From Actinocatenispora rupis (GTDB lineage Bacteria > Actinomycetota > Actinomycetes > Mycobacteriales > Micromonosporaceae): a DNA stretch of 64,000 nucleotides. Made by a program: the position numbers and the translations under genes. The stretch lies in contig NZ_BOMB01000023.1 of NCBI RefSeq assembly GCF_016861975.1, positions 62,001 to 126,000 of the forward strand, written 5' to 3'. Under the pieces are notes generated by a model that made no database searches, was not told the DNA's origin, and worked only from the letters and a program-made list of their open reading frames with translations. Numbering within the stretch: position 1 is the first letter of the stretch; every line of letters starts with the position of its first letter. This document shows, piece after piece, positions 1 to 64,000 of the stretch.

Positions 1-1
1 G

Positions 2-208
2 GTCATCCCCGGGCGGCAGCGGGTGCCGTGGTGGGCCACCGTCGGTGTCGGGGTCGTCGCCGTGTTCATCGGTACCGGACTCGCCGAGATCCTGGGCTTC
101 CGTGACACGCCGGGCATCGACTGGAAGAAGCATCTCGTACAGTTCGGCATCGCCGTCGCCGGCGTACTGCTGCTCAGCGTCCTCGGCCGACGCCGCGCCG
201 ACCGCTGA
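2..208 (+). CDS. GlsB/YeaQ/YmgE family membrane protein, 5' partial
   Basis: This is the C-terminal part of a small integral membrane protein of the GlsB/YeaQ/YmgE (transglycosylase-associated) family; the start lies before the window. The visible 68 residues begin with VIPGRQRVPWW, which matches the conserved 'PG-(K/R)-Q-x-(I/V)-PWW' segment that follows the first helix in this family. Two further hydrophobic helices follow (about residues 11-27 and 47-61), and the protein ends in a basic RRRADR tail. The family is widespread in stress-induced loci but its biochemical role is not established. It converges on the Rrf2 gene with only two bases between them. Confidence 0.75.
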   Translation, partial: VIPGRQRVPWWATVGVGVVAVFIGTGLAEILGFRDTPGIDWKKHLVQFGIAVAGVLLLSVLGRRRADR

Positions 209-210
209 GG

Positions 211-675
211 TCAGGTCTGGCCGATGGTGATCCAGGCGCGCTCGTCCTCGGTGAGCGCCCGGACGTCCGGCGGCAGCTCACCGGCGACGACGTGGCCGAG
301 GGTGACCGTCTCCAGGATCGAGCGTTCGCTCGCCCGCAGCGCGATCCACACCTCCTGCAACGGCCGGGCCGCGCCGGTGTAGTCCACCCGCTCCGGCCGC
401 TCCCCGCGGACGCCGAGGAGGGGGCCGTCGACGGCGCGGATGATGTCCGCCAGCGAGATCTGCTCGGCCGGCCGGGCCAGCCAATATCCGCCGACGGGGC
501 CGCGCTGGCTGCGCACCAGCCCGGCGCGGCGCAACTGGTTGAGGATGTGTTCGAGGAACTTCGGAGGGATCTCCTGGGAACGCGCCAGCTGCTCCGACGT
601 GACCGGCCCCTCGGCGGCGGCGGCAAGCTCGGCAGCGGCGCGCAGTGCGTAATCGACCCGGGCGGACAACCGCAT
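211..675 (-). CDS. Rrf2 family transcriptional regulator
   Basis: A 154-residue Rrf2-type winged-helix regulator. The N-terminus MRLSARVDYALRA is the typical family start. It is followed by the recognition-helix region (IPPKFLEHILNQLRRAGLV) and the wing motif SQRGPVGGYWLARP. Many Rrf2 proteins (IscR, NsrR, RsrR) bind an Fe-S cluster through cysteines in the C-terminal half; this protein contains no cysteine at all, so cluster-based sensing in the usual way is excluded. The target is unknown. The neighbouring ClpP-like gene ends 30 bases upstream of its start on the same strand, so the two could be co-transcribed. Confidence 0.88.
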   Translation of the reverse strand: MRLSARVDYALRAAAELAAAAEGPVTSEQLARSQEIPPKFLEHILNQLRRAGLVRSQRGPVGGYWLARPAEQISLADIIRAVDGPLLGVRGERPERVDYTGAARPLQEVWIALRASERSILETVTLGHVVAGELPPDVRALTEDERAWITIGQT

Positions 676-704
676 GCCCCGATTATCGCCCGCCGTCGAT
701 CGGC

Positions 705-1385
705 CTAGCGGGCCGGGCCGGAATCGTCGCTGGTGAGACGCTCCACCAAGCCGTACTCGACGGCCTCGGTAGCGGACATCTCGTGCCGATCGGACAGCTC
801 CCGCTCGATCTGCGCCCGGGTGCGCCCGGTCCGCTCCGCCAGCCGTACGGCGAGGTCCTCCAGCAGGCGCAGGTGCGCGCCGGCGGCGAGGGTCACCTGG
901 TCGGCGGTACCGGCCAGCCGGTCCACCCGCGGCTCCGACACCACGAACCGGGCATGCGGGTACGCGACGCGCTCGGTGGCCGCCGCGTACACGCCGAGGG
1001 CGGCGCCGCCGACGGTGCCGAGCGCGACCGCCCGCACCGGCGTACGCATCAGGTCGAGCACGTCCATCAGCGCGAACGCGGCCGACAGGTCACCGTCGAC
1101 GCTCGACACCTGCATGGTGATCCGGCCACCGCGCGGCCCGGCCAGCGCGTCCAGCGTCATCAGCTGCGAGCCGACCCGCGACGCCAGCTCGGCCGTCACC
1201 GGGCCGGACACCGCGACGAGCTGCTGCTCGAACATCCGCTGCTCCAGCCACGGCGCCACGCCGGCCTCGGACACCGCCGGCCGCCGCTCCGGACGCCCCG
1301 GACCGGGCGTCGGCCCCCCGGGCACCTGCCACTCCGGCGTACTCCCGGGCCACGCGCCGTACCGTGCGGTCGCCGTCGCTGTCAT
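705..1385 (-). CDS. ClpP-like protein lacking the catalytic triad
   Basis: A 226-residue protein with the ClpP/crotonase-like fold. Recognisable segments are the strand pattern around residues 90-140 (RITMQVSSVDGDLSAAFALMDVL) and the C-terminal ATEAVEYGLVE helix. In active ClpP the nucleophile lies in a (Q/A)AASMG motif; the equivalent here reads VGGAALG, with no serine. The catalytic histidine of the 'M(I/L)HQP' strand is replaced in FVVSEPR, and the aspartate before the 'M-S-A-x-E-A' helix is not conserved (RHEMSATEA). I infer a pseudoprotease, perhaps a structural or regulatory partner in a mixed Clp ring. The N-terminal 40 residues are Pro/Gly rich and unlike the ClpP axial loop. Its ATG overlaps the stop of the upstream XRE gene as ATGA, so the pair is translationally coupled. 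Confidence 0.8.
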   Translation of the reverse strand: MTATATARYGAWPGSTPEWQVPGGPTPGPGRPERRPAVSEAGVAPWLEQRMFEQQLVAVSGPVTAELASRVGSQLMTLDALAGPRGGRITMQVSSVDGDLSAAFALMDVLDLMRTPVRAVALGTVGGAALGVYAAATERVAYPHARFVVSEPRVDRLAGTADQVTLAAGAHLRLLEDLAVRLAERTGRTRAQIERELSDRHEMSATEAVEYGLVERLTSDDSGPAR

Positions 1386-1660
1386 CTGTCGCCCTCCTCG
1401 GGTGCGCGCAACCGCACCTCCAGTCGTCGGTGCACGGCGTCGGCGTACCGCTCCAGGGTGGACAGTCGGACGTCCACGCCACCGGTCTCCAGCCGGGCGA
1501 CCGCGGACTGCGAGGTGCCCATCCGTTCGGCGACCTCGGTCTGCGACAGGCCCGCCCGCCGACGTTCCTCGATCAGGTCGGTGAGCAGGCCGCGGCGCCG
1601 CTCCGCCATCCCCCGGAACCCGGGGAACACGGGGAGTTCGTCGTCCTGGTCCTCCGCCAT
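1382..1660 (-). CDS. XRE family helix-turn-helix regulator coupled to the ClpP-like gene
   Basis: A 92-residue protein made almost entirely of a Cro/C1-type HTH. The core runs from about residue 33: SQTEVAERMGTSQSAVARLE, then VRLSTLERYADAVHRRLEVRL. This resembles HigA-type antitoxins and short DNA-binding repressors. The ATG at 1660 was chosen because a TATAGC -10-like hexamer lies only about 10 bases upstream, suggesting a leaderless transcript; longer forms of the frame read through non-coding-looking sequence. It overlaps the ClpP-like start by four bases (ATGA), so the two proteins are probably made together. A toxin partner is not evident; the ClpP-like protein occupies that position. 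Confidence 0.82.
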   Translation of the reverse strand: MAEDQDDELPVFPGFRGMAERRRGLLTDLIEERRRAGLSQTEVAERMGTSQSAVARLETGGVDVRLSTLERYADAVHRRLEVRLRAPEEGDR

Positions 1661-1680
1661 ACCAGAAATGCTATACCGAC
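1659..1680 (-). promoter_or_regulatory. Promoter and short dyad before the XRE/ClpP-like pair
   Basis: An AT-rich stretch in GC-rich surroundings contains an imperfect dyad, ATACCA then GAAA then TGCTAT, overlapping a TATAGC -10-like element read on the minus strand. Its overlap with the XRE start suggests autoregulation. This is inference from position and symmetry only. Confidence 0.35.
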
Positions 1681-1771
1681 TCCGGGGCACCGCCCAGCCC
1701 TGCCACGCCACCTTGACGGACGGACGACCCCCCGGTGGCGGGAGCCGGTCGGGCACGGCAGGCTGTCCGGC

Positions 1772-2071
1772 ATGGATCTCGTGCCGGACAGCGTCGGACG
1801 CAACGACGACGGTTTCGCCTTCCGTAACACGGTGCCCGCCCAGGGGCCGGTGAACGGTGCCGCGCACCACCGCGCGCAGGACGCGGCGGCCGCCGAGGAG
1901 GTGGCCGAACGCGTCGCCACCGACCCCGCGATCGCCGAACACCCGCTCGTACAGGGGCTGCTGGTGGAACTGCCGGCCCGGGGCAGCGCGCTCCCGGACG
2001 GCTGGCTCGACCGCTGGCTGGAGGCCGCCCGCGCCTGCATGGAGCTGCTCTACGCCGACCGCGCCCGCTGA
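1772..2071 (+). CDS. Small hypothetical protein
   Basis: I do not recognise this 99-residue protein. It starts at an ATG (MDLVPDSVGRNDDGF) and has an acidic, alanine-rich middle (AAAAEEVAERVATDP) and a C-terminal helix with WLDRWLEAARACMELLYADRAR. No signal peptide, membrane segment or metal motif is visible. It is divergent from the XRE gene and ends four bases before the convergent multicopper oxidase gene. Strong third-position GC favours coding. Confidence 0.5.
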   Translation: MDLVPDSVGRNDDGFAFRNTVPAQGPVNGAAHHRAQDAAAAEEVAERVATDPAIAEHPLVQGLLVELPARGSALPDGWLDRWLEAARACMELLYADRAR

Positions 2072-2075
2072 CCGC

Positions 2076-4148
2076 TCACTCGGGGTGGTTGCCGGCGGCG
2101 TCGCCGACCCGGTACGGGCTGGTCACGTCGGCGTACATCAGGTGGAACATCATGCCGGCGGACGCGTGGTGCAGGTTGTGGCAGTGGTCCATCCAGATCC
2201 CGGGGTTGTCCGCCTTGACGGCCACCTGCCACACCTCGCCCGGCCCGACGTCGACCGTGTCCATCCACAGTGGACTGCCCTGCGGCGCCGCGCCGTTCCG
2301 GCTCAGTACGAGCATGTGGTGGCCGTGGGGGTGGATCGGGTGACTCTCGGTGCCGCGGTTGACGAGCGTGATCCGGACCAGGTCGCCGTACCGCACGCCC
2401 AGCGCGGGCACGTCCGGGTAGGTGCGGCCGTTCACGGTATACACGACGGTCGGTTTCCCGTCGTACGCGCCGATGCGTGAGTCGAACACCTGCGTGAAGT
2501 CCCGGTCGAACCGGCTGCCCGCACCGTACGGGGTGCGCGCCGGCGTGCCGTAGCGCAGCAGGTCGAGCGTGGGCGTACCGCGCTGGCCGGTGGGTGCGGG
2601 GCCGTCGCCGAGCAGCAGGCTCGCGCCGTCGCCGGTGTCGAGCAGTACGGGCGTGGCGGGCATCGTGAACGCCAGGTCGTACCGGCCGCCGGCGGGAAGG
2701 GTCGGCAGCCGGTCGCGGGTCGGCGCCGGCCCGTGCAGGTCCGTCCCGTCCACCGCGACCAGCCGGTACGCCACGCCCGTCAGCCGCGGCCGGTGACTCT
2801 CCGAGTCCGTGTTCACCAGGCGCAGCCGTACGGTGGTGCCCGGGTCGACCGCGCGCCGGGTACGACCGGTGTCCGCGCCGAGCGTCACCGCCCGCCGCTC
2901 CCCCCACTGGTGCACCGGCAGGGTCAGGTCCAGGTCGGCCGGCCGCTCCCGCCGCGGCAGTACGACGAGGGTGCCGAACAGGCCGCGCGCGACCTCCTCG
3001 CTCGCCAGTTCGTGCGAGTGGTACCAGTAGGTGCCGACCTGGTCGGCGCGGAAGCGGTAGGTGAACGAGCCGCCGGGGCGTACCGCGTCCTGGGTGACGC
3101 CGGCGACACCGTCCTCCGCGTTGGGCACGTCGTAGCCGTGCCAGTGCACGGTGACCCCGTCGTGCGGCAACGCGTTGTGCAGCGTCACCTCCACCACGTC
3201 CCCCTGGTACGCGCGGAGCGCCGGCCCCGGTACCTGCCCGTTGAACGTGAGCGCGGCGACCCGCCGCCCGCCGATGGTGACGGTCCGCTCCCGCGCGGTC
3301 AGCGTGAACCGCCGTACGGTCGCGCCGTCGTCCGGGCGTGGCCCGGTCAGGTCGCGGACGGACACCGCGTGCCCGGCGCCGTGGTGCCCGGCCGGCACCG
3401 GGCCGCCGCCCCAGTCCATCGGGCCGCCGGCCATGTCGGCGCTCGCGGGCAGCGACGTACCGAGGGCGGAGCCGACGCCGATGCCGCACAGGACGACCAC
3501 CGCCAGCAGCGCGCCACCGGTCGTACGCAGCAGGCGCAGCGGCAGAGCGGGGCCGGGCCGGGCCGCGGTGTCGGCGAGTCGCCGCCACCGCATCGCATGC
3601 CGGATCCAGCACAGCGCACCGACCAGTACGGTCGCGCCGGCGAGCACGAACCCGTCCCCCACGCGCACCGGGTACGTCAGCCCGAGCGCCGCGTACACCC
3701 CGGCCAGGCCGACGAACGACGCCACCTGCACGGGCGCGATCAGGGCCGGATGCGCGGCGTCCCGGCGGGTGTGGGGCCGGCGCAGCGCCCGCCACCGGGG
3801 CCGCGCCACGAACGCCACGGCCGCGACCGCCGCGATCTGCAGCGGCAGCACGAGTACGACCCGGTCCTGCACGAACCACCAGCCGGCGCCCGCGACTCCG
3901 GCGGTGAGCGCGATCCGCGCCGCGAGCGCGCCGACCCCCAGCCAGAACAGCACGGCGACGATCCGTCCCCGCGACGCCCTTTCCGCGTACGGCAGGGTGC
4001 CGGCGACGAGTCCGGCGGCGAGCCACAGCCCGGCGAGTACGAGGGCGGCGAAGATGTCGAGCATGCCGAGTCCGACGACCATGGCCACATCGTGCGGGCG
4101 GCGACGGCCGGACCACATCGGGGCGCGACCCCACCCGGCCCCGGACAT
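2076..4148 (-). CDS. Membrane-anchored multicopper oxidase
   Basis: A 690-residue protein with an N-terminal membrane domain of about six hydrophobic helices (residues about 20-255) fused to a two- or three-cupredoxin multicopper oxidase. All four copper-ligand clusters are visible: HWHGYD near residue 333, YWYHSH near 373, HPIHPHGHH near 602 and HCHNLHHASAGM near 652. The last supplies the type 1 copper ligands. Such enzymes oxidise Cu(I), Fe(II) or phenolics at the outer face of the membrane. The start at 4148 (MSGAGWGRAP) is a choice among several; internal ATGs at 4118 and 4082 would also keep the first helix. The upstream spacer holds a G-rich palindrome of the type bound by CsoR copper sensors, consistent with copper-responsive expression (inference). 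Confidence 0.85.
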   Translation of the reverse strand: MSGAGWGRAPMWSGRRRPHDVAMVVGLGMLDIFAALVLAGLWLAAGLVAGTLPYAERASRGRIVAVLFWLGVGALAARIALTAGVAGAGWWFVQDRVVLVLPLQIAAVAAVAFVARPRWRALRRPHTRRDAAHPALIAPVQVASFVGLAGVYAALGLTYPVRVGDGFVLAGATVLVGALCWIRHAMRWRRLADTAARPGPALPLRLLRTTGGALLAVVVLCGIGVGSALGTSLPASADMAGGPMDWGGGPVPAGHHGAGHAVSVRDLTGPRPDDGATVRRFTLTARERTVTIGGRRVAALTFNGQVPGPALRAYQGDVVEVTLHNALPHDGVTVHWHGYDVPNAEDGVAGVTQDAVRPGGSFTYRFRADQVGTYWYHSHELASEEVARGLFGTLVVLPRRERPADLDLTLPVHQWGERRAVTLGADTGRTRRAVDPGTTVRLRLVNTDSESHRPRLTGVAYRLVAVDGTDLHGPAPTRDRLPTLPAGGRYDLAFTMPATPVLLDTGDGASLLLGDGPAPTGQRGTPTLDLLRYGTPARTPYGAGSRFDRDFTQVFDSRIGAYDGKPTVVYTVNGRTYPDVPALGVRYGDLVRITLVNRGTESHPIHPHGHHMLVLSRNGAAPQGSPLWMDTVDVGPGEVWQVAVKADNPGIWMDHCHNLHHASAGMMFHLMYADVTSPYRVGDAAGNHPE

Positions 4149-4225
4149 CACACCTAGGGCGTGACTTCGTAGGTTCGGTCGAGCGAGCCGGAGTGCAATC
4201 GTCGTCTCGCAGGACGGAGGTACGA

Positions 4226-4321
4226 GTGCGTACCGGTGTCGTATGCGCTCGTGCCAACAATGCGGCAAGGCGGCGCGCGGGCCTGGCGCAGCCCGCCAGC
4301 AACCTGCGAAGACACCCCTAG
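4226..4321 (+). other. Possible leader-peptide ORF in a structured spacer
   Basis: A GTG at 4226 is preceded at proper distance by GGAGG and opens a 31-codon frame ending in TAG at 4319-4321, inside the palindrome at 4313-4326. The RNA reads GGGCCTGGC, then a TGGCG/CGCCA hairpin, AGCAACC, a CACCCC/GGGGTG hairpin and GGTGC. This order recalls the core of S-adenosylmethionine riboswitches, but the match is loose and no plus-strand gene follows. It could be a remnant leader. The 4149-4492 spacer contains no other convincing gene. Confidence 0.25.
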
Positions 4322-4326
4322 GGGTG
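4313..4326. promoter_or_regulatory. G-rich palindrome resembling a CsoR-type operator
   Basis: CACCCCTAGGGGTG is a perfect 14-base palindrome about 165 bases upstream of the multicopper oxidase start. Copper-sensing CsoR repressors bind C-run/G-run palindromes of this shape, and the downstream enzyme is a copper protein. The distance is larger than usual, and the same sequence could instead form an RNA hairpin on the plus strand. Confidence 0.35.
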
Positions 4327-4492
4327 GTGCGGTCGGTCGGGAGTCGGGGTGTTGGACGGAGCAGCGGCCCGGGGCATCCCCCGAACCCCGGGCCATCCGC
4401 CGGGATCCGGCGGTGTGCTCCGCGGTGATGAAGCTACCGACCGATCCTGGGACGAACCTGGGTGTCGGCCACGGATCGCCTTGAGACGCCGG

Positions 4493-5248
4493 TCAGTCCC
4501 GCAGGGACGACACCGCCGACTCGTACGCGGCCATCGCGGTGTGCCACAGCGCGCCGCCGGCCGACACCCGCGCCACACCGAGCGCGGCGAGCTGCGACAC
4601 CGGCGTTTCCGGACGCCAGTGCACGTTCACCGGCCCGTCGATCCCCGCGACCAGCCGCGCCACCGCCGCCTCCGACCGCACCCCGATCGGGTACGCGCAG
4701 TCGGCGCCGGCGGCCAGATACCGGTTGGCGCGGGCGATCGCGTCGTCCACCACGTCCTCCTCCGGTACGTCACCGCGCCGCACGAACACGTCCACCCGGG
4801 CGTTCAACACCAGCGGTACGCCAGCGGCCACCGCGGCCTCGCGTACCCCGGCGAGCCGGACCGCGTGGGTGTCCACATCGGACAGTGCACCGGCGGTGGA
4901 GTCCTCGATGTTGCAGCCGACCGCGCCCGCGGCGACCAGCCGGCCGACCAGGTCCTCGGGCGCGAGACCGTACCCGTTCTCGGCGTCGACGGTCAGCGGC
5001 AGCTCGACGGCACGCGCGATCCGGGCCGCCGCGGCGAACATGTCGTCCGGCGACGCGTCACCGCCGTCCGCGTACCCGAGGGACTCGGCGACCGCGACAC
5101 TGCTCGTCGCGATCACCGGAAACCCTTGCGCCGCAACGATTCGCGCGCTCGCCACGTCCCACGCGTTCGGCAGTACGACCGGGTCGCCGGGGCGGTGCAT
5201 CGCGCGGAACCGTTCGGCCGCACCGGCGAGCGCGGCGGGCCCCGTCAC
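4493..5248 (-). CDS. Isocitrate lyase/PEP mutase family protein
   Basis: A 251-residue TIM-barrel protein of the PEP mutase/isocitrate lyase superfamily, probably acting on a 2-oxo or 2-methyl-isocitrate-like C-C or C-P substrate. Diagnostic segments are LPNAWDVASARIV (N-terminus), TSSVAVAESLGYADGG, the metal-binding DAENGYG near residue 90, and GCNIEDS. It lacks the KKCGH signature of true isocitrate lyases, so the exact reaction is unknown. The GTG start overlaps the stop of the upstream AhpD-like gene as GTGA, so the two form an operon and may act in one pathway. Confidence 0.85.
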   Translation of the reverse strand: MTGPAALAGAAERFRAMHRPGDPVVLPNAWDVASARIVAAQGFPVIATSSVAVAESLGYADGGDASPDDMFAAAARIARAVELPLTVDAENGYGLAPEDLVGRLVAAGAVGCNIEDSTAGALSDVDTHAVRLAGVREAAVAAGVPLVLNARVDVFVRRGDVPEEDVVDDAIARANRYLAAGADCAYPIGVRSEAAVARLVAGIDGPVNVHWRPETPVSQLAALGVARVSAGGALWHTAMAAYESAVSSLRD

Positions 5249-5709
5249 GCCGGCGTCCGGTGCGACACGTACTCGCCGGGCTGCATGCGGGTGGCCACGG
5301 CGACCCGGTTCCAGCCGTTGATGACCGTGGTCGCCCAGACCACGAGCGCCAGCTCCTTCTCGTCGAAGTGCTCCGCGGCCGCCGCGTACACCTCGTCCGG
5401 GACGAAACCGTCGGTCAGCACCGTCACCGCCTCGGCCAGGGCCAGCGCGGCCCGCTCCCGGTCCGTGAAGAACGGCGCCTCGTGCCAGGCACTCAACGCG
5501 TACAGCCGCTGCTCGGTCTCGCCGATCGCGCGGGCGTCCTTCGTGTGCATGTCGATGCAGTACGCGCAGTGGTTGAGCTGCGACGAGCGGATCTTGATCA
5601 GTTCGAGCAGCTTCGGGTCGAGCCCCGCCCCCTCGACCGTACGGTTCAGCTCGCGCATCGCGCGGTAGATCTCCGGCTGTGCCTGGGCGATGTTCATACG
5701 CGGTTCCAT
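5245..5709 (-). CDS. AhpD-like / carboxymuconolactone decarboxylase family protein
   Basis: A 154-residue protein with the typical start MNIAQAQPEIYRAM and the redox-active motif HCAYCIDMH (CxxC plus histidine) of the AhpD-like family. These proteins act as alkyl-hydroperoxide reductase partners or small peroxidases. The family's conserved C-terminal VVWATTVINGWNRVAVATR is present. Start at ATG 5709 (MEPRMN); ATG 5697 is an equally plausible start. It is divergent from the MocR regulator, whose operator-like repeats lie in the shared promoter region, so it is a likely target of that regulator. Confidence 0.88.
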   Translation of the reverse strand: MEPRMNIAQAQPEIYRAMRELNRTVEGAGLDPKLLELIKIRSSQLNHCAYCIDMHTKDARAIGETEQRLYALSAWHEAPFFTDRERAALALAEAVTVLTDGFVPDEVYAAAAEHFDEKELALVVWATTVINGWNRVAVATRMQPGEYVSHRTPA

Positions 5710-5731
5710 GGGCTCGACAGTAGCCAGGAAA

Positions 5732-5774
5732 TGGACCCGGATATGGTCCAATCCGATGGCTGATCAGTGGTCCA
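5732..5774. promoter_or_regulatory. Repeated TGGTCCA boxes, probable MocR operator
   Basis: Between the divergent AhpD-like and MocR genes, TGGACC (5732-5737) and GGTCCA (5745-5750) form an inverted repeat. A third copy, TGGTCCA, sits at 5768-5774 inside the first codons of the MocR gene. MocR/PdxR-type regulators typically bind repeated half-sites of this kind in divergent promoters; assignment to this regulator is inference. Confidence 0.55.
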
Positions 5775-7156
5775 TTGCCGGCGTCGACCTGTACGTCGAC
5801 CTCGACGCCACCCGCCGCCGGGGCGCCGCGCTCACCGCCGCCCTGCGCGACGCCGTACGCTCCGGCCGGCTCGCCCCCGGCACCCGCCTGCCCGCCAGCC
5901 GTACCCTCGCCGCCGACCTCGGCATCGCCCGCGGCACCGTGACCGAGGCGTACCGGCAGCTCGCCGCGGAAGGCTACCTGGTCGCGCGGCAGGGCGCCGG
6001 CACCGTCGTCGCGCCGCGCGGCACCCCACCCGCCCGCGCCGGCCGCCCCGCCCGCGGCCACACCCGACCACCCGTCCGGTACGACCTGCGGCCCGGCCTC
6101 CCGGACCTGTCCGCGTTCCCGCGCCGCGACTGGCTCGCCGCCACACGTACCGCACTCGGCCGGATGGACCACGCCGCACTCGGCTGGGGCGACCCCCGCG
6201 GCCACCCCACCCTCCGCACCGAACTCGCCGCGTACGCCGGACGCGTCCGCGGCGTACAGACCGAACCCGGACAGGTCATGGTGTGCGCCGGCTTCGCGCA
6301 CGGACTCGCCCTGCTCTGCGCCGTACTCCGCGACCGCGGCATCGACACCCTCGCCGTCGAAGACCCCTACCTGCCCGGATACCGGCGCATCGCCGAAGCT
6401 GCCGGCCTGCGTACCGTCGGAGTGCCCGTCGACGCCGACGGCATCGTCGTCGACGCGCTCCGCGACGTCCGCGCCGTCGTCGTCACCCCCGCCCACCAGT
6501 TCCCCATGGGCGTACCGCTCGCACCCGACCGGCGGATGGCGCTCCTCGACTGGGCCCGCGCCGTCGACGGCCTCGTCATCGAAGACGACTACGACGGCGA
6601 ATTCCGCTACGACCGGCAACCCGTCGGCGCGCTCCAGGGCCTCGACCCCGACCGCGTCGTCTACGCCGGCACCGCCAGCAAGACCCTCGCCCCCGGCCTA
6701 CGCCTCGGCTGGCTCGCCCTCCCGTCCGACCTCGTCGACCCCCTCACCGACCGCCGCGACACCACCGACCGGCACACCGGCATCCTCGACCAACTCACCT
6801 TCGCCGAACTCGTCGCCACCGGCGCCTACGACCGCCACGTACGACGCAGCCGCGCCCGGTACCGCCGGCGCCGCGACCACCTCGTCGCCGCCCTCGCCGC
6901 GCTCCCCCACCCACCCACCGTCACCGGCATCGCCGCCGGACTCCACGCACTCGTCGCCCTGCCGCCCGGGTACCGCGAGAGCGCGGTCGTCGCCGCCGGG
7001 CAGCGGCGCTCACTCGGGCTGACCGGGCTCTCCACGTACCGGGGTGACCGGGTCGTACGACAGCCGCAACTCGTCCTCGGGTACGGCACGCCGCCCGACC
7101 ACGCGTACGGGCCGGCAGTACGGGAACTGTGCGCGGTACTCACGTCGGGCGGTTGA
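5756..7156 (+). CDS. MocR/PdxR-like GntR-aminotransferase regulator
   Basis: A 466-residue fusion of an N-terminal GntR winged helix (residues about 15-85; LPASRTLAADLGIARGTVTEAYRQLAAEGYLVARQGAGT) with a fold-type I aminotransferase-like domain. The PLP-binding lysine is present in YAGTASKTLAPGLRLGW, and EDDYDGEFRYDRQ is the usual family segment. MocR proteins sense PLP or amino-acid adducts and control vitamin B6, GABA or taurine metabolism. ATG 5756 was chosen because an earlier ATG would read through the operator. The gene is divergent from the AhpD-like/PEP-mutase operon, its likely target. It ends just before a long repetitive spacer. Confidence 0.9.
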   Translation: MADQWSIAGVDLYVDLDATRRRGAALTAALRDAVRSGRLAPGTRLPASRTLAADLGIARGTVTEAYRQLAAEGYLVARQGAGTVVAPRGTPPARAGRPARGHTRPPVRYDLRPGLPDLSAFPRRDWLAATRTALGRMDHAALGWGDPRGHPTLRTELAAYAGRVRGVQTEPGQVMVCAGFAHGLALLCAVLRDRGIDTLAVEDPYLPGYRRIAEAAGLRTVGVPVDADGIVVDALRDVRAVVVTPAHQFPMGVPLAPDRRMALLDWARAVDGLVIEDDYDGEFRYDRQPVGALQGLDPDRVVYAGTASKTLAPGLRLGWLALPSDLVDPLTDRRDTTDRHTGILDQLTFAELVATGAYDRHVRRSRARYRRRRDHLVAALAALPHPPTVTGIAAGLHALVALPPGYRESAVVAAGQRRSLGLTGLSTYRGDRVVRQPQLVLGYGTPPDHAYGPAVRELCAVLTSGG

Positions 7157-7175
7157 GGGGTGACGGCCCGACGTG

Positions 7176-7241
7176 GGGCGGATCCCGTCGGGCGCATCGC
7201 GTGGGGCGCATCGCATTGGGCGCATCGCGTGGGCGGATCCC
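7176..7241 (+). repeat. Short tandem repeat, 14-base period, within a gene-free spacer
   Basis: Five units beginning GGGCG(C/G)ATC start at 7176, 7190, 7204, 7218 and 7231; three contain an identical 11-mer, GGGCGCATCGC. More degenerate GATC-rich units (GGGATCGCG, GCGGATCTCG) continue to about 7370. The 7157-7500 spacer has no convincing gene; frames through it give only low-complexity Arg/Pro peptides. A period that is not a multiple of three argues against coding. Confidence 0.75.
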
Positions 7242-7502
7242 GTGCGGCGGTGGGATCTCGCGGGGCGGGACTGCGGAGCGGGATCGCGGGGGATCGCGGG
7301 GGGATCGCGTAGGGCGGATCTCGTGGGGCGGATCGTCCGGGCGGTGGGATCTCGCGGGTGATCGAGAGCGGGTAGCAACGGGCGGGTCGTGGTGGCGCGG
7401 GCGGCGCGCCGGGGGGCGGGCGGCTCGCGGGGTGGCCCCGGCAGGCGGGTCGCGGGGCGGGCCGGCAGGCACGTGGTGTGGACAAAAGCCGCAAACCAGG
7501 CA

Positions 7503-7561
7503 TTGTCCAATTGTGTCATTGTCCAACTGTTGAACAATAACACAGTTGAACAATTGGACAA
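7503..7561. repeat. AT-rich palindromic repeat, copy A
   Basis: A 59-base dyad sits between convergent genes. The outer arms TTGTCCAATTGT and ACAATTGGACAA are perfect complements. The inner arms GTGTCATTGTCCAAC and GTTGAACAATAACAC pair at 13 of 15 positions, with the two exceptions becoming G-U pairs in minus-strand RNA. It is strikingly AT-rich against its surroundings and related to copies at 42340-42408 and 50984-51036. It may act as a bidirectional terminator or be a small mobile repeat. Confidence 0.85.
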
Positions 7562-7591
7562 ACAAAGGGTGCGACAAAACCACCCGCCCCG

Positions 7592-8392
7592 TCAGGCCCC
7601 CGGCGTATCCGTGGCCGACTCCAACGACCGGAACGGTTCACCGGCCGGTTGCAGCAACCACAGCAGCCACACCCCGAACGCGGTGACGAGTACTCCACCG
7701 ACCAGGTCGAGTACGTAGTGGTTGGCGGTTCCGAGTACGACGAGGGCGGTGCCGACCGGGTAGCAGATGGCAAGTACCCGGATGCACCAGTGCCGGGCGA
7801 GCCAGCACACCATCGCGCCGCTCCACAGCGCCCATGCGAGGTGCAGGCTCGGAAACGCCGCGTACTGCGCGGCCGTGTGGGACATGGCGCCGGTGGAGTA
7901 GTCACCGAGTCCGGGGTACCGGGCCATGGTGTCGATCATGTCGAGGCCGGGCAGGAGTCGGGGTGGGGCGACGGGAACGACGTAGTAGAGGACGAAGCCG
8001 AGGAGGGTGGGCACGACGAGCAGGAACCGCGCGTACGGGTAGGCGGCGCGGCGGCGGATGAAGATCCAGAGGAGGACGGCCGGGGTGGCGGCTTCGTGCA
8101 TGGCGACGTACCAGCAGTTGGCGGCGGTGGCGAGGTACGCGTGTGCGGCGAACAGCTGGTTGAGGGGGTGTTCGGCGGCGATGCCGAGCCGGTGTTCGAG
8201 GGCGAGCAGTGCCGCCGCGTTCCGGTACGCGGGCGCGGGCGAGACGTTGAGGTGGTGCTGGATCACCGTGTACACGCCGTACCCGATGACGATGACGAGG
8301 ATCTCGCGCCACCACCGCGCCGGCGCCAGCCACCACGGCTGCCGACGGGTCGGCCCGGTTCCCTCCGTTGCCCGCTCGTCGACCGCCGTCAC
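7592..8392 (-). CDS. PAP2 superfamily membrane phosphatase
   Basis: A 266-residue protein with about six transmembrane helices and the C-terminal half of the phosphatidic acid phosphatase type 2 signature. AAFPSLHLAW supplies the first active-site histidine and TANHYVLDLVGG the second histidine and aspartate. The arrangement resembles the inositolphosphotransferase (AUR1/Ipt1-like) branch, so a lipid phosphate or phospho-head-group transfer at the membrane is likely; the substrate is unknown. The GTG start at 8392 has GGAG six bases upstream. Its 3' end faces palindromic repeat copy A. Confidence 0.85.
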   Translation of the reverse strand: MTAVDERATEGTGPTRRQPWWLAPARWWREILVIVIGYGVYTVIQHHLNVSPAPAYRNAAALLALEHRLGIAAEHPLNQLFAAHAYLATAANCWYVAMHEAATPAVLLWIFIRRRAAYPYARFLLVVPTLLGFVLYYVVPVAPPRLLPGLDMIDTMARYPGLGDYSTGAMSHTAAQYAAFPSLHLAWALWSGAMVCWLARHWCIRVLAICYPVGTALVVLGTANHYVLDLVGGVLVTAFGVWLLWLLQPAGEPFRSLESATDTPGA

Positions 8393-8442
8393 CGCTCCAT
8401 CCTGGTACTGAGATCATCCGGTACGGCTCGGAATGGCGAATT

Positions 8443-8955
8443 TCACGCCTGGCGCAGTGCCGTGAAGTACTGGCGGACCGGACGGGTGAGCAGTACCACG
8501 ACGATCACGATGGCGAGCGCGATCGCGACCAGTTCGAGTGCGCCGAGCACGTACCAGACCGAGGGTCCGAAGTTGAAGTCGCTGCGTTCGATCTCGCCGG
8601 AGCGGTACAGGATGCCCATGAGGCTGCTGAAGCCGCCGCAGCCGCACCTGGCGACGGTGTACCCGATGCAGGTGACCCAGGAGAGGATGCGGCCGGCGGG
8701 GCGGCCCTGGTGGAGGAGGATCGCGGCGGCGCCGAGGCCGACGACGAGCAGTACGTTGATGCCGGCGTCGACGCAGGTCATGACGACGAGGCTGGTGGGG
8801 TCGCCGGGTTGCGAGAGCGTCTTGACCATGATGTAGAGCCCGACCGCGGTCTCGACCAGGCAGAAGACGATCGCGAGCGCCTCCATCAGTACGACGGTGG
8901 TGATGGCGGGCGGCTTGGTCGGTCTGGTGGGCGCAAAACCGTACGGGGGGTGCAT
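8443..8955 (-). CDS. Hypothetical four-helix membrane protein
   Basis: A 170-residue protein that I cannot assign to a named family. It has a proline-rich N-terminus (MHPPYGFAPTRPTKPP) and four hydrophobic helices at about residues 18-45, 57-80, 86-105 and 128-155. A short CGCGG motif lies between helices three and four. The layout (Pro-rich cytoplasmic head plus four helices) is common among uncharacterised actinobacterial membrane proteins. It precedes the PAP2 gene on the same strand with a 50-base gap, so co-transcription is possible. Confidence 0.65.
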   Translation of the reverse strand: MHPPYGFAPTRPTKPPAITTVVLMEALAIVFCLVETAVGLYIMVKTLSQPGDPTSLVVMTCVDAGINVLLVVGLGAAAILLHQGRPAGRILSWVTCIGYTVARCGCGGFSSLMGILYRSGEIERSDFNFGPSVWYVLGALELVAIALAIVIVVVLLTRPVRQYFTALRQA

Positions 8956-9022
8956 CGCGCCAGGTTACGGCGCGCGGCCGGGCCGGCGTGCCGTTGGCCT
9001 GCCGGCTCGCTAGGTTCGGTGC

Positions 9023-10009
9023 GTGACGACGTACCCGAAGATCGAACTGCACGTCCACCTGGAAGGCGCGATCCGGCCGCGCACGCTGCTCGACATCGCG
9101 CGCCGCAACGGCGAGACGCTGCCCGCCGACACCGTCGAGGGCCTCGCCGAGCTGTACGAGTTCACCGACTTCGACCACTTCATCAAGGTGTGGCTGCTGA
9201 CCACGAACTGTCTGCGTACCGCGGAGGACTTCACGCAGGTGGTGGTGGACTACGCGGCCGAGGCCGCCGCGCACGGCGCGGTGTACGTGGAGGGCATCTT
9301 CTCGCCGCCGGAGCGCGTCCAGCGCGGCATCGCCTGGGACACCATGTACGAGGGGTACGCCGACGGCGTGGTCGCGGCCCGCGAGCAGCACGGCGTGGAG
9401 GTACGGCTGACGCCCGACCTGTACCGCAACGGCTGCCCGGTGGACCTGGCCGAGGAGTGCGCCCGCTGGTCCGTCCGGTACGCCGACCGCGGTGTGGTGG
9501 GGCTGGGCATCGGTGGCGCGGAGGCGGGCCGCTCGGTCCGGCCGTACGTGCGGGCGTTCGACATCGCACGCGACGGCGGGCTGGCGGTCGTGCCACACGC
9601 CGGCGAGTCGGCCGGGCCGGAGTCGATCCGCGAGGTGGTCGACCTGCTGCGGCCGGACCGGATCCGGCACGGCATCCGCGCCGCGGACGATCCGGCGCTG
9701 CTGGCCGACATCGTCGCGGCCGGCACCGTACTCGACGTGTGCCCGACCTCGAACCTGCGTACCCGGGTGGTCACCGACCTGGCGGACCACCCGCTGCCGA
9801 CGCTGCTCCGGGCCGGCGCGCTGTGCACGGTCAACACCGACGACCCCGCCATGTTCGGTACGGACCTGGGCCGGGAGTACGAGATCGCGGAGAAGCTGGG
9901 GGTGACGCCGGCGTCGGCGTTCGCGGCGGGTGTCGCGGGTGCGGCCTGCGACGAGCCGACCCGGGACCGGCTGCGCGCCATCGCCGCCGACACCTGGCCC
10001 ACCGCCTGA
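9023..10009 (+). CDS. add: Adenosine deaminase family protein
   Basis: A 328-residue metal-dependent deaminase of the adenosine/AMP deaminase family. The zinc and catalytic motifs are in order: HVHLEG (His10, His12), the HAGES loop near residue 193, RHGI near 215, and VNTDDPAMFGT near 273. The family hydrolytically deaminates adenosine; close relatives in actinobacteria act on aminodeoxyfutalosine in menaquinone synthesis, and the sequence alone does not separate the two. The GTG start is fixed by the immediately following conserved KIELHVHLEG. It converges on the MarR/GbsR-type gene, with a hairpin terminator between them. Confidence 0.9.
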   Translation: MTTYPKIELHVHLEGAIRPRTLLDIARRNGETLPADTVEGLAELYEFTDFDHFIKVWLLTTNCLRTAEDFTQVVVDYAAEAAAHGAVYVEGIFSPPERVQRGIAWDTMYEGYADGVVAAREQHGVEVRLTPDLYRNGCPVDLAEECARWSVRYADRGVVGLGIGGAEAGRSVRPYVRAFDIARDGGLAVVPHAGESAGPESIREVVDLLRPDRIRHGIRAADDPALLADIVAAGTVLDVCPTSNLRTRVVTDLADHPLPTLLRAGALCTVNTDDPAMFGTDLGREYEIAEKLGVTPASAFAAGVAGAACDEPTRDRLRAIAADTWPTA

Positions 10010-10029
10010 GGTCGTACCCACCGGCAGGC

Positions 10030-10059
10030 GGGTGCGGGCACCCACGGACGCCCGCGCCC
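10030..10059. terminator. Hairpin terminator between convergent genes
   Basis: GGGTGCGGGC (10030-10039) pairs with GCCCGCGCCC (10050-10059) at nine of ten positions around a 10-base loop. It lies between the ends of the deaminase gene and the MarR/GbsR-type gene, where a bidirectional terminator is expected. Confidence 0.6.
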
Positions 10060-10072
10060 GCCACCCGTGCGG

Positions 10073-10558
10073 TCAGCGGGTGGCGCGGTGTTCCTGCCAG
10101 CGCTTGAGCATCTCCTGCATCTCGGCCATCAGGAAGTCCATGAAGTCGACGGACTCGGTGATGCGCGCGCCGGCGGGGGTGTCCGCGCCGAGCACCGGGA
10201 TGCCCTCGCGCAGGGTGTCCTGAAGTTGGAGCAGCATCTGGTCGCGACCGGTGATCGCGGCCTGCCACATGTCGTCCCGGACCACGTAGTGGTCGCGCCG
10301 GTTGCCGGGCTCCCGCTCCCGGAACGCCATCTTCACCTGCTGCAGGTACCGGATGGCGCCGGAGACGGCGGCGGGGCTGACCTTGAGCGTCTCGGCCACC
10401 TCGGCTGCGGTGAGCCGGCCGGAGTCGGCGACGAACAGCGCCGCCCACACCCGTGCGGGCATCCGCGGCAGCCCGACGGCGGTCAGCGTGGCGGCCAGCC
10501 GCTCCCGGTACCGGATGGTGCGTTCCTCGTCACGGCCTTCGCCGTCGGTCTCCGCCAC
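10073..10558 (-). CDS. MarR/GbsR-type transcriptional regulator of the adjacent ABC exporter
   Basis: A 161-residue winged-helix regulator. The HTH lies around residues 40-100 (LTAAEVAETLKVSPAAVSGAIRYLQQVKMAFRER) and is followed by a long C-terminal helix (FMDFLMAEMQEMLKRWQEH) typical of dimerisation in GbsR-like proteins. The GTG at 10558 was chosen because GGGAGG lies six bases upstream; the longer frame to 10615 would run through the promoter. It is divergent from an ABC drug-exporter operon and probably represses it through the dyad at 10611-10626. Confidence 0.85.
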   Translation of the reverse strand: MAETDGEGRDEERTIRYRERLAATLTAVGLPRMPARVWAALFVADSGRLTAAEVAETLKVSPAAVSGAIRYLQQVKMAFREREPGNRRDHYVVRDDMWQAAITGRDQMLLQLQDTLREGIPVLGADTPAGARITESVDFMDFLMAEMQEMLKRWQEHRATR

Positions 10559-10599
10559 TGTCGCCTCCCTCGCCGTCAACCGCCCCGCCAACTTTATAC

Positions 10600-10646
10600 G
10601 ATTTACTAACTTCACGATTTTGTGAATTCAATGTAGCGTCGATGGC
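10600..10646. promoter_or_regulatory. Divergent promoter with TTCAC-N6-GTGAA operator
   Basis: The sequence TTCAC then GATTTT then GTGAA (10611-10626) is a perfect inverted repeat in an AT-rich island between the regulator and the ABC exporter. TTTATA-like and TTTACTAAC stretches flank it. Binding by the MarR/GbsR-type protein is inferred from position. Confidence 0.55.
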
Positions 10647-11549
10647 ATGAGCGATGCCATCTCCGTGACCGGACTGTTCAAGTCGTTCGGCCGTACGAAG
10701 GCCCTCGACGGGCTGGATCTCCACGTGAAGACGGGCGAGGTGCACGGGTTCCTCGGCCCCAACGGTGCAGGCAAGTCCACCACCATCCGGATCCTGCTCG
10801 GCCTGCTCCGCGCCGACGGCGGGACGGCGAGCCTGCTCGGCGGCGACCCGTGGCGCGACGCGACCACGCTGCACCGCCGCCTGGCGTACGTGCCGGGTGA
10901 CGTGAACCTGTGGCCCACGCTGACCGGCGGCGAGGTCATCGACCTGCTCGGCCGGCTGCGCGGCGGACTCGACCCGAAGCGCCGCGCCGAGCTGCTGGAC
11001 CGCTTCGACCTCGACCCGCGCAAGAAGGGCCGCAGCTACTCCAAGGGCAACCGGCAGAAGGTCGCGCTGGTCGCCGCCCTCGCCTCCGACGTCGAGCTCC
11101 TCGTACTCGACGAGCCGACGTCCGGGCTGGACCCGCTGATGGAGGAGGTGTTCCGGGACTGCGTCGCCGAGGAGCGCCGCGGCGGCCGTACGGTGCTGCT
11201 GTCCAGCCACATCCTCGCCGAGGTCGAGGCGCTGTGCGACCGCGTCAGCATCATCCGCGGCGGCCGTACGGTCGAGACCGGGACGCTCGCCGAGCTGCGC
11301 CACCTGACCCGTACGTCGGTCAGCGCCGAGCTGGCCGGGCCGGTCGACGGCGTCGCCGCCATGCCCGGGGTGTACGACCTGGTCGCCGACGGCAACCGGC
11401 TGACCTGCGAGGTCGACACGGCGCGGCTGGACGAGCTGCTGCGCCGCCTCACCACCGTCGGCGTACGCAGTCTCACGAGCCAGCCGCCGACGCTGGAGCA
11501 GCTGTTCCTCCGCCACTACGAGGCGGACCGTCCGGCGGTGTCGGCATGA
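10647..11549 (+). CDS. ABC transporter ATP-binding protein, drug-export type
   Basis: A 300-residue nucleotide-binding protein of the DrrA/CcmA-like exporter class. Walker A is GPNGAGKS near residue 40, the signature loop is YSKGNRQK near 132, Walker B is [12 protein letters not shown] near 152, and the H-loop is SSHI near 186. The C-terminal extension ([17 protein letters not shown]) is typical of this class. It powers export by the following membrane protein, whose start overlaps its stop as ATGA. Expression is probably controlled by the divergent MarR/GbsR-type regulator; the substrate, often an antibiotic or lipid, is unknown. Confidence 0.92.
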
Positions 11550-13177
11550 CCGCCGTCGCCGCGCCCGCACCGGTGGCCCGCGGTACCGGGCTGGTCGGGA
11601 CCGGGGCGCTGGTCCGGTTGGCGCTGCGGCGCGACCGGGTCATGCTGCCGGTCTGGCTGGGTGTGCAGTTCCTGCTCGCGGCGGGCAGCGCCAGCAGCGT
11701 CAAGGGCCTGTACGCCACGGACGCCTCACGCGAGGCGTTCGCCGCGACCGCCGGGAACAACCCCGCCACCGTCGCCATGTACGGCCCGTCCACCGACCTC
11801 GCCACCCTCGGCGGCCTCGCCACCTGGAAACTCGGCGTGTACGGTGCCGCCCTGCTCGCCCTGATGAGCATCTTCACCCTGGTCCGGCACACCCGCGGCG
11901 ACGAGGAGCCCGGCCGGCTCGAACTCGTCTGCGCCGGCGTCGTCGGCCGGTACGCGGCGCTCACCGCCGGCGTGATCGTCGCCCTGGCCGCCAACCTGGT
12001 CGCCGTACCGGTCGTGGGGGTCGGGCTGATGTCCGGCGGCATCGCGGCGAGCGGCGCGTTCGCGTTCGGGTTCGCGGTCGCCGCGGCCGGGTTCGTGTTC
12101 ACCGGGATCGCCGCGGTCACCGCGCAGCTCACCGAGGCGTCCCGCGCCGCGAACGGGATGGCCGCCGCCACGCTCGCCGCCGCGTACCTGCTGCGGGCCG
12201 TCGGCGACACCACCCACCAGGTGTCGTTCCTGTCGTGGATCTCGCCGCTGGGCTGGACCCTCCAGGTCCGCGCGTTCGCCGCGCACCCCCACTTCTGGGT
12301 ACTCGGGCTCGCGCTGGTCGCCACCGCCGTCCTCCTCACCACCGGGTACGCGCTGTCCGGGCACCGCGACATCGGCGCCGGCCTCGTACCGCCGCGGCCG
12401 GGTCCGGCGGTCGGTGGTCCGCTGCTGCGCAGTCCGCTCGCGCTGGCCTGGCGGCTGTCCCGCGGGCTGCTGCTCGGCTGGGCGGTCGCGTTCGTGGCGG
12501 TGAGCGCCGCGCTGGGCAGCGTCGCCGCCGGCATCGCCGACTTCGCCAGCACCGCGCAGGTACGCGACATGATCACGAAGCTCGGCGGCGAGCAGAACCT
12601 CGTCGACGCGTACCTGTCGTTCGCGATGAGCGCCGCCGGCATCCTCGCCGCCGTGTACGCCACGCAGACCGTACTGCGCCTGCGTACCGAGGAGACGTCG
12701 CTGCGGGCGGAACCGCTGCTCGCCACCCGGGTCGGCCGGATCCGTTGGGCCGCAAGCCATCTGGCCGTCGCGGCGGTCGGCGTCGTCGGGCTGCTCGCGC
12801 TGGGCGGTGTGGTCGCCGGGCTCGCGCACGGCCTGCGCACCCACGACGTCGGCGGTCAGGTACCGCGGCTGCTCGCCGCCGGCCTGGTCCAGGCGCCGGC
12901 CGCGCTGCTGGTCGCCGCGATCGCCATGTTCCTCATCGGCGTACTCCCCCGGCTCAGCACGGCCGCGTGGGCGGTCCTCGGCGCGTTCCTGCTGCTCGGC
13001 GAGTTCGGCGGGCTGTTCAAGCTCAACCAGCGCGTACTCGACGTCTCGCCGTTCACGCACACGCCGAGGCTGCCCGGCGCCGACGTGACCGCGACGCCGA
13101 TCGTGGCGCTGCTGCTCGTCGCCGTCGTCCTCACCGCCGCCGGCCTGATCGGCCTGCGCCGCCGCGACATCGGCTGA
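11546..13177 (+). CDS. ABC transporter permease, polyketide-antibiotic exporter type
   Basis: A 543-residue membrane protein with about twelve hydrophobic helices arranged as two similar halves, as in fused exporter permeases annotated as polyketide-antibiotic exporters. Characteristic regions include the first-half [14 protein letters not shown] stretch before the long inter-half loop (about residues 268-295) and the matching second half ending [12 protein letters not shown]. It is coupled to the ATPase gene by an ATGA overlap and ends shortly before a strong hairpin. Together the two make one exporter; no accessory binding protein is present. Confidence 0.9.
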
Positions 13178-13188
13178 CCCCACACCCC

Positions 13189-13220
13189 GGGCCGCGGTAC
13201 GGATCCCCGCACCGCGGCCC
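13189..13220 (+). terminator. Terminator of the ABC exporter operon
   Basis: GGGCCGCGGT (13189-13198) and ACCGCGGCCC (13211-13220) form a perfect 10-base stem with a 12-base loop, 11 bases after the permease stop. Confidence 0.75.
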
Positions 13221-13422
13221 GCCGCATCCCCTTGTACACCAACGGTTTCCGCCACCCCAGCGGCCGAGTACGCGAGCCCGGCACTCCCCGAACGGTGGCC
13301 CGCCAGGTACGTCCGGGCGCGGTCGATCGACGGCACCGCACCGCCGCGCCCGGCCGGCCACCACCCCGCCACGCCCCGCGGGACCGGTAAACTCTCACCA
13401 CCGAAGCCCGGGGAGCACCGCC

Positions 13423-13914
13423 GTGACCAGCCCTGACGACTCGGCCGCACACCTGGCCGACCTGTTCTTCCAACTGAGCAAGCGGATCCGGACCCGTTCG
13501 GCGGAGCACCTCGCACCGCTCGGCCTGACGCCCGGTCAGGCCCGCGCGCTCCGGGTGATCTCCCGCAGCGACGCGCCGCTCCGCATCGTCACGCTCGCCG
13601 CGCGACTCGACATCGTCCCCCGCTCGGCCACCACCGTCGTCGACGCCCTCGAACAGGCCGGCCTCGTCACCCGCCAGTCCGACCCCGCCGACCGCCGCTC
13701 GGTACTCCTCACCCTCACCGACGCCGGCCACACCCTCGTCACCGAGCTCCAGGACGCCCGCCGCCGTACCGCCGAGGACCTGTTCCAGGCCCTCCCGCCG
13801 CCCGACCGGGCCCACCTCTCCCGCATCCTCGACACCCTCACCCACGCCACCACCCCCGACCCCCCGAACCACCCCCACCCGCCCAAGTACCAGGGGCCGC
13901 AAGGGACCAACTGA
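13423..13914 (+). CDS. MarR family transcriptional regulator
   Basis: A 163-residue MarR regulator. The winged helix spans about residues 30-100 (LGLTPGQARALRVISRSDAPLR, then RLDIVPRSATTVVDALEQAGLVTRQSDPADRRSVLLTLTDAGH), including the conserved wing motif DPADRRS. The GTG at 13423 follows a GGGGAG ribosome site. The C-terminus is a Pro/His-rich tail. MarR proteins typically repress efflux or stress genes in response to phenolic or oxidant ligands. It follows the exporter operon by 245 bases, so a functional link is possible but not shown; no dyad was seen directly upstream. Confidence 0.88.
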   Translation: MTSPDDSAAHLADLFFQLSKRIRTRSAEHLAPLGLTPGQARALRVISRSDAPLRIVTLAARLDIVPRSATTVVDALEQAGLVTRQSDPADRRSVLLTLTDAGHTLVTELQDARRRTAEDLFQALPPPDRAHLSRILDTLTHATTPDPPNHPHPPKYQGPQGTN

Positions 13915-13993
13915 GGATCCACCGCACCTCCAGCAGCTTTACGACCGAACGCCCGAACAGCGCCCGCCAAAGCCGACCCAAGAGACCACCACA

Positions 13994-14075
13994 GGGCTCG
14001 GCGAAGCCGCCCCATGAACCACGCAGGGCTCGGCGAAGCCGGCCCGAGATACCAGTAGTGGGCTCGGCGAAGCCG
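13994..14075 (+). repeat. Three direct repeats of a 16-base hairpin unit
   Basis: GGGCTCGGCGAAGCCG occurs identically at 13994-14009, 14026-14041 and 14060-14075, with spacings of 32 and 34 bases. Each unit contains GGCT and AGCC, so it can form a small hairpin. A decayed unit may lie at about 13970. The 13915-14227 spacer has no supported gene. Confidence 0.8.
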
Positions 14076-14227
14076 GCCCACCGAACGCGGCGTTGGTGTG
14101 GCGCACAGCGCCCACGCAGAATCCGCAAGGAACCAGGAACGCGGGGGTCCGGGGGGCTCGGCCCCCCGGGAATGATTCACACCCAGACCGGTCCGCGCTC
14201 TCCGCGGACACAGTCCGACCATCTGGG

Positions 14228-14310
14228 TGGGGAAGGGGGGAGTTGAACCCCCACGCCCTTTCGGGCACACGGACCTGAACCGTGCGCGTCTGCCATTCCG
14301 CCACTTCCCC
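14228..14310 (-). tRNA. tRNA-Leu (anticodon CAG)
   Basis: Read on the minus strand, the acceptor GGGGAAG pairs with CTTCCCC. The D arm is GCG/CGC. The anticodon arm CACGG/CCGTG encloses the loop TTCAGGT, giving anticodon CAG. A long variable arm (GCCCGAAAGGGC) marks a class II tRNA, and the T arm is GGGGG/CCCCC with TTCAACT. The discriminator is A. The 3' CCA is not encoded (the gene is followed by CCC). No integrase or att-like duplication is present nearby. Confidence 0.96.
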
Positions 14311-14532
14311 GTGGCCACGCCCGCAACCCGATGAGGATCGCGGGAGTGTTTGCGGGTACATAGGTTACAGTGCCCGCCGGGCTCGGGAGCCGATGGCCCC
14401 TGCCCCGCTCTCCGAGTCGCATGGTGCAAGCTCTCGGACAGCGGCGAAAGCCTAGCACGAGGAGGAACGCTCCTGCCGACGGGAGTGGTCCCGCCCGATA
14501 CCATCGGGGTCACGGAAGCCGAGGAGGAGCCG

Positions 14533-15327
14533 GTGAGCGTTCTGCAACGCTTCGAGAAGCGGTTGGAGAACTTGGTGGAGGGCACCTTTGCCAAGGTCTT
14601 CAGGGGGGTCGTGCACCCTGTCGAGATCGCCAGTGCCATGCAGCGGGAAGCTGAGGCGCACAAGGCGATCCTGGCGGGTGGCCGCACCCTGGTGCCCAAC
14701 CGGTACGTGATCGATCTCTCGCCCTACGACCACAGCCGGCTCGCGCCGTACGCGGCGGCCCTGGCGCAGGAGCTGGCGCAGACCCAGGCCGAGTTCATCG
14801 GTGAACAGGGTTGGACGGTGTACGGGGACGTCATCGTCGAGATCGAGCGTGGCGAAGGTCTCGACACCGGCATGTTCCGGGTCACCGCTGAGGTGTACAC
14901 CGGGGGTCAGCAGCCGGAGCCCGCCCAGCAGGGCTACGACCAACAGCAGCAGTACCAGCAGGGTCCGCCGCCGGGTGCGCCCGCGCCGGGCCCGGAGGCG
15001 TACAGCACGTCGGGGCCGCCGGCTCCGCCGATGCAGCAGCAGACGCCGAACGCGCGGATGGTGTCGAACGACGGGCGCCAGTTCGCGCTGGCGATCGGGT
15101 CGACGATCATCGGCCGCGGCGAGCAGGCGCAGCTCCGGCTGGCGGACGTCGGCATCTCCCGCCGACACGCCCGGCTGGACTTCGACGGCACGCGGGTGGT
15201 GCTGACGGATCTGGGTTCGACCAACGGCACGGTGGTCAACGGCCAGCGGATCTCGGCGGTGGCGCTGCGACCCGGTGACGTCGTCCAGTTCGGTACGACT
15301 TCGCTGACGTTCCACGTGGACGGCTGA
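14533..15327 (+). CDS. fhaA: FHA domain protein FhaA (DUF3662 plus FHA)
   Basis: A 264-residue signalling adaptor. The N-terminal DUF3662 domain (residues about 1-115; MSVLQRFEKRLENLVEGTFAKVF) is followed by a Gln/Pro/Gly-rich linker and a C-terminal FHA domain (about 175-264). The FHA phosphothreonine-binding motifs IIGRGEQ, ISRRHARLDF and DLGSTNGTVVNG are intact. In mycobacteria FhaA is phosphorylated by PknB and binds the lipid II flippase MviN, restraining peptidoglycan synthesis. The GTG start follows GAGGAGGAG. It heads the fha-pst-rod-pbp-pkn operon and its stop overlaps the fhaB start as TGATG. The 14311-14532 spacer upstream presumably carries the operon promoter. Confidence 0.95.
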   Translation: MSVLQRFEKRLENLVEGTFAKVFRGVVHPVEIASAMQREAEAHKAILAGGRTLVPNRYVIDLSPYDHSRLAPYAAALAQELAQTQAEFIGEQGWTVYGDVIVEIERGEGLDTGMFRVTAEVYTGGQQPEPAQQGYDQQQQYQQGPPPGAPAPGPEAYSTSGPPAPPMQQQTPNARMVSNDGRQFALAIGSTIIGRGEQAQLRLADVGISRRHARLDFDGTRVVLTDLGSTNGTVVNGQRISAVALRPGDVVQFGTTSLTFHVDG

Positions 15328-15812
15328 TGCCCTCGATCGTCCTGGCCGTCGCCAGGTTCGGCTTCCTGGCGCTGTTGTGGATCTTCGTCTTCGCGGTCGC
15401 CGGGGTCGTCCGGCGTGACCTGTGGACGGGCTCGCGCAGTAACCGGCTGGTGGCGGCGCCCCGCGGGGTGCCTGCCGCCGGCCCGCCGCAGCCGGCCCCG
15501 GCGCGGCCGCGTCGTGGTCAATCTCCGCGGATACTCGTGGTGACGGAGGGGGCGCTGGCGGGCACCACGATCACCCTCACCGACCGGCCGATCACCATGG
15601 GCCGAGCCGAGGACTCCACTGTGGTGCTGACCGACGACTACGCGTCGACCCGGCACGCCCGGCTGGTGGCACGCAACGGCGAATGGTTCCTGGAGGACGT
15701 CGGATCGACCAACGGCACGTATCTGGATCGCGCTAAGGTCACCGGACCAACTCCTGTCCCTCTGGGTGTACCGATACGAATCGGTCGCACCGCACTCGAA
15801 CTACGGCCGTGA
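15327..15812 (+). CDS. fhaB: FHA domain protein FhaB (FipA)
   Basis: A 161-residue protein with an N-terminal transmembrane helix (residues about 4-28), a basic Pro/Ala linker and a C-terminal FHA domain (about 75-161). The FHA signature elements ITMGRAEDS, ASTRHARLVA and DVGSTNGTYLD are complete. In mycobacteria this protein (FipA/FhaB) links phosphorylated PknA/PknB targets to the division machinery. It overlaps fhaA by one base. Its stop is followed after two bases by an unusual chain of two tiny ATGA-linked ORFs leading to pstP. Confidence 0.95.
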   Translation: MPSIVLAVARFGFLALLWIFVFAVAGVVRRDLWTGSRSNRLVAAPRGVPAAGPPQPAPARPRRGQSPRILVVTEGALAGTTITLTDRPITMGRAEDSTVVLTDDYASTRHARLVARNGEWFLEDVGSTNGTYLDRAKVTGPTPVPLGVPIRIGRTALELRP

Positions 15813-15814
15813 CT

Positions 15815-15886
15815 ATGACTTCCGGTGTTCCCGCACACTCCCCCGTACCGGTGATCACCACGACGCGACGGCAGGTCGCCTCATGA
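15815..15886 (+). CDS. Tiny ORF 1 between fhaB and pstP
   Basis: A 23-codon frame starting with ATG two bases after the fhaB stop and ending in TGA at 15884-15886, where the next ATG overlaps as ATGA. No ribosome site precedes it, so it would have to be translated by ribosomes terminating at fhaB. The peptide (MTSGVPAHSPVPV...) matches nothing I know. Its role may be to carry translation forward rather than to make a product. Confidence 0.4.
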   Translation: MTSGVPAHSPVPVITTTRRQVAS

Positions 15887-15939
15887 CCCGACCCCCCGGT
15901 GGCTCCTCCCGGCGTCTCGACGCGGAGGCCACCTCATGA
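15883..15939 (+). CDS. Tiny ORF 2 between fhaB and pstP
   Basis: An 18-codon frame (MTRPPGGSSRRLDAEATS) that overlaps the previous tiny ORF by ATGA at its start and pstP by ATGA at its stop. A GGAG lies within its 3' part, nine bases before the pstP ATG, so pstP can also initiate independently. I see no known motif. The two consecutive ATGA junctions are unlikely to be accidental, but an untranslated spacer cannot be excluded. Confidence 0.4.
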   Translation: MTRPPGGSSRRLDAEATS

Positions 15940-17345
15940 CTCTCACCCTCCGTTTCGCCGCGCACAGCGACCGCGGACTGATCCGGGACGGCAACCAGGA
16001 CTCGGTGTTCGCCGGGCCGCGGCTGTTGGCCGTGGCCGACGGCATGGGCGGCATGGCCGCCGGTGACGTGGCGAGCAACATCGTGATCGGCGCGCTGGCC
16101 CCGCTGGACGACGACGTACCCGGGCCGGATCTGGTCGACGCGTTGCGTAACGCGGTGTCCGCGGCAAACCAGCATCTGCGCGAGACGGTGCAGGCCAACC
16201 CTCAGATGGAGGGCATGGGCACCACGCTGACCGCGATGCTGTTCTCCGGCACGCGGTTCGGCCTGGTGCACGTCGGCGACTCCCGGGCGTACCAGTTGCG
16301 CGACGCGCAGTTCGTCCAGATCACCAAGGACGACTCGTACGTGCAGATGCTCGTGGACGAGGGCCGGATCACGCCCGAGGAGGCGAACAACCACCCGCAG
16401 CGTTCGCTGATCACGCGGGCGTTGCAGGGCGAGGACGTCGAACCCGAGTTCTCCGTACGCGAGGCCCGGTCCGGCGACCGCTACCTGTTGTGCAGCGACG
16501 GTCTGCACGGGTTCGTCAGCGACGAGACGATCTCCGAGACGATGCTGACCACGCCGGACGCGAACCAGTGCGTGGACCGGCTGATCCAGTTGGCGTTGCG
16601 GGCCGGTGGCCCGGACAACGTCACGGTGATCATCGCGGACGTGGTGGACGGCAACGTCGCCGAGCAGCAGCCGATCGTCGGCGGTGCGGCCGCGCGCGAC
16701 CGGGGCATGACCACGGTGGCCGATCCGAACAGTCCGGCCGCCCGGGCGGCGCTCGCGCAGCAGCGCAGCCAGCCGCCGCCGGAGCCGGAGCCCGCGGAGG
16801 AGCCGGACGAGCCGGAGGAGCGCCGCCGGCACCCGGTCCGTAACACCCTGATCGTGCTGCTCGCCCTGGTGGTGGTCGGTGGCGCCGGCTTCGGCGTCTG
16901 GCAGTACACGCAGGCTCAGTACTTCGTGGGTGCGACCGACGACGGATATGTCGCGGTGTTCCGGGGCGTACCGGGTGACGTGGTGGGTCTGCGACTGTCC
17001 AGTGTGGACGTCAAGAGCGAGACGAAGGTCAGCGACCTGACGAAGCTGGTACGCAACCGGGTCGAGCAGGGCATCGACAGCAGCAACCGCCAGCAGGCGT
17101 TGAGTACGCTGCGCGAGTTGACCGACGACAGCGCGTCCAACTCGAACCTGCTGCCGGTGTGCGCGACGCCGACCCCGACGCCGAGCCACAGCGCAACGCC
17201 GTCGCCGACCCCGACGAAGTCCAAGGGGGGCACGCCGTCCCCGACGCCGAAGTCGCACAAGACGGCGAGCCCGAGCCCGTCCGTACCGTCGACGAGCCCG
17301 TCGGCCGTCGCCCCGAGTTCCGGTGATTGCCGGCCAGGCAGGTGA
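15936..17345 (+). CDS. pstP: PP2C-type Ser/Thr phosphatase PstP
   Basis: A 469-residue membrane phosphatase that dephosphorylates PknA, PknB and their substrates. The PP2C domain (residues about 5-238) carries the metal motifs DGNQDS, VADGMGGMAAGD, HVGDSRAYQLRD, LCSDGLHGFV and GGPDNVTVIIADVV. A Pro/Glu-rich juxtamembrane segment precedes one transmembrane helix (about 302-325). An extracellular domain of about 85 residues follows, then a Thr/Pro/Ser tail. It starts at ATG 15936, coupled to tiny ORF 2. It lies in the same operon as the kinases it opposes. Confidence 0.95.
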   Translation: MTLTLRFAAHSDRGLIRDGNQDSVFAGPRLLAVADGMGGMAAGDVASNIVIGALAPLDDDVPGPDLVDALRNAVSAANQHLRETVQANPQMEGMGTTLTAMLFSGTRFGLVHVGDSRAYQLRDAQFVQITKDDSYVQMLVDEGRITPEEANNHPQRSLITRALQGEDVEPEFSVREARSGDRYLLCSDGLHGFVSDETISETMLTTPDANQCVDRLIQLALRAGGPDNVTVIIADVVDGNVAEQQPIVGGAAARDRGMTTVADPNSPAARAALAQQRSQPPPEPEPAEEPDEPEERRRHPVRNTLIVLLALVVVGGAGFGVWQYTQAQYFVGATDDGYVAVFRGVPGDVVGLRLSSVDVKSETKVSDLTKLVRNRVEQGIDSSNRQQALSTLRELTDDSASNSNLLPVCATPTPTPSHSATPSPTPTKSKGGTPSPTPKSHKTASPSPSVPSTSPSAVAPSSGDCRPGR

Positions 17346-17355
17346 AACACCGCTC

Positions 17356-18840
17356 GTGAGCATGCCGACCTTCGCCCAACCCGCCGCCGCGCCGCCCGGT
17401 GCGACGGCCGGTCGGCGTGTGCCCACGCGGCGCAACACCGAACTGGCCCTGCTGCTGTTCGGTTTCGTGGTCACCGCGTTGCTGTCCGCCGCGGCCCAGG
17501 CCGCCCTGATCAACACCGTACGGGTGGACTGCCTGGTCCTGCCCGTACTGGTGCTCATGCTCGGGCTGGTGGCGCACGTCGTGATCCGGATCTTCGCGCC
17601 GTACGCGGATCCCGTGCTGTTGCCGCTCGCGACGCTGATCAACGGCGTCGGGGTGGTGTTCATCCACCGGGTCGACGTACCGACGGAGACCGACAGCGAC
17701 TACCACAAGTTCGCCTCGATCGGCGCGACCGACGGGCTCGGCATCCAGCAGGTGATGTGGACCGGTCTGGCGGTGATCTTCTGCTGCGCGCTGATCATCG
17801 TGATCCGGGACCACCGCACGCTCGCGCGCTACGCGTACACGTTCGGGCTGGCGGGCATCGTGCTGGTGGCGATCCCGGCCGTGCTGCCCGGCTCGATGAG
17901 CGAGGTCAACGGCGCGAAGGTCTGGATCCGGCTGCCGTTCTTCGCGATCCAGCCCGGTGAGCTGGCCAAACTCGCCCTCTTCGTCTTCTTCGCGTACTAC
18001 CTGGTCCGCAAGCGCGAGGTGCTGTCGCTGGCGAGCAAGCGGGTGCTGGGCATCGCGCTGCCGCGCCCGCGCGACCTGGGTCCGGTCATCGTGGTCTGGA
18101 TCATGAGTGTCCTGATCCTGGTGTTCGAGAAGGATCTGGGTTCGTCGCTGCTGTTCCTGGGCACCTTCGTGGTGATGCTGTACATCGCGACCGAGCGGAA
18201 GTCGTGGCTGGTCATCGGCTTCGTGCTGTTCGCGTTCGGCGCGTTCGCGGCATACTCGCTGGGCACCTGGCTCGGCCCGTTCCGGAACTTCCACGACCGG
18301 GTCGACATCTGGCTCAACCCGATGTCCGACCCGCTCAACACCACGTACCAGCTGTCCCGGTCGCTGATCAGCCTCGGCGTCGGCGGGCTGTTCGGCGCCG
18401 GCCCGGGTGCGGGTGACCCGACGTCGGTGCCGCTGGCCCGGAGCGACTTCATCATCGCCACCATCGGCGAGGAGCTGGGCATGTTCGGCCTGGCCGCGAT
18501 CCTCCTGCTGTACCTGCTGATCACGCTGCGCGGGGTCAAGGCCGGCACGGTGGTGCGCGACCCGTTCGGGAAGCTGCTCGCGGGCGGGCTGGCGTTCTCG
18601 ATGTCGATCCAGGTGTTCGTGATCGTCGGCGGCGTCACCGACCTGATCCCGCTGACCGGCCTGACCACACCGTTCCTGTCGTACGGCGGGTCGTCGCTGG
18701 TGGCGAACTGGATCCTGATCGGCCTGCTCATCCGCATCTCGAACGACGCGCGCCGGCCGAGCCCGGCAGGTACCGCCGGGGGGCCGAGTGGCCCGCCGCC
18801 CCAGTTGCAGAGCGCCGCGACGGAGGTGATCAAGCTGTGA
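17356..18840 (+). CDS. rodA: FtsW/RodA/SpoVE family peptidoglycan polymerase RodA
   Basis: A 494-residue SEDS glycosyltransferase with about twelve transmembrane helices, polymerising lipid II for elongation-type wall growth. Family motifs are FAIQPGELAKLALFVFFAYYL, EKDLGSSLLFLGTFVVML, SRSLISLGVGGLFGAGPG, DFIIATIGEELGMFG and TTPFLSYGGSSL. The GTG at 17356 was chosen, 10 bases after the pstP stop; ATG 17362 and the ATG at 17323 that overlaps pstP are alternatives. It overlaps pbpA by four bases (GTGA), and the SEDS protein and class B PBP encoded by the pair are expected to work as one complex. Confidence 0.95.
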   Translation: MSMPTFAQPAAAPPGATAGRRVPTRRNTELALLLFGFVVTALLSAAAQAALINTVRVDCLVLPVLVLMLGLVAHVVIRIFAPYADPVLLPLATLINGVGVVFIHRVDVPTETDSDYHKFASIGATDGLGIQQVMWTGLAVIFCCALIIVIRDHRTLARYAYTFGLAGIVLVAIPAVLPGSMSEVNGAKVWIRLPFFAIQPGELAKLALFVFFAYYLVRKREVLSLASKRVLGIALPRPRDLGPVIVVWIMSVLILVFEKDLGSSLLFLGTFVVMLYIATERKSWLVIGFVLFAFGAFAAYSLGTWLGPFRNFHDRVDIWLNPMSDPLNTTYQLSRSLISLGVGGLFGAGPGAGDPTSVPLARSDFIIATIGEELGMFGLAAILLLYLLITLRGVKAGTVVRDPFGKLLAGGLAFSMSIQVFVIVGGVTDLIPLTGLTTPFLSYGGSSLVANWILIGLLIRISNDARRPSPAGTAGGPSGPPPQLQSAATEVIKL

Positions 18841-20300
18841 ACCCGACCCTGCGACGCTCGTCCCTGGTCATCTTCGTCATGTTCCTGGCACTGCTGGGCA
18901 ACCTGACCCGGGTGCAGTTCATCCAGGCCAAGAGTTACGCCGAGAACCCGGCGAACCCGCGCATCCTGAAGGACGCGTACAGCACGCCGCGCGGCGCGAT
19001 CATGGTCGGCCGCGACCCCATCGCGTACAGCAAGGACACCGGTGGCGAGCTGCGCTACCAGCGGTTCTACCCGAAGGGCGCGGAATACTCGCCGATCACC
19101 GGGTACATGTCCCAGGTGTACGGCAGCACCGGCGTCGAGCGGTACGAGAACTCGGTGCTGAACGGTACCGACGACATCCTGTTCACGCAGAAGCTGTCGG
19201 ACACGATCACCGGTAAGAAGACCGCCGGCGCGAACGTGCTGCTGACCATCAACGCGAAGGCCCAGGACGCCGCGTGGAACGCGCTGAAGGGCCGGAAGGG
19301 CGCGGCCGTCGCGGTCGACCCGAAGACCGGGAAGATCCTGGCGATGGCCACCTCGCCCAGCTTCGACCCGAACCCGCTGGCCAGCCACCAGACCAAGACC
19401 GTCACCGACGCGTGGAACAGCTACGACCCGTCCAGCGGTTCGGGTCCGATGGCGAACCGGGCGCTCGGCGGCGGTGGCCCGTGGCCGCCCGGTTCGACGA
19501 TGAAGGTCGTCGTGTCGGCCGCGGCCCTGGAGAACGGGTACGACCCGAGCACGAGCATCCCCGCCGGCAGGTCGTACCAGCCGGAGGACGGTGGGCAGGA
19601 GATCCACAACGACGTGGACTCGATCTGCCCGCAGGACCAGGTGACGATGCTGGTCGCGCTGCGCGACTCGTGCAACACCGGGTTCGCGAAGCTGGGCGTC
19701 AAGCTCGGCGCGCAGACGGTCGTGTCGAAGGCCGAGGCGTTCGGGTTGAACAAGGCGATGACGATCCCGATGCTCGGCCAGGACCAGGGCCTGCCGGTCG
19801 CGAAGAGCGTGACCGGCGACCCGAAGGGCGCGTCGCAGGTGGCGCAGTCGTCGATCGGCCAGTTCAACGTGGCCGAGACGCCGTTCCAGGAGGCGATGAT
19901 CGCCGGGGCGGTCGCCAACGACGGCACCGAGATGCAGCCGTACCTGGTGCAGGAGATCCAGGGCAGCGACTACTCGACCCTGCGCACCGCGCAGGAGCAG
20001 AAGTTCGGGCATCCGATCAGTTCGGACACCGCCGGCAAGCTGCGCGAGATGATGAACGCCGTCGTCTCGGACGGTACGGGGCGCCGGGCGCAGATCCCGG
20101 GCATCGAGGTGGGCGGCAAGACCGGTACCGCCGAGCACGGCGACGGTGCGCCCGAGCACGGCTGGTTCATGGGATATGCGCGGGACAACGGCGACCCGAA
20201 GGTGGCCGTAGGCGTGTTTCTTGAGTCGGCGGGCGAAGGTGGCAGCGCCGACGCCACCCAGATCGGCGGCGACATCATGAAGGCGGTGCTGGGCAAGTGA
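18837..20300 (+). CDS. pbpA: Class B penicillin-binding protein PbpA
   Basis: A 487-residue peptidoglycan transpeptidase with an uncleaved N-terminal helix (about residues 8-26), a PBP dimer domain and a transpeptidase domain. The catalytic motifs are present and ordered: S-x-x-K as GSTMKV near residue 220, S-x-N as SCN near 277, and KTGTAEHG near 428. It cross-links nascent strands made by RodA. The GTG start overlaps rodA. In mycobacteria PbpA is a PknB substrate; the kinases are encoded directly downstream, 37 bases away. Confidence 0.96.
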   Translation: MNPTLRRSSLVIFVMFLALLGNLTRVQFIQAKSYAENPANPRILKDAYSTPRGAIMVGRDPIAYSKDTGGELRYQRFYPKGAEYSPITGYMSQVYGSTGVERYENSVLNGTDDILFTQKLSDTITGKKTAGANVLLTINAKAQDAAWNALKGRKGAAVAVDPKTGKILAMATSPSFDPNPLASHQTKTVTDAWNSYDPSSGSGPMANRALGGGGPWPPGSTMKVVVSAAALENGYDPSTSIPAGRSYQPEDGGQEIHNDVDSICPQDQVTMLVALRDSCNTGFAKLGVKLGAQTVVSKAEAFGLNKAMTIPMLGQDQGLPVAKSVTGDPKGASQVAQSSIGQFNVAETPFQEAMIAGAVANDGTEMQPYLVQEIQGSDYSTLRTAQEQKFGHPISSDTAGKLREMMNAVVSDGTGRRAQIPGIEVGGKTGTAEHGDGAPEHGWFMGYARDNGDPKVAVGVFLESAGEGGSADATQIGGDIMKAVLGK

Positions 20301-20337
20301 CGAACACCCCTCCCGCGACGAAGAAGGGACAGAGCAG

Positions 20338-21989
20338 ATGCTGACGCCCGGGGGCACACTGGGCGGCCGTTACCGGTTGAGCGAGCGGATCGCCACCGGT
20401 GGCATGGGGGACGTCTGGAAAGCGGAGGACACGGTCCTCGGCCGCGTCGTCGCAGTGAAGATCCTGCAGTCGGCTCTGCTGGAGGAGCCAGGCTTCGTCG
20501 AGCGCTTCCGCGCCGAGGCCCGGGTCATGGCCACGATCAACCACCCCGGCGTCGTCAAGGTGTACGACTACGGCGAGACCGACGTGGACGGCGGCGGCCA
20601 GATGGCCTACCTCGTCATGGAGTACGTCGAGGGTGAGTCGCTGGCGCACACGCTGAGCCGGGTCGGGCGGCTGACCCCGGACCGCACGATGGACCTGCTC
20701 GCGCAGGCCGCCGACGCGCTCCAGGCCGCCCACGACCACGGCATCGTCCACCGCGACGTCAAGCCCGGCAACCTGCTCGTCCGGCCGGACGGGCGGCTGG
20801 TGCTGACCGACTTCGGGATCGCCCGCAGCGCGATGTCCGGCCAGCTCACCACGGCCGGTTCGATCCTCGGCACCGCGTCGTACGTGTCGCCCGAGCAGGC
20901 GACCGGCACCGGCAACATCACCGCCTCCAGCGACGTGTACTCGCTGGGCGTGGTCGGGTACCAGTGCATGTCGGGGCACCGGCCGTTCGAGGGTGAGAAC
21001 CCGATCCAGGTCGCCATGAAGCACATCCGGGAGACGCCGCCGCCACTGCCGGCGGACGTACCGGGTCCGGTGCGCGAGGTGATCGAGCGGGCGATGGCCA
21101 AGGACGTACCGGCCCGGTGGGCGAGCGCGGCGGCGATGGCCGACGCGTCCCGCCGGTCGGTGAACGGCGGCGGCCTGACCACCGCGGCGTTCGGCGGCGG
21201 TACTGGGGCGATGCGCCCGCCGGGCCCGGACCGTACGTCGGTCATGCCGGGCGCGCCGACCAGCGGTCCGGGCGGCTACCGGGCGGGTGCGGCGGCGGTG
21301 CCGTCGGCGCCACCGGCCTCGGGACCGCCGGCCTCCGGCGCGCCGTACCAGGACTACGACTACTCGGGGCAGAACCAGCCGCGCAAGCGCCGCGGGCTGA
21401 TGGTCGCCGGCATCGTGATCGCCGTACTCGTCGTCGTCGTCGGGCTGGGCGCCATCGGATACGCGCTGACGTCCGGCAAGGACGACAACCGAGCCGGCGG
21501 CACACCCACCCCGAGCGCCAGCGCCAGCAAGAACGACAACGGCGTGATCACCATCCCGAACGAGGGCCGCGGCTACCTGCACCAGCCGTACCAGGATGTG
21601 GCCAACGACCTCGTCAACAAGGGCCTGACACCGGTCCGGATCGACGGCCAGGCCCAGGACAACTACCAGCCCGGCGAGGTGAACCGCGTCCGGTACGAGA
21701 CGCCGCTGCACAAGGGCGACCGGGTCAAGGTCTTCGTCCAGCCCGACTGGAACAACAACGGCAACGGAAACGGGAACGGAAACGGAAACGGCGACAATAA
21801 CGGGAACGGCAACGGAAACGGTGGGCTGCCGTTCCCGGGGCAGAGCCACTCGTCGCCGTCGACCGAGCCGAGCACGCAGCCGACGAACCCTGAGTCGCCC
21901 GCGTCCCCGACGCCGAGTGACGGCGGCAACGGCAACGGCACCAACGCCCGGCAGTCCAGCTTCGACGGCACCGGGCTGGGGGCGTACCA

Positions 21990-21993
<4 letters not shown>
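20338..21993 (+). CDS. pknA: Ser/Thr protein kinase PknA-like, with PASTA-like domain
   Basis: A 551-residue receptor kinase. The kinase domain (residues about 10-268) has the glycine loop IATGGMGDVWKA, the VAVKIL lysine, HRDVKPGNL, DFGIAR and SPEQATG. A Gly/Pro/Ala linker leads to one transmembrane helix (about 350-373). Outside the membrane one PASTA-like module (about 402-468) is followed by an Asn-Gly repeat tract and a Ser/Pro/Thr tail. Mycobacterial PknA has little or no extracellular sensor, so the PASTA-like module is notable. It is preceded by GGGACAGAGCAG and overlaps pknB by four bases. Confidence 0.93.
21751..21821 (+). repeat. Asn-Gly coding repeat inside pknA
   Basis: About twelve six-base units of the form AACGG(A/C/G) encode alternating Asn and Gly just after the PASTA-like module. 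Such tracts are prone to slippage and probably form a flexible extracellular linker near the wall. Confidence 0.85.
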
Positions 21994-23753
<1,760 letters not shown>

Positions 23754-23965
23754 TCCCGTACCGTCTGCCGACGATCCCGGCCGGTCCGGCAGGCGGCGCC
23801 CCGCCGGCCTCGGCCCACGCGGCGCTCGATCGGCGCGGCCGCAACGGCACATCGGCGGCCTGGGCCGATCACGGCACACCGGTGGTCGAGGGTGGCGCAC
23901 TCACGCGGGGGCGCACCGGTCCGGGCGGTCTCCACCGGGCCGACCGGCGCGTACCGGCGGTGGTG

Positions 23966-24616
23966 TCAGCCGATGGCGGCGAGCCGGCGCTGCTCCACCT
24001 GCTCGGCCAGGCGCGGCGCCAGGTCCAGCGCGGCCGGCTGACCGCAGGTGGCCAGCCAGTTCGCCAGCATCCGGTGACCGCCCTGGGTCAGCACCGACTC
24101 GGGGTGGAACTGCACCCCGTCGATCGGCAGCTCCCGGTGGCGCATCGCCATCACCACACCCGATGCGGTACGCCCGGTCACCTCGATCTCGGGCGGCAGC
24201 GTCGCCTCGTCCACCGTGAGCGAGTGGTACCGCGTGGCGGTGAACGGGTCGGGCAGGCCGGCGAGTACGCCGAGGCCGTCGTGATGGACCTCGCTGGTCT
24301 TGCCGTGCAGCAGCTCGGGCGCGCGCACCACGGTCGCCCCGTACGCCTCGCCGATGGCCTGGTGGCCGAGGCAGACGCCGAACAGCGGCACCCGGCCCGC
24401 CGCCGCCCGCACCAGCGGTACGCAGATGCCGGCGCGCGCCGGGGTGCCGGGTCCGGGCGACAGCAGGATGCCGGCCACGTCGTACCCGAGGGCCTCGTCG
24501 ACGGTGAGCTCGTCGTTGCGGCGGACCACGCAGTCGACGTCCAACTGCCCCAGGTACTGCACGAGGTTGAACACGAACGAGTCGTAGTTGTCCACGACCA
24601 GCACCCGGGTACGCAT
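23966..24616 (-). CDS. pabA: Aminodeoxychorismate/anthranilate synthase component II
   Basis: A 216-residue class I glutamine amidotransferase that supplies ammonia to chorismate for folate (PabA) or tryptophan (TrpG) synthesis. The oxyanion strand LLSPGPGTP, the nucleophile GVCLGHQAIGEAYG near residue 79 and the His-Glu pair in GVQFHPESVLT are all present. The start VLVVDNYDSFVFNLVQYL is canonical. A gene at this position next to pknB is usual in actinobacteria, and the same protein often serves both pathways. It is convergent with pknB across a 212-base spacer where I see nothing distinctive. Confidence 0.93.
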   Translation of the reverse strand: MRTRVLVVDNYDSFVFNLVQYLGQLDVDCVVRRNDELTVDEALGYDVAGILLSPGPGTPARAGICVPLVRAAAGRVPLFGVCLGHQAIGEAYGATVVRAPELLHGKTSEVHHDGLGVLAGLPDPFTATRYHSLTVDEATLPPEIEVTGRTASGVVMAMRHRELPIDGVQFHPESVLTQGGHRMLANWLATCGQPAALDLAPRLAEQVEQRRLAAIG

Positions 24617-24768
24617 GGCGGCAAGTCTAGGCGCTGCCGCGTCCCGCCCGTCCACGGCGATTCGACGCCGGACCGGGCGCCGACGCGGGCGGATGCGCAG
24701 GGGCGCGCTGGGCACCGCGCAGAGGAGCACTGGGCACCGTGCGCGTCGGCCGGCGCGAGCGAACGGCC

Positions 24769-24990
24769 TCAGTTGCCGGGCAGGCCGTGCCCTTTCGGAC
24801 TCGGGCTGGGGCTGTGCGACGCGCCGTTGGTCGGGTTGCCGACCTGTACGTCGTTGAACGGCAGCAACGGATCCACGGTCGGGAACACCCAGTACCAGAG
24901 GGCGGCGGCGACGGCGGCGATGAGCAGCAGCGATCCGATGATCTTGCCGGGCGTACCGAAGGGCAGCTTGCGCCAGATCCAGCCGTACAC
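24769..24990 (-). CDS. Small single-helix membrane protein next to sortase
   Basis: A 73-residue protein with one transmembrane helix (residues about 16-36, KIIGSLLLIAAVAAALWYWVF) and an extracellular Ser/Pro/Asn tail. Its GTG start lies one base after the stop of the sortase gene (TGACGTG), so it is co-translated. A small membrane protein of this kind next to the class E sortase gene is common in actinobacteria; its function is unknown. Confidence 0.8.
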   Translation of the reverse strand: MYGWIWRKLPFGTPGKIIGSLLLIAAVAAALWYWVFPTVDPLLPFNDVQVGNPTNGASHSPSPSPKGHGLPGN

Positions 24991-24991
24991 G

Positions 24992-25777
24992 TCAGCCCCC
25001 CAGTTCCTTCGGCTTGCCCTCGCTGCTGGGCTGCTGCCGGACGAGCTTGCCGTGGTAGATCAGCCGCTGGTAGTTGTCCCACCACGGGTTGCAGGTCGTC
25101 AACGTGAGGAGCGCCTTCGTGGGCTTGGCGCCGACGGGCTGGTCGGGCACCGGGTTGACCACGTCGACCTGGGTCGGTTTGACGATCTCCTGCTGGTACG
25201 CCTTGTAGATGAACCACGTCGTACGCGTCTGGACGATGATGTCGTCGCCCATCTGGAGCTTGTCGAAGTTCCGGGGGAAGATCGCGTCCTCGCGGTGGCC
25301 GGCGACGGAGAAGTTGCCGATCTGGCCGGGCATCGCCGAGTTGGGGTAGTGGCCGGGCGCGTTCATGATGTCCTGCGGGCTGACGCCCTCCACGACGATC
25401 AGCTTGATGTTGAACCGCGGGATGTACAGCCGGGCGAGCGCCTCGCCGGGCAGCGGCGGCGAGTCCTCGGCCTTCTTCGGCGGCGCCGCCCACGCCTTGT
25501 CCAACTGCTGCGCGTACTTGTCCTGCTGGTGGCCGATGATGAGCTGCTTGCCGTACACCTCGTAGCCGGCGAACAGCAGGACCACGAGACCGAAGGTGAT
25601 GAACACCTCGCCGACGGCACGGACCGCCTTGCGTACCGGACCGTCGGACAACGGCGGCTGGTAAGCCTCGGGCATGTTGCGGAAGGGCCGTCGGCGGTTG
25701 CGCCGGTGCGATCTGATCTTGGTCGGCAGCGCGGGCATGACGACGGTCTCGTCCGGATCCGGACCCCAGAAACTCAC
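24992..25777 (-). CDS. srtE: Class E sortase
   Basis: A 261-residue transpeptidase that attaches secreted proteins to peptidoglycan. It has a basic cytoplasmic N-terminus, one membrane helix (about residues 53-76) and a C-terminal sortase barrel. The catalytic residues are the His in SVAGHREDAIF near residue 158, the Cys in LTLTTCNPWW at 229 and the Arg in YQRLIYHGKL. Actinobacterial class E enzymes prefer LAXTG-type signals. The GTG at 25777 has GGGAGG five bases upstream; longer frames run through non-coding-looking sequence. It is part of a minus-strand group with the DUF881 gene. Confidence 0.93.
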   Translation of the reverse strand: MSFWGPDPDETVVMPALPTKIRSHRRNRRRPFRNMPEAYQPPLSDGPVRKAVRAVGEVFITFGLVVLLFAGYEVYGKQLIIGHQQDKYAQQLDKAWAAPPKKAEDSPPLPGEALARLYIPRFNIKLIVVEGVSPQDIMNAPGHYPNSAMPGQIGNFSVAGHREDAIFPRNFDKLQMGDDIIVQTRTTWFIYKAYQQEIVKPTQVDVVNPVPDQPVGAKPTKALLTLTTCNPWWDNYQRLIYHGKLVRQQPSSEGKPKELGG

Positions 25778-25868
25778 GCCGCCTCCCGGTACGTCGCCGC
25801 CCGGCAATTGTTGGCGGGGCCCGCTTTCCGCCGGCTTTCCGCCCGTCCCTCCTGGGGTCGCATCGCGC

Positions 25869-26669
25869 CTACTGTGGCACCCGGGCGTCGGACAGGGCAA
25901 CCGAGCCGTCGTACGCCTTGAGCCGCACGTCGCGCTCCTCCCTGACCTCGTACCCGAGGCCCCAGTCACGCGCGGCCGCCCGGTACGCCCGGACCGCCGG
26001 CGCCGCGTCCAGCGCGGCCCGCATCGCCGTCCGGTCGCCGATCGCCACGATCCGGAACGGCGGGGAGAACACCCGGCCGGACAGCAGCAGCGTGTTGCCG
26101 ACGCAGCGTACCGCGCTGGTGGAAATGACCCGCACGTCCATGATCGACATGGCCTCGGCGCCGCCCGCCCACAGCGCGTTCACCACGGCCTGTACGTCCT
26201 GCTGGTGCACGACCACGTCGTCCGCGGTCGCGCCGGCCGGCAGCTGGCGGTCCGGACGGCGTGGCGCGTCGTCCAACGTGACGGACAGCGCCGGCCCGTG
26301 GACCGCGGTGAGCCCGGCCGCCGCCTTCTCCGCGTTCCCGCGGTCCTGCTGCGCGCGTACCCGGTCGTCGGAGCGGGCGGCGCGGCCGGTGTCGCGCTCG
26401 ATGTCGCCGCGCAGCCCCGCGGCCTGTTTCTCGGCCCGCTGCACGTCGGCCTGCCGCTGCCGGATCGCGTCGCCGAGCTGCACCCGGCGGTCCTCTCGGA
26501 GCTGGGTGCCGCGGGCGGTCGCGGCGGTCGTCGCGAACAGGAACCCCGCGAGGAGTACGACAAGTGGCACGATGACAGACCAACCGCGCTGACGGCCCGG
26601 ACGCCGGCGAGGCACCAGGAACCGGGCGAGCAGCCCCGGCTCCGACCCCGGTGTGCTCGATTCCGCCAC
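25869..26669 (-). CDS. DUF881 family membrane protein
   Basis: A 266-residue protein with an N-terminal transmembrane helix (about residues 30-50), a coiled-coil region rich in Gln/Arg/Glu (about 58-110) and a conserved C-terminal domain. The segments GPALSVTLDDAP, DVQAVVNALWAGGAEAMSIMDVRVIST and GNTLLLSGRVFSPPFRIVAIGD are the DUF881 signature. These proteins occur next to crgA and sortase genes in many actinobacteria and are suspected of a division or envelope role. The GTG start has GGAGGCGGC immediately upstream. It is divergent from crgA. Confidence 0.9.
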   Translation of the reverse strand: MAESSTPGSEPGLLARFLVPRRRPGRQRGWSVIVPLVVLLAGFLFATTAATARGTQLREDRRVQLGDAIRQRQADVQRAEKQAAGLRGDIERDTGRAARSDDRVRAQQDRGNAEKAAAGLTAVHGPALSVTLDDAPRRPDRQLPAGATADDVVVHQQDVQAVVNALWAGGAEAMSIMDVRVISTSAVRCVGNTLLLSGRVFSPPFRIVAIGDRTAMRAALDAAPAVRAYRAAARDWGLGYEVREERDVRLKAYDGSVALSDARVPQ

Positions 26670-26734
26670 GCCGCCTCCTTGCGGTCTGCGCGACCTTGAT
26701 TACGCTAGCTTCCGGACCGTTGTCAGGAGAGACC

Positions 26735-27004
26735 GTGCCCAAGTCCCGAGTTCGTACCAAGAAGGTTTACACGGCGCCGGCCGAGTTGCGACCGCAGGAG
26801 CGGACCGCCAAGGCGAAGCGGAAGCCGAGTCCGACATGGGTGCCGATCACGGCGCTCGTGCTGATCGTCGTCGGCATCGGCTGGCTCGTCACCTTCTACC
26901 TGTCCGGCGGGCAGTACCCGATCGGCTCCTGGCAGTACTGGAACCTCGCGATCGGCTTCGGCGCGCTGGTCGCCAGCCTGCTCGTGCTGTCCCGCTGGCG
27001 CTGA
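26735..27004 (+). CDS. crgA: Cell division protein CrgA
   Basis: An 89-residue membrane protein with a basic N-terminus (VPKSRVRTKKVYTAP) and two transmembrane helices (about residues 33-54 and 66-84) joined by the conserved GGQYPIGSWQYWN turn. CrgA coordinates FtsZ-ring and septal wall assembly; in Streptomyces it delays septation in aerial hyphae and in mycobacteria it bridges FtsZ, FtsI and PknA. The GTG start follows AGGAGA. Its location close to the pkn cluster and DUF881 gene matches the usual actinobacterial order. Confidence 0.95.
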   Translation: MPKSRVRTKKVYTAPAELRPQERTAKAKRKPSPTWVPITALVLIVVGIGWLVTFYLSGGQYPIGSWQYWNLAIGFGALVASLLVLSRWR

Positions 27005-27201
27005 CCCGCCCGGGTCACCGCCGCTGTTCCCGCCGCGCCACCGTGTCCGTACCGGAAGCTGTCGCGTTGGTCTGGCATGGCCGGTTCCTCCGTACGACGG
27101 GCTGTCCTGCCGGTTCAACGTGGACACGCATGGCGCGGGTACGCGGATTCAGCGGTTCGGTGCGACGTCGGTAACTACACCGCTGTGGTTTTCCCCAAGG
27201 G

Positions 27202-27221
27202 TTGTCCACAACTGTGGATAA
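27202..27221. promoter_or_regulatory. Inverted pair of DnaA boxes
   Basis: TTGTCCACA (27202-27210) is an exact match to the actinobacterial DnaA box, and TGTGGATAA (27213-27221) is the complement of TTATCCACA. The two are separated by two bases. TGTGGATAT at 27385-27393 is a one-mismatch third copy. The 27005-27488 spacer otherwise appears gene-free. With so few boxes this is more likely a DnaA-titration or regulatory site than oriC itself. Confidence 0.6.
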
Positions 27222-27488
27222 CCCTGTTGGTACGCGGTGTCAGCGCACCTCACGGGGTCGCGGTGCGGCCCGCCGCGCCGGGTGTCCGTTCCCGGGATGT
27301 GGACGGAACGCGGCGGTGTGGAGTTGGTCACCGGACGCCGTCCGGTTCGTTGCCGAATGCGTACCACGCGCCGGTGCGCGTGCCTGTGGATATCCGGGCC
27401 CGGGGGATCTACCTTCGGACACCGAAACACGGGCCGACGTGACCCGCACGTACGACACCCACGACGTCGAGTACGAAGGAAGTGAGCT

Positions 27489-27728
27489 GTGACCGCTCCC
27501 GAGTCCCAGAAGAAGGAACGCCCGGACCTGACCGGCGCGGTCTGGCGCGGCAGCGACGTGGAGACGCCGCAGGGCGGCGGCCGCATCGAGATCGCGTTCG
27601 TCGAGGACAAGATCTGCATGCGCAACGGCGAGGACCCGGACAGCCCGGTACTGGTGTTCACCAAGGGCGAGTGGGACGCGTTCGTCGAGGGCGCCAAGGA
27701 CGGCGAGTTCGACCTGCCGATGCAGTGA
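27489..27728 (+). CDS. DUF397 domain protein
   Basis: A 79-residue protein of the actinomycete DUF397 family. The typical motifs are AVWRGSDVE near the start, the central VEIAFVED-like strand (RIEIAFVEDKICMRNGEDPD) and the end VFTKGEWDAFVEGAKDGEFDLP. Members often pair with an XRE regulator next door in a developmental or toxin-antitoxin-like unit; here no XRE gene is adjacent. The GTG start has GGAAG upstream. It is followed by a terminator hairpin. Confidence 0.9.
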   Translation: MTAPESQKKERPDLTGAVWRGSDVETPQGGGRIEIAFVEDKICMRNGEDPDSPVLVFTKGEWDAFVEGAKDGEFDLPMQ

Positions 27729-27751
27729 GACCCGATGCAGTGAGACCGCGG

Positions 27752-27777
27752 GCGGCGGGGTGCGGAGGCCCCGCCGC
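27752..27777. terminator. Hairpin terminator after the DUF397 gene
   Basis: GCGGCGGGG (27752-27760) and CCCCGCCGC (27769-27777) form a perfect nine-base stem with an eight-base loop between convergent genes. Confidence 0.65.
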
Positions 27778-27785
27778 GGGCGCGC

Positions 27786-28043
27786 TCAGGCCAGGGCGTT
27801 CCTGGTGGGAACGGTGCCGTCGCTGGCGAACTGCGCGACCAGCAGCCGCCGGGGAACGCTGTCGAACGCGAACGACCGTACGGCGCGGCGCAGCCCACGG
27901 AACCCGTCGTACGACGGGGTGGTGAGGTCGAGGCGTCCCGGGGTGGGCACCGGGGCGTCGGCCGGGAATCCCACGGTGGCACCGACCGCGGCACCGACCA
28001 CCAGCGCGCCACCGGCCGTGAACAGCATCCGCCGGGAGACCAT
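27786..28043 (-). CDS. Small secreted hypothetical protein with Tat-like signal
   Basis: An 85-residue protein with an N-terminal SRRMLFTAGGALVVGAAVGA segment that looks like a twin-arginine signal (S-R-R-x-L-F followed by a hydrophobic stretch). The mature part is about 60 residues and includes TTPSYDGFRGLRRAVRSFAFD. I do not recognise a family. The composition is compatible with coding, and the start is near a plausible ribosome site (GGGGCGG). A substrate-bound Tat protein this small is unusual, so an exported or membrane-anchored peptide is the safest reading. Confidence 0.55.
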   Translation of the reverse strand: MVSRRMLFTAGGALVVGAAVGATVGFPADAPVPTPGRLDLTTPSYDGFRGLRRAVRSFAFDSVPRRLLVAQFASDGTVPTRNALA

Positions 28044-28082
28044 CCGACCGCCCCTCGTCCGCGGCGGCGCCCGGCGGGCGCC

Positions 28083-28111
28083 GCGTCCGCCCGAGTGTGC
28101 GGGGCGGACGC
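28083..28111 (-). terminator. Terminator of the thiolase gene
   Basis: GCGTCCGCCC (28083-28092) pairs perfectly with GGGCGGACGC (28102-28111) around a nine-base loop, just beyond the thiolase stop. Confidence 0.7.
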
Positions 28112-28119
28112 AACGCCGC

Positions 28120-29295
28120 TCAGCCGAGCAGTTCCAGGACGGTCGCGTTGGCCATACCGCCGCCCTCGCACATCGTCTGCAGCCCGTACCGGTGGCCGCC
28201 GGCGCGCATCTGCGACAGCAGCGTCGTCATCAGCCGGGCGCCGGAACCGCCGAGCGGGTGGCCGAGCGCGATCGCGCCACCTCGCGGGTTCAGCCGGGAC
28301 GGGTCGGCGCCCGTCTCCGCCAGCCACGCCAGCGGTACCGGCGCGAACGCCTCGTTCACCTCGAACACGCCGATGTCGTCGACGGTGAGGCCGGCCCGGT
28401 CGAGTACCTTGCGGGTCGCGGGCATCGGCGCGGTCAGCATGAGTACCGGATCGTCGGCGGCGATCGCGGTGGCGTGGATCCGGGCGATCGGGGTGAGGCC
28501 CAGCTCGCGCGCCTTCTCGCCGGTGGTGACCAGCAGGGCGGCGGACCCGTCGGAGATCTGCGACGCTGTGCCGGCCGTGACCACACCGTCCGGCCGGAAC
28601 GGGGTGGGCAGCTCGCCCAGCTTCGCCAGCGACGTGTCCCGCCGGATGCCCTCGTCCGCCGCGAACACCCCACCCTCCACCGGTACGGGCACGATCTCGT
28701 CCGCGAACAGTCCGGCGTCCTGCGCGTCGGCGGCCTTCCGGTGACTCTCCAGCGCGTACTCGTCGAGTTGGGTGCGGCCGAAGCCCCAGCGTGCGGCGAT
28801 CAGCTCGGCGCCGACGCCCTGGTTGAACGGCAGCGGGCCGGGGGTGACGCCGTCGCGCCCGGCGTAGCGCGCGAGTACGGCGGGGCCGAACGGCGTGCCG
28901 ACGTCGTGGCCGACCGACGAGCCCATCGGTACCCGGGTCATGACCTCGACGCCGCCGGCGACGACGACGTCGCACTGGCCGCTGACCACGGCCGCGGCGG
29001 CGAAGTGCACGGCCTGCTGGCTGGAGCCGCACTGCCGGTCGATGCTGGTGCCGGGCACCGACTCGGGCCACCCGGCGGCGAGCACGGCGTTGCGCGCGAT
29101 GTTCCACGACTGCTCGCCGACCTGGCTGACGCAGCCCCAGACCACGTCGTCGACCACGGCCGGGTCGATGCCGGTGCGCTCGGCCAGCGCGGTCAGTACC
29201 CGCGCCGACAGGTCGACCGGATGTACGCCGGACAGGGTGCCCTTGCGCCGCCCGACCGGCGTCCGTACGGCTGCCACGATGACCGCGTCGCGCAT
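28120..29295 (-). CDS. Acetyl-CoA acyltransferase (thiolase)
   Basis: A 391-residue thiolase that cleaves or condenses 3-ketoacyl-CoA. The acyl-accepting cysteine is in SIDRQCGSSQQAVHFAA near residue 89, the histidine in GGAIALGHPLGGSGAR and the second cysteine in TMCEGGGMANA near the C-terminus. The length and motifs fit the FadA/steroid-side-chain group as well as general beta-oxidation enzymes. It stands alone with its own terminator, so its pathway is not indicated by neighbours, although the window also carries branched-chain acyl-CoA genes further right. Confidence 0.93.
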   Translation of the reverse strand: MRDAVIVAAVRTPVGRRKGTLSGVHPVDLSARVLTALAERTGIDPAVVDDVVWGCVSQVGEQSWNIARNAVLAAGWPESVPGTSIDRQCGSSQQAVHFAAAAVVSGQCDVVVAGGVEVMTRVPMGSSVGHDVGTPFGPAVLARYAGRDGVTPGPLPFNQGVGAELIAARWGFGRTQLDEYALESHRKAADAQDAGLFADEIVPVPVEGGVFAADEGIRRDTSLAKLGELPTPFRPDGVVTAGTASQISDGSAALLVTTGEKARELGLTPIARIHATAIAADDPVLMLTAPMPATRKVLDRAGLTVDDIGVFEVNEAFAPVPLAWLAETGADPSRLNPRGGAIALGHPLGGSGARLMTTLLSQMRAGGHRYGLQTMCEGGGMANATVLELLG

Positions 29296-29361
29296 CTGTT
29301 ACTCCCCGGTAGCCTTTTGCCCGAAGCGTACTCCGCGGGCGGCCCGCGGCACACTGGGCGG

Positions 29362-29907
29362 ATGGAACCCTTCGACGTACGGCCCGCGAGCCCGTCGGTC
29401 CCGGCGGCGCCCGTCGGGCCGACGCCCGCGCCACCCGCGGACGGGGTGTACCGGTGGCGGATCCGCCCGCTCGGCACCGTACTCAAGGGCATCGGTGCGG
29501 TGCTGTTCCTGGCCGCCGGCGTGTGGGCGGCCGCGGACCGGGTGGCCCTCGCGGTCGGCGTCGCCGGGTTCGTGGTGCTGGCCGCGCTCGCCGTCCGCGA
29601 CCTGGTCGCCGGCGTACCGCTGGCGGCGGACGCGACGGGCGTGCGGGTGCGGACCGGTTTCGCCGGGCACCGGCACATCCCGTGGGACGAGGTCGAACGG
29701 GTCCGCGTCGACCGCCGCTCCCGCCTCGGCGTACGTACCGAGGCGGTGGAGATCGACTGCGACACCGAGCTGTACCTGTTCAGCGCCAACCAGCTCGGCG
29801 GCACACCCTGCGCGGACGTGGTAGGCCGGCTGGCGGCGCTACGGTCAGGCGTAGCTGAGGATCTGCGCGGTTCTGCCGACGGTGAGCAGGACGAAGATCA
29901 GCAGTAG
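29362..29907 (+). CDS. PH domain membrane protein
   Basis: A 181-residue protein with a Pro/Ala-rich N-terminus, two adjacent transmembrane helices (about residues 40-77) and a small bacterial PH-like domain. The latter is marked by AADATGVRVRTGFAGHRHIPWDEVERVRVDRR and ending in YLFSANQLGGTP. Such proteins are common in actinobacteria (compare mycobacterial low-molecular-weight antigen 6) and are of unknown function. The 3' end overlaps the convergent rhomboid gene by 63 bases, so an earlier true stop would not be possible; the overlap is real if both frames are translated. Confidence 0.78.
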   Translation: MEPFDVRPASPSVPAAPVGPTPAPPADGVYRWRIRPLGTVLKGIGAVLFLAAGVWAAADRVALAVGVAGFVVLAALAVRDLVAGVPLAADATGVRVRTGFAGHRHIPWDEVERVRVDRRSRLGVRTEAVEIDCDTELYLFSANQLGGTPCADVVGRLAALRSGVAEDLRGSADGEQDEDQQ

Positions 29908-30741
29908 CCCACCGAGTACCGCGACCTGCACGATCGTCCGGTTGGCCCGCGGCGCGTACGCCAGGCCGAGACCGGCGGCGGCACCCGTGATCAGCCCGCC
30001 CAGGTGGCCGACGATCGAGATGCCCGGCACCAGGAACGTGAAGACCAGGTTCACCACGATCAGTACGACCACGCTCGAACTGGACAGCCCCAGCTTGCGG
30101 TTGATGAAGAACATCGCCGCGAACAGGCCGAACACCGCGGTCGAGGCGCCGCCGGAGAGCTGGTTGCCGGTGAACAGGTAGCACGCGACGTTGCCGCCGA
30201 TGCCGCACACGAAGTAGAGCGCGGCGAACCGGGCCGGGCCGAGCGCCCGCTCCAGGTACCGGCCCAGCACCCACAGCACGTACATGTTCATGGCCAGGTG
30301 CAGGATGCTGAAGTGCACGAACATCGCCGTGACGAGCCGGTAGTACTCGCCTGAGGCGATCGCCGGCGGGTAGACGCCGAGCTGGACCTCCAGGTGCGTG
30401 GTCGTCCCGGCGAGGAAGCTGCCGCCGTGGCCGAGCGCGGCGCCGAACCCGCCCGCGGCCAGGATCAACACGTACACGACGACGTTGACGGCGATCAGGC
30501 CGATGGTCACGTACCCCCGGTCGCCGCCGCGGAACCGGCCGCCGAACGCGCCCTGCGCGGACCGCGTCGTACGCCGGGACTCGGCGACGCACTCGGGGCA
30601 CTGGAAACCGACCGACGCCTCGTTCATGCAGTCCGGGCAGATCGGCCGGTTGCAGCGGACGCAGCGGACGTACGTCTCCCGGCCGGGATGGCGGTAGCAG
30701 ACCGGCACCGTGGGGCTTCCCGTGGTCTGCGGCTCGGTCAT
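29845..30741 (-). CDS. Rhomboid family intramembrane serine protease
   Basis: A 298-residue protein with an N-terminal zinc-binding B-box-like module (residues about 14-55; CYRHPGRETYVRCVRCNRP, then CPDCM and CPECV) followed by six to seven membrane helices. The catalytic serine is in GGASTAVFGL and the histidine in VGHLGGLITG; HFSILHLAMNMY is the usual helix-2 HxxxN signature. It cuts membrane-spanning substrates. This zinc-finger/rhomboid fusion is a conserved actinobacterial form found near the cyclophilin gene, as here. Confidence 0.93.
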   Translation of the reverse strand: MTEPQTTGSPTVPVCYRHPGRETYVRCVRCNRPICPDCMNEASVGFQCPECVAESRRTTRSAQGAFGGRFRGGDRGYVTIGLIAVNVVVYVLILAAGGFGAALGHGGSFLAGTTTHLEVQLGVYPPAIASGEYYRLVTAMFVHFSILHLAMNMYVLWVLGRYLERALGPARFAALYFVCGIGGNVACYLFTGNQLSGGASTAVFGLFAAMFFINRKLGLSSSSVVVLIVVNLVFTFLVPGISIVGHLGGLITGAAAGLGLAYAPRANRTIVQVAVLGGLLLIFVLLTVGRTAQILSYA

Positions 30742-30886
30742 GGTCGACAGCCTCCGAAGTGTGCGGGGGCTTCAAGAATGCCGCACCGCACCACGGGCTG
30801 CCGCGCCGCCCGTTCCGCACCGCCCCACGCGGGGCCGGAGCGGGTCCGGACGCAGCCTCCGGGCAGGCCCGAAGCAGGTGTGGACC

Positions 30887-30935
30887 GGGCCGTGGGTGGC
30901 CGCCGGAGCGCCGGCGTACCGCGACCCACGGGCCC
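30887..30935 (-). terminator. Probable terminator of the cyclophilin gene
   Basis: GGGCCGTGGGT (30887-30897) pairs with ACCCACGGGCCC (30924-30935) with one bulge. An internal GCCGGAGCGCCGGC helix can also form. It lies 14 bases beyond the cyclophilin stop. Confidence 0.5.
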
Positions 30936-30948
30936 GATGCCGTACCCG

Positions 30949-31473
30949 TTATTCCTGGGTGATGTCGATCCGCTCGATCACGATGTCCTCGACCGGCTTG
31001 TCCTGCCCGCCGGTCTTGGTGGTCGCGATCGCGTCGACGACCTTCTGCGACGCCTCGTCGGCGACCTCACCGAAGATCGTGTGCTTGTTGTTCAGCCACG
31101 CCGTCGGCGCCACCGTGATGAAGAACTGCGAGCCGTTGGTGCCGGGCCCCGAGTTCGCCATGGCCAGCAGGTACGGCTTGGTGAACTGCAGCTCCGGGTG
31201 GAACTCGTCGCCGAACTTGTAGCCCGGCCCGCCGAAGCCCTTACCCAGCGGGTCGCCGCCCTGGATCATGAAGCCCTCGATGACCCGGTGGAAGATCGTC
31301 CCGTTGTACAGCGGGCCCTGGCCCGGCTGGCCGGTCGCGGGGTCGGTCCACTCCTGGGAGCCGTCCGAGAGCCCGACGAAGTTCTTCACCGTCTTGGGCG
31401 CGTGGTTCGGAAAGAGTTCGACCCGGATCGGGCCGGCATTCGTGTGCAGAGTCGCGTACAGCTTCTCGGCCAT
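30949..31473 (-). CDS. Peptidyl-prolyl cis-trans isomerase, cyclophilin type
   Basis: A 174-residue cyclophilin that speeds proline isomerisation during protein folding. Catalytic and binding segments are IFHRVIEGFMIQGGDPLGKG (with the Arg), NGSQFFITVAPTAWLNNKHTIFGEV (with Gln, Phe, Trp and His) and LAMANSGPGTN. No signal peptide is present, so it is cytoplasmic. The ATG at 31473 (MAEKLYATLHTNAGPI) has AAGGAGG upstream and was preferred over the upstream in-frame start. It is divergent from the DUF5324-like gene. Confidence 0.95.
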   Translation of the reverse strand: MAEKLYATLHTNAGPIRVELFPNHAPKTVKNFVGLSDGSQEWTDPATGQPGQGPLYNGTIFHRVIEGFMIQGGDPLGKGFGGPGYKFGDEFHPELQFTKPYLLAMANSGPGTNGSQFFITVAPTAWLNNKHTIFGEVADEASQKVVDAIATTKTGGQDKPVEDIVIERIDITQE

Positions 31474-31588
31474 CGGTCCTCCTTGCTGGTGGTGGCCAAT
31501 CACGCAATCGTGCCATGCGGCGGTTTCGGTGGTACGGGGGTGCGGGAACAGGGAGGATGAGCGGTAGTACTCACGGGAGGTGGGACAG

Positions 31589-32371
31589 TTGTCGCTGCGT
31601 CGACGCGTGGAGAAGACACGTGCACAGCAGTTCGGTGACGAGCTGACGGACGGGCTCGGTCACTTCCGGTCGGCGGCCGTGATCGCTGCGGAACGTGCGG
31701 CCGAGGCGGTAGCGCCCCGGGTGGACTCCGCGCGTGAGGTGCTGGCGCCGGGGTTCGGCGCCGCCCGCGACGCGGTCGTACCCCGGGTGGGTGCGGCGCG
31801 GGACGTCATGGCACCGCGGGTCGAAGCGGCCCGTACGGCGGCCACGAAGTCCTGGGGCACCACGGTGTCGGCGGTCGCACCGATCGTCGCCGCGGCCGCG
31901 GAGAGCGCCCGGCAGGCCACCGAGGAGGCACGCAAGCAGGCCGCCAAGGCCGAACTGAAGGGCCGGGCGGCGAAGAAGGAGGCAGCCGTACGGGCGAAGG
32001 AGGCCGCCCGCGCGCTGAAGGGTGAGCGCACCCGTCGGCGCAGGTGGCCGTGGGTCGTCGGCATTCTCGGCGTGGGTGTGGCGGCGGGCGTGGTCGCCGC
32101 GGTCGTCTCGCGCCGCAACCAGCCGCACTGGGACGAGTACGAGCCGGAGCACGAGTTCGCGGAGCCGAGCAGCGCGTTCTCGGCCGCCCGGGAGCGTGCC
32201 GCCGGAGCCGTCGGTACGGCGAAGGAGAAGGCCAGCCACGCCGCCGGCGCCGTACGCGACAAGGCGAAGGACACGCTGCACGTCGCGTCGGACAAGACGG
32301 GCGAGGCCGCCGACCAGGTCGCCGAGGCGACCGACAGTACGGGTCACTCGTCCAACGGGCACAAGCCCTGA
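31589..32371 (+). CDS. DUF5324-like Ala-rich membrane protein
   Basis: A 260-residue protein with a long alanine- and arginine-rich helical region (about 10-140) containing repeated (A/V)-(A/V)-P-R-V motifs. A single transmembrane helix follows (about 150-172, WVVGILGVGVAAGVVAAVVS), then an acidic and helical C-terminus with AGAVRDKAKDTLHVASDKTGEAADQ-like LEA/apolipoprotein character. It resembles actinobacterial DUF5324 proteins found beside cyclophilin genes. A TTG at 31589 was chosen because GGGAGG sits nine bases upstream; GTG 31580 would overlap that site. A 13-base-stem terminator follows. Confidence 0.75.
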   Translation: MSLRRRVEKTRAQQFGDELTDGLGHFRSAAVIAAERAAEAVAPRVDSAREVLAPGFGAARDAVVPRVGAARDVMAPRVEAARTAATKSWGTTVSAVAPIVAAAAESARQATEEARKQAAKAELKGRAAKKEAAVRAKEAARALKGERTRRRRWPWVVGILGVGVAAGVVAAVVSRRNQPHWDEYEPEHEFAEPSSAFSAARERAAGAVGTAKEKASHAAGAVRDKAKDTLHVASDKTGEAADQVAEATDSTGHSSNGHKP

Positions 32372-32384
32372 TCAGTACGCACGA

Positions 32385-32420
32385 ACGGTGCGCCGGTGCC
32401 GGACGGTACCGGCGCACCGT
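32385..32420 (+). terminator. Terminator of the DUF5324-like gene
   Basis: ACGGTGCGCCGGT (32385-32397) and ACCGGCGCACCGT (32408-32420) form a perfect 13-base stem around a 10-base loop, 13 bases after the stop. Confidence 0.82.
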
Positions 32421-32489
32421 CGTGTTGACAGCTCTCCCGGCACTGACCAGAGTCGGATACTCCGGTCAGACGACGAACGGGGGGCGGTC

Positions 32490-33689
32490 ATGGACATCAG
32501 GTACGGCGAGCGTGGGCTCGACCGGGCCGAGGTCGAGCGGCTGTGGCAGCGCGCCGAGCGCGGCGGCGGCCCGGTCGCGGTACCGGCCGGCGACGGCTGC
32601 GAGGCGGTCACGTTCCTGTGGCGCGGCGACCACGACCGCGTGGTACTCGTGGGCAGCCCGATCGACCACACCGACCTGCGCCGTACCGAGCTGACCCGGG
32701 TGCCGGGCACCGACCTGTGGCACCTCACCCTGCTGCTGCCGTCCGGGCTGCGCGCCGGCTACGCGTACGCGATCGACGAGCCGCACGACGACCTGAGCGG
32801 CGGGAACTGGTCGGAGTCCGTGCGGCGCTGGCGTACGGATCCGCTCAACCGCCGGACGTTCCGCCGGGAGTGCGACGGCACCGGCATCGGGCCCGACCCC
32901 AACGCCCACACCGAGTCCGTCCTCGAACTCCCCGGCACCGGCCCGAGCCGCTGGACCGCACCCGACCCGGCCGTACCGACCGGGCAGGTCACGATGCACT
33001 GGTTCCGCGCCGCCGACACCGGACTCGACTGCGACCACCGCGTCTGGGTGTACGAGCCGGCCGGCACCGGACCGTACCCGGTGGCGGTGTTCTTCGACGG
33101 CGACGTGTACGTGGCGGAGCTGGTGCCGACGCCGCGGATCCTCGACAACCTGATCGCCGCCGGCCGGATCCCGCCGACGCTGGGCGTGTTCGTCGACAGC
33201 GTCGGCGAGACGCGTACCGACGAGCTGCGCGGCAACCCGGCGTTCGTCTCGTTCCTGACCGACCGGCTGCTGCCGTGGGTGGCCGGACGCTGGCCGGTCA
33301 CCGCCGACCCGGCCCGCACCCTGGTCGGCGGATCCAGCCTCGGCGGCACCTGCGCCGCGTACGCCGCGCTCACCGCACCCGACCGCTTCGGCCTCGTACT
33401 CTCCCAGTCCGGCGCGTTCCAGCAGCCGTCGGCCGAGTTCCCCGACGGGCTGCCGGCGCTGGTCGCGGCACACCCCGACACGTCCGCCCGCTGGTACCTG
33501 GAGGCCGGGCTGCTGGAGACCGACCGCGGCGGCTTCCCGACCAGCATCCTCGAAGCCAACCGCCACCTGCGCCAGGTACTGACCGGCCTCGGCCGGCCCC
33601 TCCGGTACACCGAGTTCGTCGGCGGGCACGACTACGTGTGCTGGCGCGAGACGCTCGCCGACGGCCTGACCGACCTGCTCGGCGACTGA
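32490..33689 (+). CDS. Enterochelin esterase-like alpha/beta hydrolase
   Basis: A 399-residue two-domain protein of the Fes/esterase D type. The N-terminal part (to about residue 150) is an immunoglobulin-like cap (FLWRGDHDRVVLVGSPIDH, then MPSG-like LLLPSGLRAGYAY). The C-terminal domain has the nucleophile elbow VGGSSLGGTCAAY and a late FVGGHDYVCWR supplying the catalytic histidine. Fes enzymes hydrolyse ferric siderophore esters in the cytoplasm to release iron. No siderophore genes are visible here, so another ester substrate is possible. ATG 32490 is the first start after the terminator. Confidence 0.88.
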   Translation: MDIRYGERGLDRAEVERLWQRAERGGGPVAVPAGDGCEAVTFLWRGDHDRVVLVGSPIDHTDLRRTELTRVPGTDLWHLTLLLPSGLRAGYAYAIDEPHDDLSGGNWSESVRRWRTDPLNRRTFRRECDGTGIGPDPNAHTESVLELPGTGPSRWTAPDPAVPTGQVTMHWFRAADTGLDCDHRVWVYEPAGTGPYPVAVFFDGDVYVAELVPTPRILDNLIAAGRIPPTLGVFVDSVGETRTDELRGNPAFVSFLTDRLLPWVAGRWPVTADPARTLVGGSSLGGTCAAYAALTAPDRFGLVLSQSGAFQQPSAEFPDGLPALVAAHPDTSARWYLEAGLLETDRGGFPTSILEANRHLRQVLTGLGRPLRYTEFVGGHDYVCWRETLADGLTDLLGD

Positions 33690-33691
33690 CG

Positions 33692-34816
33692 TCAGAGCCA
33701 GCCGGACCGGCGGAAGATCCGGTACAGCCCGAAGCACACCGCGGCCATCACCACGAGCACCACGTAGTACCCGTACGCCCAGTGCAGCTCCGGCATGTTC
33801 TTGAAGTTCATGCCGTAGATGCCGGCGATCGCCGTCGGTACGGCCAGGATGGCCGCCCACGCCGCGATCTTGCGCATGTCGTCGTTCATGTCGACGGACA
33901 GCTGCGCGAGCCGCGCCTGAAGGATCGAGTTCAGCAGGTCGTCGAACGTGACGACCTGCTCCACCGTACGGGACAGGTGGTCCGCCACGTCCCGGATGTA
34001 CCGCCGGATCTCGCTCGGTACGCCCGGGATCCGGCCGCTGACCAGCGCGTTGAGCGGCCGCGCCAGCGGGATCACCGCCCGCTTGAACTCGACCAGCTCC
34101 CGCTTGAGCTGGTAGATCCGCTGGATCCGGCCGCCGCCGGACCGGCCGAACACGCCGGCCTCGACCTCGTCGATGTCCTGCTCGATCGCCGCCGCCACGT
34201 CCAGGTACAGGTCGACGACCCGGTCCACGACCGCGTGGAACACCGCCCACGGGCCCTGCGCGAGCAGCTCCTCCTTGCCCTCCAGTTCGAGCCGGACGGG
34301 GGCGAGCCGGCACGCGTCGCCGTGCCGCACGGTGATCACGAACGTCGGGCCGATGAACAGCATCACGTCGCCGGTCTCGACGACCTCGCTCGTCTCCGTC
34401 AGCTCGGCGTGCTCGACGTACCGCGCGGTGCGGACCGCGGCGAACGTGATGTCGCCGTACCGCTCGACCTTGGGCCGCTGGTACGACTTGACCGCGTCCT
34501 CCACCGGCAGCTCGTGCAGCCCGAACGTCTGCGCGATGTCGGCGAACTCGTCCGCGTCCGGCTCGTGCAGCCCGAGCCACACGAACGCGTCGTCCCGGCG
34601 CTGCGCCTCGGCCAGCGCGTCGACGTAGTCCCACTCGCCCGGCTGCCGGATGCCCTCGACGTACAGCCCGCAGTCGATGATCGCGCTACGCCGGGGGCGC
34701 GGCGGCCGCGGCGGGCTGACCGCTCCGCTGCGCGGAAGTACTTTCGAGACGACCCGGACGGGAGCGGTGAACGCCCGACTCAGTCCACGCCCGTTCCCAC
34801 GGTGCTGATCTGCCAT
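33692..34816 (-). CDS. corA: CorA family magnesium/cobalt transporter
   Basis: A 374-residue divalent-cation channel protein. It has a soluble N-terminal alpha/beta domain (about residues 40-250), the long stalk helix leading to TM1 (WAAILAVPTAIAGIYGMN) with the signature GMNFKNMPEL, and TM2 (YYVVLVVMAAVCFGLYRIF). It imports Mg2+ (or Co2+/Ni2+) down the membrane potential. The ATG at 34816 (MADQHRGNGRG) was chosen. An in-frame extension to 34948 lacks coding character. The unusually long upstream region contains a strongly structured element near 35.1-35.2 kb that may act as a 5' leader. Confidence 0.93.
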   Translation of the reverse strand: MADQHRGNGRGLSRAFTAPVRVVSKVLPRSGAVSPPRPPRPRRSAIIDCGLYVEGIRQPGEWDYVDALAEAQRRDDAFVWLGLHEPDADEFADIAQTFGLHELPVEDAVKSYQRPKVERYGDITFAAVRTARYVEHAELTETSEVVETGDVMLFIGPTFVITVRHGDACRLAPVRLELEGKEELLAQGPWAVFHAVVDRVVDLYLDVAAAIEQDIDEVEAGVFGRSGGGRIQRIYQLKRELVEFKRAVIPLARPLNALVSGRIPGVPSEIRRYIRDVADHLSRTVEQVVTFDDLLNSILQARLAQLSVDMNDDMRKIAAWAAILAVPTAIAGIYGMNFKNMPELHWAYGYYVVLVVMAAVCFGLYRIFRRSGWL

Positions 34817-35126
34817 CGTCCGCCCCCTTCCCGCACGCACGGCAGCGGCCGATGTCAGGGCACGAAGCTGCCGCGGGTCCTCACTCCCAGTCTGATCGCC
34901 GGCACCACCGGCCGACGCTTTCCCGATGCGGACGACCGCGCAGGGCATTCAGGTACACACGAGAAATGCTCACGAGGGCAGCGGCCAAGCGCGCTCTCAG
35001 CGGGTCCGAAGGAAACTGTACTACCGGGCGTTGTCGCCACCGCCGTGCGGGACCGCGACTCCGGTCACTCCGGTACGTCGCGGGACAACCGTGGGCATCG
35101 CGCCCGTGAACGGCACGGAACCCGGT

Positions 35127-35221
35127 GCATAAAGCGAGGCGCCGGGTGGGCCACCGGCTACGGGGGGTTCAGCCGGTGACTCCACCCGGCGCCTCCGGGG
35201 GCGGGGGTAAAGCCTCTATGC
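35127..35221. promoter_or_regulatory. Large nested inverted repeat, possible corA leader RNA
   Basis: GAGGCGCCGGGTGG (35136-35149) and CCACCCGGCGCCTC (35182-35195) are perfect 14-base complements. Inside them CACCGGCT (35152-35159) pairs with AGCCGGTG (35171-35178). GCATA (35127-35131) and TATGC (35217-35221) can close an outer stem. The element lies about 300 bases before the corA start, in a 590-base gene-free spacer (34817-35405). It could be a regulatory RNA or a terminator; I cannot match it to a known riboswitch. Confidence 0.55.
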
Positions 35222-35405
35222 GGCTGTCCGCAAGTTCATACTCACGGTCAGCGGCCGACGCCAATCTAGGACCGGCCACCCCGCCCTGGGAACGGTTTCA
35301 GTCTGGCGGGTTTGCGTCATGACACAAAAGCGACGCCGTGTCGAGCAGGCGTTCCCATGATCTGGGCGGACGGTCCGTTCGGGCCGCCCGCCCACCGGTA
35401 CGGGG

Positions 35406-36494
35406 TCAGCCGCGGACCGCGCGGACCGCCTCGGCGAGCCGCTTCACGCCCTCGCCGATCTGCGCCGCCGGGACCGCCGAGTACGCCAGGCGCAGGGCGT
35501 GCTCGCCACCCTCCAGCAGGAAGTCGGAGCCCTTGACGACCGCGACGCCACGCTCGGCCGCCGCCGGCGCGAGCCGGTCCACGTGCACGTCCTCGGGCAG
35601 CTCCACCCACAGGAAGTAGCCACCGTCCGGTACGGAGAACCGCGCCTCCGGCAGCTCGGCGCGCAACGCCTCGGCCAGCGTCGTGGCCCGCTCGGACAGC
35701 GCCGCCCGTACGGTCTTGATCGACGCGTCGATGTCGCCGGACACCGCGAACTGGTACACGATCGCCTGCGCGACCATGCTCGGCGAGATGTACGTGTTGG
35801 TCGCCGACTTCGCGATCTTCGAGATGATCTCGGTCGAGCCGATCAGGTAACCGACCCGGACACCGGGGCAGATCGTCTTCGAGAACGACGACGCGTAGAC
35901 CACGCGGTCGTTGCGGTCCAGCTCCAGCATCGTCGGCAGCGGGTCGCCGGCGAACCGGATGTCCAGGTACGGGTCGTCCTCGAAGATCGTGAACCCGTAC
36001 TCGTCGGCCAGCGCCAGCAGCCGCTCGCGCTTCGCCGCGGACAGCGTGACGCCGGCCGGGTTCTGGAAGTTCGGGATGACGTGCGCGAGCGCCGGCCGTA
36101 CGCCGGAGGCCAGCAGGGACGCCAGCTCGTCGGTGTCGATGCCATCCTCGGCCAGCGTCACCGCGTGGATGTTCGCGCCACGGTTACGCAGGCCGAGCAG
36201 GGTGCGGTCGTACGTCGGCTTCTCGACGACGACGTCGGCGCCCGGCCCGACCAGCGCGTCGAACAGGAACGCGTCCGCCTGGAGCGACCCGTTCGTGACG
36301 AGGACCTGCTCGGGAGCGACGCCGTGCTTCTCGGCGATCCACTTGCGCAGCGGTACGTATCCGACGGACGTCCCGTACGCCGTGATGCCGCCGGGATCGG
36401 AGTCGAAGGCGCGCGCGGCTGCCGCTTTCAGCCCCTCGACGTTCACGATGTCCAGGGACGGGGCACCACGTGCGAACGAAATCGTGTCGGCCAT
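35406..36494 (-). CDS. PLP-dependent aminotransferase, class I/II
   Basis: A 362-residue fold-type I aminotransferase without the GntR head, similar to 2-aminoadipate or aromatic/branched-chain aminotransferases of the MocR-related group. FARGAPSLD near the start, TNGSLQADAFLFDAL, PNFQNPAGVTLS, FEDDPYLDIRF and the PLP-lysine motif YASSFSKTICPGVRVGY are present. The C-terminal substrate region GGYFLWVELP is conserved. The substrate is not defined by context: the gene is convergent with nothing and divergent from a serine hydrolase gene across a 100-base spacer. Confidence 0.9.
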   Translation of the reverse strand: MADTISFARGAPSLDIVNVEGLKAAAARAFDSDPGGITAYGTSVGYVPLRKWIAEKHGVAPEQVLVTNGSLQADAFLFDALVGPGADVVVEKPTYDRTLLGLRNRGANIHAVTLAEDGIDTDELASLLASGVRPALAHVIPNFQNPAGVTLSAAKRERLLALADEYGFTIFEDDPYLDIRFAGDPLPTMLELDRNDRVVYASSFSKTICPGVRVGYLIGSTEIISKIAKSATNTYISPSMVAQAIVYQFAVSGDIDASIKTVRAALSERATTLAEALRAELPEARFSVPDGGYFLWVELPEDVHVDRLAPAAAERGVAVVKGSDFLLEGGEHALRLAYSAVPAAQIGEGVKRLAEAVRAVRG

Positions 36495-36594
36495 GGGACA
36501 AGGTTAGGCCGCCGCCCCGACGCGCCGACGCACACCCTGTGTGCGGCTCACCATCTGGTCGCGCGGCTGCGCCCGACCCGTACTCTCGGACGAC

Positions 36595-37683
36595 ATGAGC
36601 GCGAGCGGCCTGCGGGCGGTGCTGGAGTCGGGACTGCCGGACGCCGACGGACCGGGGGTGTACCCGTCGGCGGTGGCGCTGGTACTGCGGGACGGCGAGG
36701 TCGTCGCGCGGGAGGCCGTCGGCGAGGCCGTACGGTACGCGGCGCGGGACTACACGCTGCTGCCGCCGGAGCGCCGCATCCCGGCCCGCCCCGACACGCT
36801 GTACGACATCGCGTCGATCACCAAGATGTTCACCTCGGTGCTGGTACTGGGGCTGGTCGAGGAGGGCCTGCTCGACCTGGACGAGCCGGTCGGGCGCTGG
36901 TTCCCGGAGTACCGGACGGGGTCGAAGGCACGCACCACGCTGCGGATGCTGCTCACCCACATCGGCGGCTACCTGCCCGGCCGCCCCGTCTGGCGGGAGT
37001 CCGCGTACGTCGGGCGCCGCCGCCGGATGCTGCTCGCCGCCGAACCGGTACGCGAGCCGGGCAGTGGCTTCCAGTACTCGGACATCGGGTACCAGACGGC
37101 GGGGTTCCTGGCCGAGCTGGTGACCGGGCAGCGGTTGGAGGCGCTGGTCGAGGACCGGATCCTGACGCCGCTCGGGCTCACCGACACCGGGTACAACCCG
37201 GCGGTGACGCTGCTGCCCCGGATCGCCGCCGCCGAACAGCGCGACGACCTGGAGACCGGTGTCATCCACGGCCGCGTGCACGACGAGAACGCGTACGGGC
37301 TGGGCGGGGTGGCCGGGCACGCCGGGCTGTTCTCCACCGCGGCCGACCTGGCCCGGTTCGGCGAGATGCTGCGCGGCGACGGCACGCTCGACGGGGTCAC
37401 GCTGCTGAAGCCGGAGAGCGTCGCGCAGATGCGTACGGACCAGATCCCGGCCGGCGTCGACCACCCGTACGGGCAGGGGGTCGGGGCGCGGATCGACGAC
37501 GTGAAGTTCATGGGGCCGCTGACCGGGGCGTTCGGGCACACCGGGTTCACGGGGACGTCGCTGGTGGTCGACCAGGCGCGGCGGCTCACCGTCGTACTGC
37601 TGACCAACCGGGTCCACCCGACCCGCGACACCGACATCAACCCGAGCCGCGCCGCCGTGTCCGCCTGGGCGGCCAGCCTCTGA
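36595..37683 (+). CDS. Serine hydrolase, beta-lactamase/DD-peptidase family
   Basis: A 362-residue penicillin-binding-protein-like hydrolase (class C beta-lactamase fold, Pfam Beta-lactamase family). The S-x-x-K motif is IASITKMFTSV near residue 75, the tyrosine motif is YSDIGYQ near 163, and HTGFTGTSL near 320 replaces KTG. LTHIGGYLPG is the usual loop. No signal peptide is visible, so it is probably cytoplasmic and may be an esterase or peptidase rather than a resistance enzyme. ATG 36595 follows a GACGAC-rich leader with weak ribosome pairing. Confidence 0.88.
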   Translation: MSASGLRAVLESGLPDADGPGVYPSAVALVLRDGEVVAREAVGEAVRYAARDYTLLPPERRIPARPDTLYDIASITKMFTSVLVLGLVEEGLLDLDEPVGRWFPEYRTGSKARTTLRMLLTHIGGYLPGRPVWRESAYVGRRRRMLLAAEPVREPGSGFQYSDIGYQTAGFLAELVTGQRLEALVEDRILTPLGLTDTGYNPAVTLLPRIAAAEQRDDLETGVIHGRVHDENAYGLGGVAGHAGLFSTAADLARFGEMLRGDGTLDGVTLLKPESVAQMRTDQIPAGVDHPYGQGVGARIDDVKFMGPLTGAFGHTGFTGTSLVVDQARRLTVVLLTNRVHPTRDTDINPSRAAVSAWAASL

Positions 37684-37743
37684 CCGCCGGTGTGAGCGGA
37701 ATCCCGTAGCGGGCGGCGGCGCCGATCCGTCAGGCTCGGGTCC

Positions 37744-38976
37744 GTGCTCGCTCCTTACCGTCGCATCCTCGCCACGCCGCACCTGCCGCTGCTGCTCGCC
37801 GTGTCCCTCCTCGCCCGGTTGTACGCGACGGGCATGGCGCTGGCGGTGACGTTCCTGGTGGCCGGCTGGACCGGGTCGTACACGGCGGCGGGGGTGGCGA
37901 CGGCGGCGCTGGTGGTGGGCAGCGGGATCGGCGGACCGCTCCGCGGCCGTACGGTCGACCGGAAGCCGGCGCCGCGGATCCTCGTCCTCACCGCCCTCGG
38001 GTACTCGACGGCGGTCGGGCTGATGGCCGTACTGCCGGCCCGGTGGTGGCTGCTCGCGCCCGTACTCGGGCTGCTGGCCGGGCTGTCGCAGCCGCCGGCC
38101 AACCAGGTCGCCCGGTCGCTGTGGTCGCGGCTGCCGGACCCGGGCGCGCGCGAGGCGTCGTACGCGGTGGAGGCGACGCTCCAGGAGGTGCTGTTCGTCG
38201 TCGGGCCGATGCTCGCCGCGGTCCTCGTCGCCACGGTCAGCCCGCGCGCCGCGGTGGCCAGCTGCGCCGGCCTGGCCCTGCTCGGTACGGTCGCGTTCGC
38301 GCTGGTGGTGCGGCGTTCCGGGCTGACGGCCAACGCTCCCGCCAAGCCCGCCGAGCAGCGCCGCGGGTCGCTGTTCACGGTGCTCGGGGCGCGCGGTGTC
38401 GTACCGCTGCTGGTGACGATGGCGCTGCTGGTCGGCGCGCTCGCCGCCGGCGACATGGTGCTGGTGGCGTGGGCGCGGCACAACGGCACCCCGTCGCTGG
38501 CCGGCGTACTCGGGGCCGTGTGGGCGGTCGGATCCGGCCTCGGCGGCCTGTTCATCGCCGGCCGCTCCCACCGCCTCCCCGTACGCATCGGGCTCGTCGC
38601 GGCCGGCTTCGCGCTGCTGGTCCCCGTCCTGCCACCGGTGTACGGGCACCCGTCGCCGTGGCTGATCGGCGCCGTCCTGGCCCTCGGCGGTACGACGATC
38701 GCGCCGGCCATCGCGGCGAGCAACTCGCGGCTGGGCGCGCTGGCGCCGGACGACCGGCGCGGCGAGGCGTTCGGGTGGATGACGACCGCGTGTACGGCCG
38801 GCGGCGCGGTCACCTCACCGGCGATCGGCGCGCTGCTCGACCACCTCGGCCCGGCCGCCGCGGCCGGCTTCGCCGCCCTGATGATCGTCGCGGCCACGGT
38901 ACTGGCGCGACTCGTACCGGAGCGGGGTGCCGTGCTGGTGTCCTCCCCGGCCACGGAACCCGCGTCCGCGGGCTGA
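37744..38976 (+). CDS. Major facilitator superfamily transporter
   Basis: A 410-residue membrane protein with about twelve helices. The cytoplasmic loop 2-3 motif GGPLRGRTVDRKPAPRIL is the variant MFS signature, and the sequence has the twofold symmetry of the family (second half from AARGVVPLLVTMALL). It is similar to putative drug or metabolite exporters. The GTG start is at 37744. Its stop codon and that of the convergent metallo-beta-lactamase gene lie in one small palindrome, an economical shared terminator. Confidence 0.87.
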   Translation: MLAPYRRILATPHLPLLLAVSLLARLYATGMALAVTFLVAGWTGSYTAAGVATAALVVGSGIGGPLRGRTVDRKPAPRILVLTALGYSTAVGLMAVLPARWWLLAPVLGLLAGLSQPPANQVARSLWSRLPDPGAREASYAVEATLQEVLFVVGPMLAAVLVATVSPRAAVASCAGLALLGTVAFALVVRRSGLTANAPAKPAEQRRGSLFTVLGARGVVPLLVTMALLVGALAAGDMVLVAWARHNGTPSLAGVLGAVWAVGSGLGGLFIAGRSHRLPVRIGLVAAGFALLVPVLPPVYGHPSPWLIGAVLALGGTTIAPAIAASNSRLGALAPDDRRGEAFGWMTTACTAGGAVTSPAIGALLDHLGPAAAAGFAALMIVAATVLARLVPERGAVLVSSPATEPASAG

Positions 38977-38987
38977 CCGTCAGCCCG
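38969..38987. terminator. Palindrome covering both convergent stop codons
   Basis: CGGGCTGA (38969-38976) and TCAGCCCG (38980-38987) are perfect complements separated by three bases. The TGA stops of the MFS gene (plus) and metallo-beta-lactamase gene (minus) are the two inner ends of the stem. Confidence 0.5.
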
Positions 38988-39750
38988 GCACCACCGGGTA
39001 CGTGCCGCCGGGCTCCGCGTACGCGACGGGGCCCGGGAACGCGGACGCGGCGCGCGCGACGGCCCGGTCCGGGGCGATGGCCGGGCCGACGTGCGTGAGC
39101 AGCAGCCGGGTCGCGCCGGCCCGTGCGGCGGTCGCGCCCGCCTCCTCCGGCGTGTGGTGCACCGGCGGCTCACCGGCCGGCACCGTGTCGCTGTCCGCCT
39201 CGCAGACCAGCAGGTCACAGGCCCGGGCCAGGGAGTCGAGCGCCGCGCACGGGGCGGTGTCCCCCGAGTACACGAGGGAACGGCCGGCGGCGCCGATGCG
39301 CACCGCGTACGCGGGCATGCCGTGGTCGACGGCGCGGGAGTGCAGGGTCAGGCCGCCGACGCGGACCTCGTGCCCGTCGCGCAGCTCGTGCACCTCGAAC
39401 GCGGACTCGACCGGGCTACGCCGCGGCCCGTTCGTCAGGAACGCGGCGAGCCGGTCGGCGATGCCGGGCGGGCCGTACAGCGGGATCGGGGCAGCGGGGC
39501 TGAGATCCGCGAACAGCAGCGCGTAGTACGCGGGGAGCAGGTCGGCGCAGTGGTCGGCGTGCAGGTGCGAGATCCAGACCGCGTCGATCTCGTCGGGCCG
39601 GGCGTGGCGCTGGAGCTGCGCGAGAGTACCCGGGCCGGCGTCCAGCCACAGCCGGGTGCCGGCGCCGGTCACCAGGAACCCCGAGCAGGCGTTGTCCGGC
39701 CGCGGGTACGGTGTCGCGCTGCCCAGTACGGTGATCTGCGGGTCGTCCAC
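38980..39750 (-). CDS. MBL-fold metallohydrolase, ribonuclease Z-like
   Basis: A 256-residue metallo-beta-lactamase-fold enzyme. Metal ligands are HLHADHCADL near residue 60, the mid-protein VDHGMPAYA, the aspartate in YSGDTAPC and the late LLLTHVGP. The start ITVLGSATPYPRPDNACSGF with WLDAGPGTLAQL is close to RNase Z and cyclic-phosphodiesterase-like MBL proteins. It may process RNA ends, nucleotides or lactones. The GTG start at 39750 was chosen from the first residues of the conserved strand. It is followed 25 bases upstream by another hydrolase gene on the same strand. Confidence 0.88.
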   Translation of the reverse strand: MDDPQITVLGSATPYPRPDNACSGFLVTGAGTRLWLDAGPGTLAQLQRHARPDEIDAVWISHLHADHCADLLPAYYALLFADLSPAAPIPLYGPPGIADRLAAFLTNGPRRSPVESAFEVHELRDGHEVRVGGLTLHSRAVDHGMPAYAVRIGAAGRSLVYSGDTAPCAALDSLARACDLLVCEADSDTVPAGEPPVHHTPEEAGATAARAGATRLLLTHVGPAIAPDRAVARAASAFPGPVAYAEPGGTYPVVPG

Positions 39751-39775
39751 CTCGGCAGGGTAGCGACCGGGGCCG

Positions 39776-40615
39776 TCAGTCCAACCCGATCGCGGTACGC
39801 AGCCGGTCGAACGCGCGGGCGCCCAGTTCCGCGTCGGCCGCCGGATCCCCGCCGTACCGGAAGCGCGGGGACGCGGCGGGCTCCGGCTCACCCGGAAAGT
39901 ACGGCCGGTGGCCGGCGGTGTCGCTGGCCAGCACCGTGACCGGACGACCGGCCGCCCGGCGGCGCGCGGCGAGCTGCCGCGCGAACAGGTCCGACGGCCA
40001 CATCTCGTCGTCCGCGCCCGCCACCAGCGTGACGTCGCAGTCGATGTGCCCCACCGGGATCGCCGCCGCCGCCACCTCCGCCGGGTACGCGGCGAGGCTC
40101 CGCTCGTACAGGGAGCGGCAGGCGACCGGCGGTTGCGGCTCCGGCCACGTGTCGTCGTACGGCACGAACGCCAGCGGCTCGCCCCGCCACGTCCACGACG
40201 ACCGGTACGGCGTGCCCCACCCGTCCGCGCCCGGCCCGACGTTCGCCCACACCACCGACGACGGCGACACCGCCAGCACGTGATCCAGCCGGTACCGCCC
40301 GGCGACGAGCAGCGCGGCCTCGGCGCCCTTCGACACCCCGACCATCGCCAGCCGGGGCGGATCGTACCGGCGGAGCTCGTCGAGGGCGGCGGTGAACGTC
40401 TCCAGCGGGATCTCGCAGATGCCCGGCGACTGCCCGACCCCGCCGAACCAGCGGATCGACGCGGCCAGCGCACCGTGCTCGGCGAGTACCCGGGTGCGGT
40501 CGTGGTCGATCCGGCCGCTCGAACCGGCGACGACGAGAACCGCCGCGCGCGGCGCCTCGTCCGGCAGCCAGAGGACGCCGTCGAGGCCGTCCGGGAGAGC
40601 CTGCTCGGTCGGCAT
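39776..40615 (-). CDS. Acyl-CoA thioester hydrolase/BAAT-like alpha/beta hydrolase
   Basis: A 279-residue alpha/beta hydrolase of the BAAT C-terminal family. The nucleophile elbow reads MVGVSKGAEAALLVA near residue 100 (Ser in G-V-S-K-G). DCDVTLVAGADDEMWPS supplies the aspartate and SDTAGHRPYFPG the histidine. Relatives cleave acyl-CoA or transfer acyl groups, but bacterial members are poorly characterised. The ATG at 40615 has GGAGG eight bases upstream, which was preferred to the GTG at 40624. It may share a transcript with the metallohydrolase downstream. Confidence 0.86.
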   Translation of the reverse strand: MPTEQALPDGLDGVLWLPDEAPRAAVLVVAGSSGRIDHDRTRVLAEHGALAASIRWFGGVGQSPGICEIPLETFTAALDELRRYDPPRLAMVGVSKGAEAALLVAGRYRLDHVLAVSPSSVVWANVGPGADGWGTPYRSSWTWRGEPLAFVPYDDTWPEPQPPVACRSLYERSLAAYPAEVAAAAIPVGHIDCDVTLVAGADDEMWPSDLFARQLAARRRAAGRPVTVLASDTAGHRPYFPGEPEPAASPRFRYGGDPAADAELGARAFDRLRTAIGLD

Positions 40616-40747
40616 CGTCACCACCTCCGATGGCGATCATCCCAGCTCAGTACGGGTGTCGGCGACGGGAAGCGACAAGCGGCACCGGCTGACAGGTACG
40701 GAGAGTAGGTTCTGGCCTGGACCGAACGAGTCGAAGGAGAGGCGGCT

Positions 40748-41284
40748 ATGACCGACCGAGCACGTCCGCCGGTGCCGTACGACTTCCTGCCGCCCGTACC
40801 GGGGTTCACGGTGACGAGTACCGACATCGCCGACGGCGCGGTACTGGCGGTCGACCACGTCGAGGACGAACACGGCAGCGTGTCGCCGCAACTGTCCTGG
40901 ACCGGCGCGCCCGCCGGCACCCGCAGCTACGCGGTGACCTGCTACGACCCGGACGCGCCCACCGGCAGCGGCTTCTGGCACTGGGTGGTGTTCGACATCC
41001 CCGGCGACGTCACCGAACTGCCGCGCGGCGCCGGATCCGGCGACTTCGCCGGCCTGCCCGCCGGCGCGAAACACGGCCGCAACGACTACAACCAGCAGGG
41101 ATTCGGCGGTGCCGCGCCGCCACCCGGACACGGCCCGCACCGGTACATCTTCGCGGTGCACGCGCTCGACGTACCGGTGCTCGGGCCCGACCCGGGCGCG
41201 CCGCCGGCGTTCGTCGGGTTCAACATGTTCAGCCACACGCTGGCGCGAGGACTGCTGACCGCGACGTACGAGAACAAGGGTTGA
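40748..41284 (+). CDS. YbhB/YbcL family PEBP-like protein
   Basis: A 178-residue phosphatidylethanolamine-binding-protein homologue. Conserved residues are in SPQLSWTGAPAGTRSYAVTCYDPDAPTG (ligand-site Asp-Pro-Asp), FWHWVVFDIPGDV and GPHRYIFAVHALDV. No signal peptide is seen, so it is cytoplasmic. The biochemical role of bacterial members is unknown. Its start follows GAAGGAGAGGCGGCT. It is followed seven bases later by the ornithine-cyclodeaminase-like gene, so the two form a short operon. Confidence 0.92.
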   Translation: MTDRARPPVPYDFLPPVPGFTVTSTDIADGAVLAVDHVEDEHGSVSPQLSWTGAPAGTRSYAVTCYDPDAPTGSGFWHWVVFDIPGDVTELPRGAGSGDFAGLPAGAKHGRNDYNQQGFGGAAPPPGHGPHRYIFAVHALDVPVLGPDPGAPPAFVGFNMFSHTLARGLLTATYENKG

Positions 41285-41291
41285 TCCGCCG

Positions 41292-42257
41292 GTGACGGTG
41301 CTGGCCAACCGGTCCCGGGTACGCGAGGCCATCCTGGGGCCGGTCGGCCTGACCGGTGCGGTCGACGCGCTGCGCGCCGGGTTCGTGGCGCCGCGCGACG
41401 ACCTGCCCGCCGCGGTACGCGCCCGCACCAACCTCCCCGGCGACGCCGGTACGGCCACCGCGCTGCTGCCCGGCGTCGTCCCCGGCGTGCCCGCGTACAC
41501 GGTCAAGACGAACGCCAAGTTTCCGCAGGCGCAACCCGCCCTGCGCGGCGTCGTCTGCCTGCACGCCCTCGACGACGGCGAGCTCCTGATGATCGGCGAC
41601 TCCGCCGAGCTCACCGCCTGGCGCACCGGACTCGCCGCCGCGCTCGGCACCCACACCCTCGCGCGCGCCGACGCCAGCCGCGTCGCCATCGTCGGCGCCG
41701 GCGTCCAAGCCTGGATCACCCTCGCCGGACTCACCGCACTCCGGCACGTCGACGCGCTCGCCGTGTGCGACCTCGTACCCCTGCGCGCCGAACGGTTCGC
41801 CGCCCGCGCCGCCCGCCGGTACGGGATGCCCGTCACCGTCGTGCCCGACGCCGTCGCCGCCGTACGCGCCGCCGACATCACCGTCCTCGCCACCTGGTCC
41901 ACCCGGCCCCTGCTCGAACGCGGCCAAGTACCCGGCGGACACCACCTCACCTCGCTCGGCGCCGACGAACCCGGCAAGGTCGAACTCTCCGCCGGCGTAC
42001 TCCGGCGGTCCGTCGTCGTCGTCGACGACGCGCAACTCGTCGGCCGCACCGGGGCACTCGGCAACGTCGGCATGCTCCCCGGCGACGCCCACGCCGACCT
42101 CGGCCAGGTCCTCGCCGGCGTACGCACCGGCCGCACCTCCCCCGACCAGACCACCGTGTACGCGCCGATCGGGCTGCCGTGGCAGGACCTCGCGCTGTCC
42201 TGGCCCGTGTACCACGCGGTCGGGGCCGATGCGCCGCGGTTCGATCTGCTGGCTTGA
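41292..42257 (+). CDS. Ornithine cyclodeaminase/mu-crystallin family protein
   Basis: A 321-residue NAD(P)-binding protein. The Rossmann motif is RVAIVGAGVQAWITLAGL near residue 135, VKTNAKFPQAQPAL lies in the substrate region, and the late DDAQLVGRTGAL segment is typical. Family members include ornithine cyclodeaminase, alanine dehydrogenase and ketimine reductases; the exact substrate is not evident. The GTG start is only seven bases from the PEBP gene. Its 3' flank contains palindromic repeat copy B. Confidence 0.88.
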   Translation: MTVLANRSRVREAILGPVGLTGAVDALRAGFVAPRDDLPAAVRARTNLPGDAGTATALLPGVVPGVPAYTVKTNAKFPQAQPALRGVVCLHALDDGELLMIGDSAELTAWRTGLAAALGTHTLARADASRVAIVGAGVQAWITLAGLTALRHVDALAVCDLVPLRAERFAARAARRYGMPVTVVPDAVAAVRAADITVLATWSTRPLLERGQVPGGHHLTSLGADEPGKVELSAGVLRRSVVVVDDAQLVGRTGALGNVGMLPGDAHADLGQVLAGVRTGRTSPDQTTVYAPIGLPWQDLALSWPVYHAVGADAPRFDLLA

Positions 42258-42339
42258 AGGTGTGGGGGCGCGGTTTGGGTGTGGGCCGCGACCGGGGGTG
42301 GGGGCGGGGCGGTCGCGATGTTGATCTTGGCGTACGCCG

Positions 42340-42408
42340 ATTGTTCAATTGTGTCATTGTTCAACTGTTGAACAATGACACAGTTGAACAATGAGACAAT
42401 TGGACAAT
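42340..42408. repeat. AT-rich palindromic repeat, copy B
   Basis: Bases 42340-42392 form an almost perfect 53-base palindrome: two 26-base arms pair at 25 positions around a single T at 42366. Its core arms GTGTCATTGTTCAAC and GTTGAACAATGACAC are perfect. A further GAGACAATTGGACAAT follows. It lies between the convergent ornithine-cyclodeaminase-like and acyl-CoA dehydrogenase genes. The flanking DNA to 42534 appears gene-free. Confidence 0.9.
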
Positions 42409-42534
42409 CTGCCGCACAGTCACCAACACGCTCCGCAGCGCAGCACCAACACACTCCACACCGCAGCCCCGAGGTGCCGCGCGGACCACCTCACCCCCGC
42501 CGCAATCCCTTGCAGCGCAACACTTCCCCGCGCC

Positions 42535-43683
42535 CTACAACCCCAGGTCGCGCGCGATCAGCAGCCGCTGCACCTCGCTGGTCCCTTCGCCGATCTCCAG
42601 AATCTTGGAGTCGCGCCACATGCGTGCGACGGGGAACTCGTTCATGAAGCCGTACCCGCCGTGGATCTGGGTGGCCTCGCGGGCGTTGGTGACGGCCGAT
42701 TCGGAGGCGTACAGCTTGGCCATGGCGGCCTGTTTCTTGAACGGTTCGCCGGCGAGCATCCGCGCGGCGGCGTCGTAGTAGGCGAGGCGGGCGGTGTGGG
42801 CGCGCAGTTCCATGTCGGCGATCTTGAACTGGATGGCCTGGTAGTCGCCGATGTGGTGGCCGAACGCGACGCGCTGCTTGGCGTACTTGACGGATTCGTC
42901 GACGCAGCCCTGCGCGAGGCCGACGGCGAGGGCGGCGATGGCGATGCGTCCTTCGTCGAGGATCCGCAGGAACTGCGCGTATCCCCGGCCCCGTTCGCCG
43001 ACGAGGTTCTCCGCCGGTACCCGACAGTCCACAAAGGACAGTTCGCGGGTGTCGGACGCGCACCACCCGACCTTCGAGTACTCGGGGCCGACGGTGAAGC
43101 CGGGCGTGCCGGCCGGTACGAGAATGGCGGAGATCTCGGGTTTGCCGCCCTCGCGCGTGCCGGTGACGGCGGTGACGGTGACGAAGTCGGTGATGTCGGT
43201 GCCGGAGTTGGTGATGAAGCACTTGGTGCCGTTGATGACCCAGGTGTCGCCGTCGAGTACGGCGCGGGTCTTCGTTGCGCCGGCGTCGGATCCGCCGCCC
43301 GGCTCGGTCAGGCCGAACGCGGCGATCGCCTCACCGCGGCAGAGTCGCGGCAGGTAGCGCTTCTTCTGTGCGTCGGTGCCGAAGCGGTGGATCGGCATCG
43401 CACCAAGGGAAACGCCCGCCTCCAGGGTGATGGCGACCGACGAGTCGACCCGCGCGAGTTCCTCCAGGGCGAGGCAGAGCGCGAAGTAGTCGCCGCCCAT
43501 CCCGCCGACGTCCTCACCGAACGGCAGGCCGAACAGCCCCATCTCGCCCATCCGCTTGACGATCCCGTACGGGAACTCGCCGCGTTCGTAGTGGTCTCCG
43601 ATCACCGGGGCGACGACCTCGGTCGCGAACTCCCGTACCGATTCGCGGAGCGCCGACTGCTCCTCGGTGAGCCTGAACTCCAT
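42535..43683 (-). CDS. Acyl-CoA dehydrogenase, short/branched-chain type
   Basis: A 382-residue FAD enzyme that introduces a double bond between C2 and C3 of acyl-CoA. FAD-binding segments are AAFGLTEPGGGSDAGATKT and WVINGTKCFITNSG, and QIHGGYGFMNEFPVARMWRD is the C-terminal signature. The catalytic base appears in EIGEGTSEVQR: the Glu stands at the medium/short-chain position, whereas isovaleryl-CoA dehydrogenases have Ala or Gly there. It is therefore more likely a short- or 2-methyl-branched enzyme than a classical leucine-pathway one. ATG 43683 follows AAGGAGTG. It lies downstream of the carboxyltransferase gene in one operon. Confidence 0.92.
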   Translation of the reverse strand: MEFRLTEEQSALRESVREFATEVVAPVIGDHYERGEFPYGIVKRMGEMGLFGLPFGEDVGGMGGDYFALCLALEELARVDSSVAITLEAGVSLGAMPIHRFGTDAQKKRYLPRLCRGEAIAAFGLTEPGGGSDAGATKTRAVLDGDTWVINGTKCFITNSGTDITDFVTVTAVTGTREGGKPEISAILVPAGTPGFTVGPEYSKVGWCASDTRELSFVDCRVPAENLVGERGRGYAQFLRILDEGRIAIAALAVGLAQGCVDESVKYAKQRVAFGHHIGDYQAIQFKIADMELRAHTARLAYYDAAARMLAGEPFKKQAAMAKLYASESAVTNAREATQIHGGYGFMNEFPVARMWRDSKILEIGEGTSEVQRLLIARDLGL

Positions 43684-43782
43684 CGTGGACACTCCTTGCT
43701 GGACGGTACCTTGTGGACAGTCCGATGTGGACGGTGCGGCGCCGGTCGTCCGTCGGTACGCCGCGTCCGGTGCCGCCACCGC

Positions 43783-45348
43783 TCATACCGGGGTCACCCC
43801 GCGGCGACGGTCGGAGAACCGGCGCGGCTTGTGCGCGGCCGCGGCGTACCGGTGGATCAGTTCGGCGCGCAGTTCGCCCGGCTCGACGATGGTGTCGACG
43901 ACGAGTTCGCCGGCGAGCCGTACGACGTCGATGTCCGCCTCGTACTCGGCGCGCTTGGTGGCGACGAAGTCGGCGCGCTCGTCCTCGGGCAGGGCCGCGA
44001 TCTTCCTGGCGTACACGGCGTTGACGGCGGCCTCGGCGCCCATCACGGCGATCTTCGCGGTGGGCAGCGCGATGGTTGCGTCGGGTTCGAAGCCGGGGCC
44101 GGCCATCGCGTACAGGCCGGCGCCGTACGCCTTGCGGACGACGACGCACATCTTCGGCACGGTGGCCTCGGCGACCGCGCTGATCATCTTGGCGCCGTGC
44201 CGGATGATCCCGGCCCGCTCGACCGCCGACCCGACCATGAACCCCGGTACGTCCGACAGGAACAGCAACGGCACATTGAACGCGTCGCACAGCGTGATGA
44301 ACCGGGTCGCCTTGTCGGCGGAGTCGATGAACAGCACGCCGCCCTTGAACATCGAGTTGTTCGCGACGACGCCGACGACCTTCCCGTCCAGCCGGCCGAA
44401 CCCGATCGTCACCTCCCGCGCCCACAGCGCCTGGATCTCGAAGAACGAGCCCGCGTCGAGCAGCCCCTTCACGTACCGGCGCATGTCGAACGCCTGGCGC
44501 TCGGAGACTGGTACCAGCTTGCCGAGGTCGACGTCGGGCGCGGCGACGGGTTCGGCGACGGGCGGCTGGTCGCGCCAGTTCGACGGCAGGTACCCGAGGT
44601 AGCTGCGGACGACGTCGAGCGCGGCGGGCTCGTCCTTGACGAGGAAGTGGCCGACGCCGGACTCCTTGCAGTGCACGGCGGCGCCGCCCATCTCCTCCAG
44701 CGTGGTGCGCTCGCCGGTGACCATCTCGACCATCCGGTCCGAGCCGAGGTACATCGACGCGTTGCCGTCGACCATGACCACCACGTCGCAGAACGCCGGG
44801 ATGTACGCACCGCCGGCGGCGCTCGGCCCGAACAGCGCGCAGATCTGCGGGATGGAGCCGGACGCGCGTACCTGCTCGTGGAAGATCCGCCCGGCGCCGC
44901 GCCGACCGGGGAACAGCTCGACCTGGTCGGTGATCCGGGCCCCGGCCGAGTCGACCAGGTAGATCATCGGCACCCGTTCCGCGTACGCCCGCTCGATGAT
45001 CCGGATGATCTTCTCGACCGTACGGGCGCCCCAGGAGCCGGCCTTGACGGTGGAGTCGTTGGCCATCAGGCAGACCGGCCGGCCGTCGACGGTGGCGCGA
45101 CCGGTGACGACGCCGTCCGCGGGCAGCCCGTCGGCGAGCGCGTTGGCGAGCATGCCGTCCTCGGTGAAGCTGCCCTCGTCGACCAGCAGCGCGATCCGGT
45201 CCCGGGCGAACAGCTTGCCCCGCGCCTGGTTCGCCTCGTGGTACTTCTCGGCACCGCCGGCGCGGACGCGCTTGCGCAGCTGCTCCAGTTCGACGGCGGC
45301 CGGGGCCGCGGGCTCGCCGGCGACCGCCGGATCCTCGGGCATGGACAC
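43783..45348 (-). CDS. Acyl-CoA carboxylase carboxyltransferase (beta) subunit
   Basis: A 521-residue carboxyltransferase of the methylcrotonyl-/propionyl-CoA carboxylase beta group. It has two crotonase-like domains: N-terminal YLVDSAGARITDQVELFPGRRGAGRIF with FGPSAAGGAYIPAFCD, and C-terminal LFLSDVPGFMVGSAVERAGIIRHGAKM with AGPGFEPDATIALP. It transfers CO2 from biotin to a short acyl-CoA. Beside an acyl-CoA dehydrogenase, and with biotin carboxylase and HMG-CoA lyase genes elsewhere in the window, methylcrotonyl-CoA (leucine breakdown) is the favoured substrate. The GTG at 45348 has GGGAGG five bases upstream. The 100-base gap before the dehydrogenase gene has no gene. Confidence 0.92.
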   Translation of the reverse strand: MSMPEDPAVAGEPAAPAAVELEQLRKRVRAGGAEKYHEANQARGKLFARDRIALLVDEGSFTEDGMLANALADGLPADGVVTGRATVDGRPVCLMANDSTVKAGSWGARTVEKIIRIIERAYAERVPMIYLVDSAGARITDQVELFPGRRGAGRIFHEQVRASGSIPQICALFGPSAAGGAYIPAFCDVVVMVDGNASMYLGSDRMVEMVTGERTTLEEMGGAAVHCKESGVGHFLVKDEPAALDVVRSYLGYLPSNWRDQPPVAEPVAAPDVDLGKLVPVSERQAFDMRRYVKGLLDAGSFFEIQALWAREVTIGFGRLDGKVVGVVANNSMFKGGVLFIDSADKATRFITLCDAFNVPLLFLSDVPGFMVGSAVERAGIIRHGAKMISAVAEATVPKMCVVVRKAYGAGLYAMAGPGFEPDATIALPTAKIAVMGAEAAVNAVYARKIAALPEDERADFVATKRAEYEADIDVVRLAGELVVDTIVEPGELRAELIHRYAAAAHKPRRFSDRRRGVTPV

Positions 45349-45374
45349 CGTTTCCTCCCGACCCACCTCAGAAC

Positions 45375-45435
45375 TCAGCTCGGGACGGCCTGTCGGCGCC
45401 ACGGGCTCGGCCGTCCGACGTCGTCCCGAGCTGAC
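45375..45435 (-). promoter_or_regulatory. Inverted repeat in the leader of the carboxyltransferase operon
   Basis: TCAGCTCGGGAC (45375-45386) and GTCCCGAGCTGA (45424-45435) are perfect 12-base complements separated by 37 bases, between the shared operator and the start codon. It could form a leader hairpin or be a second protein site. Confidence 0.5.
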
Positions 45436-45452
45436 CCACTCACGACGCTACT

Positions 45453-45472
45453 GAACGATCGTTAGGCTATCT
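45453..45472 (-). promoter_or_regulatory. TetR-type operator GAACGATCGTTAGG with overlapping -10, copy 1
   Basis: GAACGATCGTTAGG contains the perfect palindrome AACGATCGTT (45455-45464). On the minus strand the same bases read TAGCCTAACGATCGTTC, so a TAGCCT -10-like hexamer touches the operator. An identical 14-mer precedes the biotin carboxylase gene at 57.9 kb. This marks a shared regulon of acyl-CoA catabolic operons, probably under the TetR protein encoded at 60988-61563 (inference). Confidence 0.75.
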
Positions 45473-45503
45473 CAGCGGACGCCCGCGCACCATCCGTACG
45501 CGG

Positions 45504-45536
45504 ACGGGCCCCCGCGGATCGCCCGCGAGGGCCCGT
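45504..45536. terminator. GC-rich hairpin between divergent operon and chaplin-like gene
   Basis: ACGGGCCC (45504-45511) pairs with GGGCCCGT (45529-45536); the intervening bases add a CGCGG/CCGCG helix. It is a secondary terminator downstream of the chaplin-like gene on the minus strand. Confidence 0.5.
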
Positions 45537-45585
45537 GCCTATCTATGTGAGACGGGGAGTGGGTGACTGCCCCGGGGCGTTCGAT

Positions 45586-45614
45586 CCTGCCCCCGGTCGT
45601 ACGCCGGGGGCAGG
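45586..45614 (-). terminator. Terminator of the chaplin-like gene
   Basis: CCTGCCCCCGG (45586-45596) and CCGGGGGCAGG (45604-45614) form a perfect 11-base stem with a seven-base loop, 11 bases past the stop codon. Confidence 0.78.
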
Positions 45615-45625
45615 CTCAGACGTAC

Positions 45626-46918
45626 TCAGCTCTGGCTCAGCGCCGCCGCGTCGCTCGCACCGTTGACGCCCAGGCCCACGCCCAGCACGCCCACGCCGTT
45701 GCCGGCCACGTTCACCGGAACCTGCACCGGCGTGTACACCTGGGTGCCGTTGCCGATGCCGGAGTTGCCGGCCGACACCAGGTTCGGGCCGGCGCTGTCG
45801 TGCTGCGGGGCGGCCACGTGCTGCGGCTGCGCGACCTTGGCGGGCTTGGTGGTGTCCGCGGTCTTGCTCATGTGCTTCGCGCCGTGCTTCTTGACGTGCG
45901 CGGCCTCGGCGCCCTCCGAGGAGGCCATCGAGTGGTAGCCGCCGTTGCCACCCTCACGGCTGCCCGCGACCGAGGTGCAGTCGCCGGAGACGCCGATGCC
46001 CGCGCCCAGCACGCCCACGCCGTTCCCGCAGACGTTGACCGGGATCTGGATCGGCGCGTACACCTGCGTGCCGTTCAGGATGCCCTGGTTGCCGGCCGAC
46101 ACGAGGTTCGCGCCCTCGGTCGTACGGGCCGACTCCTGGCGCGCGGCGACGCTGTCGCACGCACCGGAGACGCCCGCCCCGACACCGAGCACGCCCACGC
46201 CGTTGCCGCAGACGTTCACGGGGACCTGGATCGGCGCGTACACCTGGGTGCCGTTCAGGATCCCGGCGTTGCCGGCGGACGCCAGGTTCGCGCCCTCGGT
46301 GGTGTGGGCCGACTCCTGCGCGGCGGCGACCGAGGTGCAGGAGCCGCTGACGCCGATGCCCGCGCCCAGCACGCCCACGCCGTTGCCGCAGACGTTCACC
46401 GGCACCTGGATCGGCAGGTACGCCTGCGTCCCGTTGGCGATGCCCTTGTTGTCGGCCGACACGAGGTTCGCGCCCTCGGTCGTGCGGGCCGACTCGGCGC
46501 GGTGCGCGACCGAGGTGCTGCTGCCGTTGACGCCGATGCCGACGCCGGCCACGCCGACCCCGTTGCCGGCCACGTTCGCCGGGACCTGGATCGGCGCGTA
46601 CGCCTGCGTCCCGTTGGCGATGCCCTTGTTGTCGGCGGACACCAGGTTGGCGCCCTCGGTGGTACGGGCCGACTCGGCGCGGTGCGCGACCGCCGTGCTG
46701 CTGCCGTTCACGCCCAGCCCGACGCCGGCGACGCCGACACCGTTGCCGGCCACGTTCACCGGAACCTGGACGGGGGCGACCACCTGGGTGCCGTTTCCGA
46801 TGCCGGAGTTACCGGCCGACACCGCGTTCGGGCCAGCGTGCGCGATGCTGGCGCCGGCCAGCAGGAAACCCGCGGACAGAATGCCGACCCGGGCGGTACG
46901 ACGAACCCATGTCTTCAT
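45626..46918 (-). CDS. Secreted chaplin-like protein with six chaplin repeats
   Basis: A 430-residue secreted protein. A signal peptide (residues 1-28) ends in ASIAHA. Six repeats of the chaplin (DUF320) type follow at about 31-90, 91-150, 151-210, 211-270, 271-320 and 379-430, each about 60 residues with the core GTQVYAPIQVPVNVCGNGVGV. Repeats 3-5 carry the two conserved cysteines (V-C-G-N and S-G-x-C); repeats 1, 2 and 6 have Ala and Ser instead. A His/Lys-rich linker lies between repeats 5 and 6. Chaplins coat aerial hyphae as amyloid surfactants; known ones have one or two domains. There is no LPxTG-type anchor, so it is probably released or wall-associated by assembly. ATG 46918 is fixed by the signal peptide. 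Confidence 0.88.
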   Translation of the reverse strand: MKTWVRRTARVGILSAGFLLAGASIAHAGPNAVSAGNSGIGNGTQVVAPVQVPVNVAGNGVGVAGVGLGVNGSSTAVAHRAESARTTEGANLVSADNKGIANGTQAYAPIQVPANVAGNGVGVAGVGIGVNGSSTSVAHRAESARTTEGANLVSADNKGIANGTQAYLPIQVPVNVCGNGVGVLGAGIGVSGSCTSVAAAQESAHTTEGANLASAGNAGILNGTQVYAPIQVPVNVCGNGVGVLGVGAGVSGACDSVAARQESARTTEGANLVSAGNQGILNGTQVYAPIQIPVNVCGNGVGVLGAGIGVSGDCTSVAGSREGGNGGYHSMASSEGAEAAHVKKHGAKHMSKTADTTKPAKVAQPQHVAAPQHDSAGPNLVSAGNSGIGNGTQVYTPVQVPVNVAGNGVGVLGVGLGVNGASDAAALSQS

Positions 46919-47086
46919 GAGGTTTGGGTGCCTTTCCGAATTGCTGCGAATGAATGCATACAGGAATTGCTGTCGGGCAGGGTTCACCCGACGGAATTAC
47001 TCATCGGTGAATTCGAGCGGGAAATGGTGCGTGCGGTACCCGTCGGAGACGATCGGCGGTGAACGTCGCGGCGGGAACGGTCCCGC
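46919..47086 (-). promoter_or_regulatory. AT-rich upstream region of the chaplin-like gene
   Basis: This 168-base spacer is clearly more AT-rich than the surrounding genes and contains repeated AATTC/GAATT elements (for example GGTGAATTCGAGCG and AGGAATTGC). It probably carries the chaplin-like promoter and a long 5' leader. No specific sigma-factor box could be assigned. Confidence 0.4.
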
Positions 47087-48382
47087 TCAGTCAGGTGTGA
47101 CGACCGGGTCGACCTCGTACAAGCGAGGCAGACCGGGTGCCGCGGTACCGGGCCGGACCCCCGTGGGGTCGTCGGCGCGTACTGCGGAGAAGCCAGCGGG
47201 TGCGAACGCCCCGGTGTCGGCGTGCGACGCCGACGAGGAGGCGGAACCCCCGTTGGACAGGCCCGAACCAGCCGGAAGCGGCGTCGGCTCGGGTGCCCCC
47301 GGCACGTGGTGTCCGGAGGACCGGTCGGCGCTGACGGAACCGTCCGCCCAGGTCGCGGGAGTACGTCCGGACCAGCTGTGGACCGGGTCGGCCTGCCGGC
47401 AGAGCGACAGTGCCTGGTCCACCGCACCGTACGGCCAGTGCGACGCCTGGCTGGGCGCCGCATGCCCGGTGGGCACGGTGGTGCCGGACAGCGGACCGCT
47501 GCCGCCCGTCAGCACGCCTGTCAACGGTGCCGTGACGCAGCCGGCGACCCCTGGGAGCGGGTGTACGGCAGCGCCCAGCAGCCCGGTGACCGGGCGCGTG
47601 GCAGTGGCGAGCGGTGCGGTCAGAGTCCCCGTCACGGGCCGGGTGGTGTCGGCGATCGTGCCGACGACGGGCCGACCGACACCGGTCAGTACGGACGAGA
47701 CCGGGCTCTGGCTGAGCACACCGGTCGGCCGTACGACGTCGGTCAGTGGCCCGGTCGCCGGACGCGTCGCGTCCGTCACCGGTCCGAGTACGGGAGCTGC
47801 CGCGTCGGCCAGCGGGCCGAGCGGCGACTGTCCGGTGGTACGGCCGGTCGTGTTCGTCGACGGACGAGGAGACCGGCTGCCGGCGGTGTCACCGGCGGAA
47901 ACGGTCGCGGGCGCCGCACTGCGCGCGGCTGGTTCGCCGGCGCGCGTGGAGTTGGCGACCGGTGCGGACCGGACCGTTTCGTCATGCGGGCCGGCCGAGG
48001 GCCGCCCGCACGTCTGTGCCCCGGCGGAAGCCCCGCCGGAAGTCTGGTGTGCCGTACCCGGGCCGCCGAGGGCCTCGGTCACGGAGCCGACCGCGTGCGT
48101 CGCGGTGGGCAGGAGGCCGCGGCCACCCTCCGACGCCTGGTCGGAGCAGTGGACGGGGGCGGTGTGGCCGGGCGTGGCGGTGTCGTGCGCGGCGGACGCG
48201 CTGGCGACCTGGCTGCCGACGAGCCAGGCGGCACCGGCTGCGCCGGCGACGACGAGGGCCCGCAGCCCGTACCGCAGGAGGCGGGAACGCTTCTCCGCGC
48301 CGGCGGGGCGACGGCGGGTCGCGCGCATCGGGAAGCGCTGACCGCGCTCCTCGTGCTGCGACACCTGACCCATGCGCCCCAT
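47087..48382 (-). CDS. Secreted repeat protein rich in Thr, Pro, Gly and Ser
   Basis: I do not recognise a family for this 431-residue protein. It has a basic N-terminus, a signal-like helix (about residues 40-63, ending VASASA) and a low-complexity mature region. The centre contains a degenerate repeat of about 17-20 residues, with PVLGPVTDATRPATGPLTD, then VGRPVVGTIADTTRPVTG and ATRPVTGLLGAAV. Two isolated cysteines are present in its first third and two later. It is probably exported and structural or wall-associated. It lies upstream of and co-oriented with the chaplin-like gene, separated by an AT-rich spacer. ATG 48382 follows GAAAGGGC; ATG 48373 is an alternative. Confidence 0.6.
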   Translation of the reverse strand: MGRMGQVSQHEERGQRFPMRATRRRPAGAEKRSRLLRYGLRALVVAGAAGAAWLVGSQVASASAAHDTATPGHTAPVHCSDQASEGGRGLLPTATHAVGSVTEALGGPGTAHQTSGGASAGAQTCGRPSAGPHDETVRSAPVANSTRAGEPAARSAAPATVSAGDTAGSRSPRPSTNTTGRTTGQSPLGPLADAAAPVLGPVTDATRPATGPLTDVVRPTGVLSQSPVSSVLTGVGRPVVGTIADTTRPVTGTLTAPLATATRPVTGLLGAAVHPLPGVAGCVTAPLTGVLTGGSGPLSGTTVPTGHAAPSQASHWPYGAVDQALSLCRQADPVHSWSGRTPATWADGSVSADRSSGHHVPGAPEPTPLPAGSGLSNGGSASSSASHADTGAFAPAGFSAVRADDPTGVRPGTAAPGLPRLYEVDPVVTPD

Positions 48383-48539
48383 GCCCTTTCATTAGCTTTT
48401 GAGGCTTTTATCCGCCTCGTAGCGAATTCTGCCTCATTGCTGGCTCGTGCGCAACCCTTTGTACGCGCTGAAGCACGATCCGTAGTCTTCAACGAGGGCG
48501 TTCGATCAAGGACACGCGAATCCACCACCGAATTGCGGA
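48383..48539 (-). promoter_or_regulatory. AT-rich promoter region of the secreted repeat protein
   Basis: A spacer of 157 bases with unusual AT content (TTAGCTTTTGAGGCTTTTAT). It precedes the secreted repeat protein gene and contains no ORF. A promoter is expected here; no exact box is assigned. Confidence 0.4.
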
Positions 48540-49487
48540 TCAGACCGTCACGAGGATCCGGCCCACCGGTACGCCGCCGCCGAGTACCGGGAGCTGCTCC
48601 AGGTCGGGCAGGGGTGGGACGCCGGCGCCGGCCGCGCGCAACGCCGCCAGGGCGACCGCGGTCGTGGCACGCGGATTGCCGTCCAGGCACTTCACCGCGA
48701 CCGCCGTACCGTCGGCGGTGGCCGCGACGAGCACGCCCTCGGCCCCACCCTTCACGATCGCCCCCGGTACGAGCTGCATGAAGCGGGTGTTGACGTGCCC
48801 CGTGCCGCCCACGTACTCGGGATGCGCGCGCATCGCGGCGGCGACCGCCTGCTCGGCGCTGCCGTCCGGACCGGTGGCGATCCGGGCGAACGCGTGCGCC
48901 AGCCCGGCCAGCGTCGTCGACGGGCAGCACGCGCCGCAGCCGTCGATCGCCACCGTCGCCGCCGGTACTCCGGTCAGCCGCTCGGTCGCGTCGACCACAC
49001 CCCGCTGTACCGGATGGTCCGGCACCAGGTACGAGTCGGTGGGCCAGGCGTTCGCGACGCAGGCGGCGAGCATCGCGGCGTGCTTGCCCGAACAGTTCAT
49101 GAAGACCGGGGCGGGCGTACCGCCGGCGCGGATCTCGTCGTCGCGGGCGGACTCGTCCTCCGGCCACGATGCGACGTTGCGCAGGTCCGCGCGGGACAGG
49201 CCGGCCGAGGAGAGGATCGCGTCCACCGCCGCCAGGTGGAACGGCTCGCCGGTGTGGCTGCCGCACGCCACCGCCAACCGCTCGCCGGTCAGTACGGGGG
49301 CGAGGGCGGGGGCGGCGGCGAGGGTGGCGACGGCCTGTACCGGCTTGAGGCTCGACCGGGGCAGCATCGCCAGGTGCGGATCACCGGCGGCGAAGGCGAC
49401 CGCCCCGCCCCGCAGTACGACGACGTGTCCATAGTGGACACTTTCCACGAAGCCGTTGCGTACCACGCGGGCCAGCTCGGCCGCCAT
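48540..49487 (-). CDS. Asparaginase family protein (Rhizobium-type)
   Basis: A 315-residue protein of the thermolabile/rhizobial L-asparaginase family (distinct from the bacterial AnsA/B type). Conserved blocks are VVLRGGAVAFAAGDP, FPRSSLKPVQA-like MLPRSSLKPVQAV, VACGSHTGEPFH near residue 78, NCSGKHAAMLA near 133 and DGCGACCPSTTLAGLA near 180. It hydrolyses asparagine to aspartate and ammonia in the cytoplasm. The ATG at 49487 has GGGGGAAG upstream and sits ten bases after the fucosidase stop, so it ends the sugar-utilisation operon, where asparagine released from glycoprotein linkages could be a substrate (inference). Confidence 0.88.
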   Translation of the reverse strand: MAAELARVVRNGFVESVHYGHVVVLRGGAVAFAAGDPHLAMLPRSSLKPVQAVATLAAAPALAPVLTGERLAVACGSHTGEPFHLAAVDAILSSAGLSRADLRNVASWPEDESARDDEIRAGGTPAPVFMNCSGKHAAMLAACVANAWPTDSYLVPDHPVQRGVVDATERLTGVPAATVAIDGCGACCPSTTLAGLAHAFARIATGPDGSAEQAVAAAMRAHPEYVGGTGHVNTRFMQLVPGAIVKGGAEGVLVAATADGTAVAVKCLDGNPRATTAVALAALRAAGAGVPPLPDLEQLPVLGGGVPVGRILVTV

Positions 49488-49497
49488 CGCTTCCCCC

Positions 49498-50832
49498 TCA
49501 GCGCATCCCGGGCACCGCGAGCACTGCCGCCGCGGACTTCCGGAGCGCCTCCGGTACGGGGACCGTGCCCGCGGACAGGTCGACGCCGGCACCACCCAAC
49601 CAGTACCCACGGCCGGCGGCGGCCACGTCGGGCGCGAGCCGCAGCTCACCCCGCGCCGGGTCCAGTGCCAGCACGTACAGGGTGTCATCCCGGACGGTGT
49701 AGCGGACCGGATCCCCGACCGGCTCGCCGTGTCGTACCCACGGGCGGGTGCCGTAGACGGCGTCACCGTTGTCCCGCAGCCACGCGCCCAGGAACCGCAA
49801 CCGGTCCAGCTGGTTCGCCGGCAGCGTGCCGTCACCGCGCGGACCGATGTTGATGAGCAGGTTGCCGTTCTTCGCGACCGTGTCCACCAGCAGGTGCACC
49901 AGCTCGGTCTCGCCCACCAGGTGCCGGTCGTCCTCCGCCCGGTTGTACCCGAACGACGCGCCCAGCCCGCGGCACGCCTCCCACACGTGCGCCGTCACCG
50001 CCTCCTCGTTCAGGTACTCCCGCGTCCGGTACCCGAGGTACGGCACGCCCCAGCGGTCGTTCAGCACGCCGTCCGGCACCGCCGCGAAGTACTCCTCGAA
50101 CAGGGCGGCGAGACTCGTGGGCCCCGCGTCCTTGCCCGCGTCCGGCCAGTCGATGTCGTTCCACAGCACGTCCGGCGAGTACCGCTGGATCAGCTCCCGC
50201 GCCTGCGCGTGGCAGAAGTCGGCGAACGCGCGGTCGTTCCGGCGGTACGTGAACAGGTCACGCAGCGACTCGATCGGCGGGAAGTCCGTGACGTGCCAGT
50301 CGAGCGCGCCCGAGTAGTAGAGGCCCAGGCGCAGGTTCGCGGCACGCACCGCCGACGACAGCTCGCCCACCACGTCCCGGCGCGGACCCCGCGCCACGCT
50401 GTTGAACCCCGTCGTCTCCGTCGGCCACAGGCAGAAACCGTCGTGATGCTTCGTCACCGGCACCACGTACCGCACACCGCAGTCCGCGAACTCCCGCACC
50501 CACCCCGCCGGATCGAACCGCTCCGCCCGCCACAGATCCGCCAGATCCTCGTACGACGTGCCCACCCCGAACGTCTCCTCGTGGAACCCCCGCGTCGGCG
50601 AACCCGGAATCCGCAACGTGTTCGCGTACCACTCCGCGTACTGGTGGTGGCTCCACTCCAACTCCGCCGGAACCGCCTCGCCCGGCGCTCGGGTCACCGC
50701 CCAACCCGGCAGCGAGAACAAGCCCCAGTGGACGAACACACCGAGCTTGGCGTCCCGGTACCAGTCAGGCACCCGCTCACTCGGGTACGTCACGCCGAAG
50801 TCGGGTCCGGTCCGTCGGTCGAAGAGGAGCAT
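49498..50832 (-). CDS. Alpha-L-fucosidase, glycoside hydrolase family 29
   Basis: A 444-residue GH29 enzyme that removes L-fucose from oligosaccharides. Signature parts are WYRDAKLGVFVHWGLFSLPGW near the start, YVVPVTKHHDGFCLWPT, LRLGLYYSGALDWH, and the nucleophile segment VLWNDIDWPDAGK (Asp). NGNLLINIGPRGDGTLP and the C-terminal beta domain complete the family pattern. No signal peptide is present, so it acts on imported sugars. It lies downstream of an ABC sugar importer in the same orientation, with palindromic repeat copy C between. Confidence 0.93.
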   Translation of the reverse strand: MLLFDRRTGPDFGVTYPSERVPDWYRDAKLGVFVHWGLFSLPGWAVTRAPGEAVPAELEWSHHQYAEWYANTLRIPGSPTRGFHEETFGVGTSYEDLADLWRAERFDPAGWVREFADCGVRYVVPVTKHHDGFCLWPTETTGFNSVARGPRRDVVGELSSAVRAANLRLGLYYSGALDWHVTDFPPIESLRDLFTYRRNDRAFADFCHAQARELIQRYSPDVLWNDIDWPDAGKDAGPTSLAALFEEYFAAVPDGVLNDRWGVPYLGYRTREYLNEEAVTAHVWEACRGLGASFGYNRAEDDRHLVGETELVHLLVDTVAKNGNLLINIGPRGDGTLPANQLDRLRFLGAWLRDNGDAVYGTRPWVRHGEPVGDPVRYTVRDDTLYVLALDPARGELRLAPDVAAAGRGYWLGGAGVDLSAGTVPVPEALRKSAAAVLAVPGMR

Positions 50833-50983
50833 GAGGGTCCTTGCCTTGGTACGTAAGGGAATCGGCCGGGAGGTACGTGCCGGGCGCCGGGGTGCGGTGG
50901 GCGCGGGCACGGTACGGGCGGCGCGGGTGGGTTTGTGGTGGGGTGGGCGTGTTGGGGCGGGGTGGGCGTGTCGCCCGACCCGG

Positions 50984-51036
50984 ATTGTTCAACTGTTGAC
51001 TTGTTGAACAAGGCGACAGTTGAACAATTGGACAAT
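50984..51036. repeat. AT-rich palindromic repeat, copy C
   Basis: ATTGTTCAACTGT (50984-50996) and ACAGTTGAACAAT (51016-51028) are perfect 13-base complements. Inside them CTTGTT and AACAAG pair around a single G. It ends with GGACAATC like copies A and B. It lies inside the sugar operon between permease and fucosidase genes, so it cannot be an absolute terminator if the operon is continuous. The 50833-51056 spacer has no gene. Confidence 0.85.
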
Positions 51037-51056
51037 CGATAGGCGGACCAAGATCA

Positions 51057-51953
51057 TCAGCGCCCCGCGAGGCCGCTCGTCGCGACCCCCTTGACGAGGT
51101 GCTTCTGCAGGAACAGCAGCAGGATCAGGGTCGGCAGGATCGAGATGACGGACGCGGCCATGACGAGGTGCCACTGGTTGCCGTTCTGTCCGAAGAACAG
51201 TTCGAGGCCGAGCGGCACGGTGCCGCGCGCGTTCACGTCGTTGATCATGACGAGGGGCCACAGGAAGCTGTTCCAGAAGTTCACGAAGGTGAAGACGGCG
51301 AGTACGCCGAGCGCCGGCTTGGCCATGGGCAGCATGATCTGGAGGAACGTCCGGAGCGGCCCGCACCCGTCGATGCGGGCCGCTTCCTGCAGCTCGTACG
51401 GCACGGCCTTGAAGAACTGCCGGAGCAGGAACGTACCGAACGCGGTGAACGCCCACGGGAAGATGAGCGCGGCGTACGAGTCGACCCAGCCGAAGCGCTG
51501 CATGAGGATGAACATCGGCACGATGAGTACTTCCTGGGGAACCATGATGGTGCCGAGGAAGACGAGGAAGAGGCTGTCGCGGCCGCGCCATTTGAGGCTG
51601 GCGAAGGCGTACGCGGACAGGGCCGAGGCGATGAGCGTGACGATGGTGCCGGCGCCGGCGACGAACATCCCGTTGAGGATGTACCGGTGGAACGGCACGA
51701 ACGTGAAGACGTCGACGAAGTTCTGCCAGCGGATGGACGAGCCGACCAGGCTCGGCGGCGTGGAGAACGTCTCGCCCGCCGGCTTGAGCGCGGTCGCGAC
51801 CGTGAAGATCAGCGGGAACAGGAACGCGAGCGCGACCAGCACGAGCAGTACGTGGGAGATGGTCTGGCGGATGCGCCGGTTGCGTTGGCGTCGCTGGATG
51901 CGGTCGGCGCCGGTGTCGTGGGCCGCGGTGCGGCGCAGCGTATCAGTGCTCAT
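51057..51953 (-). CDS. Carbohydrate ABC transporter permease (MalG-type)
   Basis: A 298-residue inner-membrane component with six helices. The cytoplasmic EAA loop reads EAARIDGCGPLRTFLQIMLPMAKP near residue 200 and contacts the ATPase. It forms a heteromeric channel with the following MalF-type permease. No ATPase is encoded nearby; actinomycetes often share one ATPase (MsiK type) among several sugar importers. It overlaps the MalF-type gene by 11 bases. Confidence 0.93.
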   Translation of the reverse strand: MSTDTLRRTAAHDTGADRIQRRQRNRRIRQTISHVLLVLVALAFLFPLIFTVATALKPAGETFSTPPSLVGSSIRWQNFVDVFTFVPFHRYILNGMFVAGAGTIVTLIASALSAYAFASLKWRGRDSLFLVFLGTIMVPQEVLIVPMFILMQRFGWVDSYAALIFPWAFTAFGTFLLRQFFKAVPYELQEAARIDGCGPLRTFLQIMLPMAKPALGVLAVFTFVNFWNSFLWPLVMINDVNARGTVPLGLELFFGQNGNQWHLVMAASVISILPTLILLLFLQKHLVKGVATSGLAGR

Positions 51954-52872
51954 AGTGCACCCACCGCTTCTGGCCGACGAACTGCACGGCCGTGATGATG
52001 AGGATCAGCGCGAACAGGATCCAGGCGGACGCGGCGGCGAGGCCGAGGTCGCGGGAGACGAAGCCGGCCTGGTACACGTTCATGACCATCGTCTCGGTGG
52101 AGTTGCCGGGGCCGCCGCCGGTCATGATGAAGACCTGCGTGAACACCTGTAGTGAGCTGATCATCGTCATGACCGTCGCGAAGAACAGCGACGGCGAGAT
52201 GAGCGGCAGCTGGATGCGGAGGAGTTTCCGGATCCCGGTCGCACCGTCGATGCTGGCCGCTTCCAGTACGGAGGGCGGCATCTCGTTGATCGCCGCCGAG
52301 AAGATGATCATGTTGTACCCGAAGCCCTGCCAGACGCTCATCACCACGACTGCGAGCAGCGCGGTGTGCCCGTCGGCGAGGAAGTTCGGCGCGTGCACCC
52401 CGAACAGCTTCTCGGTGTAGTACGCGATGACGCCGTCGGGCTGGTAGAGCAGCTTCCAGATGACCGCGTTGGCCACGGCGGGCGTGATCGACGGGATGAA
52501 GAACAGCACCCGGAACAGCTGCTGGAACCGCGACGTCGAGATCCAGAACGCCAGCCCCAGCGCCACGATGATGTTCAGCGGTACGAACAGCCCCGTGAAC
52601 ACGAACGTGTTGCGTACGGCGGCGAGGAAGTCGGGGTCGCCGCCGAACAGGTAGCTGAAGTTCGAGAAGCCGACGAACTCGTGGGTGCCGAGCATCGGCC
52701 ACTTGTAGAAGCTCATCACCACGGCCATGACGACCGGGAACAGCGTGAACAGCCCCAGTCCCACCACGCTCGGCGTGATGAAGCCGGTGGCGTGCCACTG
52801 TTCGCGCCGCGCGGATCTGCTGCGCCGGCGCTTCGCCGGTGCCGGCGTCCGCGTCGCCTCGGCGACGGCCAT
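51943..52872 (-). CDS. Carbohydrate ABC transporter permease (MalF-type)
   Basis: A 309-residue membrane protein with a basic N-terminus and six helices. The EAA loop is EAASIDGATGIRKLLRIQLPLISP near residue 205. It pairs with the MalG-type permease to import sugars delivered by the lipoprotein encoded upstream. Overlap with the next gene and a 63-base gap from the binding-protein gene indicate an operon. The likely substrate is a fucosylated oligosaccharide, judged from the following fucosidase (inference). Confidence 0.93.
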   Translation of the reverse strand: MAVAEATRTPAPAKRRRSRSARREQWHATGFITPSVVGLGLFTLFPVVMAVVMSFYKWPMLGTHEFVGFSNFSYLFGGDPDFLAAVRNTFVFTGLFVPLNIIVALGLAFWISTSRFQQLFRVLFFIPSITPAVANAVIWKLLYQPDGVIAYYTEKLFGVHAPNFLADGHTALLAVVVMSVWQGFGYNMIIFSAAINEMPPSVLEAASIDGATGIRKLLRIQLPLISPSLFFATVMTMISSLQVFTQVFIMTGGGPGNSTETMVMNVYQAGFVSRDLGLAAASAWILFALILIITAVQFVGQKRWVHYEH

Positions 52873-52935
52873 GTCGACCTCCCTCTCGTACCGTTCCGGC
52901 GGCGGCCCGCGCCCGCGGACCGCCGCCGGCGTGGC

Positions 52936-54222
52936 TCAGGCGCCGCGCTGGGCGCGCTGCTGCACGGTGTCCAGCGCGTTCTTGGGCGACGTGGCCCCCG
53001 TGTACGCCTGGAGCAGGTACTGGCTGAACAGCTGGTTCACCTGGTCCCAGTTCTGGGTGGTGGTGAAGGGCACGGACCCGTCCAGGCCGTCCTTGACGGT
53101 GGCGAGGGCGTTCTTGACCAGGTCGGCCTTCTTCGGGTCCTGCTTCGCCAGGTACTCGCCGAACTTCGGCTGCTGCGACGTCCGCGCCGGGTACGCGCGA
53201 CCCTGGTCGGCCAGGTACCCCTCGGCCTCGTCACCGGTCAGTACGCTCAGCGCCTGGAACGCCTGCTTCTTGTACGCGCAGTTGGTGGAGATGCCGTAGC
53301 CCGAGTTCGCCACGTACGTGCGGGCGCCGGCGGAGCCGACGGGCAGCGGCGCGACGCTGGCGTTGAACTTGGCCTGGCCGATCGTGGAGCCGATGTTCCA
53401 CGTACCGTCGACGGCCATCATGGCGTTGCCGTTGGCGAACTGCGTCTCGCCCCAGCCGCCCTCGGACGAGCTGGCCGGTACGCTGCCGACCTTCTCCTTG
53501 GTCGCGAGCTCCGTGTACCAGGTCATCGCGTCCTGCATCTTCTTGCCGGTCAGCGTCAGCTTGTCGCCGCTCACCGGCTGCGCCCCGTTGTACGCGTACA
53601 GCAGGGACATCAGGTTGAGGTCGGAGAACGACATGCCGAAGCCGGGCTTGCCGCTCTTCGCCTTGAGCGCCTTGGCATCCGCGACGAACTCGTCGATCGT
53701 CCAGCCCTTGGCCGGCGCCTTCAGCCCGGCCTTCTTGAACGCGTCCGCGTTGTAGTACATCATCAGCGCGCCGAGGTCCATGGGCAGCGCGTACTGCTTG
53801 CCGTCGGCCTTGAGGGCCTTCAGCGCGGCCGGGTCGAACCCGGACAGGTCGGCGTCCTTGGCGAGCTGGTCGAGCGGTTCGAGGTTGGCCGCGAACCCGG
53901 GCAGGCGCAGGCTCTGCATCGACACGAGGCACGCCTGCTTGCCGGCGGACATCTCGGTCTGGAGCTTCGTGAAGTAGTCCTTGAAGGGCGCGGTGCGCAG
54001 CTTCAGGTTGATCTTGGGGTACTTCTGGTGTACGAGCTTGGTCAGGTGGTCGAGCTGCTTCTGCTCGTCGCTGCTGCCGGCCCACATCTGCCAGTCGATG
54101 GTCACCGAGCCGTCGGAGTTCTTGGTACCTCCGCCGGCGCCGCTGCCGCTGCCACACCCGGCCGCGGCGGCGAGTACCGCCACCAGCCCGGCCGCCACCA
54201 GGGCGGTCTTCCGCAGGCGCAT
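52936..54222 (-). CDS. Sugar ABC transporter substrate-binding lipoprotein
   Basis: A 428-residue extracytoplasmic binding protein. The N-terminal signal ends in the lipobox AAAAGC, giving a lipid-anchored cysteine near residue 23. The mature part shows the typical bacterial extracellular solute-binding pattern (TIDWQMWAGSSDEQKQLDHL, MDLGALMMYYNADAFKKAGL, FANGNAMMAVDGTW, AYTGATSPKNALDTVQQ). It captures sugar and hands it to the permeases. ATG 54222 has GGGAGGGC upstream. It is divergent from the ROK regulator across a short palindrome-bearing spacer. Confidence 0.94.
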   Translation of the reverse strand: MRLRKTALVAAGLVAVLAAAAGCGSGSGAGGGTKNSDGSVTIDWQMWAGSSDEQKQLDHLTKLVHQKYPKINLKLRTAPFKDYFTKLQTEMSAGKQACLVSMQSLRLPGFAANLEPLDQLAKDADLSGFDPAALKALKADGKQYALPMDLGALMMYYNADAFKKAGLKAPAKGWTIDEFVADAKALKAKSGKPGFGMSFSDLNLMSLLYAYNGAQPVSGDKLTLTGKKMQDAMTWYTELATKEKVGSVPASSSEGGWGETQFANGNAMMAVDGTWNIGSTIGQAKFNASVAPLPVGSAGARTYVANSGYGISTNCAYKKQAFQALSVLTGDEAEGYLADQGRAYPARTSQQPKFGEYLAKQDPKKADLVKNALATVKDGLDGSVPFTTTQNWDQVNQLFSQYLLQAYTGATSPKNALDTVQQRAQRGA

Positions 54223-54299
54223 CTGCCCTCCCGCTGTCCGTAGAGATCGACGCCCGTGGCCCGGGATGCGTACCGGGGCCGGCCGGGTATAAATTCGAA

Positions 54300-54314
54300 G
54301 CCGAAAATATCGGC
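54300..54314. promoter_or_regulatory. Palindrome in the ROK/binding-protein intergenic region
   Basis: GCCGA then AAATA then TCGGC is a perfect inverted repeat in an AT-rich section (TATAAATTCGAAG before it) between the divergent binding-protein and ROK genes. Its place and form suit an operator for the ROK regulator; that is inference. Confidence 0.5.
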
Positions 54315-54413
54315 GGTCAGACCATAGGAGGTGCTCACGGTGTCCGTCAACCCGGGGTTCAGCAGGACGTCGCGGCGGCCGGCATTTCCGGATTCGGCAC
54401 CCGACGCGCGAGG

Positions 54414-55568
54414 ATGATCGCCGTGTCACCGCGACGTACCGCGCACCGCGACGAGCTGACGCGGATCGAGATCATGGCCGAGCTGGGCGCCGCCGGGCCC
54501 CTCAACCGGTCCGAGCTGGCCAGCCGGCTCGGCCTCGGCCCCGCCACCGTCACCGACCACGCCCGCCGCCTCGTCGCCGCCGGGTACCTGCGAGAACTGC
54601 CGCCCGAGGTCAACGGCGTCGGCCGCCCCCGCGTACCGCTGGAGGTCGTGCCCGACGCCGCGTACGCGCTGGGCCTGCGGATCAACGTGGGCCTCGTCGT
54701 CAGCGTCGTCGTACGGCTGGACGGCACCATCGCCGCGCAGCGGCACCACACGTTCGACGCGGGCGACGACCCGGTCGGGCAACTCGCCGCGATCGTCCGG
54801 GAGGCCCTCGCCGACCCGGACACCGGCGAACGCATCCGCGGGGTCGGCCTCGCCGTACCGGGCATCATCGACCCCGCGACCGGCGTCGTACGGATGGCGC
54901 CGCGGCTCGGCTGGACCGAGCTGCCCCTCGGCGAACGTCTCGCCGCCGACCTCGGCGTACCGGTGCTGGTGGACAACGACCTGCGCGCCAGTACGACGAC
55001 GGAGCTGTTGTTCGGCACCGGCCGCGACCACGACGACTTCCTCGTACTCGGGATCGGTGACGGTGTCGGCATGGGCATCGTGCTGGGCCGGCAGGTGCAC
55101 CGCGGGCCGGACGGGGTGGCCGGCGAGTTCGGGCACACGCCGGTGTCGGCGGACGGGCCGCTGTGCATCTGCGGCGCGTACGGCTGTGTCGACGCCTACA
55201 CCAGCGAGCCCGCGATCCTGCGCGCCGCAACGGAACGCGGCCTCCTGCCGGCCGGCGCCACGCTCGCCGATCTCCTCGCCGCGGCGGCGGACTCGGCCGG
55301 CGTACGCGAGCTGCTCACCGAGACCGGCACCGTACTCGGCCGGGCCGTCGCCGGCGTCGTCAACCTCCTCGCCGTACGCGCGGTCACGGTGATCGGCGAG
55401 AGCCACGTGCTGTGGCCGTACCTGGAGCCGGGGTTCGCGGCGGCGATCGACAGCAGCGTGCTGCCGCCGTTGCGCGGCCTGGAGGTCATCGTGCGGCCGT
55501 GGCAGGACAGCGCGCACGCGCGCGGCGCCGCGAGCCTCGTCCTGACCCGCGGCAGCCTGCTCACCTGA
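54414..55568 (+). CDS. ROK family transcriptional regulator
   Basis: A 384-residue repressor with an N-terminal winged helix (residues about 18-85; LNRSELASRLGLGPATVTDHARRLVAAGYL) and a sugar-kinase-like ROK domain. VGLAVPGIIDPATGVV, VLVDNDLRASTTTELLFG and the zinc motif GEFGHTPVSADGPLCICGAYGCVD (one His and three Cys) are intact. ROK repressors such as NagC release DNA on binding a sugar or sugar phosphate. ATG 54414 or GTG 54423 may be the start; the latter has GAGG nearer to ideal spacing. It is divergent from and probably controls the sugar importer. Confidence 0.93.
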   Translation: MIAVSPRRTAHRDELTRIEIMAELGAAGPLNRSELASRLGLGPATVTDHARRLVAAGYLRELPPEVNGVGRPRVPLEVVPDAAYALGLRINVGLVVSVVVRLDGTIAAQRHHTFDAGDDPVGQLAAIVREALADPDTGERIRGVGLAVPGIIDPATGVVRMAPRLGWTELPLGERLAADLGVPVLVDNDLRASTTTELLFGTGRDHDDFLVLGIGDGVGMGIVLGRQVHRGPDGVAGEFGHTPVSADGPLCICGAYGCVDAYTSEPAILRAATERGLLPAGATLADLLAAAADSAGVRELLTETGTVLGRAVAGVVNLLAVRAVTVIGESHVLWPYLEPGFAAAIDSSVLPPLRGLEVIVRPWQDSAHARGAASLVLTRGSLLT

Positions 55569-55603
55569 CCCAAGAAATCCTTACGCCACAAGGGATCCGC
55601 GGC

Positions 55604-56518
55604 TCAGGCCGGGATGGTGCGGTAGCGCGGCCCGGCCCGGAGTACGCCGGAGGGCAGCTCGCGGCCGACGATGTCCTGCGCCATCGCGGCCACCTCGACC
55701 AGCGCGTCGAGGTCGACGCCCGTCTCGATCCCCATGTCCGACAACATGTGTACGACCTCCTCGGTCGCCACGTTGCCGGTGGCACCCGGCGCGTACGGGC
55801 AGCCGCCGAGGCCGCCGACGCTGGCGTCGAACTCGGTGACGCCGAGTTCCATCGCCGTCAGGATGTTCGCCAGCCCGGTACCGCGGGTGTTGTGGAAGTG
55901 CAGCAGCACCGGCACGTCCGGCTGCCGGGACCGTACGGCGGTGACGAGGTCGGTGACCCGGCGCGGCGTCGCCATCCCCGTCGTGTCGCCGAACGCGACG
56001 CGGTCCGCCCCGTCCGCCACCGCTCTGTCCACAATGGACGCCACCCGCTCCGGCGCCACGTCCCCCTCGTACGGGCAGCCGAAGCTGGTCGCGACGATCA
56101 CCTCGACCCGCGCGTTCTCCTTGTGCAGCAAGGAGATCAGCTCGGTGATGTCGTCGAGCGACTCGGCGGTGGACCGGTTCACGTTCTTCCGGTTGTGCGT
56201 GTCGCTGGCCGACACGACGACCTCGATGTCGGTGAAGCCGGCGTCCAGCGCGCGCCGCGCACCACGGCTGTTCGGTACGAGCGCCGAGTAGCGTACGGCG
56301 GGGTCGCGGGTGACGCGCGACCACACCTCGTCGGCGTCCGCCATCTGCGGAATCGCCTTCGGGTGTACGAAGCTGACCGCCTCGATCCGCCGGATTCCGG
56401 TGCGCGGCAACGCATCCAGCAGCCGTACCTTGTCCGCGGTCGGCACCGGGTCCTCGTTCTGCAACCCGTCCCGCGGGCCGACCTCGCGGATCGACACCGC
56501 CGCCGGCAGCTCACCCAT
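55604..56518 (-). CDS. Hydroxymethylglutaryl-CoA lyase
   Basis: A 304-residue TIM-barrel enzyme splitting HMG-CoA to acetyl-CoA and acetoacetate, the last step of leucine catabolism. The catalytic motifs are REVGPRDGLQNE near the start, ATSFGCPYEGDVAPE, HFHNTRGTGLANILTAMELG (metal-binding His residues) and the signature SVGGLGGCPYAPGATGNVATEE with the catalytic Cys. The ATG at 56518 has AGGAGG seven bases upstream and starts 18 bases after the biotin carboxylase stop, so the two are co-transcribed. Confidence 0.95.
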   Translation of the reverse strand: MGELPAAVSIREVGPRDGLQNEDPVPTADKVRLLDALPRTGIRRIEAVSFVHPKAIPQMADADEVWSRVTRDPAVRYSALVPNSRGARRALDAGFTDIEVVVSASDTHNRKNVNRSTAESLDDITELISLLHKENARVEVIVATSFGCPYEGDVAPERVASIVDRAVADGADRVAFGDTTGMATPRRVTDLVTAVRSRQPDVPVLLHFHNTRGTGLANILTAMELGVTEFDASVGGLGGCPYAPGATGNVATEEVVHMLSDMGIETGVDLDALVEVAAMAQDIVGRELPSGVLRAGPRYRTIPA

Positions 56519-56535
56519 CCCGCCACCTCCTGATG

Positions 56536-57867
56536 TCACGACCGCATCCGGCCGATGATGCCCGTGTCGTACTCGCCGGACACGAACTCGGCGTCGTCCA
56601 GCAGTTCGGTGAAGAACGGCAGGTTGTTCTTCGGCCCCACGATCTCGAACCCGGCGACCGCCCGCCGCGCCCGCGCCAGTACCGTCTCGCGGTCGGGGCC
56701 GGACACGACCAGCTTCGCCATCAGCGCGTCGTACGCCGGGGTCACGGTCGTGCCCTCGGCGTACCCGGAGTCGACGCGGACGCCCTCCCCCACCGGCTCC
56801 ACCCACGTACGGACCGCGCCGGGGCCGGGCAGGAACCGCTTCGGATCCTCGGCGTTGACCCGCAACTCCAGCGCGTGCCCGGTGATCTCCAGCGCCGCCG
56901 GGTCGAACCCGGGCTCCTCGCCGGACGCGATCCGCAGCTGTGCCTCGACCAGGTCGATGCCGAGCGTCGCCTCGGTGATCGGGTGCTCCACCTGGAGCCG
57001 CGTGTTCATCTCCAGGAAGAAGAACTCGCCGCCGTCCGGGTCGAGCAGGCACTCGACCGTACCGGCGTTGCGGTAGCCGACGGCCTCGCCGGCCAGCTGC
57101 GCCGCACCGAGCAGCCGGGCCCGCAGTTCCGGTGTGACGGCCGGCGACGGCGCCTCCTCCGCGACCTTCTGGTTGCGCCGCTGCACCGAGCACTCCCGCT
57201 CGCCGAGCGCCACCACCCGGCCGTCCGCCAGGCCCAGGATCTGCACCTCGACGTGCCGCACGCGCGGAAAGTACCGCTCGACGAGGACGCTGCCGTCGCC
57301 GAACATCCGCTCCGCGAAAGCCCGCACCTTCTCGTACTGCGCGGCCAGCTCGGCGGCGTCCGCGGCGGACGCCATGCCCATGCCGCCCCCGCCGGCCGCC
57401 GCCTTCACCATCACCGGGTACCCGATGGTCGCGGCGGCGGCGACGGCCTCCTCGGCGCTGGCCATCGGCGTCGTCGTACCCGGGGAGACGGGGACGCCGG
57501 CGGCGGCCATCAGGTTCCGCGCGTTGATCTTGTCGCCCATCTGGTCGATCGCGTCGGCGGGCGGGCCGACCCAGACCAGCCCCGCCGCCTCGACGGCGCG
57601 GGCGAACTCCGCGTTCTCCGACAGGAAGCCGTATCCGGGGTGGATCGCGGCGGCGTCGGTCTTGCGCGCCGCGGCCAGCACCGCCTCCGCGTTCCGGTAC
57701 GCCTGCGCCGGCCCGATGTCTACCGCCTCGTCCGCCTCCCGCACGTACGGCAGGTCCGCGTCCAGCTCGGAGTGCACCGCGACGGTGCGCACCCCGAGCC
57801 GGCGTGCGGTGCGGATGATCCGCCGGGCGATCTCCCCGCGGTTGGCGACGAGCAGCGACTCGATCAC
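56536..57867 (-). CDS. Biotin carboxylase subunit of acyl-CoA carboxylase, without BCCP domain
   Basis: A 443-residue ATP-dependent biotin carboxylase. It starts with SLLVANRGEIARRIIRTARRL and has the ATP-grasp glycine loop KAAAGGGGMGM, the ECSVQRRNQKVAEEAPSP stretch, FLEMNTRLQVEHPITE and GHALELRVNAEDP. The protein stops at the end of the biotin-carboxylase domain. It lacks the MKM biotin-carrier domain that is fused in methylcrotonyl- and propionyl-CoA carboxylase alpha chains of about 600-670 residues. It thus needs a separate carrier not encoded in the window. It is followed by the HMG-CoA lyase gene and is preceded by the shared operator. Confidence 0.92.
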   Translation of the reverse strand: MIESLLVANRGEIARRIIRTARRLGVRTVAVHSELDADLPYVREADEAVDIGPAQAYRNAEAVLAAARKTDAAAIHPGYGFLSENAEFARAVEAAGLVWVGPPADAIDQMGDKINARNLMAAAGVPVSPGTTTPMASAEEAVAAAATIGYPVMVKAAAGGGGMGMASAADAAELAAQYEKVRAFAERMFGDGSVLVERYFPRVRHVEVQILGLADGRVVALGERECSVQRRNQKVAEEAPSPAVTPELRARLLGAAQLAGEAVGYRNAGTVECLLDPDGGEFFFLEMNTRLQVEHPITEATLGIDLVEAQLRIASGEEPGFDPAALEITGHALELRVNAEDPKRFLPGPGAVRTWVEPVGEGVRVDSGYAEGTTVTPAYDALMAKLVVSGPDRETVLARARRAVAGFEIVGPKNNLPFFTELLDDAEFVSGEYDTGIIGRMRS

Positions 57868-57882
57868 GTGCCCTCCCAGTCT

Positions 57883-57904
57883 CCCGAACGATCGTTAGGG
57901 TACT
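57883..57904 (-). promoter_or_regulatory. TetR-type operator GAACGATCGTTAGG with overlapping -10, copy 2
   Basis: GAACGATCGTTAGG is identical to copy 1 and has the perfect palindrome AACGATCGTT at 57887-57896. Read on the minus strand, TACCCTAACGATCGTTC again gives a -10-like TACCCT abutting the operator, about 25 bases upstream of the start codon. The arrangement suits repression of the biotin carboxylase/HMG-CoA lyase operon by a TetR protein. Confidence 0.78.
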
Positions 57905-58316
57905 CGTGCGCGCCGCCGCGACGGGTACCACCCGGGCCGGTTCCTCCCCCGATGGCCGACTCGTACGCGGGGTCACGGCACGGTCGCCGTACCGCCGGGC
58001 GCCGCACCGGTACCGATCGGTCGATACCGGCCGGAAACTACGCACCGCTACGAAACTGCATGTCGTTCTTCATGGTCCCTGTCGGCAGGCCCACGCACGA
58101 TCTGTGTGCGGTTGCCGTCGGTGTTGGGATGCCCCTCCCTCGGACCGAACGGGGGGCGGTCTGAGGGCCCTTGTTCCGGCCTCGACGACAACCGCAGCAC
58201 ATCCGCCGATCCGTCGCACGCCAACCGGGGAGGCACGGCACGGCCCACCTCGCGGCCCCCACCGGGCCGACGATCCGGGCCGGCGACGGTCCGCCACGCG
58301 GATGCGGACGTGCCAG

Positions 58317-58363
58317 CCAGCCGGGTCGTGACCTGGCCACCGCCACCGTCACGACCCGGCTGG
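58317..58363 (-). terminator. Strong terminator after the XRE-NB-ARC-TPR gene
   Basis: CCAGCCGGGTCGTGAC (58317-58332) and GTCACGACCCGGCTGG (58348-58363) are perfect 16-base complements with a 15-base loop, about 80 bases beyond the stop. The rest of the 57905-58445 spacer appears gene-free. Confidence 0.8.
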
Positions 58364-58445
58364 CCGCACCATCACCAGGCCAGGCTCCCAGGACGGCCGG
58401 AAACGGCCGAATCCGTTGGTGTGGCGGCGATCCAGGTCCTCCGAT

Positions 58446-60839
58446 TCAGGCCGGACCGAGCAGCCCGCGTACCTCGTCCGCGGCGGCCGGGTCACGGTCC
58501 GCGAGCGTCGACAGCGCCCGCGACCAGTGCTCCCGGGCCTCCCCGGTACGGCCCAGCGCGGCGAGCGCCCGCCCGAGCGTGACGAGTACCGCGGCGCCGG
58601 AATCGTCGCTCCCGCCGTACTCCCGGTGCAGGTCGAGGGCCTGCCCGGCGTACTCGGCGGCGCGGTCCGCCCGCCCCGTCACCCGGTACGTCTCGGCCAG
58701 TTCGCGCAGCGCCACCACCTCGCCGGACCGGTCGCACAGCGCGCGGCTGACGCGCAGCGCGTGGTCGTGCCGGCCGACCGCCTCGGCGGGCCGCCCGAGC
58801 GCGGCGAGCACCGTACCGAGGCTGCCGGCGACCGCCGCCTCCAGCTGGCGCGCGCCCAGCTTCCGGCTCAACGCCAACGCTTCCGTCAGGTACTCGTGCG
58901 CCTCGACGTACCGGCCGGCGCGGTGTTCCAGCCGTCCGAGGTTGCCGAGTGCGGTGACCTGCGCGGAGCCGCGTCCGGTCGCGCGGGCGGCGGCCAGCCC
59001 GTCGCGCAGGTACCGGCGGGCGACGTCGTACCCGGGGGTGGTGTGTGCGTCGGTGAGCAGGCGGCGGCCGATGCTGTTGAGCATCCCGGCCTCGCCCTCC
59101 AGGTCGCCCGCCGCGCGGAACGCGGCGAGCGCGCGTTCCTGGTGCTCCGCCGCCTCGTCCGTCCGGTGCAGCTGCGCCAGCGCGAACCCGAGTCGCTTGT
59201 GCGCGTTCGCGGCGAGGAGGTGGTCGCCGGCGCGTTCGGCGAGGGTCGCGGCGTGCCGCGAGCCGCGCTCCAACCCCACCAGATCCTCCCGTACGAACGG
59301 GAACAGCGTCACCAGCGCGGCGAACCGCGCGGCCAGCGCTGCCGGTACCGAGTCGTCGGCGGAAGCCTTGCGCAGCAACGCATCCAGCGCCGGCCACTCC
59401 GCCGCGTACCAGCGCATGGCGGCCTCGTAGCCGGTGAACGGGGCGGCGCGCGGGTCGGCGACCGACTCGGCCGGGAACGGCGGCCCGCTCGCCGGCCACA
59501 GCGCCAGATCCGCCTCGTACGCGGTGGCCGTCAGGTACGAGAAGAGTCGGGTGAGGGCTTCGCGGGAGGCGTCCGCGCCGATCTCGCCGGCGAGCAGCTC
59601 ACCGGCGAACGCGTGCAGCAGGTCGTGCTGGCGGTACCGGGCGGGCGCCGGGCTCTCCAGCAGGTGCGCGTCGACGAGGAGTTCGAGCAGCCGTTCGGCG
59701 GTGGGTTCGTCGGTGCCCGCGAGCGCGGCCGCCGCCGGTACGCCGAGGTCGTGCCCCGGCCAGTGCCCGAGCAGCGCGAACATCCGGGCCGACGACATCG
59801 TGAGCCGGTCGTAGCTGAGCCGGAACGACGACCGTACGGCGAGGTCGCCGGCGCGCAGCTCGTCCAGCGTGCCGCGGGCGGCGGCGAGCCGGTCGGCGAG
59901 CGCCGCGACCGACCACTCCGGGCGTACGGCGAGCCGGGCACCCGCGATCCGTACGGCGAGGGGCAGGCGGTCGCAGGCGGCGACGACGCGCGCGGTCGCC
60001 TCGGCCTCCCGCGCCACCCGGTCCGGGCCGGCGATCCGCGCGAACAGGTCGGTGGCGTCCCCGGCGGCCAGCTCGCCGACGATCAGGTGCCGCGCGCCGG
60101 CCAGGTCGGGCAGCCTGTTCCGGCTGGTCACAAGCACCGCGCTGCCGGCACCGGCGGGCAGCAGCGGGCGTACCTGGGCGGCGTCGCGGGCGTCGTCGAG
60201 CACCACGAGGACCCGGCGCCCGGCCAGCACGCTCCGGTACCGGGCGGCCCGGCGCGCGGTGTCCTCGCCCTCCCGCGGCTCCCCGCCGTACGCGGAGAGG
60301 AACGCCGCCAGCGCGGTCGCCGGCGCCACCTCGGCGTCCCGCGAGCCGGCGAGGTCCACGTACAGCTGGCCGTCGGGGAAACGGTGCCGGAGCCGGTGCG
60401 CGACCCGTACGGCGAGGGCGGTCTTGCCGACGCCACCGCCGCCCCCGACCACCACGATCCGTACGCCGGTGCCGTCGCCGGAAAGCAGCTCCGCCAGCCG
60501 CGCCGACTCGCCCGTACGGCCGGTGAAGTCGGGCAGGTCGGTGGGCAGCTGGGCGGGACCGGCCGGCTCGGGCGGGCCGTCCGGCAGCGCGGCGGCGGGC
60601 CGGCCGCGCGCGATGTCGGTGAACCGCCGGGCGTCCCCGCCGGTCAGCCCCAGCGCGGCGACGAGCCGGTCGATGGTGCCGCGGCGCGGCCGGGACGCCT
60701 CACCGCGTTCGAGGTTGCTGACCGCCCGGACGCTCAGTTCCGCCCGCTCGGCCAGCTCCTCCTGGGTGAGGCCGGCCGCGGCTCGGGTGTGGGCGAGGAC
60801 CTGGGCAAAGGTCGTGGTCGCCGGCGAATCGGTCTCCAC
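58446..60839 (-). CDS. XRE-HTH / NB-ARC / TPR regulatory protein
   Basis: A 797-residue STAND-type ATPase regulator. An N-terminal Cro/C1-type HTH (about residues 10-68; LTQEELAERAELSVRAVSNLERG) is followed by an NB-ARC domain with Walker A VGGGGGVGKTALAV near 137, Walker B RVLVVLDDA near 208 and the GLPL-like RLPLAVRIAGARL near 288. The C-terminal half has at least five tetratricopeptide repeats (from about 545). Proteins of this design (AfsR-like without the SARP domain) switch on secondary metabolism or specialised loci in response to ligands. The target is unknown and no divergent partner is present. Confidence 0.93.
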   Translation of the reverse strand: METDSPATTTFAQVLAHTRAAAGLTQEELAERAELSVRAVSNLERGEASRPRRGTIDRLVAALGLTGGDARRFTDIARGRPAAALPDGPPEPAGPAQLPTDLPDFTGRTGESARLAELLSGDGTGVRIVVVGGGGGVGKTALAVRVAHRLRHRFPDGQLYVDLAGSRDAEVAPATALAAFLSAYGGEPREGEDTARRAARYRSVLAGRRVLVVLDDARDAAQVRPLLPAGAGSAVLVTSRNRLPDLAGARHLIVGELAAGDATDLFARIAGPDRVAREAEATARVVAACDRLPLAVRIAGARLAVRPEWSVAALADRLAAARGTLDELRAGDLAVRSSFRLSYDRLTMSSARMFALLGHWPGHDLGVPAAAALAGTDEPTAERLLELLVDAHLLESPAPARYRQHDLLHAFAGELLAGEIGADASREALTRLFSYLTATAYEADLALWPASGPPFPAESVADPRAAPFTGYEAAMRWYAAEWPALDALLRKASADDSVPAALAARFAALVTLFPFVREDLVGLERGSRHAATLAERAGDHLLAANAHKRLGFALAQLHRTDEAAEHQERALAAFRAAGDLEGEAGMLNSIGRRLLTDAHTTPGYDVARRYLRDGLAAARATGRGSAQVTALGNLGRLEHRAGRYVEAHEYLTEALALSRKLGARQLEAAVAGSLGTVLAALGRPAEAVGRHDHALRVSRALCDRSGEVVALRELAETYRVTGRADRAAEYAGQALDLHREYGGSDDSGAAVLVTLGRALAALGRTGEAREHWSRALSTLADRDPAAADEVRGLLGPA

Positions 60840-60987
60840 GGAGGGAGATTATGGGCTCACGCTTCATGATCAACGTGCCGTCTGTCGGACTTCCGCCAGC
60901 GAATTCACGCTGGTCACGAACACCCCAGACGGTACGTCTCCGGCCACGTCACCGTCCGTGCCGGCGGCGTCAGGACATCGGCGGGCG

Positions 60988-61563
60988 TCAGGAGAGCAGG
61001 GCGGCGCGGGTCGCGGACCGGAGCAGTTCGGCGCGGCGGTCGGTGTCGATCTCCGCGCCGATGAACGGTGTCGAGTTCATCAGGCCGAACGCGGCGTGCG
61101 CGAGTACCCGGGCCTCGGCCGGCTTGAGGTCGGGCCGGAGCTGGCCGAGGGTCTCCACCCACTCCTCCACGTACAGCCGCTGGAGGCGGCGGATCTCGCG
61201 GCGCGGCTCGGCGGGCAGCCGGTCCAGTTCGTGCAGGTGCAGCGTGATGACCGCCGGGTTCTCCAGCGCGAACTCGACGTGGAAGTCGAGCAGCGCGTCG
61301 AGCGCGGCGGCCGGGTCGGCGGCCTCGGCGATGCGGGCCCGCCCGGCGGCGAGAAGCTGCTCGCTGACCGGGATGAGCGCGGCGGCGACCATCGCCTCCT
61401 TGCCCGAGAAGTGGTGGTACAGCGCGGGTCCGGTCACGCCCGCCGCCTTGCCGATCTCATCCATCGAGACACCGTGGTAGCCGCGGCGCGCGAACAGGTC
61501 GACGGCGACGTCCAGGATCTCCTCGCGCCGTGACCGGCGCCCGTTCGGTTGCTCGGCGGTCAT
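60988..61563 (-). CDS. TetR family regulator, likely repressor of acyl-CoA catabolic operons
   Basis: A 191-residue TetR repressor. The HTH is EEILDVAVDLFARRGYHGVSMDEIGKAAGVTGPALYHHFSGKEAMVAAAL (residues about 14-62), and the C-terminal ligand domain contains two potential acyl-CoA-sensing helices. It is similar in layout to actinobacterial AccR/KstR2-type repressors of acyl-CoA genes. It is the nearest TetR gene to the two operons bearing GAACGATCGTTAGG. I propose it binds that motif, but no copy was seen before its own start, and the other TetR in the window has different operators. Confidence 0.85.
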   Translation of the reverse strand: MTAEQPNGRRSRREEILDVAVDLFARRGYHGVSMDEIGKAAGVTGPALYHHFSGKEAMVAAALIPVSEQLLAAGRARIAEAADPAAALDALLDFHVEFALENPAVITLHLHELDRLPAEPRREIRRLQRLYVEEWVETLGQLRPDLKPAEARVLAHAAFGLMNSTPFIGAEIDTDRRAELLRSATRAALLS

Positions 61564-61631
61564 CGCGACAGCGTATCCACCCGGCGGGGTGGCGCGACCC
61601 GTACCGTCCCGCGATGTGAGCCAGCCGGGCG

Positions 61632-62372
61632 TCAGCGGTGCCGTACCCAGACGTTGGGTTCGACCAGCTCACCACGGTCGGCGGCGCGATCGATGCGTAC
61701 CGGGGCGAAGGCGTCGGGGACGACGTAGTCGCCGGAATCCGGGAAAGCGAGGCCGGTCCAGGACTCCCACTCGGCGACCGTCCCCGTCATCACCATGGAA
61801 CGCTCGGCCACGCCCAGGATCCGCGCCCCCATCCCTACGTGCGTGCGCAGCCACGGGTCCAGCGGCAGCCCGTCGTCGCGCGTCCACGTCACGAACCGCG
61901 CCATCGGCGTCAGCGGGTACTTCGGCTTCAGCGTGGGCCGTACCGGCGCGACGGCGCGGGTCAGCCCGTGCCCGGCCGCGGTCTCGATCAGACCCGTCAG
62001 CATCGCCTCGGCGAGCCCGCGTCCCCGCAGGTCACCACGCACCTGCGCGGCCTGTACGACCAGCGTGTCCGGCACCTCGCCGGCCTCGTACTGCTCGACC
62101 GCGAGCACGTTCGCCGGGGTGTACCCGCCGGGCAGCGTCGCGGGATCGCCGTTCCACCGGACCGGCACACCCCAGCCGCCCGCGAGTACCCGGTCGTCCT
62201 CGTCGACCAGCAACAGATCCAGGTGCCCGAAGTACTCGGCGCGCCGCGCGCTGTACCGCTTCGCGGTCGGGTCGTGGAAGATGAACTCCGGCCAGCCGCC
62301 GGCGAACCCCGGGCCCCGCATCTGCTCGGCGCAGTCCGGTCGCTCGCCGCAGACCACCACTCGTGTCGTCAC
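61632..62372 (-). CDS. GNAT-like N-acetyltransferase
   Basis: A 246-residue protein related to GNAT acetyltransferases. A central YFGHLDLLLVDEDDRVLAGGWGVPVRW segment and VVQAAQVRGDLRGRGLAEAMLTGLIETAAGHGL give the acetyl-CoA loop (R-G-x-G-L-A). The substrate is unknown. The GTG start at 62372 overlaps the VanZ-like stop as GTGA, and the longer in-frame start at 62432 would lie in the VanZ coding region. The three minus-strand genes TetR, VanZ-like and GNAT are chained by such overlaps and form one operon. Confidence 0.8.
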   Translation of the reverse strand: MTTRVVVCGERPDCAEQMRGPGFAGGWPEFIFHDPTAKRYSARRAEYFGHLDLLLVDEDDRVLAGGWGVPVRWNGDPATLPGGYTPANVLAVEQYEAGEVPDTLVVQAAQVRGDLRGRGLAEAMLTGLIETAAGHGLTRAVAPVRPTLKPKYPLTPMARFVTWTRDDGLPLDPWLRTHVGMGARILGVAERSMVMTGTVAEWESWTGLAFPDSGDYVVPDAFAPVRIDRAADRGELVEPNVWVRHR

Positions 62373-62914
62373 GGTCGGCGACCCCAGCCGCCCGCGATCC
62401 CTTCCGTCGCCCCGTTTTCCGTCCACCACCACGGTCGCGTCAGCGCCGCGGCAAGCACCGCGCCGGCCGCGTTCACGAGTACGTCGTCGACGGCCGACAC
62501 CCGCCCCAGACCCAGCACGTACTGAAGGGTCTCGATGACGGTGGATCCGACGGCGCCGAGCAGCAGAACCCTTGGCAGCGAACGGAACCAGGCGTACCGG
62601 AGGGGCAGCAGGGCACCGGCCGCCGCGAACACGAGCAGGTTACCGACGAGCTGCACGACGACCACGTCGAGCGGCGCGCCGGCCAGCTGCGCGAGATCCC
62701 GCAACGGCACCAGATCCAGGCGCCGGGCACCACCGGGATCGGGGGTGAGGGTCATCGCCAGCCACGGCAGCGTCCCGTACACGGCGCCGACCTCGGCGAC
62801 GGCGCGACGCACGCTGGTATGCCGCATTCGCAGCAGTACCAACAGAATCGCGATCGGCAGGGCGGCGGCGGTGCCGACCAGAACGGGAGCGTACGCGGAC
62901 CAGACCGCGGTCAC
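62369..62914 (-). CDS. VanZ-like family membrane protein
   Basis: A 181-residue protein with four to five hydrophobic helices. The VanZ-like features are the central loop with DLVPLRDLAQLAG before a helix, NLLVFAAAGALLPL, and the motif TVIETLQYVLGLGRVSAVDDVLVNAAGA (E-x-x-Q...D-D). VanZ gives low-level teicoplanin resistance in enterococci; most homologues are uncharacterised. The GTG start at 62914 overlaps the stop of the TetR gene (GTGA). Confidence 0.85.
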   Translation of the reverse strand: MTAVWSAYAPVLVGTAAALPIAILLVLLRMRHTSVRRAVAEVGAVYGTLPWLAMTLTPDPGGARRLDLVPLRDLAQLAGAPLDVVVVQLVGNLLVFAAAGALLPLRYAWFRSLPRVLLLGAVGSTVIETLQYVLGLGRVSAVDDVLVNAAGAVLAAALTRPWWWTENGATEGIAGGWGRRP

Positions 62915-63624
62915 CCGGCGTCCGCCAGCACCCGGCCGGCGATGCCGTCGAGCAGGCAGTCCAAACCGAGCGCGAACTGCGCGTCCGGATCGACCGGCGC
63001 CGCCTCCGTGATCCACCGCGACAGCAACGGATAGCGCGGATCCGCGACGATCCGGTCCACGTACTCCCGGGCCGAGTCGCGCAGCTCCGCGTCCGTCCGT
63101 ACGCCGATGCTGTCGCGCATCCGGGACTCCTCCGCCTCACCCTGCGCGTACGACACGGCGTAGCCGAAGACCATGCCGACGATGCTCATCGCGGTGGCCG
63201 GGTCGAGGCCGTGACCGTCCAGCGCGCGCAACGCCCATTCGTTGTGCCGCAAGGCATTCGGCCCGAACGTCGGCCGGTGGTGGGACAGCGCCGCGAACCA
63301 CCGGTGCCGGCGCAGCGCCCTCCTTCCGTTGCGCGCCAACAGGGTCAGGTCCGCGCGCCAGTCGCCGCTCGGCTCCGCCGGCAGGTCGATCTCCGCGTAC
63401 ACCGCGTCGAGCATCAGGTCGTGGATGCCGTCCTTGCCGCCCACGTACCGGTAGAGGGACATCGGGGTGGACGAGCCGAGCGCGGTCGCGACGCGGCGCA
63501 TGGTGACCGCGGCGGTGCCGTCGGCGTCGGCGATCTCCAGCGCGGCGCGCACGATCCGCTCGCGGCTGAGCGTCGGTCCCCCGGACCGTCCCGCCGGCTC
63601 GGGCAGGTCCCAGACAAGCTCCAT
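62911..63624 (-). CDS. TetR family regulator with TetR-type C-terminal domain
   Basis: A 237-residue TetR repressor. The HTH runs through about residues 20-70 (LSRERIVRAALEIADADGTAAVTMRRVATALG, then SLYRYVGGKDGIHDLML), and the ligand domain resembles the tetracycline-repressor C-terminal family. It heads an operon with the VanZ-like and GNAT genes. It is divergent from a FAD monooxygenase gene of the tetracycline-modifying class, and two tandem palindromes in the shared spacer are its probable operators. Confidence 0.9.
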   Translation of the reverse strand: MELVWDLPEPAGRSGGPTLSRERIVRAALEIADADGTAAVTMRRVATALGSSTPMSLYRYVGGKDGIHDLMLDAVYAEIDLPAEPSGDWRADLTLLARNGRRALRRHRWFAALSHHRPTFGPNALRHNEWALRALDGHGLDPATAMSIVGMVFGYAVSYAQGEAEESRMRDSIGVRTDAELRDSAREYVDRIVADPRYPLLSRWITEAAPVDPDAQFALGLDCLLDGIAGRVLADAG

Positions 63625-63643
63625 CCCCCCACCCTAAGCCATC

Positions 63644-63676
63644 GTGTACGTTGTACACGCCATGTACGACGTACAC
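63644..63676. promoter_or_regulatory. Two tandem GTGTAC-N3-GTACAC operators
   Basis: GTGTAC then GTT then GTACAC (63644-63658) is a perfect inverted repeat. A second site, TGTAC then GAC then GTACA(C) at 63663-63676, follows after a few bases. They lie between the TetR gene and the divergent monooxygenase, as for TetR/TetX-type pairs. Confidence 0.75.
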
Positions 63677-63688
63677 GAGGAGCTTGTC

Positions 63689-64000
63689 GTGCCCCAGCCC
63701 GTCCTGATCGTCGGCGCCGGACTCGTCGGCCTGAGCACCGCGCTCGCCCTGCACCACCACGGCGTACCCGCCGTCGTCATCGACAAGCACGCCAGCACGT
63801 CCACCCAGCCCAAGGCGCGCCGCTTCAACTTCCGCACCATGGAGATCCTCCGGTCCATCGGCATCGCCGACGCCGTGTACGCCGCCGCCGAAGGACTCGC
63901 CGCACACCAGGCCATGCGCGCAGGGCGGACCCTCGCCGACTCCGCAGCGCTCCCTCCACCGCCGTACGTCGACTACAGCGAACTGCTCGCCGTCAGCCCC
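63689..64000 (+). CDS. FAD-dependent monooxygenase, 3' partial
   Basis: The first 104 codons of a flavin-dependent monooxygenase cut by the window edge. The FAD-binding motif VLIVGAGLVGLSTALALHHHG starts near residue 5 and is followed by VVIDKHASTSTQPKARRFNFRTMEILRSIGI, typical of aromatic hydroxylases and rifampicin/tetracycline monooxygenases. The GTG at 63689 has GAGGAG upstream; an in-frame ATG at 63662 sits inside the operators and is less likely. The divergent TetR probably represses it. Confidence 0.9.
   Translation, partial: MPQPVLIVGAGLVGLSTALALHHHGVPAVVIDKHASTSTQPKARRFNFRTMEILRSIGIADAVYAAAEGLAAHQAMRAGRTLADSAALPPPPYVDYSELLAVSP

Follow-up and report, generated by a model that had tools for sequence, protein, structure and literature searches.

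Which constraint keeps alike the AT-rich palindromes that lie between genes in this DNA? The question arises at positions 42340-42408 of the window, the whole stretch of 64,000 nucleotides that was analysed. The original prediction reported three related elements, and each of them was found in its place (A, B and C below). Two of them have a companion box nearby.

7503 to 7561, no strand: element A, seven modules (59 nt = 7x8+3)
42320 to 42329, minus strand: companion box CAAGATCAAC (GTTGATCTTG on the plus strand), outward-pointing, 11 nt from element B
42341 to 42407, no strand: element B, eight modules (67 nt = 8x8+3)
50985 to 51035, no strand: element C, six modules (51 nt = 6x8+3)
51036 to 51042, plus strand: flank TCGATAG, immediately after element C
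51049 to 51058, plus strand: companion box CAAGATCATC with one mismatch, outward-pointing, 13 nt from element C

All three elements lie between genes, as had been claimed. Element A occupies the convergent spacer between a GntR/aminotransferase gene and a PAP2 gene. Likewise, element B is placed between the convergent genes for an ornithine cyclodeaminase-like protein and an acyl-CoA dehydrogenase. Element C separates an ABC permease gene from an alpha-L-fucosidase gene, both on the minus strand. The description of copy B as a near-perfect palindrome is also right. Its inverted repeat has arms of 26 nt (42340-42365 and 42367-42392), complementary at 25 of 26 positions. In element A, in-phase ACAR tetrads run on weakly to 7577. 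An Rfam search of the window gave one tRNA alone above the gathering score.

A dispersed family in one genome

The source genome (G000; 7.83 Mb, 81 contigs, 96.8% complete) holds at least 68 dispersed AT-rich palindromes, the window trio included. This bears out the prediction of a dispersed family. The number is a lower bound, made up of 54 and 14 non-overlapping places obtained with the anchors ACAGTTGAACAAT and ACAATTGAACAAT. There are 84 exact matches to ACAGTTGAACAAT in the genome and 199 with up to one mismatch; the pattern written backwards, a control for genome searches, gave 0. The anchor ACAATTGAACAAT occurs at 51 exact places. For the detailed description, we parsed 60 stretches and the window (1.24 Mb in total), which contain 63 elements. 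In this sample of own sequence, chosen around elements, AGTTGAACAAT is about 5,900 times commoner than base composition predicts.

The proposed search for the consensus thus gave many copies at home, and none in related genomes. No family copies were found in the three other genomes of the genus, about 250 of the family and 395 more sampled across the phylum; stray hits, one or two per genome, were about as frequent as those of the control pattern. Islands that are AT-rich and contain inverted repeats number 49 in the 1.24 Mb of own sequence (chosen around elements) against 0 in 400 kb from each of two sister genomes. At the locus of element A (7503), the gap between the alignable flanks measures 521 nt in the source genome and 86-197 nt in sister genomes, whose orthologous spacers show no trace of the element. 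These spacers differ too much between species for a target-site duplication to be read. Judged from these comparisons, the whole family arose after the split from the sister species. A plasmid or phage carrier is without support, with no similar sequence among PLSDB plasmids and INPHARED phages; two viral contigs match the element pattern. Searching the literature by the sequence letters of the repeat gave nothing relevant.

Other repeats were seen along the way. The sister genome G002 (L201-L220) has its own dispersed motif, ATCCCTTGATCAAC, with 13-16 copies per 400 kb. This motif does not figure among the words over-represented in the source genome, which suggests a different family in each species. 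The short palindromes CCACTGTGGA and CCACAGTGGA are over-represented in the source genome (about 77-80 copies per 1.24 Mb), and TCCACAGTGGA is over-represented in G002 too. A segment of about 170 nt at window positions ~4153-4323 has many dispersed copies (75-87% identity) in the source and sister genomes. It may be a genus-wide repeat or a repeated domain.

A strict eight-base word grammar

The main feature of the elements is a strict grammar of 8-base words, which the original prediction missed. Element B illustrates it:

ttg TTCAA ttg TGTCA ttg TTCAA ctg TTGAA caa TGACA cag TTGAA caa TGAGA caa TTGGA caa

The length is exactly 8n+3 in 62 of 63 parsed elements (range 35-83 nt), and all 62 consist of triplets alternating with 5-nt modules. 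Every 8th base starts one of the triplets TTG, CTG, CAA or CAG (454/456), so that the 8-base unit reads YTGT-NNMA. Read in their own orientation, the 456 units show two changes in the 1,368 positions of TGT (unit positions 2-4). At unit positions 5-7, 20-35% of units deviate from the commonest base. The finder sought YTGT/ACAR tetrads and accepted a single broken tetrad if intact ones stood on both sides. Almost no broken ones occurred; however, the invariance of TGT is somewhat inflated because the finder itself used these tetrads. The phase finder could not be controlled with reversed sequence, since reversed words keep the period. Hold-out elements served as the control for the grammar. Five elements outside the derivation of the rule follow it in runs that span 5-10 in-phase triplets.

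The orientation of the units is equally regular. In all 62 elements a forward unit stands first and a reverse unit last, converging on one centre, with a single switch near the middle in 55. The imbalance between the two sides of the switch averages 1.74, against 3.15 expected if the switch point were random (0 of 2000 simulations). Each element therefore consists of two arrays of 8-bp units, YTGT-NNMA and then TKNN-ACAR, which converge and meet at a YTGT-NNN-ACAR centre.

Outside the arrays, the flanks are mostly unrelated to each other. The companion box CAAGATCAAC lies outward of the array by 5-16 nt, mostly 9-13, in about 18 elements and is one-sided in all of these except one. Within the sample, 13 of 21 copies of AAGATCAAC fall within 60 nt of an element (0.2 expected); TCGATAG and ATCGATTG are likewise concentrated near elements.

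Genomic location

Gene context was obtained for 60 elements with a simple gene caller. Convergent spacers are favoured (20 elements against 19% of spacer length, p 0.008) and divergent ones avoided (7 elements against 27%, p 0.005); the remaining 33 lie in same-strand spacers, where the element is often closer to the downstream start. The distance to the preceding stop ranges from overlapping to more than 1 kb and is not consistently short. No recurrent gene family was present among the neighbours, which speaks against both a regulon and an autonomous transposon. Long predicted open frames contain two of the elements (L061:9957-10015 and L064:9913-9979). The second is located between FAD-binding and NADH:flavin oxidoreductase domains, possibly in a spacer between two genes or as an insertion in a coding region.

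The dnaA gene is on the same contig as the window (C23), at 152.9 kb, which is 27 to 91 kb from the window. Of the 68 elements, 12 lie on this contig of 325 kb, against an expectation of 2.8 (p 4e-5, a post hoc comparison). The contigs were placed roughly, by alignment to two complete sister genomes; element-free contigs could not be placed. On this scale, contigs farther from dnaA tend to have a lower element density (Spearman -0.56, p 0.04; -0.69 once two weakly placed contigs are left out). C28 matches C23 in density, yet it maps, weakly, 1.6 Mb away. The enrichment toward the origin is suggestive only.

Arrays that a protein might read

The usual explanations for dispersed palindromes in bacteria are RNA hairpins and RAYT transposition. 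Here, the 8-base phase and the TGT core are held constant across dozens of copies, and pairing appears as a by-product. Fixed phase and TGT, with intervening bases and pair partners free, are the pattern expected of cooperatively read arrays. The boxes are unspaced, follow a fixed 8-bp step, occur in either orientation and keep an invariant YTGT/ACAR core. We tentatively favour, as a reading short of probable, arrays for a cooperative DNA-binding protein that steps by 8 bp and acts on the chromosome, laid out on a recently spread repeat.

Under this explanation, one subunit of a sequence-specific protein would contact each YTGT/ACAR tetrad. The protein would bind cooperatively in 8-bp steps, like ribbon-helix-helix proteins such as MetJ, and two oriented filaments would meet at the element centre. 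The palindrome would then be a by-product of converging arrays of one word and not itself selected. The family might have spread and diversified by gaining and losing whole 8-bp units; the pair L069 and L070, with a difference of one such unit, fits this. The putative protein would bridge, compact or segregate the chromosome and not serve as an operator-bound regulator, because promoter-bearing divergent spacers are avoided, the neighbours share no family and the dnaA contig is the densest. We infer each of three things: that the reader would be a protein, that it would be of the ribbon-helix-helix class, and that it would act on chromosome structure. A search of the source genome with the RHH_1 profile gave no cognate protein: its one match above the cut-off is a small ORF on C1 without visible link to the arrays.

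If the arrays are protein-read, they could represent a recently evolved genome-wide DNA-binding system. A stronger version is decidedly improbable. It supposes a lineage-specific chromosome-organising system, where converging 8-bp-phased arrays, densest around oriC, would nucleate oriented filaments that bridge or segregate the chromosome.

Possible spread as a selfish repeat

The main rival is a selfish or passive repeat with 8-bp slippage, a possible though somewhat doubtful reading. It supposes a young REP- or MITE-like palindrome, copied by a transposase or by template switching and tolerated in 3' spacers. The conservation of the words would then reflect recent spread from few source arrays and not function. 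The species-specific burst fits this account, as do the shorter, element-free spacers of the sister species and the REP-like bias to convergent and same-strand spacers (compare PMC3733652). So do near-duplicates: L069 and L070 differ by one 8-bp unit and have matching flanks, and L037 and L058 have flanks in common. However, no RAYT-type (Y1) transposase was matched in the source genome by the PF01797 profile. The GTAG and CGTC tags are also missing, being seen at 1 and 2 of 126 element ends, respectively. Neither an autonomous copy nor a recurrent adjoining gene was found, and unrelated flanks prevail. Moreover, recent spread alone leaves unexplained the many module variants beside a near-constant TGT.

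Pairing, terminators and operators

The original prediction also held that differences between copies mostly preserve pairing, as if compensatory changes were selected at the RNA or cruciform level. The arm-swap comparison does not support the claim of preserved pairing or that of selection on RNA pairing. Module positions are paired at 70.3% with the own arms and at 68.3% when right arms are swapped between elements; among 1000 shuffles, 177 equal or exceed the observed pairing, or 29 if the best of three registers is used. Own arms pair hardly better than swapped ones, so words are conserved and not specific pairs; arm-specific compensatory changes were not seen. A weak excess exists for rare modules, which stand opposite their exact complement in 12 of 21 cases (shuffle mean 4.5). 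It indicates that pairing or a history of fold-back may matter too. Taken together, these results mean that pairing adds little beyond the shared word vocabulary.

These figures weigh on the suggestion that the elements are bidirectional terminators or stabilisers of mRNA 3' ends, working as long RNA hairpins. The predicted hairpins are strong (-44 kcal/mol and z -9.9 for element B; over the family, z averages about -7 relative to mononucleotide shuffles), and the excess in convergent spacers agrees with this role. Nevertheless, the stems are AU-rich and lack a U-tract. At element B, no terminator-like site was matched on either strand between 42000 and 43000. The flank consensus of the family is T-C-G, not T-rich; an intrinsic terminator was rejected by sequence. 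The scattered stop distances, the same-strand elements near downstream starts, the swapped arms that pair as well as the own ones and the sister species without elements at the same loci also speak against it. We consider this explanation unlikely, and the terminator family that had been proposed is not supported.

Operators of one transcription factor with a regulon are very unlikely: the core is palindromic with a conserved tetrad, and we take its YTGT-NNN-ACAR centre to resemble FadR-type GntR operators, but promoter-rich divergent spacers are avoided, the neighbours have no common family and the distance to the start is arbitrary.

Comparison with known systems

Several known systems share features with the converging arrays. 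parS sites, bound by ParB, are also multiple short palindromes concentrated near oriC. However, their sequence GTTTCACGTGAAAC is unrelated, with no match in the window at up to two mismatches, and the elements occur genome-wide.

REP sequences of the GTAG and CGTC super-families are short dispersed palindromes, often species-specific, found mainly in convergent and unidirectional spacers (PMC3733652). The elements are similar in being dispersed and species-specific and in preferring convergent and same-strand spacers. In contrast, they measure 35-83 nt in strict 8-nt steps with variable internal word order, and most exceed 40 nt, while REP palindromes have 20-40 bp. Strict REP membership is ruled out by the missing tag and the missing RAYT. 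A MITE has constant terminal inverted repeats and a target-site duplication; here, the ends read TTGTYCAA...TTGRACAA, and the CAAGATCAAC box beyond them stands mostly on one side. The earlier assignment to REP- or MITE-like elements or protein binding sites is supported as to kind and fails for REP in the strict sense.

A scan with a 24-base pattern gave tandem octamer arrays; the matches listed were all from other phyla, mostly Bacteroidota. These (TTGAACAA)n arrays use the words TTGTTCAA/TTGTCCAA and a step of 8 nt, as the elements do. Nevertheless, their invariant core is GTTC and they run mostly in one direction, whereas the elements converge and have the core TGT. For these reasons, we take them as an analogy. 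GTTC-core arrays reach up to 39 units (L096, L113, L131, L140, L164 and others), and no description of them was found in the literature searched by their letters. In Prevotella aff. ruminicola (L115, L132, L145, L152), (TTGGACAA)3 occurs at several sites in inverted pairs, spaced by about 160 nt, that look like a small mobile element. The Pfam family 23S_rRNA_IVP, suspected from the octamer arrays in Bacteroidota, is absent from the source genome.

The met boxes of MetJ follow 8-bp steps and the omega sites of pSM19035 are 7-bp heptads; both are bound by ribbon-helix-helix proteins. They resemble the elements in their unspaced short boxes, direct or inverted, with fixed steps and, on the favoured reading, cooperative dimers. 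However, they make up a small number of operators or centromeres, whereas the elements are dispersed by the dozen and obligatorily convergent.

The nearest published analogue is the TAACTGA heptamers, identical 7-nt direct repeats placed just upstream of start codons (PMC4679880). Both are abundant intergenic arrays of short words with a patchy phylogeny. Nevertheless, the elements described here consist of varied 8-nt words that converge, and they are depleted from divergent spacers.
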